Positions 1-64,000 of a stretch of 64,000 nucleotides of DNA are shown here, piece by piece. Source of the DNA: Idiomarinaceae bacterium HL-53 (GTDB taxonomy: Bacteria; Pseudomonadota; Gammaproteobacteria; Enterobacterales; Alteromonadaceae). A program made the position numbers and the translations under genes. Below the pieces are notes generated by a model. That model saw only the letters and a program-made list of their open reading frames with translations, did no database searches and was not told where the DNA came from. How positions within the stretch are numbered: the first letter of the stretch is position 1; every line of letters begins with the position of its first letter. The DNA lies in contig LN899469.1 in the NCBI GenBank assembly GCA_001458075.1, forward strand, positions 1,152,659-1,216,658, in the 5' to 3' direction.

Positions 1-1
1 G

Positions 2-28
2 GAAGAATTAGGGATATTGAATGACTGA
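2..28 (+). CDS. ubiD: 3' end of probable ubiD (partial)
   Basis: Only the last eight codons and a TGA are inside the window. They read EELGILND, which resembles the end of E. coli UbiD (a DELAIF-type tail, recalled from memory), the prenyl-FMN-dependent decarboxylase of ubiquinone synthesis. The gene immediately downstream is fre, the normal neighbour of ubiD in gammaproteobacteria, and the two overlap by 8 bases. The call rests on this short tail and the neighbour, so it is tentative. Confidence 0.45.
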   Translation, partial: EELGILND

Positions 29-731
29 GCTAAACCAATTTTCTTGTGAAGTAATGTCAATTGAACCTCTCACTGAATCGGTGTATCGAGTGCGTCTAAC
101 GCCCGAAGTACCCCTTAACTTTGTTGCCGGTCAATATATTTCGATCGTGATGAATGCACAGGACTATCGGCCTTTTTCCATTGCATCGGCGCCGTCGGAA
201 ACTCGTTTTATTGAGCTTCATATTGGTGCTACGCCCGATAATCCCTATGCATGGGAAGTGTTAGAGCGAATGCGTTCAGAGGGGCGAGTTGAGATGACCG
301 CACCACAAGGCGTTGCGGGGTATCGCGCAAGCAGCGAACGGCCTTTATTGCTAGTTGCAGGCGGTACTGGTTTCTCCTATGCCTGGTCAATTGCTTCTGC
401 ACATTTGGAATCTGAGAGTCATCGTCCACTTGTTTTCTATTGGGGCGCAAAGCAACAACAAGACCTTTATCAACATGAGGCACTGCTGGCTCTAGCGACA
501 CGAGACGAGCGCTTTAGTTATCGCCCAGTTTTAGAGTCTCCACCTGCGGATTGGGCTTTTGCGAAGGGCTGGGTGCACCATGCTGTGCTTGCCGATTTTG
601 AGAGTTTAGCCGAGTTAGATGTATACATTGCAGGGCGCTTTGATATGGTGAAAACGGCTCGCGACGACTTTTACAAAAAAGGGCTTCCGAAAGAGCAGTT
701 GATGGGAGATGCGCTTAGCTTTATAGATTAG
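21..731 (+). CDS. fre: NAD(P)H-flavin reductase
   Basis: A 236-residue protein of the ferredoxin-reductase fold, matching Fre in length. The N-terminal half is a flavin-binding barrel with the motif RPFSIAS near residue 54. The C-terminal half binds NAD(P)H and begins with the LLVAGGTGFSY motif. Fre reduces free flavins with NAD(P)H in the cytoplasm; the reduced flavin serves partners such as the UbiD/UbiX branch of quinone synthesis and iron reduction. The ATG overlaps the end of the probable ubiD gene, which suggests translational coupling. No terminator is visible behind it, and the next transcription unit has its own promoter. Confidence 0.9.
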   Translation: MTELNQFSCEVMSIEPLTESVYRVRLTPEVPLNFVAGQYISIVMNAQDYRPFSIASAPSETRFIELHIGATPDNPYAWEVLERMRSEGRVEMTAPQGVAGYRASSERPLLLVAGGTGFSYAWSIASAHLESESHRPLVFYWGAKQQQDLYQHEALLALATRDERFSYRPVLESPPADWAFAKGWVHHAVLADFESLAELDVYIAGRFDMVKTARDDFYKKGLPKEQLMGDALSFID

Positions 732-739
732 CGATTTGG

Positions 740-768
740 TTGGAAGTCGTTTGAAAGCGCGTTATACT
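740..768 (+). promoter_or_regulatory. Sigma-70 promoter of the thiamine operon
   Basis: TTGGAA (740-745) and TATACT (763-768) are separated by exactly 17 bases, followed by a G/C-rich stretch. A start near 775 would place the riboswitch aptamer about 20 bases into the transcript. Seen by eye, not tested. Confidence 0.6.
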
Positions 769-795
769 TCGCGCCAGTCAATGATATTGACGATG

Positions 796-880
796 TTACC
801 AAAGGGGTGCCGAAAGGCTGAGATGCAATCTGCGAACTCTTTGTACCTGATCCGGTTAATACTGGCGTAGGGATTGGTAA
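796..880 (+). promoter_or_regulatory. TPP riboswitch (THI element)
   Basis: The closing stem pairs TTACCAA (796-802) with TTGGTAA (874-880). Inside are the hallmarks of the thiamine-pyrophosphate aptamer: GGGGTGCC, GGCTGAGA, ACCTGATCCGGTTAATAC and GCGTAGGGA. The element binds TPP and lowers expression of the genes downstream, here a TonB receptor, a YkoF-like protein, a PnuT-like permease and a kinase. It is the main evidence that the operon handles thiamine. Confidence 0.96.
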
Positions 881-906
881 GCAACACACCCAAACTCCGC
901 ATAACC

Positions 907-941
907 GGATCTCATCTTTGTTGGTTTAAAAGAAGAGATCC
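907..941 (+). promoter_or_regulatory. Expression-platform hairpin covering the ribosome binding site
   Basis: GGATCTC (907-913) pairs perfectly with GAGATCC (935-941). The 3' arm overlaps the purine-rich AGAAGAG ribosome binding site just before the ATG at 945. There is no U-run after the stem, so TPP binding probably acts by hiding the Shine-Dalgarno sequence rather than by terminating transcription. The stem is visible; the mechanism is inferred from other gammaproteobacterial TPP riboswitches. Confidence 0.6.
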
Positions 942-944
942 CAA

Positions 945-3062
945 ATGAAATTAAAAACAGCTCTAATTCCATATTTTTCTACACTCATTCTTACTGCGCC
1001 TGTGGCTGCACAAGAAGGCGAAAACGATTCTGACGCAAATGAGAGCATTGAGCGCATCCAAGTGCTCGGTGAGTTTAGAGCAAAGGGAATCGAAGACATT
1101 CCAGCCAGCGTGAGTGTGCTCTCCAAAGAAGATATTGCACAACGCCAAGCCGCTCATATTGAGGACATTCTGGGCATGGCGGCGAATGTCAATATTGCCG
1201 CTGGCGCCTCTCGAGGCCGATTTTTTCAAATCCGTGGTATTGGCGAACGCAGTCAGTTTGTCGATCCAATCAATCCTTCGGTCGGCTTGGTAATTGATGG
1301 GATCAATTATAGTGGTCTCGGTGCTGCAGCAAATACTTTTGACCTGGGGCAGGTTGAAGTTTTTCGGGGTCCGCAGAGCACACGTTTCGGTGCCGACGGC
1401 ATGGCGGGTGTCATTTATTTAACGAGTACTCCCGTGACCGAGTACCGAGATGGAATCTTGGCGGTCGAACGTGGTAACTATGACACATATAGCAGCGGAC
1501 TTGCCGGCACCTGGCGTCACAATGAACAGGCGGCATCACGTATCAGCGTGTATCAGTATGCAAGTGATGGTTTAACTCGTAATATCTTTTTAAATCGCGA
1601 CGATACGCAAGCTCAAGACGAGACCGTGGTGCGCGTAAACACAGATTGGCAGTTGAATAAAGATTGGGCGGGTGTCGTCACTCTGCATCACTTCGACGTC
1701 GATAATGGTTATGACGCGTTTTCATTAGATCTCACTCGAGAAACTTTATCGGACACACCGGGTGTTGACCAGTTACAGAGCACAGCGGGTCGTGTGCGCG
1801 TAAATTATTCTGGTTTTTCTAACTTTGAAACCGAGTTAAGCGTCTCTTTGCTAACCGCTGATGAGCTTTATGCGTTCGATGAAGATTGGGCATTCGAAGG
1901 GATACGCCCAGATTGGGAATACAACTCGTATGATGAATACGCGCGGGAGCGCCGCCAAGGGGAGTTTGAAGTTCGTCTTCTCTCGAATACCCCGCTTGCG
2001 TTCGGGAGCCGAACTATAAATTGGCTTGCTGGCGCTTATTTTCAATCTCGTGAGGCGAAGTTGACTCGTAACTATACTTATTTAGCGGCGCCTTTCTCGA
2101 GTAAATATGATACTGAGCACGCGGCCATTTATGGAGAGCTCGATTCACGGTTAAGTGAGCGTTTGAACGCAACTTTAGGGTTCAGATATGAAACTTACAG
2201 TAACGATTACTCAGATAGCCGCGGGATCGTAGCCGCGCCTGATGCAAGTGCATGGGGCGGTAGAGGCTCGTTAGAATATCGCCACGGCGATACGTTGAGC
2301 TCATTTGTATCGCTCGCGCGCGGTTTCAAGTCAGGCGGCGTGAATGGCGAGGCTTTAGGCCGAGTTGAAGATGAGAATTTAGCTGAGTTTCGTAGTTTTC
2401 TAGAGACTAAAGCTGAGTATAAGCCCGAATATCTCACGTCTTTTGAAGTTGGAACTCGTTATTTTTCTCCTGCAAAAAGCATACGTGCTGAGTTAATTGG
2501 GTTCTATAGTTGGCGCGACGATATGCAAGTGAACGCTTATGTGGAGAGAAGCGCAGTATTTGTAACTTATCGCGACAATGCAGCCTCGGGAGTTAATTAC
2601 GGGTTGGAAGGAAATTTAGAGTGGGTGCCAACACAAGCGCTTCGCGTTTTTGCCAGTGCGGGATGGTTGCAAACAGAATTTGACGATTTGTTGTTGCAAG
2701 ACGGTACCAACCTGCGAGGAAGAGAGCAGGCCCATGCGCCAGCGTTTAATTTGCATGGCGGCTTCGAGTGGCAAATATCTCAGGCTCTGTCTTGGCGGTT
2801 TGAAATCGATGCAAAAGACGCATTCTACTATTCAAATACCCATGATGAGCGCAGTGAAGCCTATGAACTGCTGCACACTCGATTCAATTACGATTGGGGT
2901 CAGTGGCGTTTTAGCCTCTACGTGCGTAACTTACTGGATACCGATTACACAACCAGGGGTTTCTATTTTGGGAACGATCCCCGTGATGATTACACACCGA
3001 AGAACTATGTTCAATATGGAGAACCTCGACGCGTGGGCGCGAGTGTTCAGCTCTTATTCTGA
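945..3062 (+). CDS. TonB-dependent outer-membrane receptor, probably for thiamine
   Basis: A 705-residue receptor with a signal peptide ending near APVAAQ, a TonB-box-like ERIQVLG near residue 36, a plug domain with IRGIGERSQF and VEVFRGPQSTRFG motifs, and a 22-strand-type barrel ending in VQLLF with a terminal Phe. It should carry a scarce substrate across the outer membrane using TonB energy. The substrate is inferred from the TPP riboswitch directly upstream and the thiamine-type genes downstream; such riboswitch-linked receptors have been described as thiamine receptors in Alteromonadales. It is the first gene of a tight four-gene operon, 11 bases ahead of the next start. Confidence 0.88.
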   Translation: MKLKTALIPYFSTLILTAPVAAQEGENDSDANESIERIQVLGEFRAKGIEDIPASVSVLSKEDIAQRQAAHIEDILGMAANVNIAAGASRGRFFQIRGIGERSQFVDPINPSVGLVIDGINYSGLGAAANTFDLGQVEVFRGPQSTRFGADGMAGVIYLTSTPVTEYRDGILAVERGNYDTYSSGLAGTWRHNEQAASRISVYQYASDGLTRNIFLNRDDTQAQDETVVRVNTDWQLNKDWAGVVTLHHFDVDNGYDAFSLDLTRETLSDTPGVDQLQSTAGRVRVNYSGFSNFETELSVSLLTADELYAFDEDWAFEGIRPDWEYNSYDEYARERRQGEFEVRLLSNTPLAFGSRTINWLAGAYFQSREAKLTRNYTYLAAPFSSKYDTEHAAIYGELDSRLSERLNATLGFRYETYSNDYSDSRGIVAAPDASAWGGRGSLEYRHGDTLSSFVSLARGFKSGGVNGEALGRVEDENLAEFRSFLETKAEYKPEYLTSFEVGTRYFSPAKSIRAELIGFYSWRDDMQVNAYVERSAVFVTYRDNAASGVNYGLEGNLEWVPTQALRVFASAGWLQTEFDDLLLQDGTNLRGREQAHAPAFNLHGGFEWQISQALSWRFEIDAKDAFYYSNTHDERSEAYELLHTRFNYDWGQWRFSLYVRNLLDTDYTTRGFYFGNDPRDDYTPKNYVQYGEPRRVGASVQLLF

Positions 3063-3073
3063 GGAGTGAAGTG

Positions 3074-3325
3074 ATGATTATTTCTGCCGAGCTTTCGCTT
3101 TACCCACTGGCGAATGAAGCATATCGTGACGTTATTCTCTCGTTTATTGAGAGACTCAATAAGTACGAAGGCTTAGAGATCCATACCAATAGCATGAGTA
3201 CGCAGATATTTGGTGATTATCACCAGGTGATGACTGCAATTTCACGGGAGCTCGAAGTGGTTTATCAAGAAGTGCCACCACACGTTCTTGTGTGTAAATT
3301 CATCAACAAAGATTTACGCCCATGA
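3074..3325 (+). CDS. YkoF-like thiamine/HMP-binding protein
   Basis: An 83-residue single-domain protein matching the YkoF/MTH1187 family: an ISAELSLYPL start and the TNSMSTQIFGDY block typical of these ferredoxin-like thiamine/hydroxymethylpyrimidine binders. Bacillus YkoF has two such domains; this one has a single copy. No signal peptide is seen, so it is probably cytoplasmic and may bind the vitamin as it leaves the permease. AGGAG at 3062-3066 favours the ATG at 3074 over the GTG at 3071. Its TGA overlaps the ATG of the permease gene (ATGA). Confidence 0.8.
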   Translation: MIISAELSLYPLANEAYRDVILSFIERLNKYEGLEIHTNSMSTQIFGDYHQVMTAISRELEVVYQEVPPHVLVCKFINKDLRP

Positions 3326-3924
3326 CGGAGATAATGAGGAGCCTGTTGAGCTTTGAAACGCTTGCCGTAGTGTTAGCGCTCACTTACGTTTGGCTTGCCA
3401 TTCGGCAAAGCATTTGGTGTTGGCCAGCCGCCGCACTGAGCGCTTCAATTTACGCGGTTTTGTTTCTTGAAGGTCGCTTACTCATGGAAGCGGGCTTGCA
3501 AGTATTCTACGTGTTCATGGCAGGTTACGGCATGTGGCAATGGCGTTTTGCCGGTACTAATGCTCAGACACTCACCATTTCAAGTAAGCCGTTAGGCTGG
3601 CATGCTGGCTTCATATTCGGCATTTTGCTGGTAAGTGCAATGGCTGCATGGTTGTTAGCTACGTTCACACAAGCTGAAGCGGTCGTGCTAGACTCATTAA
3701 CAACAATTGCTAGCTTAGCCGTAACTTGGATGGTGGCAAAGAAGCTAGTAGAAAATTGGTGGTATTGGGTTGTGATTGATGCCGTGTACGTCTATCTATT
3801 TGCTTCGAAGGGTTACTGGCTTACGTCATGCTTGTACGCGCTATTCTTAATTATGGCAATTTATGGCTATAAAACTTGGAGGTTGGAAATGACAAGGATG
3901 CAAGCTCAGGGAGCGAGTAAGTGA
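3322..3924 (+). CDS. pnuT: PnuC-family permease, probably thiamine transporter PnuT
   Basis: A 200-residue membrane protein with about seven hydrophobic segments. It carries the PnuC-family signatures QVFYVFMAGYGMWQW (about residues 59-73) and ENWWYWVVIDAVYVYLF (about 141-157). PnuC-type carriers use facilitated diffusion and rely on phosphorylation of the cargo inside the cell; the thiamine-specific branch is called PnuT and is commonly found behind TPP riboswitches. Specificity is therefore inferred from context. The gene overlaps the one before by 4 bases and the kinase-like gene after it by 4 bases. Confidence 0.85.
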   Translation: MTEIMRSLLSFETLAVVLALTYVWLAIRQSIWCWPAAALSASIYAVLFLEGRLLMEAGLQVFYVFMAGYGMWQWRFAGTNAQTLTISSKPLGWHAGFIFGILLVSAMAAWLLATFTQAEAVVLDSLTTIASLAVTWMVAKKLVENWWYWVVIDAVYVYLFASKGYWLTSCLYALFLIMAIYGYKTWRLEMTRMQAQGASK

Positions 3925-4721
3925 TGATTGCGCACAGGTTCCCCGAAACGTTGCTTGCAGAACTTCCGGGAAACGGCCCTTGGCATATTGAACCCGTGGG
4001 TGAGCAGCTTGCGAATCGAACTTGGTTGGTGCGCTCGGCCGAATACCAATTCTTTGCTAAGCAGTTTCGTTACGAAGAGGTGTTTGCAAGGGACCTACAG
4101 CAGGTGCTAGCACTGGAGTATTATGTTGCGGAACAGCACTTAGGGCCTGAAATTATTTATGTAGACACCCAACATAAAATTGTGGTGTACGAGCATTTGC
4201 CCAACTCAATCCATGAGTTAGTTACAGAGCATGAAACGAAACTGCGAATACTTGCAAGAGCGGTGGCGGGGATTCACAGACTAGCGCCTCGTGTGAGCCA
4301 ATGGTCGTTACGAGATCGCTTGTATACCTATTGTGATTCGCTAACTGAAACTCATCCCGTAATCGCAAGCAACTTGCGGCGAGATTTGAAAGATTACAGC
4401 CATCTTCTCTCGCATTGGGAAGCTGGGCCTCAGGTATTCTGTCATCTCGATCTCAGTATGGACCATCTATTTTTAAATCCCCACCTTAGAATTATCGATT
4501 GGGAGTATGCTGGCTATTCGCACCCAGCATTCGACGTTGCCATGACTGTGGTCATGAATGATTTGTTCGAGGATGAAATCGAAGTTTTTCTAGAAGAGTT
4601 CAACAATCATGCCCCCTTTCAAGTAACACGTGACGAACTGCCAGACTGGATTCGACTTGTGGCATTGGTGAATCGCATCTGGTTTAAAGTACAAGAAAAT
4701 CTGCAAAAAGAAGCCGTCTAG
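3921..4721 (+). CDS. Thiamine kinase-like phosphotransferase
   Basis: A 266-residue protein of the choline-kinase/aminoglycoside-phosphotransferase fold, similar in layout to E. coli ThiK (YcfN). The catalytic loop reads CHLDLSMDHLF and the metal site reads IIDWEYAGYSHP. Its likely job is to phosphorylate imported thiamine and so trap it. One oddity: the Asn of the usual HxDxxxxN loop appears as His. The GTG at 3921 has GGGAG seven bases upstream and overlaps pnuT; the ATG at 3924 is the alternative start. The stop codon lies in the loop of a terminator hairpin. Confidence 0.75.
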   Translation: MMIAHRFPETLLAELPGNGPWHIEPVGEQLANRTWLVRSAEYQFFAKQFRYEEVFARDLQQVLALEYYVAEQHLGPEIIYVDTQHKIVVYEHLPNSIHELVTEHETKLRILARAVAGIHRLAPRVSQWSLRDRLYTYCDSLTETHPVIASNLRRDLKDYSHLLSHWEAGPQVFCHLDLSMDHLFLNPHLRIIDWEYAGYSHPAFDVAMTVVMNDLFEDEIEVFLEEFNNHAPFQVTRDELPDWIRLVALVNRIWFKVQENLQKEAV

Positions 4722-4733
4722 AACGGCTTCTTT
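4707..4733. terminator. Bidirectional terminator between thiamine operon and flagellin genes
   Basis: A perfect 11-bp stem, AAAGAAGCCGT with ACGGCTTCTTT, around a CTAGA loop. The A-run on one side and T-run on the other suit termination in both directions, as expected between converging genes. The kinase TAG stop sits partly in the loop. Confidence 0.8.
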
Positions 4734-4746
4734 CACAGAGGGCGGA

Positions 4747-5553
4747 TTAACCGCCCAATACGGAGAGTACCTGCTCGTTGCGCGCGTTAGCTTGGCTTTG
4801 AACCGAGATGGCAGCGCTCTGCTGAATTTGCCCTTGAATGTTCTCCGCAGTGCCCATCGCATAATCCAAATCTTGCATACGCGAGCGAGCTTCCTGCATA
4901 TTTGTATCAGTATTCATTAGATTGCGAGCGGCTGACTCGAACTGATTTTGTGTGGCCCCAAATTCTGCACGTTGTGAAGAGATGGTGTCGCGCAAGTTAT
5001 CAAGCTCGCCCAATAAGTTGTCTCGTGAATCGGCATCTGTGAGGTCGATATTCTCCAGCGCAGAGAGCCCTTGCTCACGAAAATCAACCAAGTTCACTGA
5101 AATAGACTCACCGGCACTACTGCCAACTAAGAACTCCTCTGAAGCGTTAGATGTGAGCAGCGGTTTACCTGCGAATTCCGTGCGCTCCAGCGTTTGATCA
5201 ATGTTGCCACGCAACTGTTCAATTTCGCTTTGCAACGCTTGGCGGTCAGAATCTGCCAATGCGCCATTCCCTGCTTGAATAGTCAGCTCTCGAATACGAT
5301 TGACATCGTTGCCAACGCTTTCTAAGCCACCTTCTGCAACTTGCAGCATTGAAATACCGTCGTAAGCGTTACCAACCGAGCGTTGATACGCGTTGCTTTC
5401 GGCAGTCAGTTGTTCAATAATTTGCATGGCCGCGGCGTCGTCGGAAGCGCGCTCTACCCGCTTCCCAGATGCTAATTGACGCATGCGATCGGTTTGTTTC
5501 TCTTGAATTTGCTGAAGCAAACTCTGTGTGTTTTGCGTATTTTCAATTTTCAT
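4747..5553 (-). CDS. Divergent flagellin
   Basis: A 268-residue protein with both conserved flagellin ends. The N-terminal D0/D1 helices carry QLASGKRVERASDDAA (about residues 26-41) and later IRELTIQAGNGAL; the C-terminal helix ends SVQSQANARNEQVLSVLGG. The variable outer domain is nearly absent. The start differs from ordinary flagellins, which open with an INTN-type peptide and an RLSSG motif. No signal peptide is present, as expected for export by the flagellar type III system. No flagellar assembly genes are nearby. A second flagellin-like gene lies 42 bases upstream on the same strand, so the two are probably cotranscribed. Confidence 0.85.
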   Translation of the reverse strand: MKIENTQNTQSLLQQIQEKQTDRMRQLASGKRVERASDDAAAMQIIEQLTAESNAYQRSVGNAYDGISMLQVAEGGLESVGNDVNRIRELTIQAGNGALADSDRQALQSEIEQLRGNIDQTLERTEFAGKPLLTSNASEEFLVGSSAGESISVNLVDFREQGLSALENIDLTDADSRDNLLGELDNLRDTISSQRAEFGATQNQFESAARNLMNTDTNMQEARSRMQDLDYAMGTAENIQGQIQQSAAISVQSQANARNEQVLSVLGG

Positions 5554-5595
5554 AGACTCCCCCTACAGAGTCAGTGGTATGCCCAAACAACAGAA

Positions 5596-6357
5596 TTAGG
5601 TGAGTAAACTCACTGCAAACGCTTGCGAGATGTTCGCTTGCGACTGCGTCACAAAGGCCCCACTTTGTGATATCTGTTGTTGAATTTCTTGCGCCCGCGT
5701 GGTCGCTTCCTCAATACTAGAAAGCTGCTGTCTCGCACGGTCTATTTCGTCTGTGTCGTTACGTATTGTATCGGCACTCGACAAAGATTCTTCTCTATTT
5801 TCGACAAATTCGTTCCGTTGATTTTGCGCCGTTTCTTCAAATTGTGCAAACTGGTCTGCTGCTGCCGATAAAGACTCAGGATCATCGAAGTCGACTTCGT
5901 TTAAAAACGAAGCTTGACTCTGTAATTCCTGGAACGAAGCGCGAATTGAGTTTTGCGTGTCGCTTTCGTTTTGACCACTGCGTTCTGTTAACGAACCAAA
6001 GCGTTCGTTAAGTTCATCGCGCTGTGTGTTGAATTGGCTTTGAAGCTCGGCTCTTTCTTCTGGTGCGAGGCTTTCATTGCTCGCAGCGGAGGCCAGATCG
6101 CGAAGTGAGCCCATGCGCTCTTGAAGATCTTCATTCGCGAACGCCGCGCTTCCCGATTCAATCGCATTACTGCGTGCTTCTGTGTACTGACGGTTATTTT
6201 CGGATACAAGTGACCCGAGGCGCTCGGTCGCGAGTTCGAGCCCTGGATTTGTCAGCGAGGTACTTAGTTCGTTATCGTTAGCACTTGGATTGACCAAATT
6301 GCGATTATTAACGAACTGTACAAAGCCGCTAAACATGTCGTAGTTTGTCACTTGCAT
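5596..6357 (-). CDS. Flagellin-like protein with altered N-terminus
   Basis: A 253-residue Gln/Ser/Glu-rich, mostly helical protein. Its C-terminal helix (QSGAFVTQSQANISQAF, about residues 231-247) aligns with the same region of the flagellin next door (QSAAISVQSQANARNEQ). The stretch MGSLRDLASAASNESL followed by RAELQSQ mirrors the D1 helix of the neighbour. The first 50 residues do not carry the flagellin D0 signature. It may be a minor filament subunit, a filament-associated protein or a partner of the adjacent flagellin. A GGGAGG ribosome site precedes the ATG. No clear sigma-28 promoter was found upstream. Confidence 0.65.
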   Translation of the reverse strand: MQVTNYDMFSGFVQFVNNRNLVNPSANDNELSTSLTNPGLELATERLGSLVSENNRQYTEARSNAIESGSAAFANEDLQERMGSLRDLASAASNESLAPEERAELQSQFNTQRDELNERFGSLTERSGQNESDTQNSIRASFQELQSQASFLNEVDFDDPESLSAAADQFAQFEETAQNQRNEFVENREESLSSADTIRNDTDEIDRARQQLSSIEEATTRAQEIQQQISQSGAFVTQSQANISQAFAVSLLT

Positions 6358-6467
6358 AAACGCCTCCCGCGAATGAATGGCGTACCCTTAAGTATACGAA
6401 AAAAATTGCAATTGAACAAATTTTGTACGTCTAGCTAAGCACCTCATACACAAAGGAAAATGTTTCC

Positions 6468-7793
6468 ATGGCAAAAAATAATAAGGAATTACTCGAGAAA
6501 ACGTATGGTTTCTTGGCCGAAGACGAAGATGCGCGTTTTTGTAAAGATATTCCCGACTCAGCCTGTAACGAACAGCCGAAAGCATTTGTTCTTCACCTAC
6601 TGTCGCTAGTTCTTACGAAGTGGGGAGACTCCTTGGTGTCAGCTCGCTTAGTGTTGCCCTGGATACTTACAGCGGGTGGAGCACCGAGTTTTCTCATTGG
6701 TTTACTGGTGCCACTCAGGGAATCGCTGGCGCTTCTGCCACAACTCTTTGTAGCGCAGCGTATGCGAGAATTCCCGGTGCGTAAGTGGTTTTGGGTTGGC
6801 GGCTCCATAGGGCAGGCTTTTTCGTTACTCGCGATGACTATCTCGGTCATTACTCTCGAAGGCGCTGCACTTGGCTACGCGATTGTGAGTGCACTCATTG
6901 TATTCAGCATTGCGCGTGGGGTTTGTTCAGTTGCAAGTAAAGATGTCATGGGCAAGAGCGTGTCGAAAACCCGAAGAGGAAGGTTGACGGGGCTTGCTTC
7001 AAGTGCAGCGGGTTTGATGACGCTCAGCGTTGCACTCATCGTTATTTTCGCTCCTGAAGTTGAGGGTAGCAAAGCTATCTTCGCTGCACTTCTTGGCGGA
7101 GCAGCGTTGCTGTGGTTGCTTGCAGCGTTGCTGTACGCAAACGTACCTGAAGTTGCAGGCGCAACGGCAGGGGGTGGTAATGCGATTGCAGAAGCTATTA
7201 AGTCACTCAGTTTGTTGCAGACCGATGCTAAGTTCAGACAATTTGTTACCACCCGCGCGTTACTCATCGCTTCCGCATTTGCCATTCCCTACATGGTGGT
7301 GTTAATTCAAAGAGAAGGTTCGGGTGCACTCACTAGTTTAGGTGGGTTGATGCTGGCGAGTGGTGCAGCAGGACTGTTTGCGGGGCGTTTTTGGGGGCGT
7401 TGGTCAGACAGCTCAAGCAATCAAGTCATGGCGGCTGCAGCATTGTTGTCCTCTTTTACCATGGCCGCAACAGTGCTATTACAAGCGTTGACCGCGAGTT
7501 GGTTAGGGGTCTCTTGGGTGAGTGGCATACTCATTTTCATAGCGGCAATTGCACACCAAGGGGCTCGAATTGGCCGCAAAACCTATTTGGTAGACATGGC
7601 AACCCAAGAAAATCGCGCGCAGTATACTGCGGTGAGTAATACCGTGATCGGGATACTGCTTTTATTAGGCGGCGGGCTCGGTGTGGTGGATCAGTTCTTT
7701 GGGTCTGCGTGGGTACTAATTTTGCTCAGCATTATTGGTGTGTTCGCAGCGGCACAGGCTTTTCGCCTGCCCGCCTTGAACTCAGATGATTAG
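6468..7793 (+). CDS. Major facilitator superfamily transporter
   Basis: A 441-residue protein with a 40-residue cytoplasmic N-terminal tail followed by about twelve hydrophobic helices. Basic loops typical of MFS carriers appear after helix 4-5 ([10 protein letters not shown]) and in the second half (GRFWGRWSD). The substrate cannot be read from the sequence. It is transcribed away from the flagellin genes, and its last 4 bases overlap the converging trhO stop. AAAGGA precedes the ATG. Confidence 0.75.
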
Positions 7794-8710
7794 CCTTCTA
7801 ACCGGCCATCGCGAATGTGTTTTTCACCGCGTGCTTTCGCGAGTTGAATTTGTCGCTCACGTTCTGCATAGCGCGCTTTCTGGTCAGGCGTGGTTTTGTC
7901 GAAACAATGTGGGCAACTCACACCTTTTTGATAGCGCTCAGAAGCCATTTCTTCTTCAGTAATAGGCATTCTACAGGCGTAGCACTGGTCGTAAGTTCCC
8001 TGTTCTAAACCGTGTTTAACCGTGACGCGTTGATCGAAGACAAAACACTCGCCTTGCCACAGGCTTTCTTCGGCGGGCACTTCTTCCAGATACTTAAGAA
8101 TTCCACCTTGTAAGTGATATACCTCGTCAAAACCAAGGCCTTTCAAGTAAGCCGTCGATTTTTCACAGCGAATCCCTCCGGTACAAAACATAGCAACCTT
8201 CTTGTGCTTGCTCTTGTCGAGATGCTCTTCAACGTACTGTGGAAACTCACGAAAGGTGACAGTCTTTGGGTCAACTGCACCGGCAAACGTACCGACCGCA
8301 ACCTCATAATCGTTTCGGGTATCGATGAGCAGCACTTCCGGATCTTGAATTAATTGATTCCACTCCTGAGGCTTGACATAAGTACCTACCAAGTTTTTCG
8401 GATCAACCCAATCAACACCCAGAGTGACTATTTCTTTTTTCAACTTCACTTTGGTGCGATAAAAAGCCTGAGTTTCGCTCGGAGATTCCTTGTGCTCAAG
8501 TGCTGCTAAGCGAGGGTCGTTTTTGAGCCAAGTAAGTGTGGCATCAACGCCTTCTCGTGTTCCACAAATCGTACCATTGATGCCTTCTCGGGCGAGAAGT
8601 AGTGTGCCTTTAACGTCGTGTTTTGCCATGACGTCGTAAAGCGGATCACGAAGATCAGTAAAGTTTTCGAGCTCTACAAATTTGTAGAGCGCCGCGCAGA
8701 TGTAGTTCAT
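7790..8710 (-). CDS. trhO: tRNA uridine-34 hydroxylase (rhodanese family)
   Basis: A 306-residue protein of the YceA/UPF0176 family, now known as TrhO, which makes 5-hydroxyuridine at tRNA position 34. The N-terminal domain is acylphosphatase-like ([13 protein letters not shown]). The central rhodanese domain has the active-site loop [12 protein letters not shown]. The C-terminal part has a CxxC pair (YACRMP) and a CPHC pair that may bind zinc. Length and architecture match the E. coli protein. It is a single gene whose 3' end overlaps the converging MFS gene by 4 bases. Confidence 0.93.
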
Positions 8711-8766
8711 ATGTCTTTCCTTCAGCTTACTGAATCGTAAATTCAGAGCGGTTAAAATCGCGGCGC

Positions 8767-8772
8767 ATTATA
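8767..8772 (-). promoter_or_regulatory. -10 element for trhO
   Basis: On the minus strand the sequence is TATAAT followed by GCGCCGCG, about 60 bases before the trhO start. The -35 region is poor, so this is only a likely promoter. Confidence 0.35.
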
Positions 8773-8778
8773 CAGTAT

Positions 8779-9252
8779 TTAGCCCATATATGAAGTGAGC
8801 ATCCAAGCGGTTTTCTCTTGCTCTTTAATGTAATCACTCATGAGTGATGCGGTTCCCTCATCATCGAGCTTACCGGCGTGCTCCAAAATGTCGCGTTGTA
8901 ACGCAATGAGTACCTTATAACCTTCGAGTAATTGCGTGACGCAGTCACGTCCGTCAACTACATTTGTGGCTTCTTTAATTTGGCTGCCTTGAATGTAGGT
9001 GCTGTAACTGTGTTGAGGCTTCTGCCCAAGTGTCAGAATGCGCTCCGCGATTTCATCCACTTTGAGTAATAATTCGTTGTAGGTTTCTTCAAATTTAGCA
9101 TGAAGCTCAAAGAACCGCTCTCCACGTACATTCCAGTGAAAGCCGCGCACATTCATGTAAAGAATCTGGTAATTTGCTAAGAGTTCATTAAGTTTAGCGG
9201 CAAGTGTTTCAGCGCCTTGCTTATCGAGGCCTATTACATTTAGTTGTTTCAT
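8779..9252 (-). CDS. dps: Dps-family ferritin-like DNA protection protein
   Basis: A 157-residue four-helix protein of the Dps/miniferritin family. The ferroxidase motif is FHWNVRGERFFELHAKFEE, with His, Asp/Glu and Glu ligands expected across a subunit interface. Dps forms a 12-mer shell that oxidises and stores iron with peroxide, protecting DNA. The ATG at 9252 is preferred because AAGGAG lies 8 bases before it; the GTG at 9261 would overlap that site. Its promoter must lie in the roughly 100 bases before the nuclease gene. I could not identify a reliable OxyR or Fur site there. Confidence 0.9.
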   Translation of the reverse strand: MKQLNVIGLDKQGAETLAAKLNELLANYQILYMNVRGFHWNVRGERFFELHAKFEETYNELLLKVDEIAERILTLGQKPQHSYSTYIQGSQIKEATNVVDGRDCVTQLLEGYKVLIALQRDILEHAGKLDDEGTASLMSDYIKEQEKTAWMLTSYMG

Positions 9253-9355
9253 AACTTCCACTCCTTTTCAGTATGTATTCTTTATATTAGCAAACCCGAA
9301 TGAAAAGAACACTGATTCTGGTCAATCGGGCTAATCGCTTTTGTGAATATGCTTC

Positions 9356-11170
9356 TTACTGTGGAAGTCTTCGCGAGTCGATTTCAATGACTACCGGGTC
9401 ATGGTCTGAAGATCGATAGGGCGAAGTATCATACAAATTACGTTGCTGTGCGTCGGATTTGAATCTCAATCCGTACTGCAAAGCAACGGGCTCATCGGCA
9501 TTAATATTCCAGAAATCGATGCCGGTGACCGCATCGAGCATAGTACCGTGTGCGAGTATATGGTCAAGGCTCCCCATTTCTCCGCGGAATACATAAGTGT
9601 ACCCTTCAGGTGCCATGCGATTGGCGATATTGATGTAGTTATATTGACGGAGTTCCATCATCGGATCTTCCATGGCGTATGCATTGAAATCGCCGAGTAA
9701 GATAATATTGCGCGTATCGATGCCAGTGGGGTTATTTCGCATCCAACGTGCTAAGGCCACCGAGGTTTCAGTGCGTAAAGCGTTCCAGCAGGCTTGACCG
9801 TCGCCACGATTGGCGTTCGGATTAGCGCTTTCATCTGGGCAGCTTCCTTTTGATTTAAAGTGATTGGAAACGACCGTGAAGTTGCGATTGGTGCTATTCA
9901 CTCGGAAGGTTTGTGCAAGTGGCGGGCGGCTACCCCATTCAAAGGGGCCGCTTGCGGTGAACACCGCAGTACCTACCTCAGTCACCTTGTCACTACGATA
10001 AACCATGCCTACCGCAATGGCATCGCCACCGATGCGGTTGGTTTCTGGAATTACGTAGGCGTAACGGGCGCCAGCAGGCGCTTGCTCGTTCAAACCGCGC
10101 ACGAGATCAGCAATGGCACTTTGGCTGCTAAAACCGTCGTTTTCTATTTCCATGAGGCCATAAACATCGGCGTTCATACGGAGCATCGCTGCAATAATCT
10201 TCGCGCGCTGGCGCTCGAATTCTTCTGGGCTTTGGGCACCACGTGGCGTTGGGAAGCCACCACCGAGTCCGTCTCCATTGAAGTAATTGAGAACATTGAA
10301 GGCGGCAACACGGATATCCCCTGAGTTCGGCAGAGAAACTTCGCTCGGGCGTGCATTGGTTGCTTCGAACTCTGGCGCCTTCACTGGGTGAATATGGTAA
10401 CTGTCACCCTCTTTTACTAGTACACCTTCAATACCGGTAATGGTGTCACCTGCGCGCACCGTTTGGTTCGCACTTAAACCGACCGGTGGATATGGAATCG
10501 GTTCTGGATTCTCAGCTTCTGAGCCATCATCAAGTACAAGACGGCGCAAGAAGTTGTAGGTTGAATGGTCTCTTGCCGGAAGCCCTGGCATCGTAATTTG
10601 CGTGGGAATCCAAAGTCGCTCTGTGGCGATATCTAATGTGCCCGAACGTGCTAGGTTGTAGTTACCGATGACGGTCATCGGCTGGTTAATCTTGATGCGT
10701 TGATGCAGTAAATTATCAAGCTGTGCAACGTAGTCGAAGGGTAGTTCAATTGGCACCACGCTGTAGCTTTGAGCACGCGCACACACGGTGAGCGAGGTAA
10801 CATCGTCGAGCGCTAAACCGCCAGCATAGTCATCTTTCTCCCCTTCGATGCGAACGAGGTCGCCGGTTCTCACATTCGACGTGTTCGCACTTTCTTCAAC
10901 AAAAAGAGCTGGACGAGGCACCGTCAGGGTTTGTCCGGGAGCTTGCACGAAGAAACCACCCAGGGCGTCTTCACCCAAGAATGTGGCGCTGACCACCCCT
11001 TCAACAATGACCGTGTCGCTTAAATAGCGACTGATACGATCGATCGGAACCGATTCACCGCCACAGCGTTGTGCGATTGGAATGCTGTTCGGATCAATAG
11101 GTTTCGGTGCACAGGCCGCCAGTGTCATTGCGACGGTGGCTCCAAACAGGGCATAGCTTAGCTTTTTCAT
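9356..11170 (-). CDS. ExeM/NucH-like extracellular nuclease lipoprotein
   Basis: A 604-residue lipoprotein: the signal peptide ends in the lipobox LAAC at about residue 21-24. The N-terminal half resembles the OB-fold region of ExeM/YhcR nucleases (DTVIVEGVVSATF). The C-terminal half is an endonuclease/exonuclease/phosphatase domain with AAFNVLNYF, MEIENDG, LGDFNAYA and the catalytic SSDHDPV. It probably degrades extracellular DNA at the cell surface for nutrients or to loosen biofilm. Shewanella ExeM is longer and carries an extra N-terminal domain; this one is shorter and lipid-anchored. The ATG at 11170 follows AAAGG. The gene lies just downstream of pheA. Confidence 0.85.
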   Translation of the reverse strand: MKKLSYALFGATVAMTLAACAPKPIDPNSIPIAQRCGGESVPIDRISRYLSDTVIVEGVVSATFLGEDALGGFFVQAPGQTLTVPRPALFVEESANTSNVRTGDLVRIEGEKDDYAGGLALDDVTSLTVCARAQSYSVVPIELPFDYVAQLDNLLHQRIKINQPMTVIGNYNLARSGTLDIATERLWIPTQITMPGLPARDHSTYNFLRRLVLDDGSEAENPEPIPYPPVGLSANQTVRAGDTITGIEGVLVKEGDSYHIHPVKAPEFEATNARPSEVSLPNSGDIRVAAFNVLNYFNGDGLGGGFPTPRGAQSPEEFERQRAKIIAAMLRMNADVYGLMEIENDGFSSQSAIADLVRGLNEQAPAGARYAYVIPETNRIGGDAIAVGMVYRSDKVTEVGTAVFTASGPFEWGSRPPLAQTFRVNSTNRNFTVVSNHFKSKGSCPDESANPNANRGDGQACWNALRTETSVALARWMRNNPTGIDTRNIILLGDFNAYAMEDPMMELRQYNYINIANRMAPEGYTYVFRGEMGSLDHILAHGTMLDAVTGIDFWNINADEPVALQYGLRFKSDAQQRNLYDTSPYRSSDHDPVVIEIDSRRLPQ

Positions 11171-11203
11171 TGCTCGACCTTTCAAAGTTATGTGTTGCGA
11201 AGG

Positions 11204-12367
11204 TTATGTTTCAATTTTCATTTCTGGTATCGGCGCGTGAGTCGCTTTGATACGCTCATCTGGATAGCATCCTAGCACTTTCACGAAGCGAGTGATGGCA
11301 TTTAATTCCTTTAGCGCTGCCAACCATTGTGCAGACGCGCTGTTAATCAGCACATCGACATAGAATAGCTCTTCCCAGGGATTGCCAGGCATAGGCCGAG
11401 ATTCCAACTTTGCCATATTGATTTCATGGCTACGCAGCACCATGAGTGCGTCGACCAATGAGCCCGGCTGATTGTGAGTGGCCATGATAAGGCTCGTTTT
11501 CGCCGGCAGCTGGCTGGGAACTCGCAGTGGATCGCGGCTCACTACAATGAATCGCGTATGGTTTTCCTTTTGGTTCGCCATATTATCTGCAATGGTCACG
11601 AGCTCATACAGTGCGCCACCGCTTTGCGGGCCAATGGCAGCGGCCGTAGTTTCTGCGAGTTCCGCAACTTCTTGCATTGCATGCGCAGAAGATGCGCTTG
11701 CTTTCAGCGTTACGCCTTCTAAATGATGCAAAAAGCTTGAACATTGAGTGAGAGCCTGCGGATGGCCGTAGATAGTCTTAAGTTGATTTAAAGACACGCC
11801 CGGCTTAACGAGTAGGTGGTGATCAACTGATAAATAGGCTTCACCGACAATGTGCAAATGTGTGTGGCGAAGTAAGTCATACACTTCGTTAATAGAACCC
11901 GAGGAAGTATTCTCGATTGGTAAGACACCCAATGCTGTTTTGCCATCTTCGACCGCCGCGACAACAGCTTGGAATGTTTCGCATGACAGGCCCTGCAAGG
12001 CGCAATTTCTTCTCGAGGCATAACTTTGTGCGGTTAAGTGAGAATAAGAGCCAGGCATTCCTAAATGCGCTATGGCGAGTTGGCCTCGTTCATCACCTTG
12101 CTGTAACCACGCATGTTGCGTGAGTACCGAATCTTCAATAATAATGTGGTAAAGGCGGGTTAAATAACCCGGGTCTAAACCGAGTTCTCTACCTTCTTCC
12201 ATTAGCTTCATAAGAAGCTCTGCTTCGCGACCCGTATCACGCACATGCCCTTGGCTAAGTGCCTTATTTCTCGCAACATTAAGCGCTAGCGAGCGGCGCT
12301 TCGCGAGGCACTGTAAAAGTTCCTGATCCAGTGCTTCAATTTGTTCGCGAATGGCTTGCAGTTCCAT
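11204..12367 (-). CDS. pheA: Bifunctional chorismate mutase/prephenate dehydratase
   Basis: A 387-residue enzyme with the three domains of PheA: an AroQ chorismate mutase (about residues 1-90, LDQELLQCLAKRRSLA), a prephenate dehydratase (about 100-280, with LPIENTSSGSINEVYDLL) and an ACT regulatory domain (about 290-370, with the ESRPMPGNPWEELFYVD block that binds phenylalanine). It converts chorismate to phenylpyruvate and is feedback-inhibited by phenylalanine. I looked for a Phe-rich leader peptide upstream and found none, so attenuation like that of E. coli pheA is not supported. Confidence 0.95.
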   Translation of the reverse strand: MELQAIREQIEALDQELLQCLAKRRSLALNVARNKALSQGHVRDTGREAELLMKLMEEGRELGLDPGYLTRLYHIIIEDSVLTQHAWLQQGDERGQLAIAHLGMPGSYSHLTAQSYASRRNCALQGLSCETFQAVVAAVEDGKTALGVLPIENTSSGSINEVYDLLRHTHLHIVGEAYLSVDHHLLVKPGVSLNQLKTIYGHPQALTQCSSFLHHLEGVTLKASASSAHAMQEVAELAETTAAAIGPQSGGALYELVTIADNMANQKENHTRFIVVSRDPLRVPSQLPAKTSLIMATHNQPGSLVDALMVLRSHEINMAKLESRPMPGNPWEELFYVDVLINSASAQWLAALKELNAITRFVKVLGCYPDERIKATHAPIPEMKIET

Positions 12368-12475
12368 GGTAACGCCTTGAAAAGTTGTATAACGAAAGAC
12401 TCAAACGTGAGAATAAACGAAGCACGGTTTTTCTGCCACCTGAATCTGGATTCTCGAGTTCAGCACAATTTAATG

Positions 12476-12504
12476 TTTATAATTGCGGCTGAATTGGGGA
12501 TAAT
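12476..12504 (+). promoter_or_regulatory. Probable udk promoter
   Basis: TTTATA (12476-12481) and GATAAT (12499-12504) are 17 bases apart, followed by GCGCGC. The match is moderate, and the position fits a short leader to the uridine kinase gene. Confidence 0.4.
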
Positions 12505-12548
12505 GCGCGCTTCTGTGCTCAAAATTCATGTATATCGGAAGGTTGCTC

Positions 12549-13181
12549 GTGGGTAAAACAACGATCATCGCTATTGCAGGTCCCTCGGCCTCAGGTAAAA
12601 GTTTATTTGCTTCAACTGTTTACCAAGAGCTGGTAGCGGAACTCGGTGGTGAGAGAATTTCTGTACTCTCAGAGGACGCCTACTATCGTGATCAAAGTCA
12701 TTTGGCATTCGAGCAGCGGGTGCTGACGAACTACGATCATCCAAGCGCTTTTGAGCATGAATTGTTAGAGAAGCATTTGCAGACTTTGCGCGCAGGCCAG
12801 GCGGTGGAAATGCCGCAATATAGCTACCGCGAGCACACGCGCATGAAGGAGACTATTCAAGTCACCCCAGCTCGCGTTATCTTGGTAGAAGGTATTCTGT
12901 TGCTGAGCGATCCGAAACTAAGAAAGCAGTTTGATATTTCAGTATTCATGGACACGCCGCTCGATATTTGTTTGTTGCGCCGCATAAACCGTGATATTGA
13001 AGAACGGGGCCGGAGTTTGAGCGCCATTACAGAACAATACGAAAATTATGTACGCCCAGCTTTTTTTGAGTTTATCGCACCTTCAAAGCATTATGCCGAC
13101 TTAGTCGTAACGCGTGGTGGTCAGAACGAGATCGCGATTGATATTATTAAAACAAAAATTCGCCAGCTACTCGCTGAGTAA
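12549..13181 (+). CDS. udk: Uridine kinase
   Basis: A 210-residue P-loop kinase with Walker A GPSASGKS near residue 10, the DAYYRDQ segment that contacts the nucleoside, and the lid region [13 protein letters not shown]. It phosphorylates uridine and cytidine to UMP and CMP in pyrimidine salvage. GTG at 12549 is chosen because GGAAGG lies a few bases before it and the resulting length matches E. coli Udk; an upstream in-frame ATG at 12528 has no ribosome site. A nucleoside permease gene follows after 34 bases, giving an uptake-and-trap pair. Confidence 0.93.
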
Positions 13182-13215
13182 TTGGAAATGAAGTAAACGG
13201 TTTTAGGGAATAATT

Positions 13216-14427
13216 ATGATTGGCCTGATTGGCATAGTGTTTCTTTTGGGTGTTGCATACACCTTTTCAGCGTCACGTAAGAGTATTCGTTGGCGCACTG
13301 TAGGCGGTGCATTCGCGATTCAGTTGGGCTTAGCTGCGTTCGTTTTGTATGTGCCATTTGGTCAAGATGTTTTACTTAGTATGTCGAATGGTGTTGCCAC
13401 CGTCATCGGCTATGCCGATGCAGGTTTTGAATTTCTGTTTGGTGAAATTGGCGCATACTCACAAGGCTTTATTTTTGCTATCCATGTGCTTGGCGTTATT
13501 ATTTTCTTCTCTGCACTAATCTCTATTCTTTACCATATAGGCGTGATGGCGTGGGTTATTCGTCTCATCGGCGGAGGCTTACAAAAGCTTTTGGGAACCA
13601 GTAAGCCAGAATCCATGTCTGCTGCAGCGAATATTTTCGTGGGGCAAACAGAAGCGCCGCTTGTTGTGCGTCCCTTTATTCCAACCATGACGCGCTCAGA
13701 ATTGTTTGCGGTGATGGTGGGCGGTTTAAGCTCTGTCTCAGGTTCGGTGTTGGCAGGCTACGCGGGCATCGGTATTGAACTTAAATATTTGATAGCGGCA
13801 TGCTTCATGGCGGCCCCGGGCGCGCTGCTGATGGCAAAAATTATCATGCCAGAAACAGAAGAGCCTATGAATGAGCTGACCCATGTACCTACCGAAGAAC
13901 GTCGTGCAAATGTAATAGATGCGGCAGCTTCGGGTGCCTCGAGCGGTTTACAGTTGGCAATGAATGTGGGTGCCATGTTACTTGCCTTTGTTGCATTGAT
14001 TGCGCTTGTAAACGGTATTTTGGGTTGGTTTGGAGGCTGGTTTGGTCACGACACACTGACCTTACAACAAATTTTCGGATTTATTTTCCAGCCATTAGCT
14101 TGGTTACTGGGTGTCCCTTGGGAAGAATCACAACTGGCGGGTAGTTTTATTGGTCAAAAACTTGCGATTAACGAGTTCGTCGCATATCTAGACTTCGCAA
14201 ACTATAAAGAAGATATGAGTGAACGTGCACAAGTTATCATTACGTTTATGCTGTGCGGTTTTGCAAATATTTCGTCAATTGCTATTTTGCTTGGCGGGTT
14301 AGGCGGTATGGCACCGAGCCGCCGTAAAGATATCGCGCAATTAGGTGTGAGAGCCTTACTGGCCGCTACGTTAGCCAATTTCATGAGTGCGACTATTGCC
14401 GGGTTGTTTTTTACACTCGCTAACTAA
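13216..14427 (+). CDS. NupC-family concentrative nucleoside transporter
   Basis: A 403-residue membrane protein of the CNT family. Signatures include [16 protein letters not shown] (about residues 145-160), [29 protein letters not shown] and the late [18 protein letters not shown] block. These carriers import nucleosides with a proton or sodium gradient. The location directly after udk suggests uridine/cytidine uptake coupled to phosphorylation. A terminator follows the gene. Confidence 0.92.
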
Positions 14428-14457
14428 GATTGACTAATTTGTTACACTTTCTGGACT

Positions 14458-14518
14458 AGACGCCTGTCATGATGTGAACCAAAATTAAAGGGTTTACGAA
14501 TAACAGGTGTCTTTTTCG
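14458..14518 (+). terminator. Terminator after the nucleoside transporter gene
   Basis: AGACGCCTGT (14458-14467) pairs with ACAGGTGTCT (14503-14512) and is followed by a T-rich tract. The long loop contains its own stem, GTGAACC with GGTTTAC, so the structure is two stacked hairpins. Confidence 0.65.
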
Positions 14519-14556
14519 TTTTTGTAAGCGAGTTATTTAATCAAACGGAGTTTTTC

Positions 14557-15222
14557 ATGAGATCATTTTTCCAAGCCATCGTAGTTGTGGTTCTGTGTGC
14601 GTTAGCACCGTTCACAGTGGCGGCGGAAACTACGAACCCTTATCAAATGCTGCAAACTATTGCGGAAGACTTGATTGAGCGTATAGGTGAGGAGCGTGAG
14701 GCGATTAATTCAAACCCAAGTCATTTGAAAACGATTATGGCCGAAGAGTTGTTGCCACACTCAGATTATGAATTTGCGGCACGTATGGTGTTAGGACGTA
14801 ACTGGCAGCGGCTCGAAGAAGCGCAGCAAGAGCAGTTCGTGAGTGTCTTTAGAGACTACTTGGTAACAACGTATGCGCGGGTATTCACGCAGTATGACGA
14901 AACCAAGCATCAGCTTGAGTTCGGCCGTGATGGCGAGTTCGAGAATGAAAGGCGTATTGTGGTGCGTGCTCAGCTTGTTGAAAAGGGTGGACGTCCACCA
15001 GTTCGTCTCGACTTCCATTTACAGAGACGCACTCCAGATTCGCCATGGCTGGCGTATGACTTGGTTGCTGAGGGAGTTAGTATGTTGAATGCACAGCAGT
15101 CCGAGATGCAGGCATCGTTGCGCCAGCGCGGTTTTCAAGGAACCATTGAGTTGTTACAAGAACGCGCAAACGCCGATATTAATCTCGATGAAGACGTCGA
15201 TCTAGAAGACTTTACTGACTAG
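14557..15222 (+). CDS. MlaC/Ttg2D-family phospholipid-binding protein, outside an mla operon
   Basis: A 221-residue exported protein with a signal peptide ending in FTVAAE. The body matches the MlaC family: a helical N-terminus, the LPHSDYEFAARMVLGRNW block (about residues 66-83) and DFHLQRR/WLAYDLVAEGVSM near the C-terminus. MlaC shuttles phospholipids across the periplasm between the MlaA and MlaFEDB complexes. None of the mlaA, B, D, E or F genes is adjacent, so this is an orphan copy. The C-terminus ends in an acidic tail. Its role could be the normal MlaC job or a specialised lipid-transfer task. Confidence 0.8.
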   Translation: MRSFFQAIVVVVLCALAPFTVAAETTNPYQMLQTIAEDLIERIGEEREAINSNPSHLKTIMAEELLPHSDYEFAARMVLGRNWQRLEEAQQEQFVSVFRDYLVTTYARVFTQYDETKHQLEFGRDGEFENERRIVVRAQLVEKGGRPPVRLDFHLQRRTPDSPWLAYDLVAEGVSMLNAQQSEMQASLRQRGFQGTIELLQERANADINLDEDVDLEDFTD

Positions 15223-15229
15223 GTTCAGA

Positions 15230-16237
15230 TCAGGAGTCGCCATACCACATGGCGACTTCGATACCGAACATCCAGCGTTGTTGGCGTGTCTCCTCAAGGG
15301 TTTCTCGCGGCCAATGCAGACCACCCCAGAATTCTAAGTAGAGCCACTCTCGAAACCATTCTTGCCGATGAATAAATCGAAACCCGGCATCTCTTAAAGG
15401 AATTTGTTGCCCTGATTGACCACGGGTGAAAAGTTCTGCTGCAATCGCCTTTTCTTCTTCATACAGATGAAAAATTGCTGCAATGGTCGTCCATCGAATG
15501 CCATCGGTGCGTTCCGCGTGTGTGCCGTCTAATGTGAGTCGAGCAAGCCAGTTAGTTCGCATACTTGCTTCCCAGTCGATGCGTTGGTTTACGCCGAAGC
15601 CGTCGCTGTCGCGCCAGAACAATGAGGACCGTAGGCGTAACTGAGAGAAGTCATTTACCCTGCGCTGCCATAAATAGCGTACCTGTGCATAAGGGTCGGC
15701 TTTGAGACCACCGCGAATACCCGCGCTGAAATAAAAACGGTTTGCTTCGCCTTGCTTTGGGTTAAAGCCGAGGCCTAAAATCCATTCTTCATCTTCTGCG
15801 CTATCAATAACGGAGCTTCTGAATTGAGTTGGCTCATCGCTGACAACATCGTCGAAAGTACCGCGCCCGATAATTGCTGAGAAACGCTCTTCTGCTTGTG
15901 GTAAACGAAACTCCGCACGAAAACTCGACTTCACCTCCCAGCCATCGTATGCACTCCATTGTGGCTCAATAGTGAGTCGCCCTTGAGAGTCGTAACCTTC
16001 TTCAAAGCGTCGATTATCGCCAAAAAAACGATCGAACCAACGCGCTGTATTGTCTACTGTGTTCTCCACGCCGCCTTTGAATCCATCTATCCAATGCGGT
16101 GGAAGCGGCTCCTCCTCTTCTGCCGTTTCAGGGGTTTCGGCAACAGCAACGCCGTCCACGTTAAGGCAGGCCAAAAGAAGTAGGATGGACAAAGGTTTAT
16201 GTAGCCGCAATGTAAAAAGACTTAACTGTTCGCTCAT
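15230..16237 (-). CDS. Outer-membrane beta-barrel protein of unknown function
   Basis: A 335-residue protein with a signal peptide ending near GVAVAE, then an acidic stretch, a [22 protein letters not shown] segment split here as DGFKGG and ARWFDRFF, and a series of alternating strands rich in aromatic residues typical of barrels. I do not recognise the family beyond that. The ATG at 16237 is preferred over the in-frame TTG at 16255. It converges on the mlaC-like gene with only 7 bases between the stops, and its start lies about 110 bases from the divergent gor gene. Confidence 0.6.
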
Positions 16238-16349
16238 ATTCAAAGCTTGCCGCAAAGAATCGTTTAATGCTAGAGAAAAACTCGATTTGCAGAGTGTAAA
16301 TCAGAATGAGAACATAACGAACTTTCTAAATAATGAGATAAATAGAGTC

Positions 16350-17714
16350 ATGAGCAGTAAAAGACATTTCGAGTATTTGAGCATTGGTGCTGGGAGCGGT
16401 GGTATTGCGTCCGCTAATAGAGCCGCCAAACGCGGCGCAAAGGCTGCAGTTATTGAAGCGAAAGCAGTGGGTGGAACCTGTGTAAATGTAGGCTGCGTAC
16501 CAAAAAAAGTGATGTGGTACGGAGCGCATATCGCCGAAGCAATCAAATATTCAAGTGCTTATGGCTTTGAGTTGGAACAGCGCGGTTTTGACTGGTCGAC
16601 CTTGGTGAAGAACCGTGAAGCCTATATAGAGCGAATTCATGGGGCGTATCATCGGGGATTTTCCGGTAATGGAGTCGAATTTATTGAGGGTTTTGCAAAG
16701 TTCGTTGGCCCAAATGAAGTCGAAGTGAATGGTGAACGGATTACCGCTGATCACATCACAATTGCGGTGGGGGGACGGCCAAGCATCCCAAATGTACCTG
16801 GTGCTGAATTTGGTATCGATTCGGACGGCTTTTTTGCATTAACCGAGCAGCCGAAAAAGGCGATTGTGGTCGGTGCGGGTTACATTGCCGTAGAAATAGC
16901 ACAAGTGTTGCACGCACTGGGCACTGATACGCATTTACTGGTTCGTAATGATAGGCCACTTCGCAGCTTCGAACGCGACATCATTGATAGGCTCTTGTTG
17001 CGCATGGAGCAAGACGGAGGTCCCCTATTGCATCAATTTTCGGAAGTTGAGCGTGTAGAGAAAGCGGATGACGGAACGTTAAAGGTGGTCGCACAAAACG
17101 GTGAGGAACACGAGGGTGTCGATTGTTTGATTTGGGCGATCGGACGTGAGCCTACCACCGATAAAATAAATTTAGCAGCCGCCGGAGTTGAAACCGATGA
17201 GCAGGGCTTTATACGAACGGACGAGTACCAGAATACCAATGTGAAGGGAATCTATGCGGTGGGTGATATTACTGGAGAAGCTCAGCTTACGCCGGTGGCA
17301 GTGAAAGCTGGTAGGCTTCTCGCCGAGCGCTTATTTAATCAAGACATGCCAAATGCACACATGGATTACAGCCTCATACCTACGGTGGTATTTAGTCACC
17401 CACCAATCGGCACCATTGGCCTCACAGAATTAGAGGCAATCGCCAAATATGGTGAGGCAGAGGTGAAAATATACAATTCTGATTTTGCCGCAATGTATAA
17501 TGCCATTACGCCGCACCGAGCCCTCAGTACTTTTAAGTTAGTGTGTGTTGGTAAAGAGGAATGCGTGGTGGGTATGCATGGCATTGGCGAGGGCATGGAT
17601 GAAATTTTGCAGGGCTTCGCTGTCGCCATTAAAATGGGTGCAACAAAAGCACAGTTCGACGCCACTGTCGCAATCCACCCCACCTCCGCCGAAGAGTTCG
17701 TAACGCTCACCTAA
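16350..17714 (+). CDS. gor: Glutathione reductase
   Basis: A 454-residue flavoprotein disulfide reductase. The FAD site [10 protein letters not shown] is near residue 13, the redox disulfide [13 protein letters not shown] places Cys44 and Cys49, the NAD(P)-binding [10 protein letters not shown] follows, and the C-terminal catalytic HPTSAEE is present. It regenerates reduced glutathione with NADPH. The reading frame stays open 300 bases further upstream, but that part is antisense to the barrel gene, so the ATG at 16350, which begins a normal-length enzyme, is the start. A palindromic repeat starts four bases after the stop. Confidence 0.95.
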
Positions 17715-17715
17715 C

Positions 17716-17752
17716 AAAATTGGGGTCAGATTATTTTGTGATCTGACCCCAA
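17716..17752. repeat. REP-like palindrome, copy 1
   Basis: TTGGGGTCAGAT (17720-17731) is perfectly inverted as ATCTGACCCCAA (17741-17752), with a 9-base loop. It follows the gor stop codon within a few bases. A near-identical element lies at 20008-20042. GGGGTCAGA-type palindromes are widespread in marine gammaproteobacterial intergenic regions and are often mobilised by REP-associated tyrosine transposases (family knowledge). No transposase is in the window. There is no T-tract, so it is not a standard terminator. Confidence 0.8.
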
Positions 17753-17859
17753 CTGACGTTTGGCTCTTTTAATTGTACTCATTTCGTAATAATGTGCGTT
17801 GTTGAATTTTTGCTTCAGCATCAAATAACAATAATCGCATCAATAAAGAGTGCAGTAAT

Positions 17860-19206
17860 ATGACAACAACAAGCGATAACAGAGGTACTTGGGGTTCTAA
17901 ATTAGGCTTTATCTTAGCCGCTTCGGGTTCAGCTGTTGGTTTGGGAGCCATTTGGAAATTCCCCTACACCGCCGGGCAAAACGGAGGTGGTGTTTTCCTT
18001 CTCGTGTATTTAGCCTGTGTATTCACTGTCGGCATCGTCATGATGATGTCGGAAATGATGATTGGCCGAACCGCTAAGAAATCTGCAACTTCCGCTTACA
18101 AAGAGTTAGGTGGAAAACATTGGCGGTTAGCAGGGTGGATCGGGGTTGCTTGTGTATTCCTCATACTTGGCTTCTACTCCGTTGTTGGCGGCTGGACCAT
18201 TGCTTACATTGTTGAAGCGATTCAAGGCGATATTCTTACCACCGACGGCGCTGCGCTGGAAAAGGCGTTCGGCGACTTTATCGGTACGCCGTTTAGCAGT
18301 ATCAGCTATACCTTGATTTTCCTTTTCATGACTGCAGCTATCGTAATAGCAGGTGTGCAATCTGGGATTGAGCGTATTTGTAAGGTACTCATGCCAGCCT
18401 TGTTCATTCTTATGATTTTCCTTGCAGCACGCACGCTCACGCTACCGGGCGCGATGGACGGATTAATCTATTTAGTGACGCCGGATTGGACGAAGTTGAC
18501 AGTGCGGATGGTTCTTGATGCGCTAGGCCTCGCCGTATTCTCGTTGTCGGTAGGTGCCGGCCTGATGTTGGCCTATGGCTCTTACTTACCTAAAGAAACG
18601 AAAATAGTGAATGCTAGTTTATGGATCGGGTTTTTGGCTATTCTCGCGGCCATATTGGCGGGCACCATGATTTTGCCGGCTGTGTTTGCATTCGGTGTTG
18701 ACCCAGCGGCAGGACCCGGCCTGACCTTTATTACGATGCCTGCGTTATTTGCACAGATGGCGGGTGGTCAGATTTTTGCGGTGTTATTCTTCTTCTTGCT
18801 TTTATTTGCGGCGATTACTTCATCAATTTCAATTCTTGAACCGGCGGTCGCGTTCTTAATTGACGAGTTTGGTATTTCACGTAAAATTGCGACCTTCTCC
18901 GTTGCTACTGCAAACTTTGTACTTTTAGGTATTCCTGCGGCGCTCTCATTTAGCCCGTTGGCTGAACACATGATGTTGTTCGGTAAGAACCCATTTGATT
19001 TGATGGACTTCATCGCTTCCAACATGTTGATGCCGTTAGGTGGCATGCTTGCAGCTGTGTTTGTGGGTTGGATTGTGTGGCCACGCATTCGCAATATTCT
19101 TGACGATGAGTGTCCACCATGGTGTGTGCATTTATTCCGTTTTATTGCAGGGGTGCTTTCACCTGCATTGATCGCGGCCGTCACCTACTTCTTGATCTTT
19201 GGTTAA
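17860..19206 (+). CDS. Sodium-dependent symporter of the NSS/SNF family
   Basis: A 448-residue membrane protein of the neurotransmitter:sodium symporter family. The first helix motif WGSKLGFILAASGSAVGLG and the WKFPY signature set the sodium and substrate sites of LeuT-type carriers. About eleven hydrophobic helices follow, fewer than the twelve of LeuT but usual for many bacterial members. It should import amino acids or related amines with sodium; the exact substrate is unknown. It forms its own unit: a palindrome precedes it and a strong terminator follows. Confidence 0.9.
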   Translation: MTTTSDNRGTWGSKLGFILAASGSAVGLGAIWKFPYTAGQNGGGVFLLVYLACVFTVGIVMMMSEMMIGRTAKKSATSAYKELGGKHWRLAGWIGVACVFLILGFYSVVGGWTIAYIVEAIQGDILTTDGAALEKAFGDFIGTPFSSISYTLIFLFMTAAIVIAGVQSGIERICKVLMPALFILMIFLAARTLTLPGAMDGLIYLVTPDWTKLTVRMVLDALGLAVFSLSVGAGLMLAYGSYLPKETKIVNASLWIGFLAILAAILAGTMILPAVFAFGVDPAAGPGLTFITMPALFAQMAGGQIFAVLFFFLLLFAAITSSISILEPAVAFLIDEFGISRKIATFSVATANFVLLGIPAALSFSPLAEHMMLFGKNPFDLMDFIASNMLMPLGGMLAAVFVGWIVWPRIRNILDDECPPWCVHLFRFIAGVLSPALIAAVTYFLIFG

Positions 19207-19227
19207 CTCCCGCGGTTGAAAATTATC

Positions 19228-19256
19228 AAAAAGGGCGAATCAATCGCCCTTTTTTG
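19228..19256 (+). terminator. Terminator after the symporter gene
   Basis: GGGCGA (19233-19238) pairs with TCGCCC (19244-19249) around a short ATCAA loop, extended by an A-run before and a T-run after. A standard rho-independent terminator. Confidence 0.85.
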
Positions 19257-19269
19257 TATCCGAACGATG

Positions 19270-19313
19270 AGGGCGATTGAGATGAGACACTTGGAATCGG
19301 TAGGCGTCGCCCT
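19270..19313 (+). other. Stem-loop with the same arms as the preceding terminator
   Basis: AGGGCGA (19270-19276) is inverted at 19307-19313 as TCGCCCT. Both arms match those of the terminator at 19228-19256, so the four arms could pair in alternative ways. It lies in the leader of the peroxiredoxin gene. Function unknown. Confidence 0.4.
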
Positions 19314-19370
19314 TACGTTTAAAGTAAAGGTTGAATTAAATGTGTCAATTAAAAAAGAGAGGAATTCAAG

Positions 19371-20006
19371 ATGGGATTAAGAATCGGTGATACCGCGCCA
19401 AATTTCGAGATCGAAACAACTCAAGGCAAGATTAACTTTCACGACTGGGCAAAAGGCTCGTGGGTGTTTTTCTTTAGTCACCCAGCAGATTACACACCCG
19501 TTTGTACTACAGAGATGGGTAAGACGGCTAAGTTAGCCCCGGAATTTGCCAAACGAAATGTAAAATGTCTCGGTTTGTCGACGGACACAGTCGAGCAACA
19601 TCAAGGTTGGATCAGCGATGTGAACGACACGCAAGAAACGCTTTTAGAGTTCCCAATTGTTGCGGACAAAGAACGCAAAGTTGCTGAACTTTACGACATG
19701 ATTCACCCAAATGAGGATCAGAACGCGACAATACGCTCTGTATTTATCGTGGATCCAAATCACAAAATTCGTCTAATAATGACCTATCCGATGACCGTGG
19801 GCCGTAACTTCGACGAGATTCTTCGCGTGATTGATGCTTTGCAAACCACTGATAAGCAGGAAGTAGCGTGCCCAGCGGATTGGCGCCCTGGCGACGAAGT
19901 GATTATTCGCCCTACCGTGAGCAATGAAGCGGCGAAAGAAAAATTCCCGCAAGGCTGGCGCGAGCTGCGCCCCTATCTTCGTTTCACCAATATCGAGCGT
20001 AGCTAA
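19371..20006 (+). CDS. 1-Cys (Prx6-type) peroxiredoxin
   Basis: A 211-residue peroxiredoxin with the active-site motif HPADYTPVCTTE, peroxidatic Cys at residue 45. The long C-terminal arm with VACPADWRPGDEVIIRPTV is typical of the Prx6 group, where there is usually no separate resolving cysteine; a second Cys sits in that arm here. The enzyme reduces hydrogen peroxide and organic peroxides in the cytoplasm. AGAGAGGAA precedes the ATG. A REP-like palindrome begins right behind its stop codon. Confidence 0.93.
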   Translation: MGLRIGDTAPNFEIETTQGKINFHDWAKGSWVFFFSHPADYTPVCTTEMGKTAKLAPEFAKRNVKCLGLSTDTVEQHQGWISDVNDTQETLLEFPIVADKERKVAELYDMIHPNEDQNATIRSVFIVDPNHKIRLIMTYPMTVGRNFDEILRVIDALQTTDKQEVACPADWRPGDEVIIRPTVSNEAAKEKFPQGWRELRPYLRFTNIERS

Positions 20007-20007
20007 C

Positions 20008-20042
20008 CAAATTGGGGTCAGATTAAAAAGTGATTTGACCCC
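20008..20042. repeat. REP-like palindrome, copy 2
   Basis: TTGGGGTCAGAT (20012-20023) is followed by the imperfect inverse ATTTGACCCCA (20032-20042). Like copy 1, it sits directly after a stop codon in the context TAAC[A/C]AAATTGGGGTCAGATT. It ends 3 bases before the converging tag stop codon and has TTTT on its right side, so it may also help terminate transcription. Confidence 0.75.
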
Positions 20043-20045
20043 ATT

Positions 20046-20711
20046 TTAGTTGAGGGACATTGATAGAATTCTGGAGAGGTGGCTGTAGGGCAGTTTCGTT
20101 TCTAGGTGCCAAGTGTTAAATACGTCTTGGATTTGCATTAAGCCACGCTTTGAGCTTGGGTTTGCGTCGATGAGTTGGTGGTTTGTGAGTGCTGCGAGTA
20201 CATCAGGTGAGGTAATGAATCCGTCCCACCCTTGCATACGCAAAAAGTATTGCGCCGACGCGCCACCAAGACGATCGCCATACTTTTTAAAATACAGCAG
20301 TAAGCCGGCCTGATCTGACGAAGGCCATTGCGCTAAAAACTCACCAAAACTCCCGTGCTCTTCGCACACTTCCATAATGAAACGAGCATTATTCGGAACG
20401 GTCGCAATTTTCTGCATATTGCGCACAATCCGTTCGTCTTTCGCAAGTTGCTCTAATATTTCAGGCGGTACTTGCTGCCAGTAGCGAGGGTGAAAGCCTT
20501 TAAAAGCCTCTTCAAAACCGGCCCATTTGTTCTCAATAATACGCCAAACAAAACCGGCGCGAAAAACGCACTTGGTGATGTCGGACAAGAATCTATCATC
20601 TGTTTTTGCGCGAATTTTTTCCGGTGTGGCAACAACGGGTAAGCGTTCGTTTACCGCACGTTTTGAGCCCTTGCGCTGCACAGCAAGTTCGTAGAAGTGT
20701 TTAAATTTCAC
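20046..20711 (-). CDS. DNA-3-methyladenine glycosylase I family protein (divergent Tag)
   Basis: A 221-residue protein of the adenine-glycosylase (Tag) fold, suggested by the segment FLSDITKCVFRAGFVWRIIENK and AGFEEAFKGFHP, which align with the catalytic-core helices of Tag, and the later FLRMQGWDGFIT. Canonical Tag enzymes start with a Cys-containing zinc-binding segment and end with a His-containing one; these are not visible here, so this belongs to a divergent subgroup. It would excise alkylated bases as the first step of base-excision repair. The substrate range is uncertain. Confidence 0.7.
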   Translation of the reverse strand: MKFKHFYELAVQRKGSKRAVNERLPVVATPEKIRAKTDDRFLSDITKCVFRAGFVWRIIENKWAGFEEAFKGFHPRYWQQVPPEILEQLAKDERIVRNMQKIATVPNNARFIMEVCEEHGSFGEFLAQWPSSDQAGLLLYFKKYGDRLGGASAQYFLRMQGWDGFITSPDVLAALTNHQLIDANPSSKRGLMQIQDVFNTWHLETKLPYSHLSRILSMSLN

Positions 20712-20852
20712 TATTCAACCCTTTCTTTAATGAACACGTTGAGTGTAACGGGAATTCCGTTTGTCATGCCAGTGTCCCGCTAGTCATATTTTTACCTATT
20801 CGAGCAACAAGGTGTTTATGATGGCATTCTCGACTCAAAAGGAGTGTTTGCT

Positions 20853-22442
20853 ATGAAAGCTATATATACCTTGTTTAGTGTGAGTTTGTTCACAAGTATT
20901 TGGTTTAACGTTGCACAATCGTCTGAGCTGGAGGGCATTTGGCGCGGCCCTATGGAAATTCAACCAGGTGTAAATATTGTTATTGGAGTTCGTATTGAGA
21001 GCGACCAACTGTTTTTAGAGAGCCCTAATCAAGGCATGTTTGATCGCGAGCCGACCTCGTTTGAAGTGACCGATGAGCAAGTAAGTTTCACCGATGAAGG
21101 ACTCAGTGCGTCCTTTTCAGGCTCTTTAGAGGGTGGCGTGCTAAAAGGGGAGTTTCAACAAGGGCGAACTTACGAACTCAACCTGACAAAGCTTGATGAG
21201 CAAGCACTGGTGCGTATGGAAGCTTATGAGGGGCAATACGCTGGAGACCTTGTACTTAACGGGAGAACTTCATTGCCTTTAGTCTTGCATATCGTGGTCG
21301 TGAATGACGGGTATCTCGCGACGCTCGACAGTCCCGCACAACAAAGTTTTGGTATTCCGATAACTGAATTAGATGTGTCGGCAGAAGCTTTGAGTTTCGA
21401 GTCGCCGATGATTCAGGCGAGCTATGAAAGCACCTTTAATGGTGAGCTTTACGAAGGTCGATTTTTACAAGGGCAAGCCAGAACGCTCAATTTAAAAAAG
21501 CTCCAACGCGGTGAGCCTCACACCGCGCAAACAAATGAACCTGAGGTAGGTGCTTACGGCGGAGCCGTCGCCGTGTTGAATGGAAGCGAAGTAGATTATG
21601 AATACTTCGCTAATCACAGTTCTGAAACTCAGTATGAAATAGGCTCTGTAACGAAAACTATGGTGAGTTATATACTCGCACAAGCGCTCGTTGCTGAGCA
21701 AGTGACTGAGCAAACGAAAATTACCGAAATTTGGCCCGGTGCAATGTCGTCGCCAACACTCATTGATCTGGCAACACACTTCAGTGGGTTACCGCGGTTG
21801 CCTCACGATCTATTGAGTACCGCAGACATAAACAATCCCTATCAACACTATGACGCTGAAATGCTGGCTGAGGCACTGCGAACTACAGAGGCGGGCGAAC
21901 CTGTGTATGAATATTCAAACTTCGGTTATGGTGTCTTAGCTGAGGCGCTTGCCGCGATTGCAATTAAGCCCTTTGCAACTTTGCTAAATGAATCAGTTTT
22001 TCAGCCACTAGACATGCAAAATAGCTACGTAGCATTGCACGGGCAGAGTGGCGTTAACGCCCTGGCGCAAGGGCATTCTGTGACCGACGCAGTACCAGCG
22101 TGGACATTCGATGCACTCGCTGGCGCCGGCGCGGTTGTTGCAACACTGCCTGATATGGTGAAGTATGTGCGTGCTATGCAAGCAGCCTGGGCTGCGCAAA
22201 CGCCGCTAGCAAAGCGCTTGCTTACACCCATTGAATCGCTCGGTGGCAATACGCAGCAGGCGCTTGGCTGGATTATTGCAACGGATCCGGAAGGAAAATC
22301 CTATGCTTGGCACAATGGACAAACTGCGGGCTTCAGTAGTTTTGTTGCCTTCTACCTTGATGGCTCAAAAGCAGTTGTGGTACTGAACAACCAAGCCATA
22401 AATGTAAATGATTTCGCACTGAGAAAGCTATTCAATGATTGA
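20853..22442 (+). CDS. Exported beta-lactamase-fold serine hydrolase
   Basis: A 529-residue protein with a signal peptide (ending near AQSSE). Residues 25-210 form two similar beta-rich modules (each with an ARTLNLKKL/RTYELNLTKL-type end). The C-terminal half is a class C beta-lactamase/penicillin-binding-protein domain with SVTK (Ser265, Lys268), YSN (Tyr354) and HNGQTAGF as the third motif. Such enzymes are peptidases or esterases acting on envelope or external substrates; a true beta-lactamase role cannot be assumed. AAAGGAG precedes the ATG at 20853. The gene overlaps the sensor kinase gene by 8 bases, linking the enzyme with that regulator. Confidence 0.85.
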   Translation: MKAIYTLFSVSLFTSIWFNVAQSSELEGIWRGPMEIQPGVNIVIGVRIESDQLFLESPNQGMFDREPTSFEVTDEQVSFTDEGLSASFSGSLEGGVLKGEFQQGRTYELNLTKLDEQALVRMEAYEGQYAGDLVLNGRTSLPLVLHIVVVNDGYLATLDSPAQQSFGIPITELDVSAEALSFESPMIQASYESTFNGELYEGRFLQGQARTLNLKKLQRGEPHTAQTNEPEVGAYGGAVAVLNGSEVDYEYFANHSSETQYEIGSVTKTMVSYILAQALVAEQVTEQTKITEIWPGAMSSPTLIDLATHFSGLPRLPHDLLSTADINNPYQHYDAEMLAEALRTTEAGEPVYEYSNFGYGVLAEALAAIAIKPFATLLNESVFQPLDMQNSYVALHGQSGVNALAQGHSVTDAVPAWTFDALAGAGAVVATLPDMVKYVRAMQAAWAAQTPLAKRLLTPIESLGGNTQQALGWIIATDPEGKSYAWHNGQTAGFSSFVAFYLDGSKAVVVLNNQAINVNDFALRKLFND

Positions 22443-23526
22443 AAGTCGTTTTTATCCCATATATCAAGGAGCCGGGTGGAGCCTGCTTTATGCCGTCATA
22501 ATCGGCTCCCTATATTTTAACCCGGCGTTTACGCCTTTAGAGTTCCTTTTTGCCTTTGTTCTTATTATGAGTGCAGCTTGCTATTCGCATTTCATGCGTG
22601 TTGGCTTTAAACGCTGGTTAAAAGCAAAGAGCCTGGTGTTACAAATTCTATATTTTGCTTTCAATGCGGCCGTTGGTGCGAGCATGGCAGGCTGCCTCTT
22701 GTTTGTAAGTGTTTACTTACTTTCTCGACTCGGTGTTCTTGACCCTTTTGTACCTGGGCAGCTTCATTTCGTATTTCAGCAAGTGTTCATTGGTAATGCT
22801 TTCAACATGTTAATCGCGCTCATCATGTGGAGCGCATTCTATTTAATTATCACGAAAGCTAGGCAGCTAAGGGATACCGGTGAGGCACTTGCAAGTAGCC
22901 AACTCGCCACACTGGCTCAGCAGCTAAACCCGCATTTTTTATTTAATATGCTAAACAACATTCGTGCACTCATTCTCGAAAACCCGGAACGCGCACGTGA
23001 CTCACTTGCGCGGCTGGCAGATATGCTTAGATATAGTTTGCAAAGCCATGAAAGTAGTGAAGTCAGTGTTGCACAAGAGTTAAACATGGTGAATGAATAT
23101 ATCGAGCTATGTAAGATCCAGTTTGAAGATCGGTTACAGCTCGACGTGCAGGTGCCGGCAGCTCTTGAACGAGCCCTGATGCCAAGGATGATTTTACAAC
23201 TTTGTGTTGAGAACGCCATTAAGCATGGAATTGCGAAAAGAACGGAAGGTGGCTGTATTAGTATTCGTATGCGAGAACTCGAAGGGCAATGGTATGAAAT
23301 TTTTGTCGAAAATCCTTGCCCAATTCAGGAAGCTTCTGAGAACGCGAAAGAGCGAAGTTCAATGCATATTGGCCTAAAGAATATACGTGAGCGCCTCTCA
23401 CTGCTGTATGGTAGCGCGGAACTGCAATTGAGCTTTAAAGACATACCGCACGCAGATTACCGAATCGCAACAACTTATCTGTCGCTACCACTCAGGTGCG
23501 CCTTAGAAGAGGGAGGGCTCGCATGA
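22435..23526 (+). CDS. LytS-family membrane sensor histidine kinase
   Basis: A 363-residue protein with about four membrane helices in the first 140 residues, then a His_kinase domain with QQLNPHFLFNMLNNIRALI split here as NPHFLFNMLNN (His167 the phosphate acceptor), and an ATPase domain with ENAIKHG and GLKNIRERL. No extracellular sensing domain is apparent, so the signal is probably read within or near the membrane. It should phosphorylate the LytTR regulator encoded immediately after, whose ATG overlaps its TGA. Its own ATG overlaps the hydrolase gene. Confidence 0.92.
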   Translation: MIESRFYPIYQGAGWSLLYAVIIGSLYFNPAFTPLEFLFAFVLIMSAACYSHFMRVGFKRWLKAKSLVLQILYFAFNAAVGASMAGCLLFVSVYLLSRLGVLDPFVPGQLHFVFQQVFIGNAFNMLIALIMWSAFYLIITKARQLRDTGEALASSQLATLAQQLNPHFLFNMLNNIRALILENPERARDSLARLADMLRYSLQSHESSEVSVAQELNMVNEYIELCKIQFEDRLQLDVQVPAALERALMPRMILQLCVENAIKHGIAKRTEGGCISIRMRELEGQWYEIFVENPCPIQEASENAKERSSMHIGLKNIRERLSLLYGSAELQLSFKDIPHADYRIATTYLSLPLRCALEEGGLA

Positions 23527-24218
23527 AAGTTGCCATTGTTGATGATAGCCGTTTAGCTAGGCTTGAGTTAAAAGAACAACTAAAGGCCTGCGTGCCAAGT
23601 GCGGAAATAGTAGGCGAGGCCGATTCGGTGGTAACAGCACTCGCGCTTTTAGAGGAACACTCGATCGATCTCGTTTTGTTAGACATTGATTTACCAGATG
23701 GAAACGGTTTTGACGTGTTAACGCAGGTGGCTAGGGTTCCGCAAGTTATTTTCGTGACCGCCTTCGATGAATATGCGATTCAGTCTTTTGAATTCAACGC
23801 ATTAGACTACTTGATGAAGCCGGTTCGAACTGAGCGCCTCCAAAAAGCACTCGCGAAGGTACAAGAGGAAACGCCTCAGAAACTGTCGCCAGAGCAGCGA
23901 ATTTTCATTAAAGATGGAGAACGTTGTTACTTCGTGTCTGTAAGCGAAGTACTCGCGTTTGAAGCCATGGGTAATTACACCCGCGTACACTTAAAGAAAG
24001 GGACTCCCGCTGTCTATCGACCTCTGAGAAATATCGAAGAGCGTATCGACGGTCATTTGTTTCTGCGCGCAAACCGCAGCTGGTTGGTGAACTCGCAATT
24101 CATCGAACATATTGAGCCAGCGCTAAGCGGTGGCTTCGACGTAAAGCTCAGTAATGGCACGGAAGTCTCAATTTCAAAGCGACAAGCTGCAGAGTTTAAA
24201 CGCCACTGGTCGCTTTAG
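23523..24218 (+). CDS. LytTR-family response regulator
   Basis: A 231-residue regulator. The receiver domain (about 1-120) has the acidic pair at residues 7-8, the phosphorylation site Asp54 in LLDIDLPDG and the conserved Thr and Lys of VTAFDEYA and LMKPV. The C-terminal LytTR DNA-binding domain starts around residue 130 (FIKDGERCYFV, MGNYTRVHL, NRSWLVN). It should act as the partner of the LytS-type kinase. GAGGGAGGG precedes the ATG at 23523, which overlaps the kinase TGA. The targets are unknown; the hydrolase gene in the same operon is the obvious candidate. Confidence 0.93.
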   Translation: MKVAIVDDSRLARLELKEQLKACVPSAEIVGEADSVVTALALLEEHSIDLVLLDIDLPDGNGFDVLTQVARVPQVIFVTAFDEYAIQSFEFNALDYLMKPVRTERLQKALAKVQEETPQKLSPEQRIFIKDGERCYFVSVSEVLAFEAMGNYTRVHLKKGTPAVYRPLRNIEERIDGHLFLRANRSWLVNSQFIEHIEPALSGGFDVKLSNGTEVSISKRQAAEFKRHWSL

Positions 24219-25169
24219 CTAAATATTGATGAGCACAAACCCAATACCAATGCGGTTTTGTTTGTGATTGTAATCAATCATGGATTCGCCGTAGCCACTG
24301 AAAAGCTGTAAGTGCACACGCACGCCGTCGGGCTTGTTCGGAATTAAGGGATGGGTGATGTCTAACTGCCAGTTTCCCTTTTTGAGCGAGTATTCTGGTG
24401 AGGTACGTGTGAGCGCAACACTTGTGTCGTTGAAAAGTCCTGTAAGTACGCTTTCTACATTCCCTCTAAAATTGGTGAGATCGGGGTTGTCGTTGTCATC
24501 GATCGGTTCATTCACGCGTGTTTTGTATGTAGTTTCAAATAAGAAGTTTGAAAGTTGAATTACGCCACCCACGTGCCAATAATTCCAGCTTCGAGACAAA
24601 GGTTCACTCTGATCGTTAGACTCATGGGCTAATCCCACCTTGAGCATGCGTAGACGCCATTTACCCGGAATAATGTCGTAATTGGGCGCTACCGGAACCA
24701 CGTAAAAAACATCGGGGTTATGATCGGTGCTGCGAAATGGTGCGGATTGATCGGAGTTCCATGCCTGCCACAGTGAGGTTTGCGTATAGGCAACCCAAAG
24801 GTCAGCGTTGGGTAAGAAGAAATCCTCCAAAATTTTTGTTCTAAAAGAAAGCTGAATTTTTACTTCATGATCTTCATATTGTGGGAGTTCGGTGGCTTCA
24901 CCTCGGGTAGGGCTGTTCGGTACCTGATTCACACTATCTGTGTAGTGATAAGGAAGAACATAATTCGGACGATAGGTTCGTAAGGTGAACGTGCCTCTTT
25001 TCAATGGTTCGCCTAGCTCCCAAAATTGCTCTACTAATTGAGCTGTTGGTGAAGACCATGTCGGGTCGCTTTGCGCCTCTTCACTCTCTTCATTTTGAGC
25101 GAGGGTTGGTGCGATGTATGCGAGAAGGAAAAGAAGAGCGAGTTGTTTAGCGAATGAGGAAGGCGTCAT
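24219..25169 (-). CDS. pldA: Outer-membrane phospholipase A
   Basis: A 316-residue barrel enzyme with a signal peptide ending in TLAQ. The catalytic residues of OMPLA are readable: His182 and Ser184 in GLAHESND, and Asn196 twelve residues after the serine, the same spacing as His142-Ser144-Asn156 in E. coli. The end GYGESMIDYNHKQNRIGIGF is also typical. OMPLA dimerises with calcium and hydrolyses phospholipids that have reached the outer leaflet. Its stop abuts the converging response-regulator stop with no spacer. Confidence 0.93.
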   Translation of the reverse strand: MTPSSFAKQLALLFLLAYIAPTLAQNEESEEAQSDPTWSSPTAQLVEQFWELGEPLKRGTFTLRTYRPNYVLPYHYTDSVNQVPNSPTRGEATELPQYEDHEVKIQLSFRTKILEDFFLPNADLWVAYTQTSLWQAWNSDQSAPFRSTDHNPDVFYVVPVAPNYDIIPGKWRLRMLKVGLAHESNDQSEPLSRSWNYWHVGGVIQLSNFLFETTYKTRVNEPIDDNDNPDLTNFRGNVESVLTGLFNDTSVALTRTSPEYSLKKGNWQLDITHPLIPNKPDGVRVHLQLFSGYGESMIDYNHKQNRIGIGFVLINI

Positions 25170-25214
25170 GTTTAGTGTCCGTTTAAACCCTGCAAAAAAT
25201 ATTTTTTCACTTTA

Positions 25215-25241
25215 AACCCTTTCGCTTATCAATACGACTAA
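25215..25241 (+). promoter_or_regulatory. Possible ECF sigma autoregulated promoter
   Basis: AACCC (25215-25219) and CGACTAA (25235-25241) lie ahead of the sigma-factor remnant and resemble the AAC / CGTC-type -35 and -10 elements used by many ECF sigma factors for their own operon. The match is loose, and the sigma gene is broken. Confidence 0.3.
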
Positions 25242-25277
25242 TGTTTTAGCAAGCAAATGCAAAGAGAAAGTAATTGA

Positions 25278-25612
25278 GTGATTGAAGAGCAGCCGATAGC
25301 AAACGCCCAAAGTGGAGACAAAGATGCCTTCAAGGCACTCTATGAGAAACATAGTGCAAGTGTATTTCGCGTGTGTATGCGCTTACTTTACCGTCGTGCT
25401 CTTGCAGAAGAGGCGACTCAAGAGGTTTTTGTGAAAGTCTGGCAGCAACTCCCCAACTTCGATGGTCATTCGAAGTTGGCGACATGGATTTATCGAATTG
25501 CAGTGAATACTGCGATCGATCTGTTGAGAAAAAATCGTATGAGCGAGGCTGAGTTGCCCAACAGTGAAATGATTCAGGAACCGATAGGCGGCGTGCTCGG
25601 CGAAGAGGAAAT
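25278..25612 (+). pseudogene. Truncated ECF sigma factor (region 2 only)
   Basis: Residues 1-95 are a normal ECF sigma-70 region 2: AFKALYEKHSASVFRVC, EEATQEVFVKVWQQL and LATWIYRIAVNTAIDLLRKNR. After about residue 110 (GGVLGEEE) the expected region 4, the -35-binding helix-turn-helix, is missing; the frame instead runs out of phase into the anti-sigma gene and stops at 25643. The open frame is only 121 codons, against about 180-200 for ECF factors. A deletion of roughly 200 bases removing region 4 and the anti-sigma start explains this best. It cannot be a working sigma factor. Confidence 0.8.
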
Positions 25613-25987
25613 GTTAATCTCGACCAAGCTATTGAAGCTTTGAAACAGCGTGAAGAATCGACGCCCGAGCTATGGGAAGAAATTGAGAACCGGCTAGAAC
25701 CGAGAAATAGCCCCTCCCTCTATCGGCACTGGTATGCATTTGCGGCACTGGTGCCCGTGTTCGTGTTTCTTGTGATGTTCGCGGGCATTAACCGAGATAA
25801 TTCACCCATACGCAACGAGCTTTAGCCCCAGCGACCGAGCTACCTGCTGACAACGCAGCAGCTGCAGGCCGAAATTCAGCGTGTGGCCAAGAACATACAG
25901 CAGGAAACTCGAGTCGGTTTTGGCGACTTCGACTTTCAAAAAGAGCAATTTGAAAAGGCGGTTGGTTCGTTAGAGCGACCACTGTGA
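25607..25987 (+). pseudogene. Anti-sigma factor remnant with internal TAG
   Basis: In the frame shifted from the sigma fragment one can read NLDQAIEALKQREESTPELW, then a membrane helix (WYAFAALVPVFVFLVMFAGI), then a TAG at 25823-25825. Reading on in the same frame gives SYLLTTQQLQAEIQRVAKNI and the gene-like segment up to a TGA at 25985. The layout, a short N-terminal segment, one membrane helix and a C-terminal tail, fits the membrane anti-sigma partners of ECF factors. No start codon precedes the first block, and both ends appear to be deletion junctions. Function is inferred from context and topology only. Confidence 0.65.
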
Positions 25988-26196
25988 ATGGCGAGGTAAT
26001 GTTAAAGTTTTTGTCGGAAGTGAGCGCGAGCTTTTCAATTAATGGTCACGGTGGCCGTATCGTAAACAGATTGAGTAACGATGAGGTTCGCCGCGATCGT
26101 TATGGGCCTGGCAGCTCCCTAGAATTCTCTTTGGGCACAGGTGCCGGCAAAGTAGAGATTGAAACAGTGAACGGTGAAATAACCCTAGAAAACTAA
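25978..26196 (+). pseudogene. DUF4097-family C-terminal fragment
   Basis: Reading from TTVNGEVMLKF, the fragment gives SASFSINGHGGRI, RYGPGSSLEFSLGTGAGKVE and ends IETVNGEITLEN. These repeated TVNG/NG turns are the pattern of DUF4097 beta-helix proteins, which are commonly encoded with ECF sigma/anti-sigma pairs. Only the last 70 residues of a protein that normally has more than 200 remain, without signal peptide or start. It is the third broken piece of one former operon. Confidence 0.7.
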
Positions 26197-26266
26197 TCAC
26201 TATTGCATTTGTCATGGATTGGTTCTATCGTGCGCAGCGTAAAGATTTTTTAAATGGCTACGCATT

Positions 26267-27244
26267 ATGGAACCAATTTTTATTATTCTAATTCTGCTTG
26301 CCACCTTCACGGTGGCTTCAATGGTTTATGTTTACGCATTTCGCGGTACCTATCGGCATCCGAGCTTTAACGAGTATGTGCGCAAGTGTTGGCCGATATT
26401 CGCACCTCTTAATTGCTTGCTTTATATGTCGACTGAACGGCGTGGGAAAAAACCTATTCTCGACTTAAATGATTTCCCGGAACTCGGCATTGTGCGTCAA
26501 AATTGGGAAATGATTCGCGATGAGGCACTGGCCCTGCAGGCGAACAATGAATTCGAGAATACCAAAAGCGAAACGAATAGTGGTTACTACGATGTAGGTT
26601 TCAGAACATTTTTTAAATATGGTTGGAGCAAGTTCTACCTCAAGTGGTATGGCTATACTCACGATTCTGCAAAACGCACTTGCCCAAACACGGTAGCCCT
26701 CATCAGTAAATTACCGCAAGTGAAAGGGGCAATGTTCACGTTACTGCCTCCTGGCTCAAAGCTCACGCCACATTCCGACCCGTTTGCATGTTCACTTCGC
26801 TACCATCTTGGCCTCAAAACGCCAAATGATGACAACTGCTGGATCAATGTAGACAATCAACAGTACAGCTGGCGCGATGGTGAAGCATTATTATTCGATG
26901 AAACCTATGTTCACCATGTCTCGAATAATACAGACAAGCATCGGTTGATTCTGATGCTGGACGTTGAGCGTCCCATGGGATGGATCGGTAAATTGGTGAA
27001 CTTCTTTTATCGGTCACTGATGCGCATGACGATTGTGCCCAATGATGAAACGGATAAGAGAGGTCTTGCGAATACGGTTTTTGCATCGGTTGCCCCATTG
27101 TTGGCGAAATCGAAGCAATTGAAACAGACCAATAAACCTTTGTATAAAACACTGAAGTTTGTGGTGAACTCAATACTTGCACTGATTTTATTGGGTATTC
27201 TCGCGGTACTTTTCTATATCCCTTATAGTTTGTTGAGCGCTTAG
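26267..27244 (+). CDS. LpxO-like aspartyl/asparaginyl beta-hydroxylase family protein
   Basis: A 325-residue protein with a membrane helix at each end (about residues 3-25 and 300-322) and a cytoplasmic oxygenase domain. The iron ligands are readable: His169 and Asp171 in LTPHSDPF and His216 in ETYVHHVSNN, with Arg226 suited to bind 2-oxoglutarate. In LpxO, this family hydroxylates the secondary acyl chain of lipid A; other members hydroxylate Asp/Asn in proteins. Lipid A is the more likely target given the membrane anchors, but the choice is not settled. It follows the decayed sigma operon. Confidence 0.85.
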   Translation: MEPIFIILILLATFTVASMVYVYAFRGTYRHPSFNEYVRKCWPIFAPLNCLLYMSTERRGKKPILDLNDFPELGIVRQNWEMIRDEALALQANNEFENTKSETNSGYYDVGFRTFFKYGWSKFYLKWYGYTHDSAKRTCPNTVALISKLPQVKGAMFTLLPPGSKLTPHSDPFACSLRYHLGLKTPNDDNCWINVDNQQYSWRDGEALLFDETYVHHVSNNTDKHRLILMLDVERPMGWIGKLVNFFYRSLMRMTIVPNDETDKRGLANTVFASVAPLLAKSKQLKQTNKPLYKTLKFVVNSILALILLGILAVLFYIPYSLLSA

Positions 27245-27261
27245 ATTGCACAAAAAATAAA

Positions 27262-27293
27262 CGGCTGCTAATCTTTTGAGGATTTTGCAGCCC
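27262..27293. other. Stem-loop between hydroxylase and coiled-coil genes
   Basis: GGCTGC (27263-27268) pairs with GCAGCC (27287-27292), with an inner AATC/GATT stem. No T-run follows on the plus strand, so it is not a clear terminator. It may weaken readthrough into the next two genes or stabilise their message. Confidence 0.4.
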
Positions 27294-27310
27294 CAGCGAG
27301 TGCAACTGCC

Positions 27311-27631
27311 ATGAGAACAGATTCGGCTTCTATTACAGTCAACGCGTTTACCGATTACCGTCGTCAGCAAGCTGAACGTACGGCAACGGTGGCTGAGCGC
27401 CAGGCGGAGCGGTTACAACAGGAAGCCGATAAGAAACGTAATGAGGCGCAAGCGCTAGAGGCACAAGCTGAGCAATTGAGTCGAGATGCAGATCGACAAG
27501 AGAATCGTGCTCAAATCGCTGAGCGAAGCGTGCAAGAATCAAACACTCTCAATACTCTTGACCGGCAAATAAAAACTGTGACAGGCAGCTTAGAAAGACA
27601 AACAGGGACGATTGTTAATACTGAAGTATAG
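27311..27631 (+). CDS. Small coiled-coil protein of unknown function
   Basis: A 106-residue, Gln/Glu/Arg/Ala-rich protein predicted to be one long charged coiled coil from about residue 15 to 75 (RQQAERTATVAERQAERLQQ and onward), with a Ser/Thr/Asn-rich C-terminal tail ending NTEV. It has no Cys, no Trp and no signal peptide. I do not recognise a family. The ribosome site is weak. The stop is 14 bases before the ATP-grasp gene, so the two are probably cotranscribed and may act together. Confidence 0.6.
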   Translation: MRTDSASITVNAFTDYRRQQAERTATVAERQAERLQQEADKKRNEAQALEAQAEQLSRDADRQENRAQIAERSVQESNTLNTLDRQIKTVTGSLERQTGTIVNTEV

Positions 27632-27645
27632 GAAACTAATGGCTT

Positions 27646-28947
27646 ATGGAAAACTGCCTCCCGCCCGCGAATGAGTATCATGCGTCACTCCACTTGTATT
27701 TATCCGAAAATAAACTTTTGAGCTTAAATGCGTTTTTGATTGCTGAAGATTTTCAACGCCTTGGATTTTTGCCCATATGGAGCAGCACTAAACATTTTTC
27801 TGTGCCCGCCGCGCAGTCGCCACTGCAATTCTCAGGTGCTCATATTGCCTCAGGTAATCATGACTCATTTGCGTTTTTGAACTTTAAAGAAGTATTTCGG
27901 AATACCATCTCTCATGCGGGCATTTCAGTTGCCCGTGGTCAAGCATTTGATCATAGCGAGCTGGTTGAAGCGAGAGCCTTTGCACTCACTATTGACGGCC
28001 CCATCGTGATTAAGCCTACTCACGGCAATAAAGGCCGTGGAGCAACCATTGGCTTAACCGATATGAACTTGTTTGAAGAAGCATTTGCATATGCAAAATC
28101 GGTGCGCAGTAAGACCAGCAAAATATTGATTGAGGAGCAATTTACGAATTGCGCAGAGCTTCGTTTATTGGTGATTGAAGGCCAATGTGTAGGCGTTGTT
28201 CGTAGAATTCCCCCACGTGTTCTCGGAGATAGGCAAGCGACTATCGCGGAATTAATTGCGAGAACAAATATTCGCAAGCGCACGAATCCCAATGAGTGCA
28301 CGCTCGCGCTTAAACTAAATTCGCATCGACGGCACTTGCTCGCTAAACAAGGCTACACAGAGCAGTCGGTGCCTGCCTCTGGCGTGTGGGTGAAAATTGA
28401 TGATTTGGGAAATATCAGCGAAGGCGCTGATAGCTATGAATGCAAGGAGCTCGTTCATTCAGGCTACATAGAAATTGCAGAAAAAGTGGCCAAAATGGCG
28501 GCGCCAGTGGTAGTGGTTGGCGTGGATATGTTAGTTCGCAATATTAAAGAGGCGCCTACGGCAGATAATTATATTGTTATCGAGGCGAACAGCGGACCTG
28601 CGATTACCGGCCATACTTACCCAACTTATGGTAAGGCTGCAGATATTGTGGAGCCGACAATCGACTACTGTTTTGAGCATGCTGAACTCGATTATGGGTT
28701 TGATGGGATATTAGATGTTCGCGTAGAAGTATTGAATGCTAATCCTCAAGTAACTTTCGAAGCTCGGCAGCACTTCAGACAGCTATGCCAGCAATACCAG
28801 GGTTTGGGCGTGTCGTTGCAGGAAAGGCGGAATGCATTTTACGTACAAGCTTCTCACAGCAAACTGAGAAGTATCACGCGGTTGTTTGAACAAAAATTCG
28901 GCAGAGAGACAACCGCGCTTTGCTTTTTTAGTGATAGTGAAGCCTAA
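27646..28947 (+). CDS. ATP-grasp ligase related to cyanophycin synthetase
   Basis: A 433-residue protein. Residues 85-350 form an ATP-grasp domain: GPIVIKPTHGNKGRG (nucleotide loop), ILIEEQF, LRLLVIEGQCVGVVRRIPP and VIEANSGPAITGH with the metal ligands. The pattern is closest to cyanophycin synthetase and the glutathione-synthetase module of GshF. There is no Mur-ligase domain, and the last 80 residues form an extra domain I do not recognise. Such enzymes join a carboxylate to an amine or peptide using ATP. The substrate is unknown. AGGA lies 12 bases before the ATG, a rather long spacing. Confidence 0.75.
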   Translation: MENCLPPANEYHASLHLYLSENKLLSLNAFLIAEDFQRLGFLPIWSSTKHFSVPAAQSPLQFSGAHIASGNHDSFAFLNFKEVFRNTISHAGISVARGQAFDHSELVEARAFALTIDGPIVIKPTHGNKGRGATIGLTDMNLFEEAFAYAKSVRSKTSKILIEEQFTNCAELRLLVIEGQCVGVVRRIPPRVLGDRQATIAELIARTNIRKRTNPNECTLALKLNSHRRHLLAKQGYTEQSVPASGVWVKIDDLGNISEGADSYECKELVHSGYIEIAEKVAKMAAPVVVVGVDMLVRNIKEAPTADNYIVIEANSGPAITGHTYPTYGKAADIVEPTIDYCFEHAELDYGFDGILDVRVEVLNANPQVTFEARQHFRQLCQQYQGLGVSLQERRNAFYVQASHSKLRSITRLFEQKFGRETTALCFFSDSEA

Positions 28948-28950
28948 GGC

Positions 28951-29667
28951 TTAAAACTGGGCGCTATGATAGACCTGTTGCACGTCGTCACAATCATTGA
29001 GCATGTCGAGTAGTTTTTCCATCACGGTAATGTCGTCACCTTCGAGGGTCGTGGTCATTTGCGGCACGAATTGAATTTCGTCGGTGTCGAAATCGATGTC
29101 AGTAAATGCGTCTTGTAAAGCAGTGCGTGTTTTTGCGTACTCGGTGTTTGGCGCAAATACGGTCACCTGTCCGTCATTGGCTTCTACGTCGGTGACATCG
29201 ACTTCCGCTTCCATAAGCGCTTCAAGAACGGTGTCTTCATCTGCGCCCGAAAAGCTAAAAATCGCACAATGATCGAACATGTGGGCCACTGAGCCGGGTG
29301 CACCAATTTTGCATTTGGTTTTTGTAAAGCAATTACGAACCTCGGTGAATGTTCGATTAGGATTGTCGGTTAAACACTCGATAATCAGCATACAATTCGC
29401 CGGCCCAAATCCTTCATAGCGAGCCGTCTCGTAATTTTCCCCGCCGGCACCAGACGCCTTATCTAGCGCATTGGAAATAACATGAGCTGGCACTTGGTCT
29501 TTGCGAGCACGATCAATCAGGCTGCGAAGTGCGAGATTACCGTCGGGATCGGTACCACCTGATTTCGCAACCACATAAATTTCACGACCATAACGGCTGT
29601 AGATACGGCTTTTCGTAGCCGCTGTTTTTGCAATTGAATCTTTTCGGTTTTGATATGCGCGACCCAT
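28951..29667 (-). CDS. YebC/TACO1-family protein (YeeN type)
   Basis: A 238-residue protein starting MGRAYQNRKDSIAKTAATKS, the signature of the YeeN branch of the YebC family. The middle holds the conserved RYEGFGPANCMLIIE and LTDNPNRT blocks. YebC proteins were long described as regulators; more recent work ties family members to relief of ribosome stalling. The ATG at 29667 gives exactly the YeeN length; the upstream in-frame extension of ten codons is not needed. It converges on the ATP-grasp gene. Confidence 0.9.
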   Translation of the reverse strand: MGRAYQNRKDSIAKTAATKSRIYSRYGREIYVVAKSGGTDPDGNLALRSLIDRARKDQVPAHVISNALDKASGAGGENYETARYEGFGPANCMLIIECLTDNPNRTFTEVRNCFTKTKCKIGAPGSVAHMFDHCAIFSFSGADEDTVLEALMEAEVDVTDVEANDGQVTVFAPNTEYAKTRTALQDAFTDIDFDTDEIQFVPQMTTTLEGDDITVMEKLLDMLNDCDDVQQVYHSAQF

Positions 29668-29801
29668 AGCTATTCTCTCGAGCAAATAAAGGCGCACATA
29701 TTACTGCGCTCAAGGTTCAATTTCGAGCGTTTTTTAAGAAGCGTCTATTGAACCCCCTCGAAATGGTTAATCATAGCTAGGTAGGATTGTTAATTAAATC
29801 A

Positions 29802-29815
29802 TTGACTTATATCAA
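29802..29815 (+). promoter_or_regulatory. FNR/EtrA-like box upstream of the Aer-like receptor
   Basis: TTGACTTATATCAA differs from the FNR consensus TTGAT-N4-ATCAA at one position. A possible -10 (TACAGT, 29837-29842) would put the transcription start near 29849, so the box would be centred near -40, the usual place for FNR activation. This suggests expression at low oxygen. Confidence 0.5.
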
Positions 29816-29881
29816 CACAGTGGCTCGAAAGGCGAGTACAGTGATACACAGACAATAAGAATAGGTCATGGATTCGCCAAT

Positions 29882-31330
29882 ATGAAAATTAACCAGCCCG
29901 TTACGCAAATTGAAGAAGACTTCGAAGCGTCTGCCAACATTCTTTCAACCACCGATCTAAAAGGACGTATAACTTATGCCAACCAAGATTTTGTTAATAT
30001 TAGCGGTTTTACGCTCGACGACTTGCTAGGTCAAAATCACCATCTTATTCGCCACCCTGATATGCCTCCGGAGGTATTTAAAGGATTCTGGGAGCGTATT
30101 CAGTCGGGACGTTCTTGGATGGGTATTGTAAAGAATAGATGCAAGAACGGGAACCATTATTGGGTGAATGCGTATGTAACTCCGGTTGAACGCGACGGGG
30201 TGGTCGTAGAATATCAATCGGTAAGGCGAAAACCTTCTCGCGAAGAAGTCTCTCGTGCACAAGCGTTGTATCTAAAGATCCGCGAAAAACGAACATGGTA
30301 TAGCCTATGGGAGCGAATTCAATTTGCCTCTAAATTAACCCTCGCAGCAGCCATCGTCCCAATGATCGGGGCTTTACTCTCGTTCGTTACAGGTCATTTT
30401 AATCTGGCGCTAGTGCTCGCGCTGACGGCATTTTGTTCTATCGGTCTGCTTAACATCGCTCTAGTACCGTTTCGCTTTGTTGTTAAGCGAGCGCGGAATA
30501 TCAGTAGCGACGCTGCTGCACGTTTTGTTTACACGGGAAGGCATGATGAACTCGGATATATTTCCCTTGCCTTTAAGGTGTTAGAAGCGGAGACCGCAGG
30601 CTTAATTGGGCGCGTTGCAGACGCGTCGGAAACGTTAAACCAAAGTGCGTCAAGCTTAAGTTCGGCAGTGGTACAGTCTCGAGATGGTATTAATCGACAG
30701 TTTCAAGACACAAGTTTAGTCGCAGTGTCTGTAGAGCAAGTACGCGAATCAATTCAGAGCGTCACGCACTATGCCGAACAAACCCAAGCCTCTGTGTCCT
30801 GCAATTTCGATACTGTAAGGCAAGGGCAGAGTATTGCCGATCAAACGAACTTGTTAGCTTTGAACGCAGCCATTGAAGCCGCGCGCGCAGGGGAGAAAGG
30901 AAGAGGCTTTGCAGTGGTTGCGGAGGAGGTGCGAGCGCTCGCCCAACGAACTCAAAATGCAGTCGAAAACATCAGAGATGTAACCCATACATTAATGACC
31001 AATATTCGCGCTGCAGAGCAATCGATGCAAGATGGAACCGCGCATGCAGAGAGCTCCAAACAAGCAACCCAAGAAACGGCCGAGGTATTGCAGCAAATCT
31101 GGCAACTTCTTAATGATATTTGTCATAAAAATTCAGATATTACGAAGTCGTTACAGCAACAGAACGAAGGTACTGAGCAAATTCAAGGGCACATGATCAG
31201 GATTCGGGAGCTTTCAGAAATGAATTTGCAAGGTGTTAATGTGACTGAAGAGAGTAGCCAAGCTCTGCTTAAAGTGACTCAAAACCTCAAGGAACTGAGT
31301 TTACAATTCTGGCGACAGCAAAATAATTGA
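29882..31330 (+). CDS. Aer-like PAS methyl-accepting chemotaxis protein, apparently internally deleted
   Basis: A 482-residue receptor. The N-terminal PAS domain (about 12-115, with [22 protein letters not shown] and [11 protein letters not shown]) is of the FAD-binding Aer type that reports redox state. Two adjacent membrane helices follow (about 152-200), then a HAMP-like region and the signalling coiled coil with the tip [19 protein letters not shown]. The descending arm before the tip is only about 70 residues after HAMP, while the returning arm is about 155. A stretch of about 40-50 residues seems to be missing between TVRQGQS and IADQTNLL. The frame is open, but the uneven hairpin may not signal normally. 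Confidence 0.8.
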
Positions 31331-31402
31331 TTATTATTCGGGCGTTACTTCTGTTTTTTGTCATAATTTGTTACAACTTAATCATTCGAAACTGAGTGAA
31401 AC

Positions 31403-33476
31403 TTGCCCATGTTGTTTTTGCGTTTAGTCACTGTTGCTATAACCGTTGTGTTATTGCTACAGGCTACTGCAGTAAGTGCCCAAGAGCGTTATGATTATCG
31501 AAACTTTGAAGAGCCTGTATTAGAAGCAGAACTCGACGCGTATTTGCTTGAGCCAAGCGATCCCGAGGCTGAGAACCCTAATGCGTTTCTTGAATCTATT
31601 GTTGCCAAAGTAACAGAGCAAACGCCTGCACTTACACGGGTACGCGCTCAGAGTTATTATGCGATGGACCTGATGGTTTACGAGCGCGATGAGGAAGCTT
31701 GGGAGCTTGCACGTCAAGCACTTGAGTTTGCTGATAATTCTGGCGTTATCGACGCGATTGTAGAAGCAAAAGCGACGATTGTGGCACTCTACTACTATAC
31801 AAATGAAGAGCAGCAAGGATTAATTGAATTGGAGCGGATGCAGTCTGATTTAGATCAGGCGTAGTCGCCACGTGTCCGCTATTTTGCCCATAGCCTTGCC
31901 GGGCGTATGTTGCATGGCGTGGGAGATTATGAAGGTGCCCTCACTCATTATTTAGCCGCGTACGAAGCCGTACGGGAAACGAACGATGAGCGTACTGTGT
32001 TGCGGCGCCAGTTCTTGAATTCAAGCATTGCTTACCTGCAAGCCGATCTGCGTGACTATGATGCTGCATTGGTCTCCGCGCAAAGAGCGATAGATACAGC
32101 GAAGAGCGAAGGGCTGGAGGCTGACCTACCCGATTTATACCTATTAAAGGGTTATATTGAGGGGCAAATGCAGCGCTCTGAAGCTTCCATTCAATCGCAT
32201 GAAGAGGCGATTAAATGGGCGCGCGAATTTGATTACCCGGGCGTTGTGCTTGTGAGTATGAATAACATCGGCTCGTCATTAATCGACGAGAAACAATATG
32301 ATCAGGCGCGAATGGTACTGGAGGAGGCATTAGCGGAAGCTCGTGCACAAGAAGACACATATACAGCCGATTTGTTGCTCTTCAATCTCGGTTATGTGGA
32401 CGTGATGACGGGGAATGTTGAAGCCGGTATAGAAGCGATTGAAACCTATGCCGAAAGGTTAAAGCCAGACTATACCGACGCAGATTATGCGGACTTACTG
32501 AAGTTTATTGCAGAGGCCTATGTAGAAGCAGGCTTCTACGAACGAGCGACAGCCGCGTTGAGCAGAGGGATTTACTCGAGAGCATTCATGAGCGAGAGCG
32601 CGAAGATACGCTTTCTGAACTACAAACGCGTTATGAAGCGAATGAGCAGGCTGCGCAAATCGATTTGCTAGAACAGCGAAACGAATTACAAGAACGTGTC
32701 ATTGAGAATGGCAAGTTACAACAGAAGCTCGTGATTCTGTTTGTTGCAGTTGTCGTTATGGGTTCCATTCTGTTGTTTCAGCTCTATCGTGCGGCTCGCC
32801 GTGCAAATCTGAAACTGAAGCAAACAAACAGCTTGAATATCAAAGTACACATGATCCTCTCACGGCATTGCTCAACCGACGTTCATTTCAGAACGCAATG
32901 CAGAACCGTAAACGCCAATCAGATCAGCCGAGTGAGAACAAATACCCGGACGCCTTGTTGTTGCTTGATGTCGACTTCTTTAAGCAAATTAACGATCACA
33001 GCGGGCATGCAGTGGGCGATGTCGTGTTAGTTGAGCTTGGCAGACGACTTCGCGAAATATCACGCGCAACCGATATGGTGATCCGCTGGGGTGGGGAAGA
33101 GTTTCTTCTTTATCTTCGGGAAATGGACCCAGAGATGCTGGGGGAGTTCACACAACGTGTGCTCCATGTAATTGGTGAAACTCCCATTCAAACCGGTGAC
33201 AGTGAACTGCGAGTGACGGTGACCGCGGGCTTTATTCCACTCCCATTCGAACAAGTACCGGAAGCAGAAATGGATTGGGAGCGTTGTCTGCAAATTGCAG
33301 ATATGGCGCTCTACATTGGTAAGGTACACGGTCGTAACCAAGGGCTAGGTGTTCTTGGTCTGACGGTGCCCTACGAGCAAGCGAAAGAAGCATTAGAGAA
33401 AGATCTTTCCGGCGCGATTGAGAAAGGGTGGGTCCGCACCGTTCAGGTCAACGGACCACCCGACATTAAGAGTTAG
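31403..33476 (+). pseudogene. Broken TPR-membrane-GGDEF diguanylate cyclase gene
   Basis: The gene reads as one protein split by three lesions. Frame A has a signal peptide and TPR repeats, with an in-frame TAG at 31862-31864 after LDQA (CAG to TAG would explain it), then more TPRs. Near 32560 one base is lost (AAL then EQRDLLESIHE in the next frame), giving the coiled coil and membrane helix LVILFVAVVVMGSILLF. Near 32817 another base is lost, leading to ANKQLEYQSTHDPLTALLNR and a GGDEF domain with an intact RWGGEEF site. The family makes cyclic di-GMP. As it stands no full-length protein can be made. The 3' end overlaps the converging peptidase gene by 4 bases. Confidence 0.88.
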
Positions 33477-35767
33477 TTCTGTACCGGTAAGTGGCGTAAG
33501 AAGAAGTTGGTTTTTAGTTGATGGTAGTGCAACTGCGTTCCTTCCCCCTCACGAATACTGTGTGAACGATTCGGATACGCCATAAATTCAAACTGTTTAT
33601 GGTGCTTCACTAATTCGTCAATCAGCGCTTCAGAACCTTGATAATGAACGTTGTCGTCACCGGTGCCATGAATGAGGAGCAACGCGCCTTCTAAATTCTC
33701 AGCATGTGTAATGGCTGATGTTTCCTCGTAGCTCTCTGCTGATTCTGGCATCAACCCAGAATAGCGCTCCTGATATATCGTATCGTACAGCCTTAAATCT
33801 GGAACCGGCGCTGAAGCAATTCCAGCATGGAATAATTCCGGGTAGCGGAAGAGTGCATTCAGCGTTTGTGAACCACCACCACTATGCCCCCAAATACCAA
33901 TTCGGTCTGCATCGAGCCAGTCCCACCGACTTAGCATGGCATTTAATGCATCGGCTTGGTCTCGCACGGTAACAATGCCTAACTGTTGATAAATAGAGTG
34001 ACGCCAAGCTTGCCCACGCGGCGACTTGGTTCCTCGATTGTCGATTGAAGCAACAACATACCCAAGTTGCGTCATGTATTCGTGCCAGAGCCAACGAGTG
34101 CCCAACCAAGTGTCCGCAACGGTTTGTCCCCATGGCTCGCCATAGACGTACATAATTAACGGATACTCTTGACTGGGATCGAAGTTCGCCGGGCGCATTA
34201 TGTAGCCGTCTAAGACGAGTCCATCTCTTGCTTCTACTTGAAAAAACTCAGTACTGCTGGTAATTCGTGAAGCTAATGTTTCCTTCAGCGCATCGTTACT
34301 CTCAATAACTTGAACTACCTCGTGAGAGGGGAGGCTTACCATACGTGTTTCAGGGGGCGTTCCTAACTTGGTAAATGTATGGATCGCAAATAATCCATCT
34401 GGAGAAATTTGGTATTGGTTTGTTCCTGCCCAGTCTGCTGGTGTGAGCCTTTCTGGAGAGGCCTCACCATTCAGGTTGACCCGATAGAGATAACGCTGCA
34501 GTACATTCTCGGGAGACGCAATAAAGAAGGCGTAACCTTCGCCTTGCTCATTTGCTACGATTTCAAGTAGCTGCACTACATCATAGTTACCTTCAGTAAG
34601 CTGTGTGAGTTCCCCTCCGCTTGCCGCCGTGTCATACCGATAAAGATGACGATAGCCTGAGCGCTCGCTTTGCCAAGTAAAACTTTGCCCATCTCTGAAG
34701 AAGCGTACGTCGTCGACCTGTTCTACCCATGCGTTAGAAGACTCTGTTAGTAATTGGGTTACCTCGCCGTTCGCTCGGTTTCCCAACCAGAAATGCATCG
34801 TGTTTTGCGCACGATTCATTTGTTGCAACATGAGGTTATTGTTGTTGCCTGCCCACTCCATTCGAACAACATAATGCTCTCTGGGCGCGCCCGGGAGTTG
34901 CATCCATGTAGTATCGCCGCCGGCGGCGGGAATGACGCCAACACGGAGTGCTGAATTCGTTTCACCCACCTTTGGGTAGGGGAATGACTTGAATTCTGGG
35001 TAGTTGGAGGAGATATTGTCGATCAAGGTGAACTCTTTTACTTGTGACTGATCAACTTGCCAATAAGCGAGGTAATCGCCATTTGGCGACCAACGAAAAC
35101 CATCGCGCAGACCAAACTCTTCCTCGTTTACCCAATCGAATGTCCCGTTAATAATATCGTCACTACCATCGAAAGTAAGTTGTTCTACTCGAGAGTTCTT
35201 GTCGTCGCTAGGTAAATATTCCACGTAAAGATTATTTGCTTGTACGTAGGCAACGCGATCGCCTTGTGGACTAAACTTAGCAAATTGTAGAGTTGATGCG
35301 GGAGCGCCGGCGCCCAATTGTATTAATTGCTCTGTGGTTAAATCGAGCACCCAATAGTCGCCCAGTGTATGGGTACGCCAAGAGCGCACCGTGTTTGTGA
35401 AAATAAGCACTTTATTACCATCGTTTGACCATTTGTAATCGGCAATCGACAGCGCCTCTTCAGCGCCTTCAGGTGTGAGTTGCTGCGCAGTAACCAACAC
35501 GGTGCGCTCCTGCGTTTCAGGATGGTAACGCACAATGTCCTTGCCGCCCGCTGGGTTATCTTCGAGTGTGGTGTAACCTGAACCATCGGTTAACCAGCGC
35601 GTTGCCGGCGTCGATGCAACCTTAAATAGGTCGTTATTGAACATTTCTGCCAATGTGAACGTGGTTTCATTCAATTCTGTCATGGTTGGCTCTTCTGTTT
35701 GGCTAGGCTCACAAGCTGCCAGTAGCAGCGATGCTCCTAGTGCAACACTCACTCGTTTTAGCGTCAT
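33473..35767 (-). CDS. Dipeptidyl peptidase IV-like S9 peptidase, lipoprotein
   Basis: A 764-residue prolyl-oligopeptidase-family enzyme with a lipoprotein signal (LLLAAC). The N-terminal beta-propeller contains DWVNEEEFGLRDGFRWSP, whose Glu pair anchors the free N-terminus of substrates in DPP IV. The C-terminal hydrolase domain has the nucleophile in GIWGHSGGGS (Ser629), Asp in GTGDDNVHY and His in NRSHSI. The usual elbow is GWSYGG; here it is GHSGGG. It should remove X-Pro or X-Ala dipeptides from peptides at the cell envelope. Confidence 0.9.
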   Translation of the reverse strand: MTLKRVSVALGASLLLAACEPSQTEEPTMTELNETTFTLAEMFNNDLFKVASTPATRWLTDGSGYTTLEDNPAGGKDIVRYHPETQERTVLVTAQQLTPEGAEEALSIADYKWSNDGNKVLIFTNTVRSWRTHTLGDYWVLDLTTEQLIQLGAGAPASTLQFAKFSPQGDRVAYVQANNLYVEYLPSDDKNSRVEQLTFDGSDDIINGTFDWVNEEEFGLRDGFRWSPNGDYLAYWQVDQSQVKEFTLIDNISSNYPEFKSFPYPKVGETNSALRVGVIPAAGGDTTWMQLPGAPREHYVVRMEWAGNNNNLMLQQMNRAQNTMHFWLGNRANGEVTQLLTESSNAWVEQVDDVRFFRDGQSFTWQSERSGYRHLYRYDTAASGGELTQLTEGNYDVVQLLEIVANEQGEGYAFFIASPENVLQRYLYRVNLNGEASPERLTPADWAGTNQYQISPDGLFAIHTFTKLGTPPETRMVSLPSHEVVQVIESNDALKETLASRITSSTEFFQVEARDGLVLDGYIMRPANFDPSQEYPLIMYVYGEPWGQTVADTWLGTRWLWHEYMTQLGYVVASIDNRGTKSPRGQAWRHSIYQQLGIVTVRDQADALNAMLSRWDWLDADRIGIWGHSGGGSQTLNALFRYPELFHAGIASAPVPDLRLYDTIYQERYSGLMPESAESYEETSAITHAENLEGALLLIHGTGDDNVHYQGSEALIDELVKHHKQFEFMAYPNRSHSIREGEGTQLHYHQLKTNFFLRHLPVQN

Positions 35768-35907
35768 ATTAATTGTCCAGTTAGGAATGATTCTTTATGT
35801 GTTCCATAGGGTACTAAGTTCACCCTTGAAAACAAGTGAAATTGTCCTCACCTCTAGCTTACAATGTTTCCAAAATCTTTATTTTCAGTTTCCCGCAGGA
35901 GTTTGCT

Positions 35908-37980
35908 ATGTCTGAAGTTCGCAATCCGCTGTTGCACTATGTCGAGGCGTCAACGAATACGCTGCCGCCTTTCGAGCAAATAGAGCCAGCGCATATTCAA
36001 CCTGCAGTAGAGGAAATTATTTCTCGCAATAAGGCGCTTGTGGAAGCGCTTGCTCAGCAAGAAACGCCGTCATGGGAGTCTTTGGTCGCGAGATTGGAAG
36101 AGGCAGATGATGATTTGAATAGACTCTGGTCACCGATTTCACACATGAATTCAGTGGTGAGTAACGACGCTTTAAGAGCAGCACATGACGCGTGTTTACC
36201 TTTATTGTCAGATTACGGCACTTACATTTCGCAGCATGAAGAACTGTTTGCGGCCTACACTAAGTTGCAAGAAAGCCCAGTGTTCGCCGATCTAAGCAAG
36301 CCGCAACAGCGAGTAATTCATGACACGATCCGTGATTTCAAACTCGGTGGTGTGGCTTTACCTCAGGAGAAAAAGGCTCGTTATGCAGAAATTCAATCGC
36401 GGCTCTCCGACCTGAGTTCAACCTTTAGTAACCAAGTATTAGACGCAACGCATGCGTGGTTTTTGCATATGGAAGATCAGAGCCGTTTAGCAGGGCTGCC
36501 TGAGAGTGCATTAGAAGCGGCGCAAGCCGAAGCACAAGCAAGAGACCTCAACGGGTTCGTGTTTACTCTCGACATTCCAAGCTATCTGCCGGTGATGATG
36601 TATGCCGATGATCGCAGTTTACGAGAAGAGCTTTACCGTGCTTACTGCACACGAGCTTCCGAGCAAGGCCCGAATGCAGGCGAATTTGATAATAGCCAGG
36701 TGATTGTGGAGACACTCCAGTTGCGCTCAGAGCTTGCCTCTTTGCTCGAATACAAGAATTACGCTGAGCTTTCACTAGCAACCAAAATGGCAACCTCTGC
36801 CGACGAGGTGGTAAAGTTTTTGAACGATCTCGCAGAGAAATCGCTACCTCAGGCGAAAGAGGAATTAGAAGAAATAAAGCAATTCGCTCGGCAGCAGGGT
36901 GTGGATGAACTGTCGGCTTGGGACATTCCTTATTATGCAGAGCAACTGAAACAACAGAGTTACTCCATTTCTGACGAAATGTTGCGACCTTACTTCCCCG
37001 AAACTCAAGTTGTTAAAGGCCTGTTCGATATCTGTTCGCGACTTTTTGGAGTGCGTTTCGAGCTCGTTGAAGGGGTCAGCACTTGGCACAAAGATGTGAA
37101 ATATTTTCATGTGATTGATGAGCAGGAACGTGTGCGTGCGAGCTTCTATCTTGATCTATATGCCCGCGCAAAGAAACGCGGTGGTGCATGGATGGCAGAC
37201 TGCATGGTGAGACGTGAACGTGCGGATGGCTCCCAACAATTGCCGGTTGCTTTTCTTACTTGCAACTTTAATCCACCCGTGGGCGGCAAACCGGCACTGT
37301 TTACACACGATGAGGTACTGACGCTTTTCCATGAATTTGGCCATGGCTTACACCACATGCTTACCCAAGTGAATATTGGCTCAATTTCTGGCATCAATGG
37401 CGTGCCATGGGACGCGGTTGAATTACCTAGCCAGTTTTTAGAAAACTGGTGTTGGGAAAAAGAAGCGTTGCCGCTCATTGCAAAACATTATGAAACAGGT
37501 GAGGAGTTACCGGCAGATTTACTTTCCAACATGCTGAAAGCTAGAAACTTTCAGGCAGCGATGCAAATGGTACGGCAACTTGAGTTTTCCTTATTCGACA
37601 TGGAAATACATGCACGCGATAAAATGAATACCGCGAATGACGTACAGGAGACTTTAAATCAGGTACGTGAACGCGTTGCTGTTGTGATTCCGCCAGAATT
37701 TAATCGCTTTCAACATAGTTTCGGACACATTTTCGCTGGCGGTTACGCCGCTGGCTATTACAGCTACAAGTGGGCCGAAGTTCTCTCAGCAGACGCTTTC
37801 TCGAGATTTGAGGAAGAAGGTATTTTTAATCAGCAAACGGGTAAAGATTTCCGCACTCACATACTCGAGAAGGGGGGGAGTGAAGATATTGCCGATCTGT
37901 TTAAAGCATTCAGGGGGAGAGCGGCAGAGCTTGAACCTTTATTGCGACATTCTGGCATTCGTACCCAAGAGGCGGCTTAG
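35908..37980 (+). CDS. prlC: Oligopeptidase A (M3 metallopeptidase)
   Basis: A 690-residue cytoplasmic zinc peptidase. The zinc site is FHEFGHGLHHML with His475, Glu476 and His479, and the third ligand lies in the Glu of the following helix (GVPWDAVELPSQFLENW). OpdA cuts short peptides, including signal-peptide fragments. The ATG at 35908 follows CAGGAG; the frame is open 24 codons further upstream, but that part has no ribosome site. It diverges from the DPP IV-like gene. Confidence 0.95.
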   Translation: MSEVRNPLLHYVEASTNTLPPFEQIEPAHIQPAVEEIISRNKALVEALAQQETPSWESLVARLEEADDDLNRLWSPISHMNSVVSNDALRAAHDACLPLLSDYGTYISQHEELFAAYTKLQESPVFADLSKPQQRVIHDTIRDFKLGGVALPQEKKARYAEIQSRLSDLSSTFSNQVLDATHAWFLHMEDQSRLAGLPESALEAAQAEAQARDLNGFVFTLDIPSYLPVMMYADDRSLREELYRAYCTRASEQGPNAGEFDNSQVIVETLQLRSELASLLEYKNYAELSLATKMATSADEVVKFLNDLAEKSLPQAKEELEEIKQFARQQGVDELSAWDIPYYAEQLKQQSYSISDEMLRPYFPETQVVKGLFDICSRLFGVRFELVEGVSTWHKDVKYFHVIDEQERVRASFYLDLYARAKKRGGAWMADCMVRRERADGSQQLPVAFLTCNFNPPVGGKPALFTHDEVLTLFHEFGHGLHHMLTQVNIGSISGINGVPWDAVELPSQFLENWCWEKEALPLIAKHYETGEELPADLLSNMLKARNFQAAMQMVRQLEFSLFDMEIHARDKMNTANDVQETLNQVRERVAVVIPPEFNRFQHSFGHIFAGGYAAGYYSYKWAEVLSADAFSRFEEEGIFNQQTGKDFRTHILEKGGSEDIADLFKAFRGRAAELEPLLRHSGIRTQEAA

Positions 37981-37997
37981 TTCGCTGCCTCGGCAGG

Positions 37998-38210
37998 TTA
38001 GGTATTGAACTTCATTACCAACGACACAATTGCGAAAATGGTGAGTACGAATAACACGATAAAAACGACGCCAACGACAATATAAGGAACGCCGCTCTTT
38101 TGATTGAAGTCGCGGCGTCTATTACGCTCAGTTTGAACACCGAACATGGCTGCGAGAACACTCATCACCACGTCCCAGAAGGTAGGCTTTTGCTCCGTTG
38201 GCTCGGTCAT
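37998..38210 (-). CDS. DUF2970-family small membrane protein
   Basis: A 70-residue protein with PTFWDVVMSVLAAMFGVQTE, then a basic stretch RNRRRDF and one membrane helix (VPYIVVGVVFIVLFVLTIFA). This arrangement matches the DUF2970 family of gammaproteobacteria, function unknown. It lies downstream of prlC in opposite orientation and 24 bases downstream of the following exported protein gene. Confidence 0.7.
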   Translation of the reverse strand: MTEPTEQKPTFWDVVMSVLAAMFGVQTERNRRRDFNQKSGVPYIVVGVVFIVLFVLTIFAIVSLVMKFNT

Positions 38211-38234
38211 AGTGTAAGTAGAAACCTTTTGCTG

Positions 38235-38537
38235 TTATGGAACAAGGCGAGATTGATCGTCTGCCGGAGTGCGCTGCACAGAACGAGCAGGTTCTGTACC
38301 GAAGACAAGTTCGACTAAATCTAAGAAATGAAGTTGCACAGATTTGCTTTTGAATTGAGCCCATTTGAGCCAACCAATGCTTTCTCCTTTTGCATTGGCG
38401 GTGCACACTTCGCTTTGCACACCGTTAAACACAGGGACACAGTCTGCTTGAGCGGCAGAATTAGTTGTTTGCGTGGCTGCAACAGTAATTACTAACGCAG
38501 CTGCTGTAGCAATCGAAATTAAAAAAATGCGGCGCAT
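38235..38537 (-). CDS. Small exported protein of unknown function
   Basis: A 100-residue protein with an N-terminal signal peptide (basic MRRIF, hydrophobic core, cleavage near NSAAQA). The mature part has two cysteines twelve residues apart (Cys33 and Cys45), which may form a disulfide. I do not recognise a family. A GGGGG ribosome site precedes the ATG. Possibly cotranscribed with the DUF2970 gene downstream. Confidence 0.6.
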   Translation of the reverse strand: MRRIFLISIATAAALVITVAATQTTNSAAQADCVPVFNGVQSEVCTANAKGESIGWLKWAQFKSKSVQLHFLDLVELVFGTEPARSVQRTPADDQSRLVP

Positions 38538-38614
38538 ACAACCCCCGTGTTTAAAAATTAAGCGATTAATTTAACATTTTGTACGCACAGCGCCTAGTTA
38601 TTTTCGTCATTCAG

Positions 38615-38643
38615 ATGAACGAAATTGTATGGACTGATAGAAT
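38615..38643 (+). promoter_or_regulatory. Probable rpe promoter
   Basis: ATGAAC (38615-38620) and TAGAAT (38638-38643) are 17 bases apart, with a GCGGC stretch after the -10, 32 bases ahead of the rpe start. The -35 is weak. Confidence 0.4.
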
Positions 38644-38675
38644 GCGGCTTTCTCGATTAAAATAGAGTAGCGAGC

Positions 38676-39350
38676 ATGGCTGATTTTTTAATTGCACCTT
38701 CCATACTTTCCGCGAACTTTGCACGCCTTGGCGAAGAAGTTGACAATGTGCTGGCAGCAGGCGCAGATGTAGTTCATTTCGATGTGATGGATAACCATTT
38801 CGTACCTAACTTAACGATTGGTCCGATGGTTTGCCAAGCATTACGCGATCATGGTGTAACGGCGCCGATAGATGTGCATTTAATGGTAAGCCCTGTGGAT
38901 CGAATTATTCCAGAGTTTGCAGCCGCAGGCGCAAGTATGATTACCTTTCATCCCGAAGCTTCTGTGCATATTGATCGCAGTTTGCAACTCATCAAAGATC
39001 ATGGTTGCAAAGCAGGTTTGGTATTTAACCCAGCAACGCCTCTGCACTATTTAGATTATGTGATGGATAAAGTCGACATGGTGTTATTAATGTCAGTGAA
39101 TCCTGGCTTTGGTGGTCAACAATTTATCCCGTCTACACTAGATAAGATAAAGCAAGTGAGAGCGCGTATCGACGCAAGTGGTCGCGATATACGACTTGAG
39201 GTCGACGGCGGTGTGAAAGTCGATAACATTGGAGAGATCGCCAAAGCGGGTGCAGATATGTTCGTTGCAGGTAGCGCAATATTTAATGCGCCTGATTATG
39301 CAGAGGTGATTCGCCAAATGCGCACAGAAATTGAGCAAGCGGTGAGCTGA
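38676..39350 (+). CDS. rpe: Ribulose-phosphate 3-epimerase
   Basis: A 224-residue TIM-barrel enzyme with the family blocks [52 protein letters not shown] and EVDGGV; these hold the metal-binding His and Asp residues. It interconverts ribulose 5-phosphate and xylulose 5-phosphate in the pentose phosphate pathway. It is followed after 51 bases by trpS; in E. coli gph lies between these two genes, and here it is absent. Confidence 0.97.
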
Positions 39351-39401
39351 TAACTAGCTGTTAATTCGGTTAATGTAACTGTTTTTTATAGGATATTAGG
39401 A

Positions 39402-40406
39402 ATGAACCAACCCGTTGTATTAAGTGGCTGCCAGCCTTCCGGACAATTAACCCTTGGTAATTACATGGGCGCTTTACGTCAGTGGGTCGCCATGCAAAGT
39501 AATCGTGACTGCTACTTTATGTTGGTTGATTTACACGCCATTACCGTGCGTCAAGATCCAAAAGCATTGTACGAGGCAACACTCGATGGTTTAGCGCTCT
39601 ATTTAGCTTGTGGCCTAGATCCTGCCAAGAGCACATTATTCTTGCAATCTCATGTGCCGGAGCACTCGCAACTTGCGTGGGTATTGAATTGTTACACGCA
39701 AATGGGTGAACTGAACCGCATGACACAGTATAAGGATAAGTCGCAGAAGCAAGAGTCGAATATGAATGCGGGGTTGTTCACATATCCCGTATTGATGGCT
39801 GCGGACATTCTAATTTATGGTGCGAATGAGGTGCCGGTTGGCAATGACCAGAAGCAACACTTGGAGTTGGCGCGAGACGTTGCAACCCGGTTCAATAATA
39901 TTTACGGGGACGTACTGGTGGTGCCAGAGCCCTTTATTCCAGAGCATGGCGCTCGGATCATGAGCCTTCAAGATCCTACCAAAAAAATGTCTAAGTCGGA
40001 CGACAACGAAGGTAATTTTATTGGGTTATTGGAAGACCCGAAGAAGATTGCGAAGAAAATAAAACGTGCAGTGACAGACTCAGACGAGCAGGCGCGTATT
40101 TATTTCGATCCAGAAGAAAAAGCCGGTGTATCAAATCTACTAACGATATTGTCGGGAGCGACGGGGCACAGTATCGACACGCTAGTTCCTCAGTATGAGG
40201 GCAAAATGTATGGTCATCTGAAAACGGATGTTGCCGATGCGGTCGTTGCGCTGTTGACTCCTATTCAGGAGAGGTATCAAGCCCTAAGGAATGATCGTGC
40301 AGCCTTGGACGGCATCATGCGAAAAGGTGCGGAGAAAGCGCAAGAGCGTGCGTCTGAAACTTTGGCCACAGTTTATAGAGCGGTCGGTTTCGTTCCGAAG
40401 GCTTAA
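39402..40406 (+). CDS. trpS: Tryptophanyl-tRNA synthetase
   Basis: A 334-residue class I synthetase. The HIGH-type motif appears as the [10 protein letters not shown] block near residue 18, tryptophan-pocket residues are in the [19 protein letters not shown] region, and the KMSKSD loop is near residue 195. Length matches TrpS of E. coli. It charges tRNA-Trp. A strong terminator follows. Confidence 0.97.
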
Positions 40407-40445
40407 ATAGTAAACGCCAAATTGTAACTAAATATGAAATTTGTA

Positions 40446-40486
40446 AGCCACCTAGGCCCTTGGCGGCCATCATAGGTGGCTTTTTT
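40446..40486 (+). terminator. Terminator after trpS
   Basis: AGCCACCTA (40446-40454) pairs with TAGGTGGCT (40473-40481), with an inner GGCC stem in the loop, and a run of six T residues follows. The next 200 bases up to the protease start hold no clear promoter or gene. Confidence 0.88.
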
Positions 40487-40687
40487 ATATCAAAATTAAT
40501 AGAGAGTTGCGAATTTTGTAATAAAAATGTAAATAGTTGCTCGTTGGCTTACTTGGAACCGATGGGCTTCTGCGATAATCTGACGCTAGTGTGCGATAGA
40601 TACCCGTGGATTTCTCTCTCGGTTAACATTGCACAACATTCGACAATAACGCTCTTGAGAGTGAAAAGAAGTAAGAAGGAACAGATT

Positions 40688-43600
40688 ATGTCTATACCAA
40701 GCAAACCCCGTTTGCTTGCGACCTCGATATCGATGGCACTGTTAGTGAGTTACGGTGTGGCAGCAGATTCGAGTGTGCAGGTAGAACGGTTTGAAAGAAC
40801 AGAAGGCGATTTGACTGCGTTGAAACGCGATGCAAGGAATCCGCTACGTCTTCAAGAAACGGAAATATTCATTGTTCAGTTAAAGGGAGAGCCACTCGCT
40901 ACCTACGCAGGTGCAAGAGAGCAAATCGGTACGCTTGGTGCAGAGCGTTCACGCCCGCAATTAAACCTGCAGTCTATTCAAGCGCGTGAGCATGAATCAT
41001 TTTTGCATGCTCAGCAGCGCTCGTTCGTTAGTGACTTACAGCGTCGAATTCCACGTGCAACCATGTATCGTCAATTTGCAACGGCAATGAATGCGGTTGC
41101 TATTGAGGTGCCGAAGGGAACGTCGATGCAAGCGCTCTCTGCGCATCCCGATGTAGCTCGTGTGTATCGAAACGAATTACGTTACGAGCAAATGGACGCT
41201 TCCCTTGACCTGATCAATGTTGCTGACAGCTGGGAAAGTGCAGGTGGGCGAGCTGATGCAGGGGCTGGCGTACGTATTGCGATTGTTGATGGCGGTATTC
41301 GTCCAGAAAACCCAATGTTTACAGGTGCAGGGCTGACACCCGCTACCGACCGTCCAGCAGATGATTATTGTGCCACGGTCGATGCGTCTTTTTGTACCAA
41401 CAAGATTATTGCTGCGCGGTATTCCGAGCCGACCATTACCATTAACGAAAATGAGTATATGAGCCCGCTTGATTATGGCGGACACGGAACTCACGTAGCA
41501 GGTACGGCCGCCGGTGATATTGTGGATGCCAACGTCTCAGGAACAGATGTTGAGTTGTCAGGTGTGGCGCCCGGTGCATATCTCATGGTTTACAAGGCCT
41601 TATTTAGAACCCCAGCGGGTCCTGGCTCCGGTTCAGATGTGATGCTCGTGGAGGCACTCGAGCATGCAATTGAAGACGGCGCTGATGTGATCAATAACTC
41701 GTGGGGCGGCGGTCCGGGTGCCAACGGAACCGACTCTATTTATGACGTTATTTTCGGTAATGCTGAAGACGCAGGAATTGTCGTTGTGACTGCGGCGGGT
41801 AACGATGGCCCAGGCGAGCAAACCATTGGTTGCCCCGGCTGTGTTGAGCCAGGCCTGACGGTCGCTGCTTCTGCGACGGGCAGAAGTTTTGAAAGCCGTT
41901 TGAGTTATGACGAATTAAGCCTTGAAATTTATCCGGGGAGCGGTAACTTCTCAATTAGTGAGGACATTACAGCACCTTTGGTACTCGCGGAAAACGTATC
42001 AGAAACGGATTCTTTGGCCTGTGAAGCGTTCCCAGCAGATAGCCTCGAAGGAACGATTGTTCTTGTGGATCGTGGCACCTGCTCGTTTGAGGAGAAGGCG
42101 GGCTTTGCGCAAGCGGCCGGCGCAGTTGCTATGGTGGTTGCGAACAACGAAGAAGGCGTGATTCGCATGACCATGGGAGCAGCAACGCTCCCATCTGTGT
42201 CAGTGACTCAAGAGGACGGTATAAGCCTTCGCAATGCTTATGTTGAAGACTCTGAGTTAACGATTGGGGCTCTTACCAGTGTGGTTGAACTCGATGACGT
42301 CAATCGTTTGGCAGACTTCAGCTCTCGTGGTCAAAATGGCGATAACCGTTATTTGAAACCCGACATCACTGCGCCAGGCGTTGATATTTTGAGTGCTGAT
42401 TCGCCTGATTTAGTGGATGCGTTTGGTACGAAGAGCGGCACGAGTATGGCGTCTCCCCATGTTGCTGGTGCTGCAGCCTTGCTGCGTCAACTGCGTCCTG
42501 AGCTAGATGCGCGACAAGTGAAAGCGCTGCTTATGGGCACCGCCGACGGTGAGAGCGTGACGAACCATAACAACGATGATTTGGCTGACGCATTCGGTCA
42601 GGGCGCCGGGTTGTTAAACGTAGGCGCTGCTGAATCTGCAGATTTCGTACTGGATAGTGCGTCGTTGGTGGCTACCACGTGTCAAAGTTCATGCGCTCTG
42701 GAAAGAGCCGTGACCAATTTGTCAGACGAAGCTATAGAAGTTGCGGTAACCACAGAAAACTTCAGTAACCCCTATGTCACCGCCACTGTTAGCTCTGAAG
42801 GTGTCGAGACTGGAGACACTGCAAGTATTTCGGTTCCGGCTGGGGAGTCTGTGACGTTCTCTGTGACGATTGATAGTCGTTTCGCAGACGACGGCTGGAA
42901 TTTTGGCTCCTTAGCAGTGACCTCGAGCGCTAGCACGCAAAGCTTCCCAATTGTGTTTTCATCTGAGCGCGCAGACGACGCAACGGTGTTAAACACAGAG
43001 GTTGTGAGCGGGGAACCAACGTGGGGGGAATTAGCATCGGTTGAATCGCGCTTTGAAAGCCCTGCGAAGGGTGAAGAAGTGTCGGTCACTGTGAACTTCC
43101 CAGAGGGTTTCGAAGTCGATAATGTCGCTGTTTCGGAATCAAATGCGTCAGGCACATTGGAAGTTGGAGATACCAGTGCCACTTGGACAGGGACATTTGC
43201 CGATCCGAGTGAGAGCTCTTCTATCACGCCAATTGCGGCACCTGCGGGTTCAGTGCTCGATGTAGCTTCAGGCGATCTGTTTGTAACGCCTGCAGGCGTA
43301 GGCTGTGCTGAGGAAACATGTGATGAGTTCGCATTACTCTTGGAGGGTCTAGAGGGTGTTGGGGGGCTAACATACAATGGTACAACCTACGATAGCATTA
43401 CGGTTTATGACAATGGCCTGATTGCAATAGGTGACCAGTCGAGTGTTACTTCAACCTACTTCAACCTTGACTTCCCTGATGCAGAAGTGCCGAACAACAT
43501 CATTGCTCCGCTTTGGTCCGACTTTACAATGGGCGGAGAGCTTGGTGGTGAAGTCTATTATGCCGGTGTTGAGCTGAACGGCGTTGACTACCTTGTCATT

Positions 43601-44326
43601 GAATGGCACGACGCGAAAGTATGGACTGAAACGGTTAGTGCGACTGATCCGAGTTACACATTCTCTGTGTGGTTAGGATTAGGAGAGAGCGACGATATTA
43701 TCTTTAACTATGTTGAAGTACCTGCAATGCCAGAATTTGCGAGTATCGGCTTAGAAGATCTCTCCGGCACTGTAGGTTTGAGCTATTTCTTCGATGGTGC
43801 TGGTGAGACCGTTAGTTCAGATTCTGCATTAGACGTGATGCTTGATATTGAGCCAAGCGAAGTTCTGTTGTCTTACGACCTGCCATTAGCGCATTCTCAG
43901 AACTTAACCGCGGATACCGAATGGAATACGGAAGTGGCGATTGACGTGCTAGGCTCAGCAACCATCGTGTCTGAGCGTTCGCTTGCAACGGCAATTGCCG
44001 ATGTACAAGGAACTGAGTTCAATAGCCGTGCGCCGCTTATTGTAGAGCCAACGGGCGCTGTGAATGTGGTGATTCGAGGCGTGGTTGAAGGTGGAGAAGT
44101 CAGTACCGATGGTGAATCGATTACTTTCACTCCTGACCCAACCTTTAAAGGTGAGCAGGTGATCACTTACGTGCTTGCAGATGAAGCAGGCAATGAGAGT
44201 GCAGAGTACACGCTAACTGTGAACGTTGCCCCGCGTGATGCGAAGAAGTGGTATGAAGGGAATGGTGGCCTATTCTTCTTGCTTCTGCTCAGCGCGGCAG
44301 CTTGGAGACGTGCCAAACGTTCTTAA
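40688..44326 (+). CDS. Secreted S8 subtilisin-like protease with PA domain and GlyGly-CTERM
   Basis: A 1212-residue exported protease. An I9-type prodomain (about 50-175) precedes the catalytic domain, with Asp201 (AIVDGGI), His266 (GGHGTHVAG) and Ser586 (GTSMASPH); the oxyanion Asn is in INNSWGG. A PA domain (about 410-520) is inserted between the His and Ser regions. After the catalytic domain come beta-sandwich regions and a nidogen-like segment, then a C-terminal GNGGLFFLLLL helix followed by RRAKR, which is a GlyGly-CTERM signal normally cut by rhombosortase in type II secretion species. The ATG at 40688 follows AAGGA; the open frame upstream of it overlaps the trpS terminator and is not coding. 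Confidence 0.93.
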   Translation: MSIPSKPRLLATSISMALLVSYGVAADSSVQVERFERTEGDLTALKRDARNPLRLQETEIFIVQLKGEPLATYAGAREQIGTLGAERSRPQLNLQSIQAREHESFLHAQQRSFVSDLQRRIPRATMYRQFATAMNAVAIEVPKGTSMQALSAHPDVARVYRNELRYEQMDASLDLINVADSWESAGGRADAGAGVRIAIVDGGIRPENPMFTGAGLTPATDRPADDYCATVDASFCTNKIIAARYSEPTITINENEYMSPLDYGGHGTHVAGTAAGDIVDANVSGTDVELSGVAPGAYLMVYKALFRTPAGPGSGSDVMLVEALEHAIEDGADVINNSWGGGPGANGTDSIYDVIFGNAEDAGIVVVTAAGNDGPGEQTIGCPGCVEPGLTVAASATGRSFESRLSYDELSLEIYPGSGNFSISEDITAPLVLAENVSETDSLACEAFPADSLEGTIVLVDRGTCSFEEKAGFAQAAGAVAMVVANNEEGVIRMTMGAATLPSVSVTQEDGISLRNAYVEDSELTIGALTSVVELDDVNRLADFSSRGQNGDNRYLKPDITAPGVDILSADSPDLVDAFGTKSGTSMASPHVAGAAALLRQLRPELDARQVKALLMGTADGESVTNHNNDDLADAFGQGAGLLNVGAAESADFVLDSASLVATTCQSSCALERAVTNLSDEAIEVAVTTENFSNPYVTATVSSEGVETGDTASISVPAGESVTFSVTIDSRFADDGWNFGSLAVTSSASTQSFPIVFSSERADDATVLNTEVVSGEPTWGELASVESRFESPAKGEEVSVTVNFPEGFEVDNVAVSESNASGTLEVGDTSATWTGTFADPSESSSITPIAAPAGSVLDVASGDLFVTPAGVGCAEETCDEFALLLEGLEGVGGLTYNGTTYDSITVYDNGLIAIGDQSSVTSTYFNLDFPDAEVPNNIIAPLWSDFTMGGELGGEVYYAGVELNGVDYLVIEWHDAKVWTETVSATDPSYTFSVWLGLGESDDIIFNYVEVPAMPEFASIGLEDLSGTVGLSYFFDGAGETVSSDSALDVMLDIEPSEVLLSYDLPLAHSQNLTADTEWNTEVAIDVLGSATIVSERSLATAIADVQGTEFNSRAPLIVEPTGAVNVVIRGVVEGGEVSTDGESITFTPDPTFKGEQVITYVLADEAGNESAEYTLTVNVAPRDAKKWYEGNGGLFFLLLLSAAAWRRAKRS

Positions 44327-44345
44327 AGTTTCTTCACCTCTAACC

Positions 44346-44375
44346 AAGGCCCGAAGCGTTGCTTCGGGCTTTTTT
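44346..44375 (+). terminator. Terminator after the S8 protease gene
   Basis: GGCCCGAAGC (44348-44357) pairs with GCTTCGGGCT (44361-44370) around a GTT loop, with flanking A and T runs. A textbook terminator. Confidence 0.92.
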
Positions 44376-44424
44376 ATAGAACTAAACTAATGTTATAGTA
44401 AGCTCGGGAATTTAACTTACATGA

Positions 44425-45063
44425 GTGCAACTCACCTTGATTTTGATAATTGACAATTACGACTCTTTTACCCACAACGTGGCACGATATTTCGAAGAGT
44501 TAGGGCAAGTTGTCAAAGTAGTGCGCAACGATGAAATTACGATTGCAGAAATAGAATTGCTAGCGGTGCGGGCACTCGTTATTTCACCAGGCCCTTGTAC
44601 GCCGAAGGAAGCAGGAATCTCACTTCAAGCAATTCGCCACTTTGCCGATAAACTACCTATATTGGGTGTGTGTTTGGGGCATCAGGCGATTGGCCAAGCT
44701 TTTGGTGGTGAAGTAGTGCGTGCTGCGCAAATCATGCATGGCAAGAGTAGTTTAATAGAACACTCGGGTGAAGGTTTGTTTGCGGGTATGCCGCAGCCAT
44801 TAAAGGTGATTCGATATCATTCGTTGGTTGTGAAGGAAGACAATTTGCCCGCTTGTTTAGAGGCATGCGCTTGGGTTGCGAGAGATAGCGGGCATCGTGT
44901 TCGTGAATTAATGGGCTTACAACACCGTTCGTTACCCATATTTGGAGTTCAATTTCACCCCGAGTCGGTGCTGAGTGAGGCGGGGCATAGTATTTTTGCA
45001 AAGTTTTGTGAGCTGGCAGGGCTTAAAGTAGATAGGAAAGGTTTGGCACGTGAATTATCATAA
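44425..45063 (+). CDS. pabA: Glutamine amidotransferase, aminodeoxychorismate/anthranilate synthase component II
   Basis: A 212-residue class I amidotransferase with DNYDSFTHNVARYFEELG at the start, the nucleophile loop GVCLGHQAIG and the catalytic HPES near residue 175. It supplies ammonia to PabB (folate) or TrpE (tryptophan). The position near argD is the pabA arrangement of E. coli, so pabA is the better name. The start is uncertain: GTG 44425, or TTG 44437, which would give the usual short N-terminus; neither has a strong ribosome site. Confidence 0.9.
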   Translation: MQLTLILIIDNYDSFTHNVARYFEELGQVVKVVRNDEITIAEIELLAVRALVISPGPCTPKEAGISLQAIRHFADKLPILGVCLGHQAIGQAFGGEVVRAAQIMHGKSSLIEHSGEGLFAGMPQPLKVIRYHSLVVKEDNLPACLEACAWVARDSGHRVRELMGLQHRSLPIFGVQFHPESVLSEAGHSIFAKFCELAGLKVDRKGLARELS

Positions 45064-46234
45064 ATTCAAAGCAGTTTCAGAATCTCCCGACGAGGGCAGA
45101 ATTGCACTCTTAGAGAGGTTGTTTGCCAGCTTTCTCGTGAGTTTAAGTTTCGCTAAGAAACTCGATTCAACATACACGTTTATTCGTGAAGATGAAGAAA
45201 TAAGACAGCGAGAACTGCTCGCGGTGGAGCAACGGCGGAAAGAAGAGCGTGACCGAGTTGAAGCGTCTCGTCGCTATCAGCGCGAACAAATGTCGGTTGA
45301 GTTGCATGAGCGGGTATATGAACAAATCATGCAAACCATAGATAACCCTGAGTATATTCTGGCGCGTGTGCTTTACATTCAGACGAACTCGATTGCCTTG
45401 TTAGACGCTGTTAATGCAAGGGCAGTGTCATTGAATAAGTTAGAAGATCTTGCTTCAGGTTTAAATTGGTTGCAAGAAGGTTTGATTCGAGTTGTCAATA
45501 TGCCGCCCTTTGCTGACCCGAAAGACCCGAAGCGCGTCAAAGTAACAAGCCTCCGCAATGCCATGAGTTTCGTGGGTACAGAAGATTTAAAAATATTGAT
45601 TCCCGCATTTACGATGCAGAACTGGATTCCAAAAATTATGGAACCGTTTACGTTATTGCGCCGCAAATTATGGGAGCACTCATTGGGAACGGCTATTACT
45701 GCACAAGTTCTCGCGGAGCTAGATGGCACCGTAGACCCTGTGCATGCTTATGTTGCAGGGATGTTCCATGATATTGGTAAGGCCATTATTACACGTTTAT
45801 ACAGTATGTGTTTTGACGACGTGCAACGTGATATGTTGCGAGAGCTTCGTGATGAAGTGCGTTCTGAACGTTATAACGCACTGATTGAACTCATGCCTTC
45901 GGAGTTGTTTTTACGCAATCTGATGGTGCAATTTGAGCGAAAAATCTCAGCAAACTTAATCAATAGTCTCGATCTGAAATACCTTCCCACGCGCACCGTT
46001 CATGAAGAGTTTGCAAATGCAGAGGAAGTAGAAGGTCTTTCCGGGCTGGCGAGGATTCTCTTCCAAGCGAATAGGTACTCTGAATTTAGAATGATGCATG
46101 CTGCTAATTTAGTGACTACGGAAGACGGAAAGCTCATGTGTAAGGAAGCACAGCTCGGGCGCCATGAACTTGAAGTATTACGGACCGTGAATTTAAGGCG
46201 TTTGCGATTAAGCCGCGGAACCGCAGAAGAATAA
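45050..46234 (+). CDS. HDOD-domain signalling protein
   Basis: A 394-residue protein. Residues 45-100 are a charged helical segment rich in Arg and Glu; the HDOD domain (about 110-310) contains the degenerate HD-type motif AYVAGMFHDIGKAII. HDOD proteins are thought to bind nucleotides or act as regulatory scaffolds rather than as phosphodiesterases. The GTG at 45050 has AGGAAAGG nearby and overlaps the end of pabA by 14 bases, so the two are coupled. It separates pabA from argD, which are nearly adjacent in E. coli. Confidence 0.85.
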   Translation: MNYHKFKAVSESPDEGRIALLERLFASFLVSLSFAKKLDSTYTFIREDEEIRQRELLAVEQRRKEERDRVEASRRYQREQMSVELHERVYEQIMQTIDNPEYILARVLYIQTNSIALLDAVNARAVSLNKLEDLASGLNWLQEGLIRVVNMPPFADPKDPKRVKVTSLRNAMSFVGTEDLKILIPAFTMQNWIPKIMEPFTLLRRKLWEHSLGTAITAQVLAELDGTVDPVHAYVAGMFHDIGKAIITRLYSMCFDDVQRDMLRELRDEVRSERYNALIELMPSELFLRNLMVQFERKISANLINSLDLKYLPTRTVHEEFANAEEVEGLSGLARILFQANRYSEFRMMHAANLVTTEDGKLMCKEAQLGRHELEVLRTVNLRRLRLSRGTAEE

Positions 46235-46236
46235 TC

Positions 46237-46263
46237 AAGGGCGCATATTTATGCGTCCTTTTT
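46237..46263 (+). terminator. Terminator after the HDOD gene
   Basis: AAGGGCGCATA (46237-46247) pairs with TATGCGTCCTT (46250-46260), including one G-T pair, followed by T residues. It separates pabA-HDOD from the arginine genes. Confidence 0.8.
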
Positions 46264-46373
46264 GCAAATCTAGACTTTCTTTTTTCATTATACAAATCAA
46301 TGCTTTAAGTAGCAGACTTTTCTTTCCGAATTTGCGATAATAGCGCACTATTTTATTGTTCTGGCCACGCTAG

Positions 46374-47609
<1,236 letters not shown>

Positions 47610-47614
47610 TCTTT

Positions 47615-50115
<2,501 letters not shown>

Positions 50116-50145
50116 GGGTGAGCATTTGACTCAGTTGAGGCATAC

Positions 50146-50496
50146 ATGATTGTAGACACAGAGGGTTACGTAGAACTCATTCAATATTTGGGTGAGCATT
50201 TGCATGTATTCGCGACCGCACCCAATAGTGCAAGCGTTGCCCCTGTGACTGTGCGAGAATTGTTCGAGACACAACTCTCCAATCAAATAATGCGAATCTG
50301 TCAGCAACATGACATTGATCAAGCCGTACGACTTGAAATAGTGCGTGAAGCTGATGCAATTCTTTATGATTTAGAAGAGGTTTTGGCCTCGGTACTAGAC
50401 AGACACCCAGATCACGATCAACAGGTGTTTATTCAAGAATTTGTTGGTCTTGTTAAAAACTTGATTGATAGCGAATTGATGAATTTAAAAGGTTAA
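50146..50496 (+). CDS. Small helical protein, DUF3802-like
   Basis: A 116-residue, acidic, mostly helical protein starting MIVDTEGYVELIQYLGEHL, without signal or membrane segments. The pattern (EGY..LI.YL at the start and READAILYDLEEVLASV in the middle) looks like the DUF3802 family of Shewanella and relatives. That assignment is from memory and needs a profile search. It follows astD by 30 bases and is followed by an OsmC-type gene after 3 bases. Confidence 0.6.
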   Translation: MIVDTEGYVELIQYLGEHLHVFATAPNSASVAPVTVRELFETQLSNQIMRICQQHDIDQAVRLEIVREADAILYDLEEVLASVLDRHPDHDQQVFIQEFVGLVKNLIDSELMNLKG

Positions 50497-50499
50497 TTA

Positions 50500-50904
50500 A
50501 TGGAAGCGAAAGTAAGTTGGTTGCACGGGCTTCGTTTCGTAGGCACGAGCGGCAGTGGTCATTCTGTCGTGATGGATGGGAACGGTGGAGACACTGCGCC
50601 TAGCCCGATGGAAATGGTACTGATGTCGGCCGCAAGCTGCTCCTCAGTCGATGTGGTTTCTATTTTACAAAAAGCACGGCAACAAATCAGTGGCTGTGAG
50701 GTTGATTTGAAAGCGGAGCGGGCTGACACAACGCCTGCCGTGTTCACTGCAATCCACATGCACTTTATCGTTGCTGGTACCGATATTGCTGAATCGCATG
50801 TGGAGCGCGCGGTTAAGCTTTCTGCGGATAAGTATTGTTCGGTCTCAATCATGCTCGGGCATAGTGTCAACGTAACGCATAGCTTCGAGATTCGTAACAG
50901 CTAA
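50500..50904 (+). CDS. OsmC-family protein (YhfA-like)
   Basis: A 134-residue OsmC-fold protein. PSPMEMVLMSAASCSSVDVVSIL contains the conserved Cys (split here as SAASCSSVDV), and the second Cys is in SADKYCSVSIML; in active members this pair reduces organic peroxides. Its length and sequence resemble YhfA, which in many gammaproteobacteria lies next to crp and the phosphoribulokinase-like gene. Here prkB is adjacent and crp is absent. It converges on prkB. Confidence 0.85.
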   Translation: MEAKVSWLHGLRFVGTSGSGHSVVMDGNGGDTAPSPMEMVLMSAASCSSVDVVSILQKARQQISGCEVDLKAERADTTPAVFTAIHMHFIVAGTDIAESHVERAVKLSADKYCSVSIMLGHSVNVTHSFEIRNS

Positions 50905-50921
50905 AGCCGATTTAATACCGC

Positions 50922-51782
50922 TTATTTGCGTGCAAGCAGTTGCTCAATAAGCGGTGTTAATATGAGCTCCATCGCAAGTCCCATTTTTCCGCCCGGCACT
51001 ACTAACGTGTTAATTCTCGACATAAATGAACCGTCGATCATTTGTAGATAATACGGGAAATCGACGCCTTTCACTCCTCGAAAACGAATCACGACAAAGC
51101 TTTCATCCATACTCGGAATTTCTTTGGCGCTAAATGGATTCGATGTATCGACGGTTGGAACGCGTTGGAAGTTAATATGAGTGCGGCTAAACTGCGGCAC
51201 GATATGGTGAATGTAATCTTCCATACTGCGAACGATACTCTGCGTGACAGCTTCTCTCGAATGACCACGCTCCGAAGTATCTCGAATGAGTTTTTGTATC
51301 CATTCCAAATTTACGATAGGTACCATGCCAATAAGTAAGTCGACATGCTTGCCCACATCGTAACCTTCTCCCTCTACGCCACCATGGAGACCCTCATAGA
51401 AGAGTATGTCGGTATTTTCGGGAAGCGCCTCCCAAGGCGTAAAAGTACCTGGCATTTGATTGTAAGGAACCGCCTCGTCGAAATTATGCAAATAACGGCG
51501 ATGCTTCCCCTGACCTGTTTCACTGTAATCTTGGAAAAGTTGTTCCAACGCTTCGAAGTTATTCGCTTCCGGACCAAAATAACTAATATGCCGACCTTGC
51601 TCTTGTGCTTTACGAATCGCCACATCCATCTCAGGCCGCGAGTAGCGGTGGAAACTGTCGCCTTCAATGAACGCAGCTTCTGCTTTTAAATATCGGAAAA
51701 TATGGCGTACCGCCTGACCGGTTGTTGTGGTACCAGAGCCGGAGGAGCCTGTAACCGCAATAATGGGATGTTTTTCCGACAT
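50922..51782 (-). CDS. prkB: Phosphoribulokinase-family protein (PrkB)
   Basis: A 286-residue P-loop kinase with GSSGSGTTTTGQA (Walker A), the EGDSFHRY block, LFYEGLHGG and IVPQFSRTHINFQRVP. It matches the PrkB proteins found near crp in bacteria without a Calvin cycle. No RuBisCO gene is in the window, so a carbon-fixation role is unlikely, and the true substrate is unknown. It is transcribed after slyX with 14 bases between them. Confidence 0.88.
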   Translation of the reverse strand: MSEKHPIIAVTGSSGSGTTTTGQAVRHIFRYLKAEAAFIEGDSFHRYSRPEMDVAIRKAQEQGRHISYFGPEANNFEALEQLFQDYSETGQGKHRRYLHNFDEAVPYNQMPGTFTPWEALPENTDILFYEGLHGGVEGEGYDVGKHVDLLIGMVPIVNLEWIQKLIRDTSERGHSREAVTQSIVRSMEDYIHHIVPQFSRTHINFQRVPTVDTSNPFSAKEIPSMDESFVVIRFRGVKGVDFPYYLQMIDGSFMSRINTLVVPGGKMGLAMELILTPLIEQLLARK

Positions 51783-51796
51783 TTTTAAACTACCTT

Positions 51797-52033
51797 TTAA
51801 TAGTGTGGGGGGCGCTCGTTATCGGCATTAAATTGTTCTATTCCTGAACGCTCGACAATGGGTGCCACTTTGGTGGCCAACAATTCTATGTGGCGACGCA
51901 ATAATTCGATTTCTTGGCTCTGGGCTTGAACCTGTTTGTTAAGCGCTTCTATCGTATCTTCTTGAAAAGCGAGCTGACTCTCCAGATCGTCCACGCGAGC
52001 GATCAAAGCATCTGGATTTTTAAATTGAGTCAT
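51797..52033 (-). CDS. slyX: SlyX family protein
   Basis: A 78-residue coiled-coil protein ending in PPHY, the SlyX signature. The heptads run from VDDLESQLAFQEDTIEALN on. Function unknown; it is conserved beside fkpA in gammaproteobacteria, as here with only one gene between them. GGAGG precedes the ATG at 52033. Confidence 0.92.
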   Translation of the reverse strand: MTQFKNPDALIARVDDLESQLAFQEDTIEALNKQVQAQSQEIELLRRHIELLATKVAPIVERSGIEQFNADNERPPHY

Positions 52034-52035
52034 GT

Positions 52036-53028
52036 TTATAGAACCTCCGGTAATTCGAAACGCCAAATTTCACCGTAGCCTGCACTCGTTTCTATTCTCA
52101 CTCTATCGTCCTCTATAAAGCGAGTTGCCAGAATCGCAGCTTGTGGCGGGTGCTCTCCCTCTTGCCCTTCGACATGCCAATTCGCGATGCGCTCTCCTGA
52201 TTCCACATTCCATATTTCCACCTGGCGAGACGCCGTGCCTGTGACTAAAAGTTTTAAATCGTCGCGAAAGCTTGCCGCACTGAAGACCTTTTGTCGAACA
52301 TTCGTTTGCAACTCGCTAATAATTTCACCGCTCACCAAATGGAAAATATTACTTTGGGTGGCAGACGAGACCAGTGCAAAGGTGCCCGACATATCGAGTG
52401 TAACTCGCAACACACGTCCTGGCATGGGAAATTCATGCACAACCTGTCCAGACTCTGTGTCCCATAAAAACGCGCGGTGATCGTTCCCACCACTCAAAAC
52501 GTAACGCCCGTTCGGTGAGATAGCCACTTGGTTTACACGATCGGTATGACCGAGAAATTCGAGCCGTCGTCCAGTACTCGGTTCGAATAGAATCACTTTG
52601 TTGTCGTTGCGTGCGAACACAATATGAGAGCCTTGATTGGCAACAGCAATATCGAAAATAGCACTCTCGTCGTTGCGCCATGCACCGAGAATATCTCCCG
52701 ACTGGCTGTCCCATAATGCGAGTGTCATTCGGCTTGCAGCCACTGCGATGGTGCCGTCGTAAGTAAAGGCAACCGAGATTAACTGGCTAATCCCTTCGTC
52801 TTCTTGTTGCCAATTATGCCTGAGCGTTTCACTCTCATTATCGAACAGCCTTAGCCCCTCTTCTGCACTAGCAACTAAGCTCAATGCCCCATTGCTTGAG
52901 ATAGCTGCGGCTTGCACAGAGGATTGGGTGCGTTGTTCACGCTTCTCAAGTTGGCCCCGTGGTGTGCACGCAACTGCAAAAACTAAGCAAATTAAGGCTA
53001 CATGTAGCGTTTTTAGGTCTAGAAACAT
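52036..53028 (-). CDS. WD40-like beta-propeller lipoprotein
   Basis: A 330-residue protein with a lipoprotein signal (FAVAC at about residues 17-21) and about six WD40-like blades; the clearest are HTDRVNQVAISPNGRYVLSG, split here as RVNQVAISPNG, followed by HRAFLWDTESG, and RQVEIWNVESG. Such propellers act as binding platforms. Its partners are unknown; the slyX start lies 2 bases after its stop, so these genes are coupled. Confidence 0.85.
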   Translation of the reverse strand: MFLDLKTLHVALICLVFAVACTPRGQLEKREQRTQSSVQAAAISSNGALSLVASAEEGLRLFDNESETLRHNWQQEDEGISQLISVAFTYDGTIAVAASRMTLALWDSQSGDILGAWRNDESAIFDIAVANQGSHIVFARNDNKVILFEPSTGRRLEFLGHTDRVNQVAISPNGRYVLSGGNDHRAFLWDTESGQVVHEFPMPGRVLRVTLDMSGTFALVSSATQSNIFHLVSGEIISELQTNVRQKVFSAASFRDDLKLLVTGTASRQVEIWNVESGERIANWHVEGQEGEHPPQAAILATRFIEDDRVRIETSAGYGEIWRFELPEVL

Positions 53029-53150
53029 GAAACTCGTTAGTCTTCGTATGGAATTTATGTTTATTATAGTGGTCTGTTACGCAGTGAAAGTAAACTTCGA
53101 GTCAAAACGCTCGGTTTTGGTCTCAATCTAAGCATTAATTGGAGTAATAC

Positions 53151-53909
53151 ATGAAATATATGGCAAAAGCCGTTTTAGCCTCTGCAGTGGCACTTGCAAT
53201 TGTTGGCTGTGGAGCCCCTCAAGAAGAAGCAGAGGTGGCACAAATAAGTTTGGAAACAGAAGCGGATCGTCAGGCTTATGCACTTGGAGCAGTGATAGGG
53301 CGTGAGTTGCAATCGAATATGACCTATTTGACAGACGCAGGCGTTGAGCTAGATACCGACATTATGATTGCTGCGGTGCGTGATGCCATGAATGAAGACT
53401 TACAGTTGTCAGATGAACAAGTAGAGGCAGAGATTACGGCGCTGATTGAGCTCACAACAGAGCGCGCAGAAGAGCAAGCAGCGGGTGCGGGAGAAGAGAA
53501 CTTAGCGGCAGGACAGGCTTTTGCAGCTGAAAATGCGGCTCGCGAAGGGGTTACGGTTACAGAAAGTGGCCTCCAATATGAAGTGATTACAGCCGGTGAT
53601 GGTGAGCGTCCAGGTCCTGAAGACACAGTAAGCGTGCACTACACAGGAACATTAATTGATGGCACCGTGTTCGATAGTTCACGCGAAAGCGGCGAGCCTT
53701 TGGAAATTCCTTTGAATCGCGTTATTCCGGGCTGGTCTGAAGGTGTGCAACTGATGAATGTAGGTTCTACCTATCGATTCGTGATTCCAGCTGACCTCGC
53801 TTATGGTAGTGACAACCGTCCAGGCAGCCCAATTCCACCGAATTCAACTTTGGTATTTGAAGTCGAGTTGCTAGAAATTCTTGAACAAGAGCCTATGAGC
53901 GAAGAGTAA
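53151..53909 (+). CDS. fkpA: FkpA-type peptidyl-prolyl isomerase, lipoprotein
   Basis: A 252-residue FKBP-type isomerase. The signal peptide has the lipobox IVGC, so unlike soluble E. coli FkpA this one is probably lipid-anchored. The N-terminal helical dimer domain (about 30-120) precedes the FKBP domain with [30 protein letters not shown] and PADLAYGS. It helps fold envelope proteins. It is divergent from the WD40-slyX-prkB unit. Confidence 0.93.
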
Positions 53910-53931
53910 TTCGATAGCGTTATTGAAAGAG

Positions 53932-53961
53932 AGCGCGCTCTGAAAAGACCGCGCTTTTTTT
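53932..53961 (+). terminator. Terminator after fkpA
   Basis: AGCGCG (53932-53937) pairs with CGCGCT (53950-53955), followed by seven T residues that run into the stop codon of the converging rsd gene. Confidence 0.8.
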
Positions 53962-54445
53962 ATAAGGTATTTTCTTCAATCAGCTCGCCATGACTCAACA
54001 GTTGTAAAAGTTTGTCTTCGAGTTCAAGCCTAGCCTCGATGGCTTCACCCACTGCACTCAAATCTGCATCGAAGTGTTTCAACTGCTCGTCACTCTCGGC
54101 ATCGCCATAAGTGTCGTTGAACTTCAATGCAGCTTCAGTCGTAACGGCAATGAGTGGATAAACTTGCTCAGCAACTTGTTTACTTTTCGGATCAATAGAT
54201 TGGGCTTGTTCAGAGATACGGTCGTAGAGTTCAAAATGCCCAGCAGAAACATAATCTACGAGTGTTTCACAAAACTCATGAATGTTTTCAAGAGAGGGCA
54301 ATTGCCCTTTGTTCTCAGTGTAGGGAGGCAGCCCGAGTAACTTGCAATACTGTACTAACAACAGCTGGCGCTCTTCTAGCCAACGATCAATTGCTTGGTC
54401 TTGACCGCCCCAACGTTGTTTTGCTTCCTGATTTCGGCTTAACAT
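53960..54445 (-). CDS. rsd: Regulator of sigma D (Rsd/AlgQ family)
   Basis: A 161-residue helical protein with RWLEERQLLLVQYCKLLGLP near the start and EFCETLVDYVSAGHFELYDR in the middle, both typical of Rsd/AlgQ. Rsd binds sigma-70 and lowers its activity in stationary phase. It lies divergent from nudC-hemE, the same order as in E. coli. Confidence 0.93.
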   Translation of the reverse strand: MLSRNQEAKQRWGGQDQAIDRWLEERQLLLVQYCKLLGLPPYTENKGQLPSLENIHEFCETLVDYVSAGHFELYDRISEQAQSIDPKSKQVAEQVYPLIAVTTEAALKFNDTYGDAESDEQLKHFDADLSAVGEAIEARLELEDKLLQLLSHGELIEENTL

Positions 54446-54537
54446 GGCACCTCCTAATGATTAAATGCCTAACCCCACTGTACTTAGGTATTGCCCCTGA
54501 GATCAACTATTTCTCGGTGGTCGGATAAGAGATATTT

Positions 54538-55356
54538 ATGATTGCACCAGATACCATGCCACCAGCAGACAAAGAAGTTTATTGGATCATCATTGATGAT
54601 AATCAAGTGGTGGATACTGCAGAGGACCACGAAGCGTTTATGCCACCCTTTTTGAAAGCAGCCGACGTACCATTTGCTGATCAAGCCTACACCGCTAAAA
54701 TTGGCACGAATGAGGGCGTTGATGTGTTTCTTCTGGTGCGACAGGTGCACATGCCATTGTTGGAACAGTGGCGGTTACGGCCATTACGTCAGTGTCTACT
54801 CCGTACATCTCTGGACTGGTTTGGAATTGCTGCGCGTGGCATGCAAATTACTGGCTTCCTTAAAACGCACAAATATTGCGGTGCCTGTGGTAATGAAGTG
54901 GCGCAATCTCGAGATGAGCTAGCGGTCATGTGTGGCCATTGTGGGCTTACTTCCTATCCACGCATTTCGCCGTGTATTATCGTGGCCATTTATCGTGGCA
55001 ACGAAATACTGTTAGCTCGAGGTTTAAGGCACCCTGAAGGCATTTTCTCTTTATTGGCGGGTTTTGTTGAAAGTGGCGAATCGTTGGAAGATGCATTGCA
55101 CCGAGAAGTGTTTGAAGAGGCCAGGATTCGCGTAAAAAATTTAGAATACATGTTCAGCCAGCCCTGGCCCTTTCCACATTCATTGATGGCTGGATTTATT
55201 GCCGAATACGATTCTGGCGAGCTCACACTTGCTCCAGATGAGCTGATAGAGGGCGGTTGGTATGATATGAACGCTTTACCTCGAATCCCCCCTCAGGGAA
55301 CGATTGCAGCGCGGCTTATTCGGTCATTGCAATCGAGAATCAGCTCCCAGAATTAA
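54538..55356 (+). CDS. nudC: NADH pyrophosphatase / RNA decapping hydrolase
   Basis: A 272-residue Nudix protein. The zinc site uses CGACG and CGHCG pairs (about residues 114-135), followed by the Nudix box GFVESGESLEDALHREVFEEA, split here as GFVESGESLEDA and REVFEEA. NudC hydrolyses NADH and NAD-capped RNA. Divergent from rsd and upstream of hemE, as in E. coli. Confidence 0.94.
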   Translation: MIAPDTMPPADKEVYWIIIDDNQVVDTAEDHEAFMPPFLKAADVPFADQAYTAKIGTNEGVDVFLLVRQVHMPLLEQWRLRPLRQCLLRTSLDWFGIAARGMQITGFLKTHKYCGACGNEVAQSRDELAVMCGHCGLTSYPRISPCIIVAIYRGNEILLARGLRHPEGIFSLLAGFVESGESLEDALHREVFEEARIRVKNLEYMFSQPWPFPHSLMAGFIAEYDSGELTLAPDELIEGGWYDMNALPRIPPQGTIAARLIRSLQSRISSQN

Positions 55357-55385
55357 CTGACTTGTGAGCCGATGCTTGCTAGAAT
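55357..55385 (+). promoter_or_regulatory. Probable hemE promoter
   Basis: CTGACT (55357-55362) and TAGAAT (55380-55385) are separated by 17 bases. It begins right after the nudC stop and lies 33 bases before the hemE start, so hemE can be transcribed by itself. Confidence 0.5.
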
Positions 55386-55417
55386 TCCGCTCAATAAATT
55401 TTAGTGATGAGTAGCCC

Positions 55418-56485
55418 ATGAACGCACCTTTGAAAAATGATCGTTATCTTCGCGCGCTTGCGAAACAACCTGTAGACCGCACGCCTATTTGGATGATGCG
55501 CCAAGCTGGAAGATATTTACCAGAGTATCGAGAACTCAGAAAGCAAGCGGGTGACTTCATGTCGCTGTGCAAAAACGCCGAGTTGGCATGTGAGGTAACT
55601 TTACAGCCTTTGCGCCGATTCCCGCTCGATGCTGCGATCTTGTTCTCAGACATTCTAACTATCCCTGATGCCATGGGGCTTGGTTTGTATTTTGAAACAG
55701 GTGAGGGGCCTCGTTTTGAGCGTCCAGTGCGTGACTTTCAAGATGTCGTGGCGTTAGGTATTCCAGATCCAGAAGACGACCTTGGCTATGTGATGAATGC
55801 GGTGCGCACGATTCGTCGCGAGTTAAATGGTGAAGTGCCATTGATTGGCTTTTCGGGAAGCCCATGGACATTAGCGACGTACATGGTGGAAGGCGGCAGT
55901 ACGAAGAACTTTGCCGAAGTGAAGAAGATGGCGTTTGAAGCTCCTGAAATCATGCACTTGTTACTCGATAAGCTGGCTAAATCAGTCACTTCGTATTTGA
56001 ACGCGCAAATTGCTAATGGGGCACAGTCAGTAATGATTTTCGATACTTGGGGCGGTGTGCTTTCGCCACGTGACTATCGTGAATTTTCATTACATTATAT
56101 GAAGCAGATTGTTGATGGTCTGACGCGTGAAGCCGATGAGCGGAAGGTGCCTGTAACTCTTTTCACGAAGAATGGCGGGCAGTGGTTGGAAGCCATGGCA
56201 GCGACCGGTTGTGACGCGCTTGGTGTTGATTGGACCACGGATCTAGGTGACGCTCGTAAACGTGTAGGAGAGCAGGTCGCGCTTCAGGGCAACATGGATC
56301 CGAGTATGCTCTATGCTTCTCCTGAGCGTATTCGCCAAGAAGTGCAATTAATTCTGGATAGTTATGGCTCGGGTACGGGTCATGTGTTTAACCTTGGGCA
56401 CGGTATTCATCCAACGGTCAAACCAGAGCATGCGGAAGCATTCATTCATGCGGTTCAGGAGTTTAGCCCGGCGTATCATCGTTAA
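55418..56485 (+). CDS. hemE: Uroporphyrinogen decarboxylase
   Basis: A 355-residue heme synthesis enzyme with [19 protein letters not shown] (split here as [14 protein letters not shown]) and [17 protein letters not shown], the family signatures; [13 protein letters not shown] contains the catalytic Asp. It converts uroporphyrinogen III to coproporphyrinogen III in the cytoplasm. Length and context after nudC match E. coli. Confidence 0.97.
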
Positions 56486-56625
56486 GTATTTGTTACTAAA
56501 CACCTGATACAAGGTTTCTTTGCGACAAGTCAGACCATATTAGCGTTAAAGCGGTGCCGTGTTGTGCCGCAAAATGCGTAGAATGAAGAGGTATTCAGAA
56601 AAATCTCGACGGAGCACAGAAGCAC

Positions 56626-57681
56626 ATGGCCAAAAAAGCACTGATCACCCCTCTTTCAATCGTTGCGGCATTGCTTGCAGCGATGGTTGCTTGGTTGTAT
56701 TTGGGAGGCGGAAATAATTCAGGTGGCCAACGTGAGATGCCGAAGCCAACGGTGGTTGTAGGGCATGCTGAGTATGTTGAGTTCCGCGACGTTATTCAAG
56801 GCTTAGGTACCGCAAAAGCCAGCGAGTCAGTCAACGTGATGGCTCGGGTAACCCAAACAGTCCGAGAAATTCACTTCGATGACGGTCAAGATGTCTCTCA
56901 AGGAGACCTTCTGATCAGTTTAAATTCTCGAGAAGAGCGTGCTCGAGTACAAGAGTTAGAGTTTCGCTTAGCCGAAAACACCCGCCAGTTGAATCGTTTA
57001 AGAGAGCTGGCCCGAGAAAATGCGGCGTCGCGCAGTATGCTCGACGAGCAAGAAGTGTTAGTGCAGCAAACAGAAGCTGAGCTTGAAGTGGCGCGCAGCC
57101 GTTTGGCAGAAATGACGATTTATGCACCATTCGATGGCCGCGTTGGTCTTCGTCAAGTAAGTATTGGTAGTTTAGTGCGTCCAGGCGACGTTATTACCAC
57201 GCTTGATGCATTAGACCCGATCTATGTCGACTTTAGTGTTCCAGAAATTTATCTTCCGAGCCTTCTTCCAGGTCAGCGTGTTGGGGCAAAATCTGCAGCT
57301 TATGAAGGCCGTGTTTTTGACGGAGAGATTGTCAGTTTAGCTTCACGAGTCGATCCGATTACACGCTCCATTCAAGTGCGTGCAGCTATCGTTAACGACA
57401 GCCGCGAACTTCGACCCGGTATGTTGTTGAGAGTTGAGCTAGAGAGAAACGTTGAACAATTGCTCATGGTGCCTGAGAGCGCGGTAGTCCCAATCAGAAC
57501 TGAACACTTCGTGTATGTGGTCAATGAAGAAGGCCGCGTCGTGATGACAGAGATTGAGATTGGTCGCCGTCAGCCTGGCTGGGTTGAAGTGGTCAGTGGT
57601 GTGAGCGAAGCAGAAGATATTGTGGTGGAAGGAACCGTGCGCGTTCGTGATGGACTACCTGTTAACACACGGGAGCGCTAA
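56626..57681 (+). CDS. RND efflux periplasmic adaptor (membrane fusion protein)
   Basis: A 351-residue membrane fusion protein. It has one N-terminal membrane helix, a biotinyl-lipoyl domain (GLGTAKASESVNVMARV to the MTIYAPFDGRVGLRQVSIG partner half, split here at MTIYAPFDG), an alpha-hairpin of two helices (about 100-160), then beta-barrel and membrane-proximal domains. It joins the permease encoded 3 bases downstream to an outer-membrane channel. No TolC-type gene or regulator is adjacent. Confidence 0.92.
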   Translation: MAKKALITPLSIVAALLAAMVAWLYLGGGNNSGGQREMPKPTVVVGHAEYVEFRDVIQGLGTAKASESVNVMARVTQTVREIHFDDGQDVSQGDLLISLNSREERARVQELEFRLAENTRQLNRLRELARENAASRSMLDEQEVLVQQTEAELEVARSRLAEMTIYAPFDGRVGLRQVSIGSLVRPGDVITTLDALDPIYVDFSVPEIYLPSLLPGQRVGAKSAAYEGRVFDGEIVSLASRVDPITRSIQVRAAIVNDSRELRPGMLLRVELERNVEQLLMVPESAVVPIRTEHFVYVVNEEGRVVMTEIEIGRRQPGWVEVVSGVSEAEDIVVEGTVRVRDGLPVNTRER

Positions 57682-57684
57682 ATT

Positions 57685-60600
57685 ATGTTGTTATCAGATG
57701 TCTCGGTAAAGCGCCCCGTATTTGCCACCGTTGTTAATATTCTCCTTATTATTTTTGGTGTGGTGGCTTTCACCTCATTGCCGCTGCGCGAATATCCGAA
57801 TATTGATCCGCCTGTGGTTTCTATTTCTACTAATTATCCGGGTGCGAACGCGGAAATCATCGAAAGTCAAATTACGCAAATCATTGAAGAGCGAATTAGT
57901 GGAATTGATGGTATCAAAACCATTAATTCGAGTAGCCGCGATGGGCGTTCAAATATAACGATAGAGTTCGACCAGCGTCGAGATATTGATTCAGCTGCGA
58001 ACGATGTGCGAGAGCGAGTTCAACGCGTTCTGAACAATCTTCCTGACCAAGTTGATCCACCCGAGGTAACCAAAGCCAACTCAGACGAAGATACAGTGGT
58101 TTGGTATAACCTTCGCAGCGAAAATATGACCACACTGCAACTCACTGATTATGCTAATCGCTACATTGTAGATAGGCTCGCGGTTGCGGACGGGGTTGCG
58201 CGTGTAAACCTCGGTGGTGAGCGACGCTACGCCATGAAATTATGGTTGGACCGCAATGCTATGGCCGCTCGAAATATCACTGTGGCTGATATTGAAAGCC
58301 GTCTGCGTGCTGAGAACGTCGAGTTACCGGCGGGTGACATTGAGTCTCGCGATAGAGAGTTTACGGTGCGGGTGGCGCGCAGCTACCTGACGCCAAATGA
58401 CTTCTCGAATTTAACTATTGTGTCGGGTGAAGACGGATATTTGGTTCGGCTCGGTGAAGTTGCGCGGGTCTCTCTAGAAGCTGAAGACGATCGTTCAGAG
58501 TTCCGAGGGAACGGTATTAACATGATTGGTATCGGTATTCTTCGCCAATCGAATGCGAACACGTTAGAGGTTGTTGATAATGTTGCGCGTGAAATAGAAC
58601 GCTTACAAGCCACACTTCCCGCAAGTATGGTCTTAGTACCAAGCTACGATTCCAGTGTGTTCATTCGTGACTCTATTAACGAGGTGTATGAAACACTATT
58701 TATTGCCATGGCAATGGTAATTCTGGTGATTTACCTATTTTTGGGTAACGTGCGTGTCACACTGATTCCAGCACTTACAGTGCCGGTGGCATTGCTCTCT
58801 TCGTACATTGTTCTGGAAGCAATGGGGTTCTCGATTAATTTGCTCACGTTACTTGCACTAGTGTTAGCGATTGGGTTGGTAGTTGATGACTCTATAGTAG
58901 TGCTTGAAAACATTTATCGTCGGGTCGAGCACGGAGATCCGCCGCTATTAGCTGCTTATCGAGGAGCGAAAGAAGTCGGCTTTGCAGTCGTTGCGACCAC
59001 ACTCGTGCTAATTTCGGTATTTGTACCGCTGATTTTCATGGAGGGCAACATTGGCCTTCTATTTACCGAGTTTGCAATTGCGCTTGCCGCTGCGGTCGCC
59101 TTTTCCAGTGTAACGGCGCTCACTTTGTCACCGATGTTGTGCTCAAAAATCTTGAAGAAAAAGGAGCGCAACTCACGCTTCGGACAAGCCCTCGACAATG
59201 GCTTTAAGCGTATCGAGGAAGCATACGAGAAATCAGTACGCAAGGTCATGACCTTGCCCGTGATGGCATTTGTTGTGGTTATTCTTGCTGCGGGCGCCTC
59301 ATATTTACTATTGAACAAATTAGGGCAAGAGTTCGTGCCGCCTGAAGACCGCGGTAATTTCTTTGTAATTGTTCGTAGTGCTGAGGGTGCGAGTTATGAA
59401 TCGAATTTGCGCAATATGAACAAAGTTGAGGAGATTCTTTTACCTTACATTGACCAAGGTAAAGTTGAGCGATTGATTGTGCGCACCCCAGGATGGGGAA
59501 ATAGTGCGGGTATAGCAATTGTTGGAACTATACCTTTTGAAGAACGAGACTGGAGTTCGTTTGAGCTATTAAATGAAGTACGAGCACGCCTTGAAGAAGT
59601 GCCCGACGTGGTTGCATTCGCCAATATGCGCAGCGGTATTCGCGGCGGTGGCGGCTCTCGGCCTGTAGAGTTCGTGTTGCAAGGAAACAGCTTTGAAAGC
59701 CTTGCTCGGTATCGCGATATTGTTATGGAACGTGCATCAGACAACCCCGGCTTAGTTCAACTTGACAGCGATTATCGTGAAACCGTACCACAGCTCTTGA
59801 TTCGCATTGATCAAGAACGCGCTGCAGATTTAGGTGTGTCCGTAGGAGACATTGGTAGAACATTGGAAAGTATGCTTGGTTCGCGTCGAGTGACGCGTTA
59901 CCAAGATAACGGGGAAGAATACAATGTAATTATGGAAGGGGAACGAGAAGATTATCGCTCTCCCACTGCTATTGATAACATTTACGTGCGTTCACAGAGA
60001 ACTGGTGAGCTCATCCCAATGTCGAACTTGGTCACGGTACAAGAGGGCGCTACGGCTTCAGAATTGAATCGTTACAATAGAATGAGGTCAATTACTATTA
60101 CGGCGAACCTAGCCGATGGTTACTCGCTCGGTGAGGCGCTAGCCTTCCTAGAGAATATTGTTGAAACGGAATTACCTGATGATGTGACTTATGACTACAA
60201 AGGTCAGTCTATGTTATACCAAGAGGGTGGTAGTACGATTATCTTTATATTTGTTCTAGCGTTGGCCATTACTTACCTCGTGTTAGCAGCTCAGTTTGAG
60301 AGCTTTATACATCCGTTCGTGATTATTCTCACCGTTCCGTTAGCGATATTTGGTGCGACCTTTGGGCTTTATATCACTGGTATGACGATAAATATTTATA
60401 GTCAGATTGGAATTGTGATGCTCATTGGCTTGGCAGCTAAAAACGGTATTCTTATCGTCGAGTTTGCGAATCAACTGCGTGACGCAGGTATGAGATTTGA
60501 AGACGCTTTGGCGCGCGCCTCTAGGCTTCGTCTACGTCCTATTGTTATGACTGCTTTTACAACACTTATGAGTGCTTTACCGCTAGTGTTCGCAAGCGGT

Positions 60601-60837
60601 CCCGGCGCGGAATCACGTATGGTGATCGGGGTGGTGATCTTCTCGGGCGTTTTAGTGTCAGCGTTCCTCACTATTTTCCTCGTACCAGCGCTCTATATGG
60701 GCTTGGCACGCAATACGTCATCGCCGAAGGTACTTGCGCGTGAACTTGAGGCACTTGAAGAGGAATACCCCGACCGTCGAGCTGAAGAGGAAGCGTTACT
60801 GGAAGTGCAAGATTTAGAGAGAGCGACTAAGGGATAA
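57685..60837 (+). CDS. RND-family multidrug efflux permease
   Basis: A 1050-residue resistance-nodulation-division pump with the twelve-helix arrangement and two large periplasmic loops. The proton-relay Asp pair is in AIGLVVDDSIVVLENIYRR (split here as GLVVDDSIVV) and Lys in GLAAKNGILIVEFANQ. The family (AcrB/MexF/VexD) exports drugs, dyes, bile salts or detergents; the range cannot be predicted. Its last 11 bases overlap the converging GDPD gene. Confidence 0.93.
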   Translation: MLLSDVSVKRPVFATVVNILLIIFGVVAFTSLPLREYPNIDPPVVSISTNYPGANAEIIESQITQIIEERISGIDGIKTINSSSRDGRSNITIEFDQRRDIDSAANDVRERVQRVLNNLPDQVDPPEVTKANSDEDTVVWYNLRSENMTTLQLTDYANRYIVDRLAVADGVARVNLGGERRYAMKLWLDRNAMAARNITVADIESRLRAENVELPAGDIESRDREFTVRVARSYLTPNDFSNLTIVSGEDGYLVRLGEVARVSLEAEDDRSEFRGNGINMIGIGILRQSNANTLEVVDNVAREIERLQATLPASMVLVPSYDSSVFIRDSINEVYETLFIAMAMVILVIYLFLGNVRVTLIPALTVPVALLSSYIVLEAMGFSINLLTLLALVLAIGLVVDDSIVVLENIYRRVEHGDPPLLAAYRGAKEVGFAVVATTLVLISVFVPLIFMEGNIGLLFTEFAIALAAAVAFSSVTALTLSPMLCSKILKKKERNSRFGQALDNGFKRIEEAYEKSVRKVMTLPVMAFVVVILAAGASYLLLNKLGQEFVPPEDRGNFFVIVRSAEGASYESNLRNMNKVEEILLPYIDQGKVERLIVRTPGWGNSAGIAIVGTIPFEERDWSSFELLNEVRARLEEVPDVVAFANMRSGIRGGGGSRPVEFVLQGNSFESLARYRDIVMERASDNPGLVQLDSDYRETVPQLLIRIDQERAADLGVSVGDIGRTLESMLGSRRVTRYQDNGEEYNVIMEGEREDYRSPTAIDNIYVRSQRTGELIPMSNLVTVQEGATASELNRYNRMRSITITANLADGYSLGEALAFLENIVETELPDDVTYDYKGQSMLYQEGGSTIIFIFVLALAITYLVLAAQFESFIHPFVIILTVPLAIFGATFGLYITGMTINIYSQIGIVMLIGLAAKNGILIVEFANQLRDAGMRFEDALARASRLRLRPIVMTAFTTLMSALPLVFASGPGAESRMVIGVVIFSGVLVSAFLTIFLVPALYMGLARNTSSPKVLARELEALEEEYPDRRAEEEALLEVQDLERATKG

Positions 60838-61561
60838 ATCGCGCATGGAGGGATTGCTCAGACATGGGCAACTCCTCCAATATATTGCGTGCATACAACG
60901 GGTGGTTGGTAAAGATACCATCGACTCCAAGTTCTGTTAGCCATTGAATATCTTGAGCGTTGTCTACTGTGTATACAAAAACCTTCATGCCACGTGCATG
61001 CGCGTCTTTAACAAATTCTTCGGTCACAAAGTTAATGTCGATATGCACCGACCAAGCATTCAACGCACTTCCATAGGCCGCGTAGTCGAGCATGCAGCTT
61101 GCCGTAAGTGCCCCGATTTGAGTTTCAGGCCGGCTCGCTTTAAGCGTTTGTAGCCAGTGGTGATTAAACGACGAAACAATGATTTGACTCTCTACAAAGT
61201 GATATTGCGAGAGCGCGAGCTCAATGTGCTCTATGAGTGTTTTTGTAGCCACATAACCCTTGAGCTCAATGTTAATGGTACAGCGTCCAGCAATCGTGGC
61301 TAAGGCCTCTTTGAGCGTAGGAATTGGGTGTTGTCCAAATACGGAAAGGCGCGCGATTTGAGTCTTGGTTAAATCAGTGAAGCGACCCGGTTGTGCAGTG
61401 AGGCGATCAAGGTAGCGATCGTGGAACACATAGACTTCGTTATCCACCTCAAGAACATCGAATTCGATTGCGTCTGCTTTGCATTCTAAGGCCTTTTCGA
61501 ATGCCGCGAGCGTGTTCTCGGGTGCTAACGCACTGGCACCGCGGTGCGCAATGACTAGCAT
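60827..61561 (-). CDS. Glycerophosphodiester phosphodiesterase
   Basis: A 244-residue GDPD-family TIM barrel. The N-terminal AHRGASALAPENTLAAF carries the catalytic His and the metal-binding residues, followed by EFDVLEVDNEVYVFHDRYLDR with the second His. The final EELGVDGIFTN-type block is also present. It hydrolyses glycerophosphodiesters such as glycerophosphoethanolamine. It is last in a tight rsgA-psd-GDPD operon, 4 bases after psd, and no signal peptide is present. Confidence 0.9.
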   Translation of the reverse strand: MLVIAHRGASALAPENTLAAFEKALECKADAIEFDVLEVDNEVYVFHDRYLDRLTAQPGRFTDLTKTQIARLSVFGQHPIPTLKEALATIAGRCTINIELKGYVATKTLIEHIELALSQYHFVESQIIVSSFNHHWLQTLKASRPETQIGALTASCMLDYAAYGSALNAWSVHIDINFVTEEFVKDAHARGMKVFVYTVDNAQDIQWLTELGVDGIFTNHPLYARNILEELPMSEQSLHARFIP

Positions 61562-61565
61562 AGAA

Positions 61566-62432
61566 TTAGTCCCAAGCTCCCATTACTTCGCCCATGCGGG
61601 TTACCTTACCGGCTTTCACAGAATCATTGAAGTCCACTTGATCGTCGCCAAATAACATAATCACCGTAGAGCCGAGTTTAAACCGACCCATTTCATCCCC
61701 TTGTTGGAACTGAATTGTGTTTTTCCCTTCAGTCGGATATTGCCAACGACGAACCTTTTGCCCGCGAGGGGGGGACACAGTTCCGGCCCAAGTGGTTTCT
61801 ATGCTACCAACGATCGTTGCGCCCACTAGAACCATTGCGAAAGGACCCTTTTCGCTCTCAAAAATTGCAATTACGCGTTCATTGCGTGCAAATAAGTTAG
61901 GTACATTGCGAGCGGTGAGGGGATTTACAGAGAATAGGTTACCGGGCACATAAATCATTTCCTTGAGCGTGGCGTTACAAGGCATGTGAATACGATGATA
62001 ATCACGCGGGGCTAAGTAAATGGTAGCAAAATCACCATCATTAAAATAATTAACAAGCTCATGCTCTCCGCCAAGTAGGTCCTGTACCGTGTACTTATGG
62101 CCTTTGGCTTGAATAAGTAACCCCTTCTTAATATCGCCCGCTTGACTCACGGTACCATCGACCGGGTGAACTAATTCCCCTTCCGCCGCATGAACTGGCC
62201 GAGCACCTTCTTTCAACTCGCGCGTAAAAAAGGCATTGAAGGTTTGGAAGCTCTTGGGATTCGAATTCGCTGCTTCACTCATATTCACACTGAAGTTGCG
62301 AATAAAAAGTTTAATAAATAATTGGGTGAGCCAGCCCAAGCGCGCGGCCGCGAGTTTTCCAACCACACGAGAAATAAAATGCTTGGGAAGTATGTATTGG
62401 AACGCTATCTTTATCCTGTCTAATGCTGACAC
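61566..62432 (-). CDS. psd: Phosphatidylserine decarboxylase
   Basis: A 288-residue proenzyme that cuts itself at the LGST motif (in [12 protein letters not shown], about residue 252) to form the pyruvoyl cofactor. YHRIHMPCN and [11 protein letters not shown] are typical. It makes phosphatidylethanolamine at the inner membrane. GTG start at 62432, preceded by GAGG; it begins 9 bases after rsgA. Confidence 0.96.
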
Positions 62433-62441
62433 AGTGGAACC

Positions 62442-63455
62442 TCAATGTTTACTGATGGAATCTACAATTCGATGGTAGTTTGCGAGCCGAGTTTCGTCCA
62501 GTTCGCCTTTTTCAACGGCTTTGACTAGCGCGCAACCCGGATCGTTCAAATGCTTGCAATCGCGAAATTTACACGTCCCTAAGAACGGATGGAAGTCGAT
62601 AAAGCCACGTTCTATCTTTTCCTTTGGCAAATGCCACAAGCCAAATTCACGGATGCCCGGAGAATCAATAAGTGCACCGCCCTCCGCGAGTGGATACCAG
62701 CGTGCGACCGTCGTGGTGTGCTGGCCTAGGCCAGAGTTCTCTGAAATGGCGCCAATTTGTAAGCTAACTTCTGGTAGTAATGCGTCGATAAGGCTCGATT
62801 TTCCAACGCCAGATTGTCCAACAAAAACAGACACATGCTGTTTAAATTCGCTTCTTAAACCTTCCATGTTCAAACCACTTTTTGCGCTCACTTGATACAC
62901 CGGATAGCCAATTCTACGATAGAGTGCCAAGCGCGCTTCGATGGCTTGGCGTTCATCTTCGGTTACTAAATCGTCCTTATTGAATACAATGATCGCATCA
63001 ATACCTGCATCTTCACAGGCGACGAGGTAACGGTCGATGATTTGATCGGAAAAAGCAGGCTGGGGAGACGAAACAATGAAAATACGATCTACATTTGCTG
63101 CAATAGGCTTGAGGCCATCGTAAATATCAGGCCTTTGTAATTCGGTTTCACGAGGTTCGACTGCCTCGACGACACCTTGCATTCCTTGCTCGCTTTCATT
63201 GGCTCTGCGCCAAATAACACGATCTCCAGTCACGAGAGACTCAATATTTCGACGAATATTACAGCGAAAGATAGCGCCGTCTTCTGAGAGTACATCGGCA
63301 TGTTGCCCGAACCGGCTGACAATGCGGCCTATTTCGTCAGGGCCGAGTGCGTCCGTGCCAATTTCTTCTTGCCCTACATCACGCGCTAAGCGACGCGCTT
63401 GATTCGCTTTTACGCGCCGTAATTGGCCTTTCGTCAGCTTTTTCTTTTTTCCCAC
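62442..63455 (-). CDS. rsgA: Ribosome small-subunit maturation GTPase RsgA
   Basis: A 337-residue circularly permuted GTPase. An OB-fold domain comes first, then the G domain with NKDD (G4) before GQSGVGKSSL (G1) and DSPG (G3), and a C-terminal zinc site with CKFRDCKH...C. It helps mature the 30S subunit. The GTG at 63455 follows GGAG. It is divergent from orn and upstream of psd, the conserved gammaproteobacterial order. Confidence 0.96.
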   Translation of the reverse strand: MGKKKKLTKGQLRRVKANQARRLARDVGQEEIGTDALGPDEIGRIVSRFGQHADVLSEDGAIFRCNIRRNIESLVTGDRVIWRRANESEQGMQGVVEAVEPRETELQRPDIYDGLKPIAANVDRIFIVSSPQPAFSDQIIDRYLVACEDAGIDAIIVFNKDDLVTEDERQAIEARLALYRRIGYPVYQVSAKSGLNMEGLRSEFKQHVSVFVGQSGVGKSSLIDALLPEVSLQIGAISENSGLGQHTTTVARWYPLAEGGALIDSPGIREFGLWHLPKEKIERGFIDFHPFLGTCKFRDCKHLNDPGCALVKAVEKGELDETRLANYHRIVDSISKH

Positions 63456-63557
63456 AGGTGCTCCGAGTGGATTGAGGCAAGCAATTTGATGCTAGCTATC
63501 ATACAATACTGCGCAACGAACTACGATTTTACATGACAACACTGTGTAGGTAACGCA

Positions 63558-64000
63558 ATGAGTGAAAATTCTGGGCGACTGATTTGGATTGATTTAGAAA
63601 TGACCGGGCTTAGCCCCGAGAACGACGTCATTATTGAAATCGCGACAATTGTAACCGATGACCAATTAAATGAAATTGCAGAAGGTCCTGTGTTGGCGAT
63701 TCATCATCCTAAAGCAATCATTGATGGTATGGATGAGTGGAACACAAAAACCCATACCGGATCTGGATTAGTAAAACGCATTGCAGAGAGCGATATTGAC
63801 ACTGCGGCCGCCGAGCAACAAACCATTGAGTTTTTGAAAAAGCACCTGCCGGCGAATACTTCGCCGATGTGTGGTAATAGCATTTGCCAAGATCGACGCT
63901 TTCTCGCTCGCTATATGCCTGAATTAGAAGCTTACTTTCACTATCGTAATTTAGATGTAAGTACGGTGAAAGAGCTTGCGAAGCGCTGGAAACCTGAGAT
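63558..64000 (+). CDS. orn: Oligoribonuclease (5' part, cut by window end)
   Basis: 147 codons are in the window, starting [20 protein letters not shown]. The DEDD exonuclease residues begin in IDLEMTG, and SMICQDRRF-like [12 protein letters not shown] and the [12 protein letters not shown] block follow. Orn digests two- to five-base RNA fragments and is usually essential. It runs off the end of the window. Divergent from rsgA. Confidence 0.96.

Follow-up and report, generated by a model that had tools for sequence, protein, structure and literature searches.

The minus-strand gene pair at positions 4747–6357 encodes P0001, a short flagellin paralogue of a separate lineage, and P0002, a fast-evolving tandem duplicate of P0001 whose front end was replaced. 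The duplicate origin of P0002 is well supported. By analogy, we tentatively prefer the explanation that P0001 and P0002 form a secreted, non-filament pair of flagellin homologues, comparable to FlaE/FlaF of Vibrio or FlaC of Campylobacter; export, pairing and function would all follow from that comparison. The window, i.e. the whole stretch of DNA analysed, comprises 64,000 nt (contig LN899469.1, positions 1,152,659–1,216,658, assembly GCA_001458075.1). The following features are referred to throughout:

4747..5553, minus strand: P0001, 268 aa, short flagellin paralogue (D0–D1 only) from a separate lineage; lies second in the pair
5596..6357, minus strand: P0002, 253 aa, arose from P0001 by tandem duplication and has diverged; lies first in the pair
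5596..5697, minus strand: C-terminal D0 part of P0002 (residues 221–253 and the stop codon); 32/33 residues identical in Aliidiomarina sp. B3213
6202..6357, minus strand: codons 1–52 of P0002, replaced N-terminal region; 42/52 residues identical in B3213
6391..6419, minus strand: candidate promoter TTGTTC-N17-TATACT, recognised by eye; its −10-like box lies 34–39 nt upstream of the P0002 start

The two ORFs are intact, are read in the order P0002 to P0001, and are separated by 42 bp; a purine-rich leader stands ahead of the ATG in both. The divergent flagellin-like pair that the sequence-only reading had pointed out is real. It is surrounded by genes for a TonB receptor, the NMN transporter PnuC, an APH-type kinase, an MFS protein, the rhodanese-type TrhO, and a ferritin-like protein, which in this genus is a house-keeping neighbourhood. 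Among the window ORFs of at least 100 aa, read by eye, there was no other flagellar gene, including those for export, hook, and motor. In this genome (2.74 Mb, one contig), three filament flagellins (fla1–3) and FlgL are encoded at G000:C1:127–135 kb, together with the hook genes (about 127–143 kb), and flrABC-fliEFG... at 1.44 Mb, while the window spans 1.153–1.217 Mb; these gene names were assigned by eye, except for the Flagellin_N and FleQ matches. The distance from P0001 to fla1–3 is about 1.03 Mb. The pair thus lies away from flagellar genes, as had been claimed, and the proposal that it begins a separate appendage with its own machinery found no support, as no export, hook, or motor gene was seen in the window.

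Two further observations concern the DNA around these loci. An inverted repeat at 4707–4733, between the end of the kinase gene and the end of P0001, looks by eye like a possible two-way terminator and is absent from the listing of the generic scan that was also used for promoters. Between fla1 and fla2 (G000:C1:128207–130242), a flagellin C-terminal fragment of 104 aa lies by an IS200/IS605-type element with TnpB-like and Y1 transposase genes; the fragment is possibly a fourth flagellin gene broken by that element.

P0001 passed both Pfam flagellin models, Flagellin_N with 7.9e-30 (104.2 bits, gathering score 26.6) and Flagellin_C with 2.6e-13 (50.5 bits, gathering score 23). It stayed under the curated cut-off of every NCBIfam model among the 25 matches listed (best 165.1 vs 332), and its score against the FlgL model, 90.7, was below the cut-off of 127.2. 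The structure model (mean pLDDT 69.9, from an alignment of two rows) consists of helices 2–29, 36–95, and 101–127, a β-hairpin at 138–154, and a helix at 174–267, and the predicted fold is that of a classic D0–D1 flagellin. Its best structural match was the filament flagellin of S. oneidensis, 9lah (Z 17.1, 227 residues aligned). That P0001 has almost no outer domain, as the sequence-only reading stressed, is true but does not distinguish it: the filament flagellins of this genome have only 272, 272, and 275 aa, so the small size is not special here. The odd N-terminus is a genuine peculiarity. In the 22 rows of the P0001 lineage, 24–29 residues (mostly 25–27) precede the L[AS]SG-type motif, with 25–29 in the ten rows of the genus and 24–28 in the twelve of family relatives, compared to 29–31 (mostly 31) in 29 other flagellins. 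Judged from these alignments, the N-terminal segment of P0001 is about 5 residues shorter than in other flagellins.

P0001 is 42–44% identical to the filament flagellins of its own genome. In a tree of 55 rows, the P0001 group of the genus (ten rows, support 100/98) formed one clade with twelve short flagellins of the family (97/96). This clade stood apart from the included filament flagellins, fla1–3 among them, and P0001 fell outside the filament-flagellin clade of the genus. Three FlgL rows made up a clade of their own (100/100), far from P0001. A profile built on the 22 lineage rows was searched in 157 family genomes drawn evenly, and 52 of them, including 12 that had supplied rows of the profile itself, contained exactly one match of at least 299 bits each. 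All remaining matches listed scored 283 bits or less; the few genomes at 270–283 bits may carry diverged members of the lineage. P0001 is the local copy of this single-copy, non-canonical short flagellin lineage of the family. Within the genus, an orthologue (at least 48% identity) is present in 9/17 genomes, counting the studied one, and in 9/9 cases it occurs where other flagellins exist; the best P0001 matches in the other eight genomes are other flagellins at 36–43%. Our literature search, with most subscription journals outside its scope, found no published description of the P0001 lineage or of the P0001–P0002 pair. We also observed that in five genus genomes with no P0001 orthologue (G295, G296, G297, G302, and G304) the flagellins (MSVINTNMTSLIGQQNL...) belong to a clade other than that of the studied genome, which suggests flagellin replacement in part of the genus.

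The short flagellin directly adjoins flrA in 10/12 family loci and is one gene off in G183; in G172, flrA was not within 1.5 kb of it. The flrA assignment was confirmed by FleQ and sigma-54 domains at one of these loci (G214). The gene order at that locus is filament flagellins, fliD, fliS, pse-type and other glycosylation genes, short flagellin, flrA, flrB, flrC, and fliE, named by eye apart from the confirmed FlrA domains. In most family relatives examined, the short flagellin sits at the end of a flagellin-glycosylation island. In the genus, P0001 lies beside the pnuC–kinase pair in 8/8 relatives that carry it, and also in Aliidiomarina sp. B3213 (by eye), and no short flagellin adjoins flrA of the studied genome. 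The common pnuC–kinase site and the flrA gene without its neighbour imply that flrA and the short flagellin parted before these species split.

P0002 gave no Flagellin_N or Flagellin_C match in Pfam, even at E 10, and its B3213 orthologue reached 16.5 bits with Flagellin_N, below the 26.6 cut-off. The NCBIfam matches of P0002 were Rad50 and SMC and were discarded as coiled-coil noise. A single BLASTP comparison aligned P0002 to P0001 with 27% identity over 181 aa, reaching both C-termini (E 2e-5), and P0001 was also the best non-self match of P0002 within its own genome (E 3e-6). A profile made from P0002 and the B3213 orthologue was compared with that of the P0001 family, which yielded a probability of 95% over 207 columns (P0002 residues 42–252) and a score of 60.5, whereas the maximum was 19.5 in 60 column shuffles and 20.7 in 60 block shuffles; against filament flagellins (28 rows), the score was 25.4. 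When 196 proteins, taken from ten stretches, were pooled, those ranked next to P0002 itself were P0001 (60.6), P0001 of G306 (47.1), fla1 (31.7), the protein in the P0002 slot of G306 (30.9), and seven more flagellins (29.8–24.2), followed by the first unrelated protein at 21.9; fla2 of G214 (19.7) and fla3 (18.0) ranked below it. P0002 is collinear with P0001 from residue ~42 to the C-terminus, and its first ~40 residues bear no flagellin signature. The sequence-only reading had thus correctly described a protein that shares with P0001 the C-terminal D0 and a portion of D1 and has lost the N-terminal D0 signature, except that the common part covers nearly all of D1.

The homology of P0002 to flagellins rests on the profile comparison and on the structure model. 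The AlphaFold model (mean pLDDT 79.4) was computed from two P0002 rows with no flagellin in the alignment. It contains helices 38–92, 99–126, 133–154, and 160–252, a low-confidence helix at 5–21, and pLDDT < 50 over residues 1–36. In comparison with P0001, the N-terminal D0 helix is lost in favour of that short helix and a loop, and a helix takes the place of the D1 β-hairpin. Foldseek gave no match to the PDB at E ≤ 0.001; designed helical bundles came at the top, and flagellins appeared at ranks 40 and 50 among the best 50 matches. With a second structural aligner, the best match was again 9lah from S. oneidensis (Z 14.9, 212 residues, P0002 34–253 on chain residues 41–271), a value just over the aligner's caution level of about 13 for this all-helical model. 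A designed bundle tied with it (Z 14.7) but over 112 residues only, and 17 of the best 20 matches were flagellins or a flagellin-type hook-associated protein. The C-terminal 50 residues of P0002 matched P0001 of G306 (z 9.3) and P0001 of its own genome (z 9.1) better than fla1–3 (z 4.0–5.1); the other lineage members gave z 2.2–8.5, overlapping the filament flagellins (up to 6.2). The match to its own P0001 would suit pairing and, equally, plain common descent. A heterotypic partnership, as had been proposed from the sequence, is consistent with this match, with the adjacent same-strand genes, and with the retention of both in B3213. A cap or junction subunit, proposed along with it, gained no positive evidence: FlgL forms its own clade, and P0002 matched no hook-associated family in Pfam or NCBIfam.

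Regulation of the pair was assessed by a simple consensus scan for FliA-type (sigma-28) boxes, run with no shuffled control. The scores were 19–21 for fla1–3 and 14 for the region upstream of the pair, and a filament flagellin can score as low as 17 (fla2 of G214). Nine other leaders of the genus reached at most 16, or 17 when P0001 of G306, which is behind the slot ORF, is counted. A match scoring 18 ahead of P0001 falls within the P0002 coding region, where the best score in B3213 is 13, and was taken as chance. Boxes scoring 18–20 were present at 3/12 family orthologues (G090, G282, and G224), so independence from FliA does not hold throughout the P0001 lineage. The candidate promoter TTGTTC-N17-TATACT has an equivalent in B3213, TTGTCC-17-TATACT (by eye); it is a weak lead, as the generic sigma-70 scan (9 of 12 positions needed) did not list it. 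Its −10 box was also read as sigma-S-like (CTATACTTAA). Across the 22 lineage leaders, this motif scored 9–10/10 in the studied genome, G306, and G301 and 6–8 elsewhere, and the reading was dropped.

A close known parallel is the flagellin set of V. vulnificus (PMC6692518). Its FlaE and FlaF are flagellin homologues beyond those that the filament needs; they are exported through FlhA, act in the biofilm matrix, and show self-binding and mutual binding but no binding to FlaB, FlgL, or FliD. P0001 and P0002 are likewise additional to a filament set, with three filament-type flagellins and FlgL encoded elsewhere; the parallel is drawn from descriptions and not from orthology. The six V. vulnificus flagellins have one size (about 40 kDa) and are 53–75% mutually identical (PMC6692518), whereas P0001 shares only 42–44% with the filament flagellins of its own genome, and P0002 is devoid of the N-terminal flagellin region. 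FlaC of Campylobacter jejuni is presented as a short flagellin largely without D2/D3, more than 90% secreted and dispensable for motility, with a genomic context that differs among species and a proposed function that concerns animal hosts (PMC4863622). Compared by description, with no FlaC sequence, P0001 resembles it in having D0–D1 only and in being encoded away from the filament flagellins; the part of that source available mentions no diverged tandem partner (PMC4863622). FlaA and FlaB of S. oneidensis are filament subunits of < 300 aa encoded in the flagellar cluster (PMC3120886). P0001 and P0002 are of the same < 300-aa type, and the S. oneidensis filament 9lah was the best structural match of both models, but the P0001 clade is apart from the filament flagellins of the family in a tree that has no named Shewanella row. 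FlgL shares the flagellin-type D0–D1 architecture with P0001, which nevertheless lies outside the FlgL clade and under the cut-off of the FlgL model.

The pair fits the FlaE/FlaF and FlaC pattern because it is extra to the filament set, belongs to a separate lineage, has altered D0 ends and no FliA box that we could find, and because P0001 occurs in the genus only alongside other flagellins. P0001 was duplicated in tandem in a common ancestor of two or three species, and the upstream copy became P0002, which retained the coiled-coil of D1 and the D0 helix at the C-terminus while its N-terminal D0 segment and D1 β-hairpin were replaced. We propose that P0001 and P0002 are produced together, presumably from one transcript, and independently of the FliA programme that controls the filament. 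The ordinary flagellar export apparatus would carry P0001, and probably also P0002, out of the cell; the altered D0 ends would keep both out of the filament, and the two may associate outside the cell in the manner of Vibrio FlaE/FlaF, e.g. in the biofilm matrix. Several findings speak against this explanation. P0001 is still recognised by both flagellin models of Pfam and might be built into the filament in minor amounts, and the N-terminus of P0002 has no recognisable flagellin export region. FliA-like boxes occur in part of the lineage, and P0002 is found in very few species, evolves faster than P0001, and may owe some of its end conservation to the DNA level or to recombination.

An alternative that we consider unlikely, yet the strongest of the rivals, is that P0001 and P0002 are minor filament, junction, or tip subunits at a special hook-proximal or distal place in the polar flagellum, with P0002 docking only via its C-terminal D0 and D1. 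Both proteins retain these parts, the C-terminal D0 of P0002 hardly differs between the studied genome and B3213, and polar flagellates are described as usually having multiple flagellins (PMC3120886). The separate lineage of P0001 and the failure to find a FliA box at the pair do not agree with such a role, and neither do the shortened N-terminal D0 of P0001, the replaced one of P0002, and the D1 hairpin replaced in the P0002 model.

The region by which flagellins are targeted for export lies within their N-terminal signature, and FliS binds the C-terminal D0 of flagellin. P0002, which has no N-terminal signature, has a conserved C-terminal D0, and is encoded adjacent to and upstream of P0001, might accordingly stay inside the cell, where, by its likeness to flagellin, it would bind P0001 (or FliS) via D1 and the C-terminal D0 and act as a chaperone or a brake of P0001. 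We regard this as rather improbable, somewhat more so than a place in the filament. Mere loss of the signature would not explain why the new N-terminus is conserved (42/52), seven other P0001 genes of the genus manage without a partner, and we know of no precedent for a full-length flagellin paralogue acting as a chaperone.

Flagellins usually require both ends for assembly. A bolder form of the secreted-pair reading, to which we give a distinctly small chance, is that P0001 and P0002 make up an obligate extracellular heteropolymer, either an accessory fibre or an element of the matrix, with the new N-terminus of P0002 replacing or capping the flagellin D0 ring. If true, it would reveal a route from a flagellin duplicate to a different extracellular polymer.

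The evolution of P0002 was followed by comparison with B3213, the orthologue of which came from a second collection through a pattern search limited to close relatives. Both frames are open and 71% identical, with pN 0.219 and pS 0.797; since silent sites are saturated between the two genomes, rates are given as pN and pS rather than dN/dS. The corresponding values (pN/pS) were 0.107/0.868 for P0001, 0.062/0.757 for trhO, 0.254/0.871 for the kinase, 0.268/0.791 for the MFS protein, and 0.281/0.819 for pnuC. From these, P0002 (ratio 0.27) evolves faster than P0001 (0.12) and trhO (0.08) and about like the kinase, MFS, and pnuC genes (0.29–0.34). Identity is lower in the middle, with 39/74 over residues 126–200, while the last 32 residues are identical, a run that was reached in 11/20,000 shuffles. 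Synonymous differences are also fewer at the P0002 ends (17/40 and 13/32 identical codons) than in the middle, so the end conservation may partly reflect DNA-level constraint or recombination; the DNA identity climbs to 0.82–0.87 over the P0002–P0001 junction. On this comparison, P0002 is intact and under protein-level constraint, and is not debris.

By BLAST, P0002 was found in 1/17 genus genomes, the studied one. Among 295 genomes of the order, the search returned this genome and one weak, chance-type match, and among 325 of the family, this genome, the same weak match, and a short flagellin in G487. No match was obtained among the phages and plasmids searched. The weak match, in G172, falls by eye within an ORF of the signal-receiver type, and we discounted it as chance. 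The G487 protein was not counted, because its link to the P0001 clade is a long branch (1.45, support 93/83). We observed that this 267-aa protein, which P0002 matches weakly, is encoded (G487, locus 2345–5097) directly downstream of a longer flagellin (591 aa) whose middle carries HExxH and looks flagellinolysin-like by eye; Pfam finds only both flagellin ends in it. The P0002 slot is empty in G301, G310, G307, G299, G300, G303, and G305, all of which carry P0001. As P0002 is found in very few species, the lineage as such cannot depend on it.

That P0002 is an ordinary duplicate decaying toward loss, with no role, may be suggested by its detection in this genome and B3213 only by BLAST-level searches (with one faint possible relative in G306), its absence beside P0001 in G301, G310, and five more genomes, and its faster evolution than P0001, but this reading is already disfavoured and very improbable, given a reading frame that both species keep open (71% identity, silent sites saturated), a pN/pS no higher than in the kinase, MFS, and pnuC genes, and two conserved termini. 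An ordinary flagellin next to a damaged copy, which the sequence-only reading had named as its own counter-explanation, holds insofar as P0002 is a duplicate not found in most relatives, and fails in that P0002 is intact and constrained and P0001 is not an ordinary filament flagellin.

In G306, the P0002 slot is occupied by an ORF of 252 codons. It scored 30.9 against the P0002 profile, with 60 shuffles at 18.9 or less, although shuffling destroys helix periodicity, which weakens the comparison. Against the P0001 profile it did not rise above shuffles (4/60 reach its score; probability 22–26%). In the P0002 pool it ranks among flagellins, and its reversed sequence is outside the best 22 matches listed. 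The slot ORF may be related to P0002, faintly if at all. Most simply, a single duplication took place in a common ancestor of the studied genome, B3213, and perhaps G306. We must also note the leader GTAGGGGG, which precedes P0001 in the studied genome, B3213, G301, and G310 and, in G306, an internal ATG of the slot ORF (codon 10); this codon may be the true start of the slot ORF, and the leader a trace of the duplication order.

Whichever role P0002 has, a retained duplicate with one end near-unchanged and the other replaced is a natural experiment on which flagellin parts serve export, pairing, and polymerisation. The wider P0001 lineage, present in 52/157 family genomes, provides a testable set of candidate secreted flagellin homologues.
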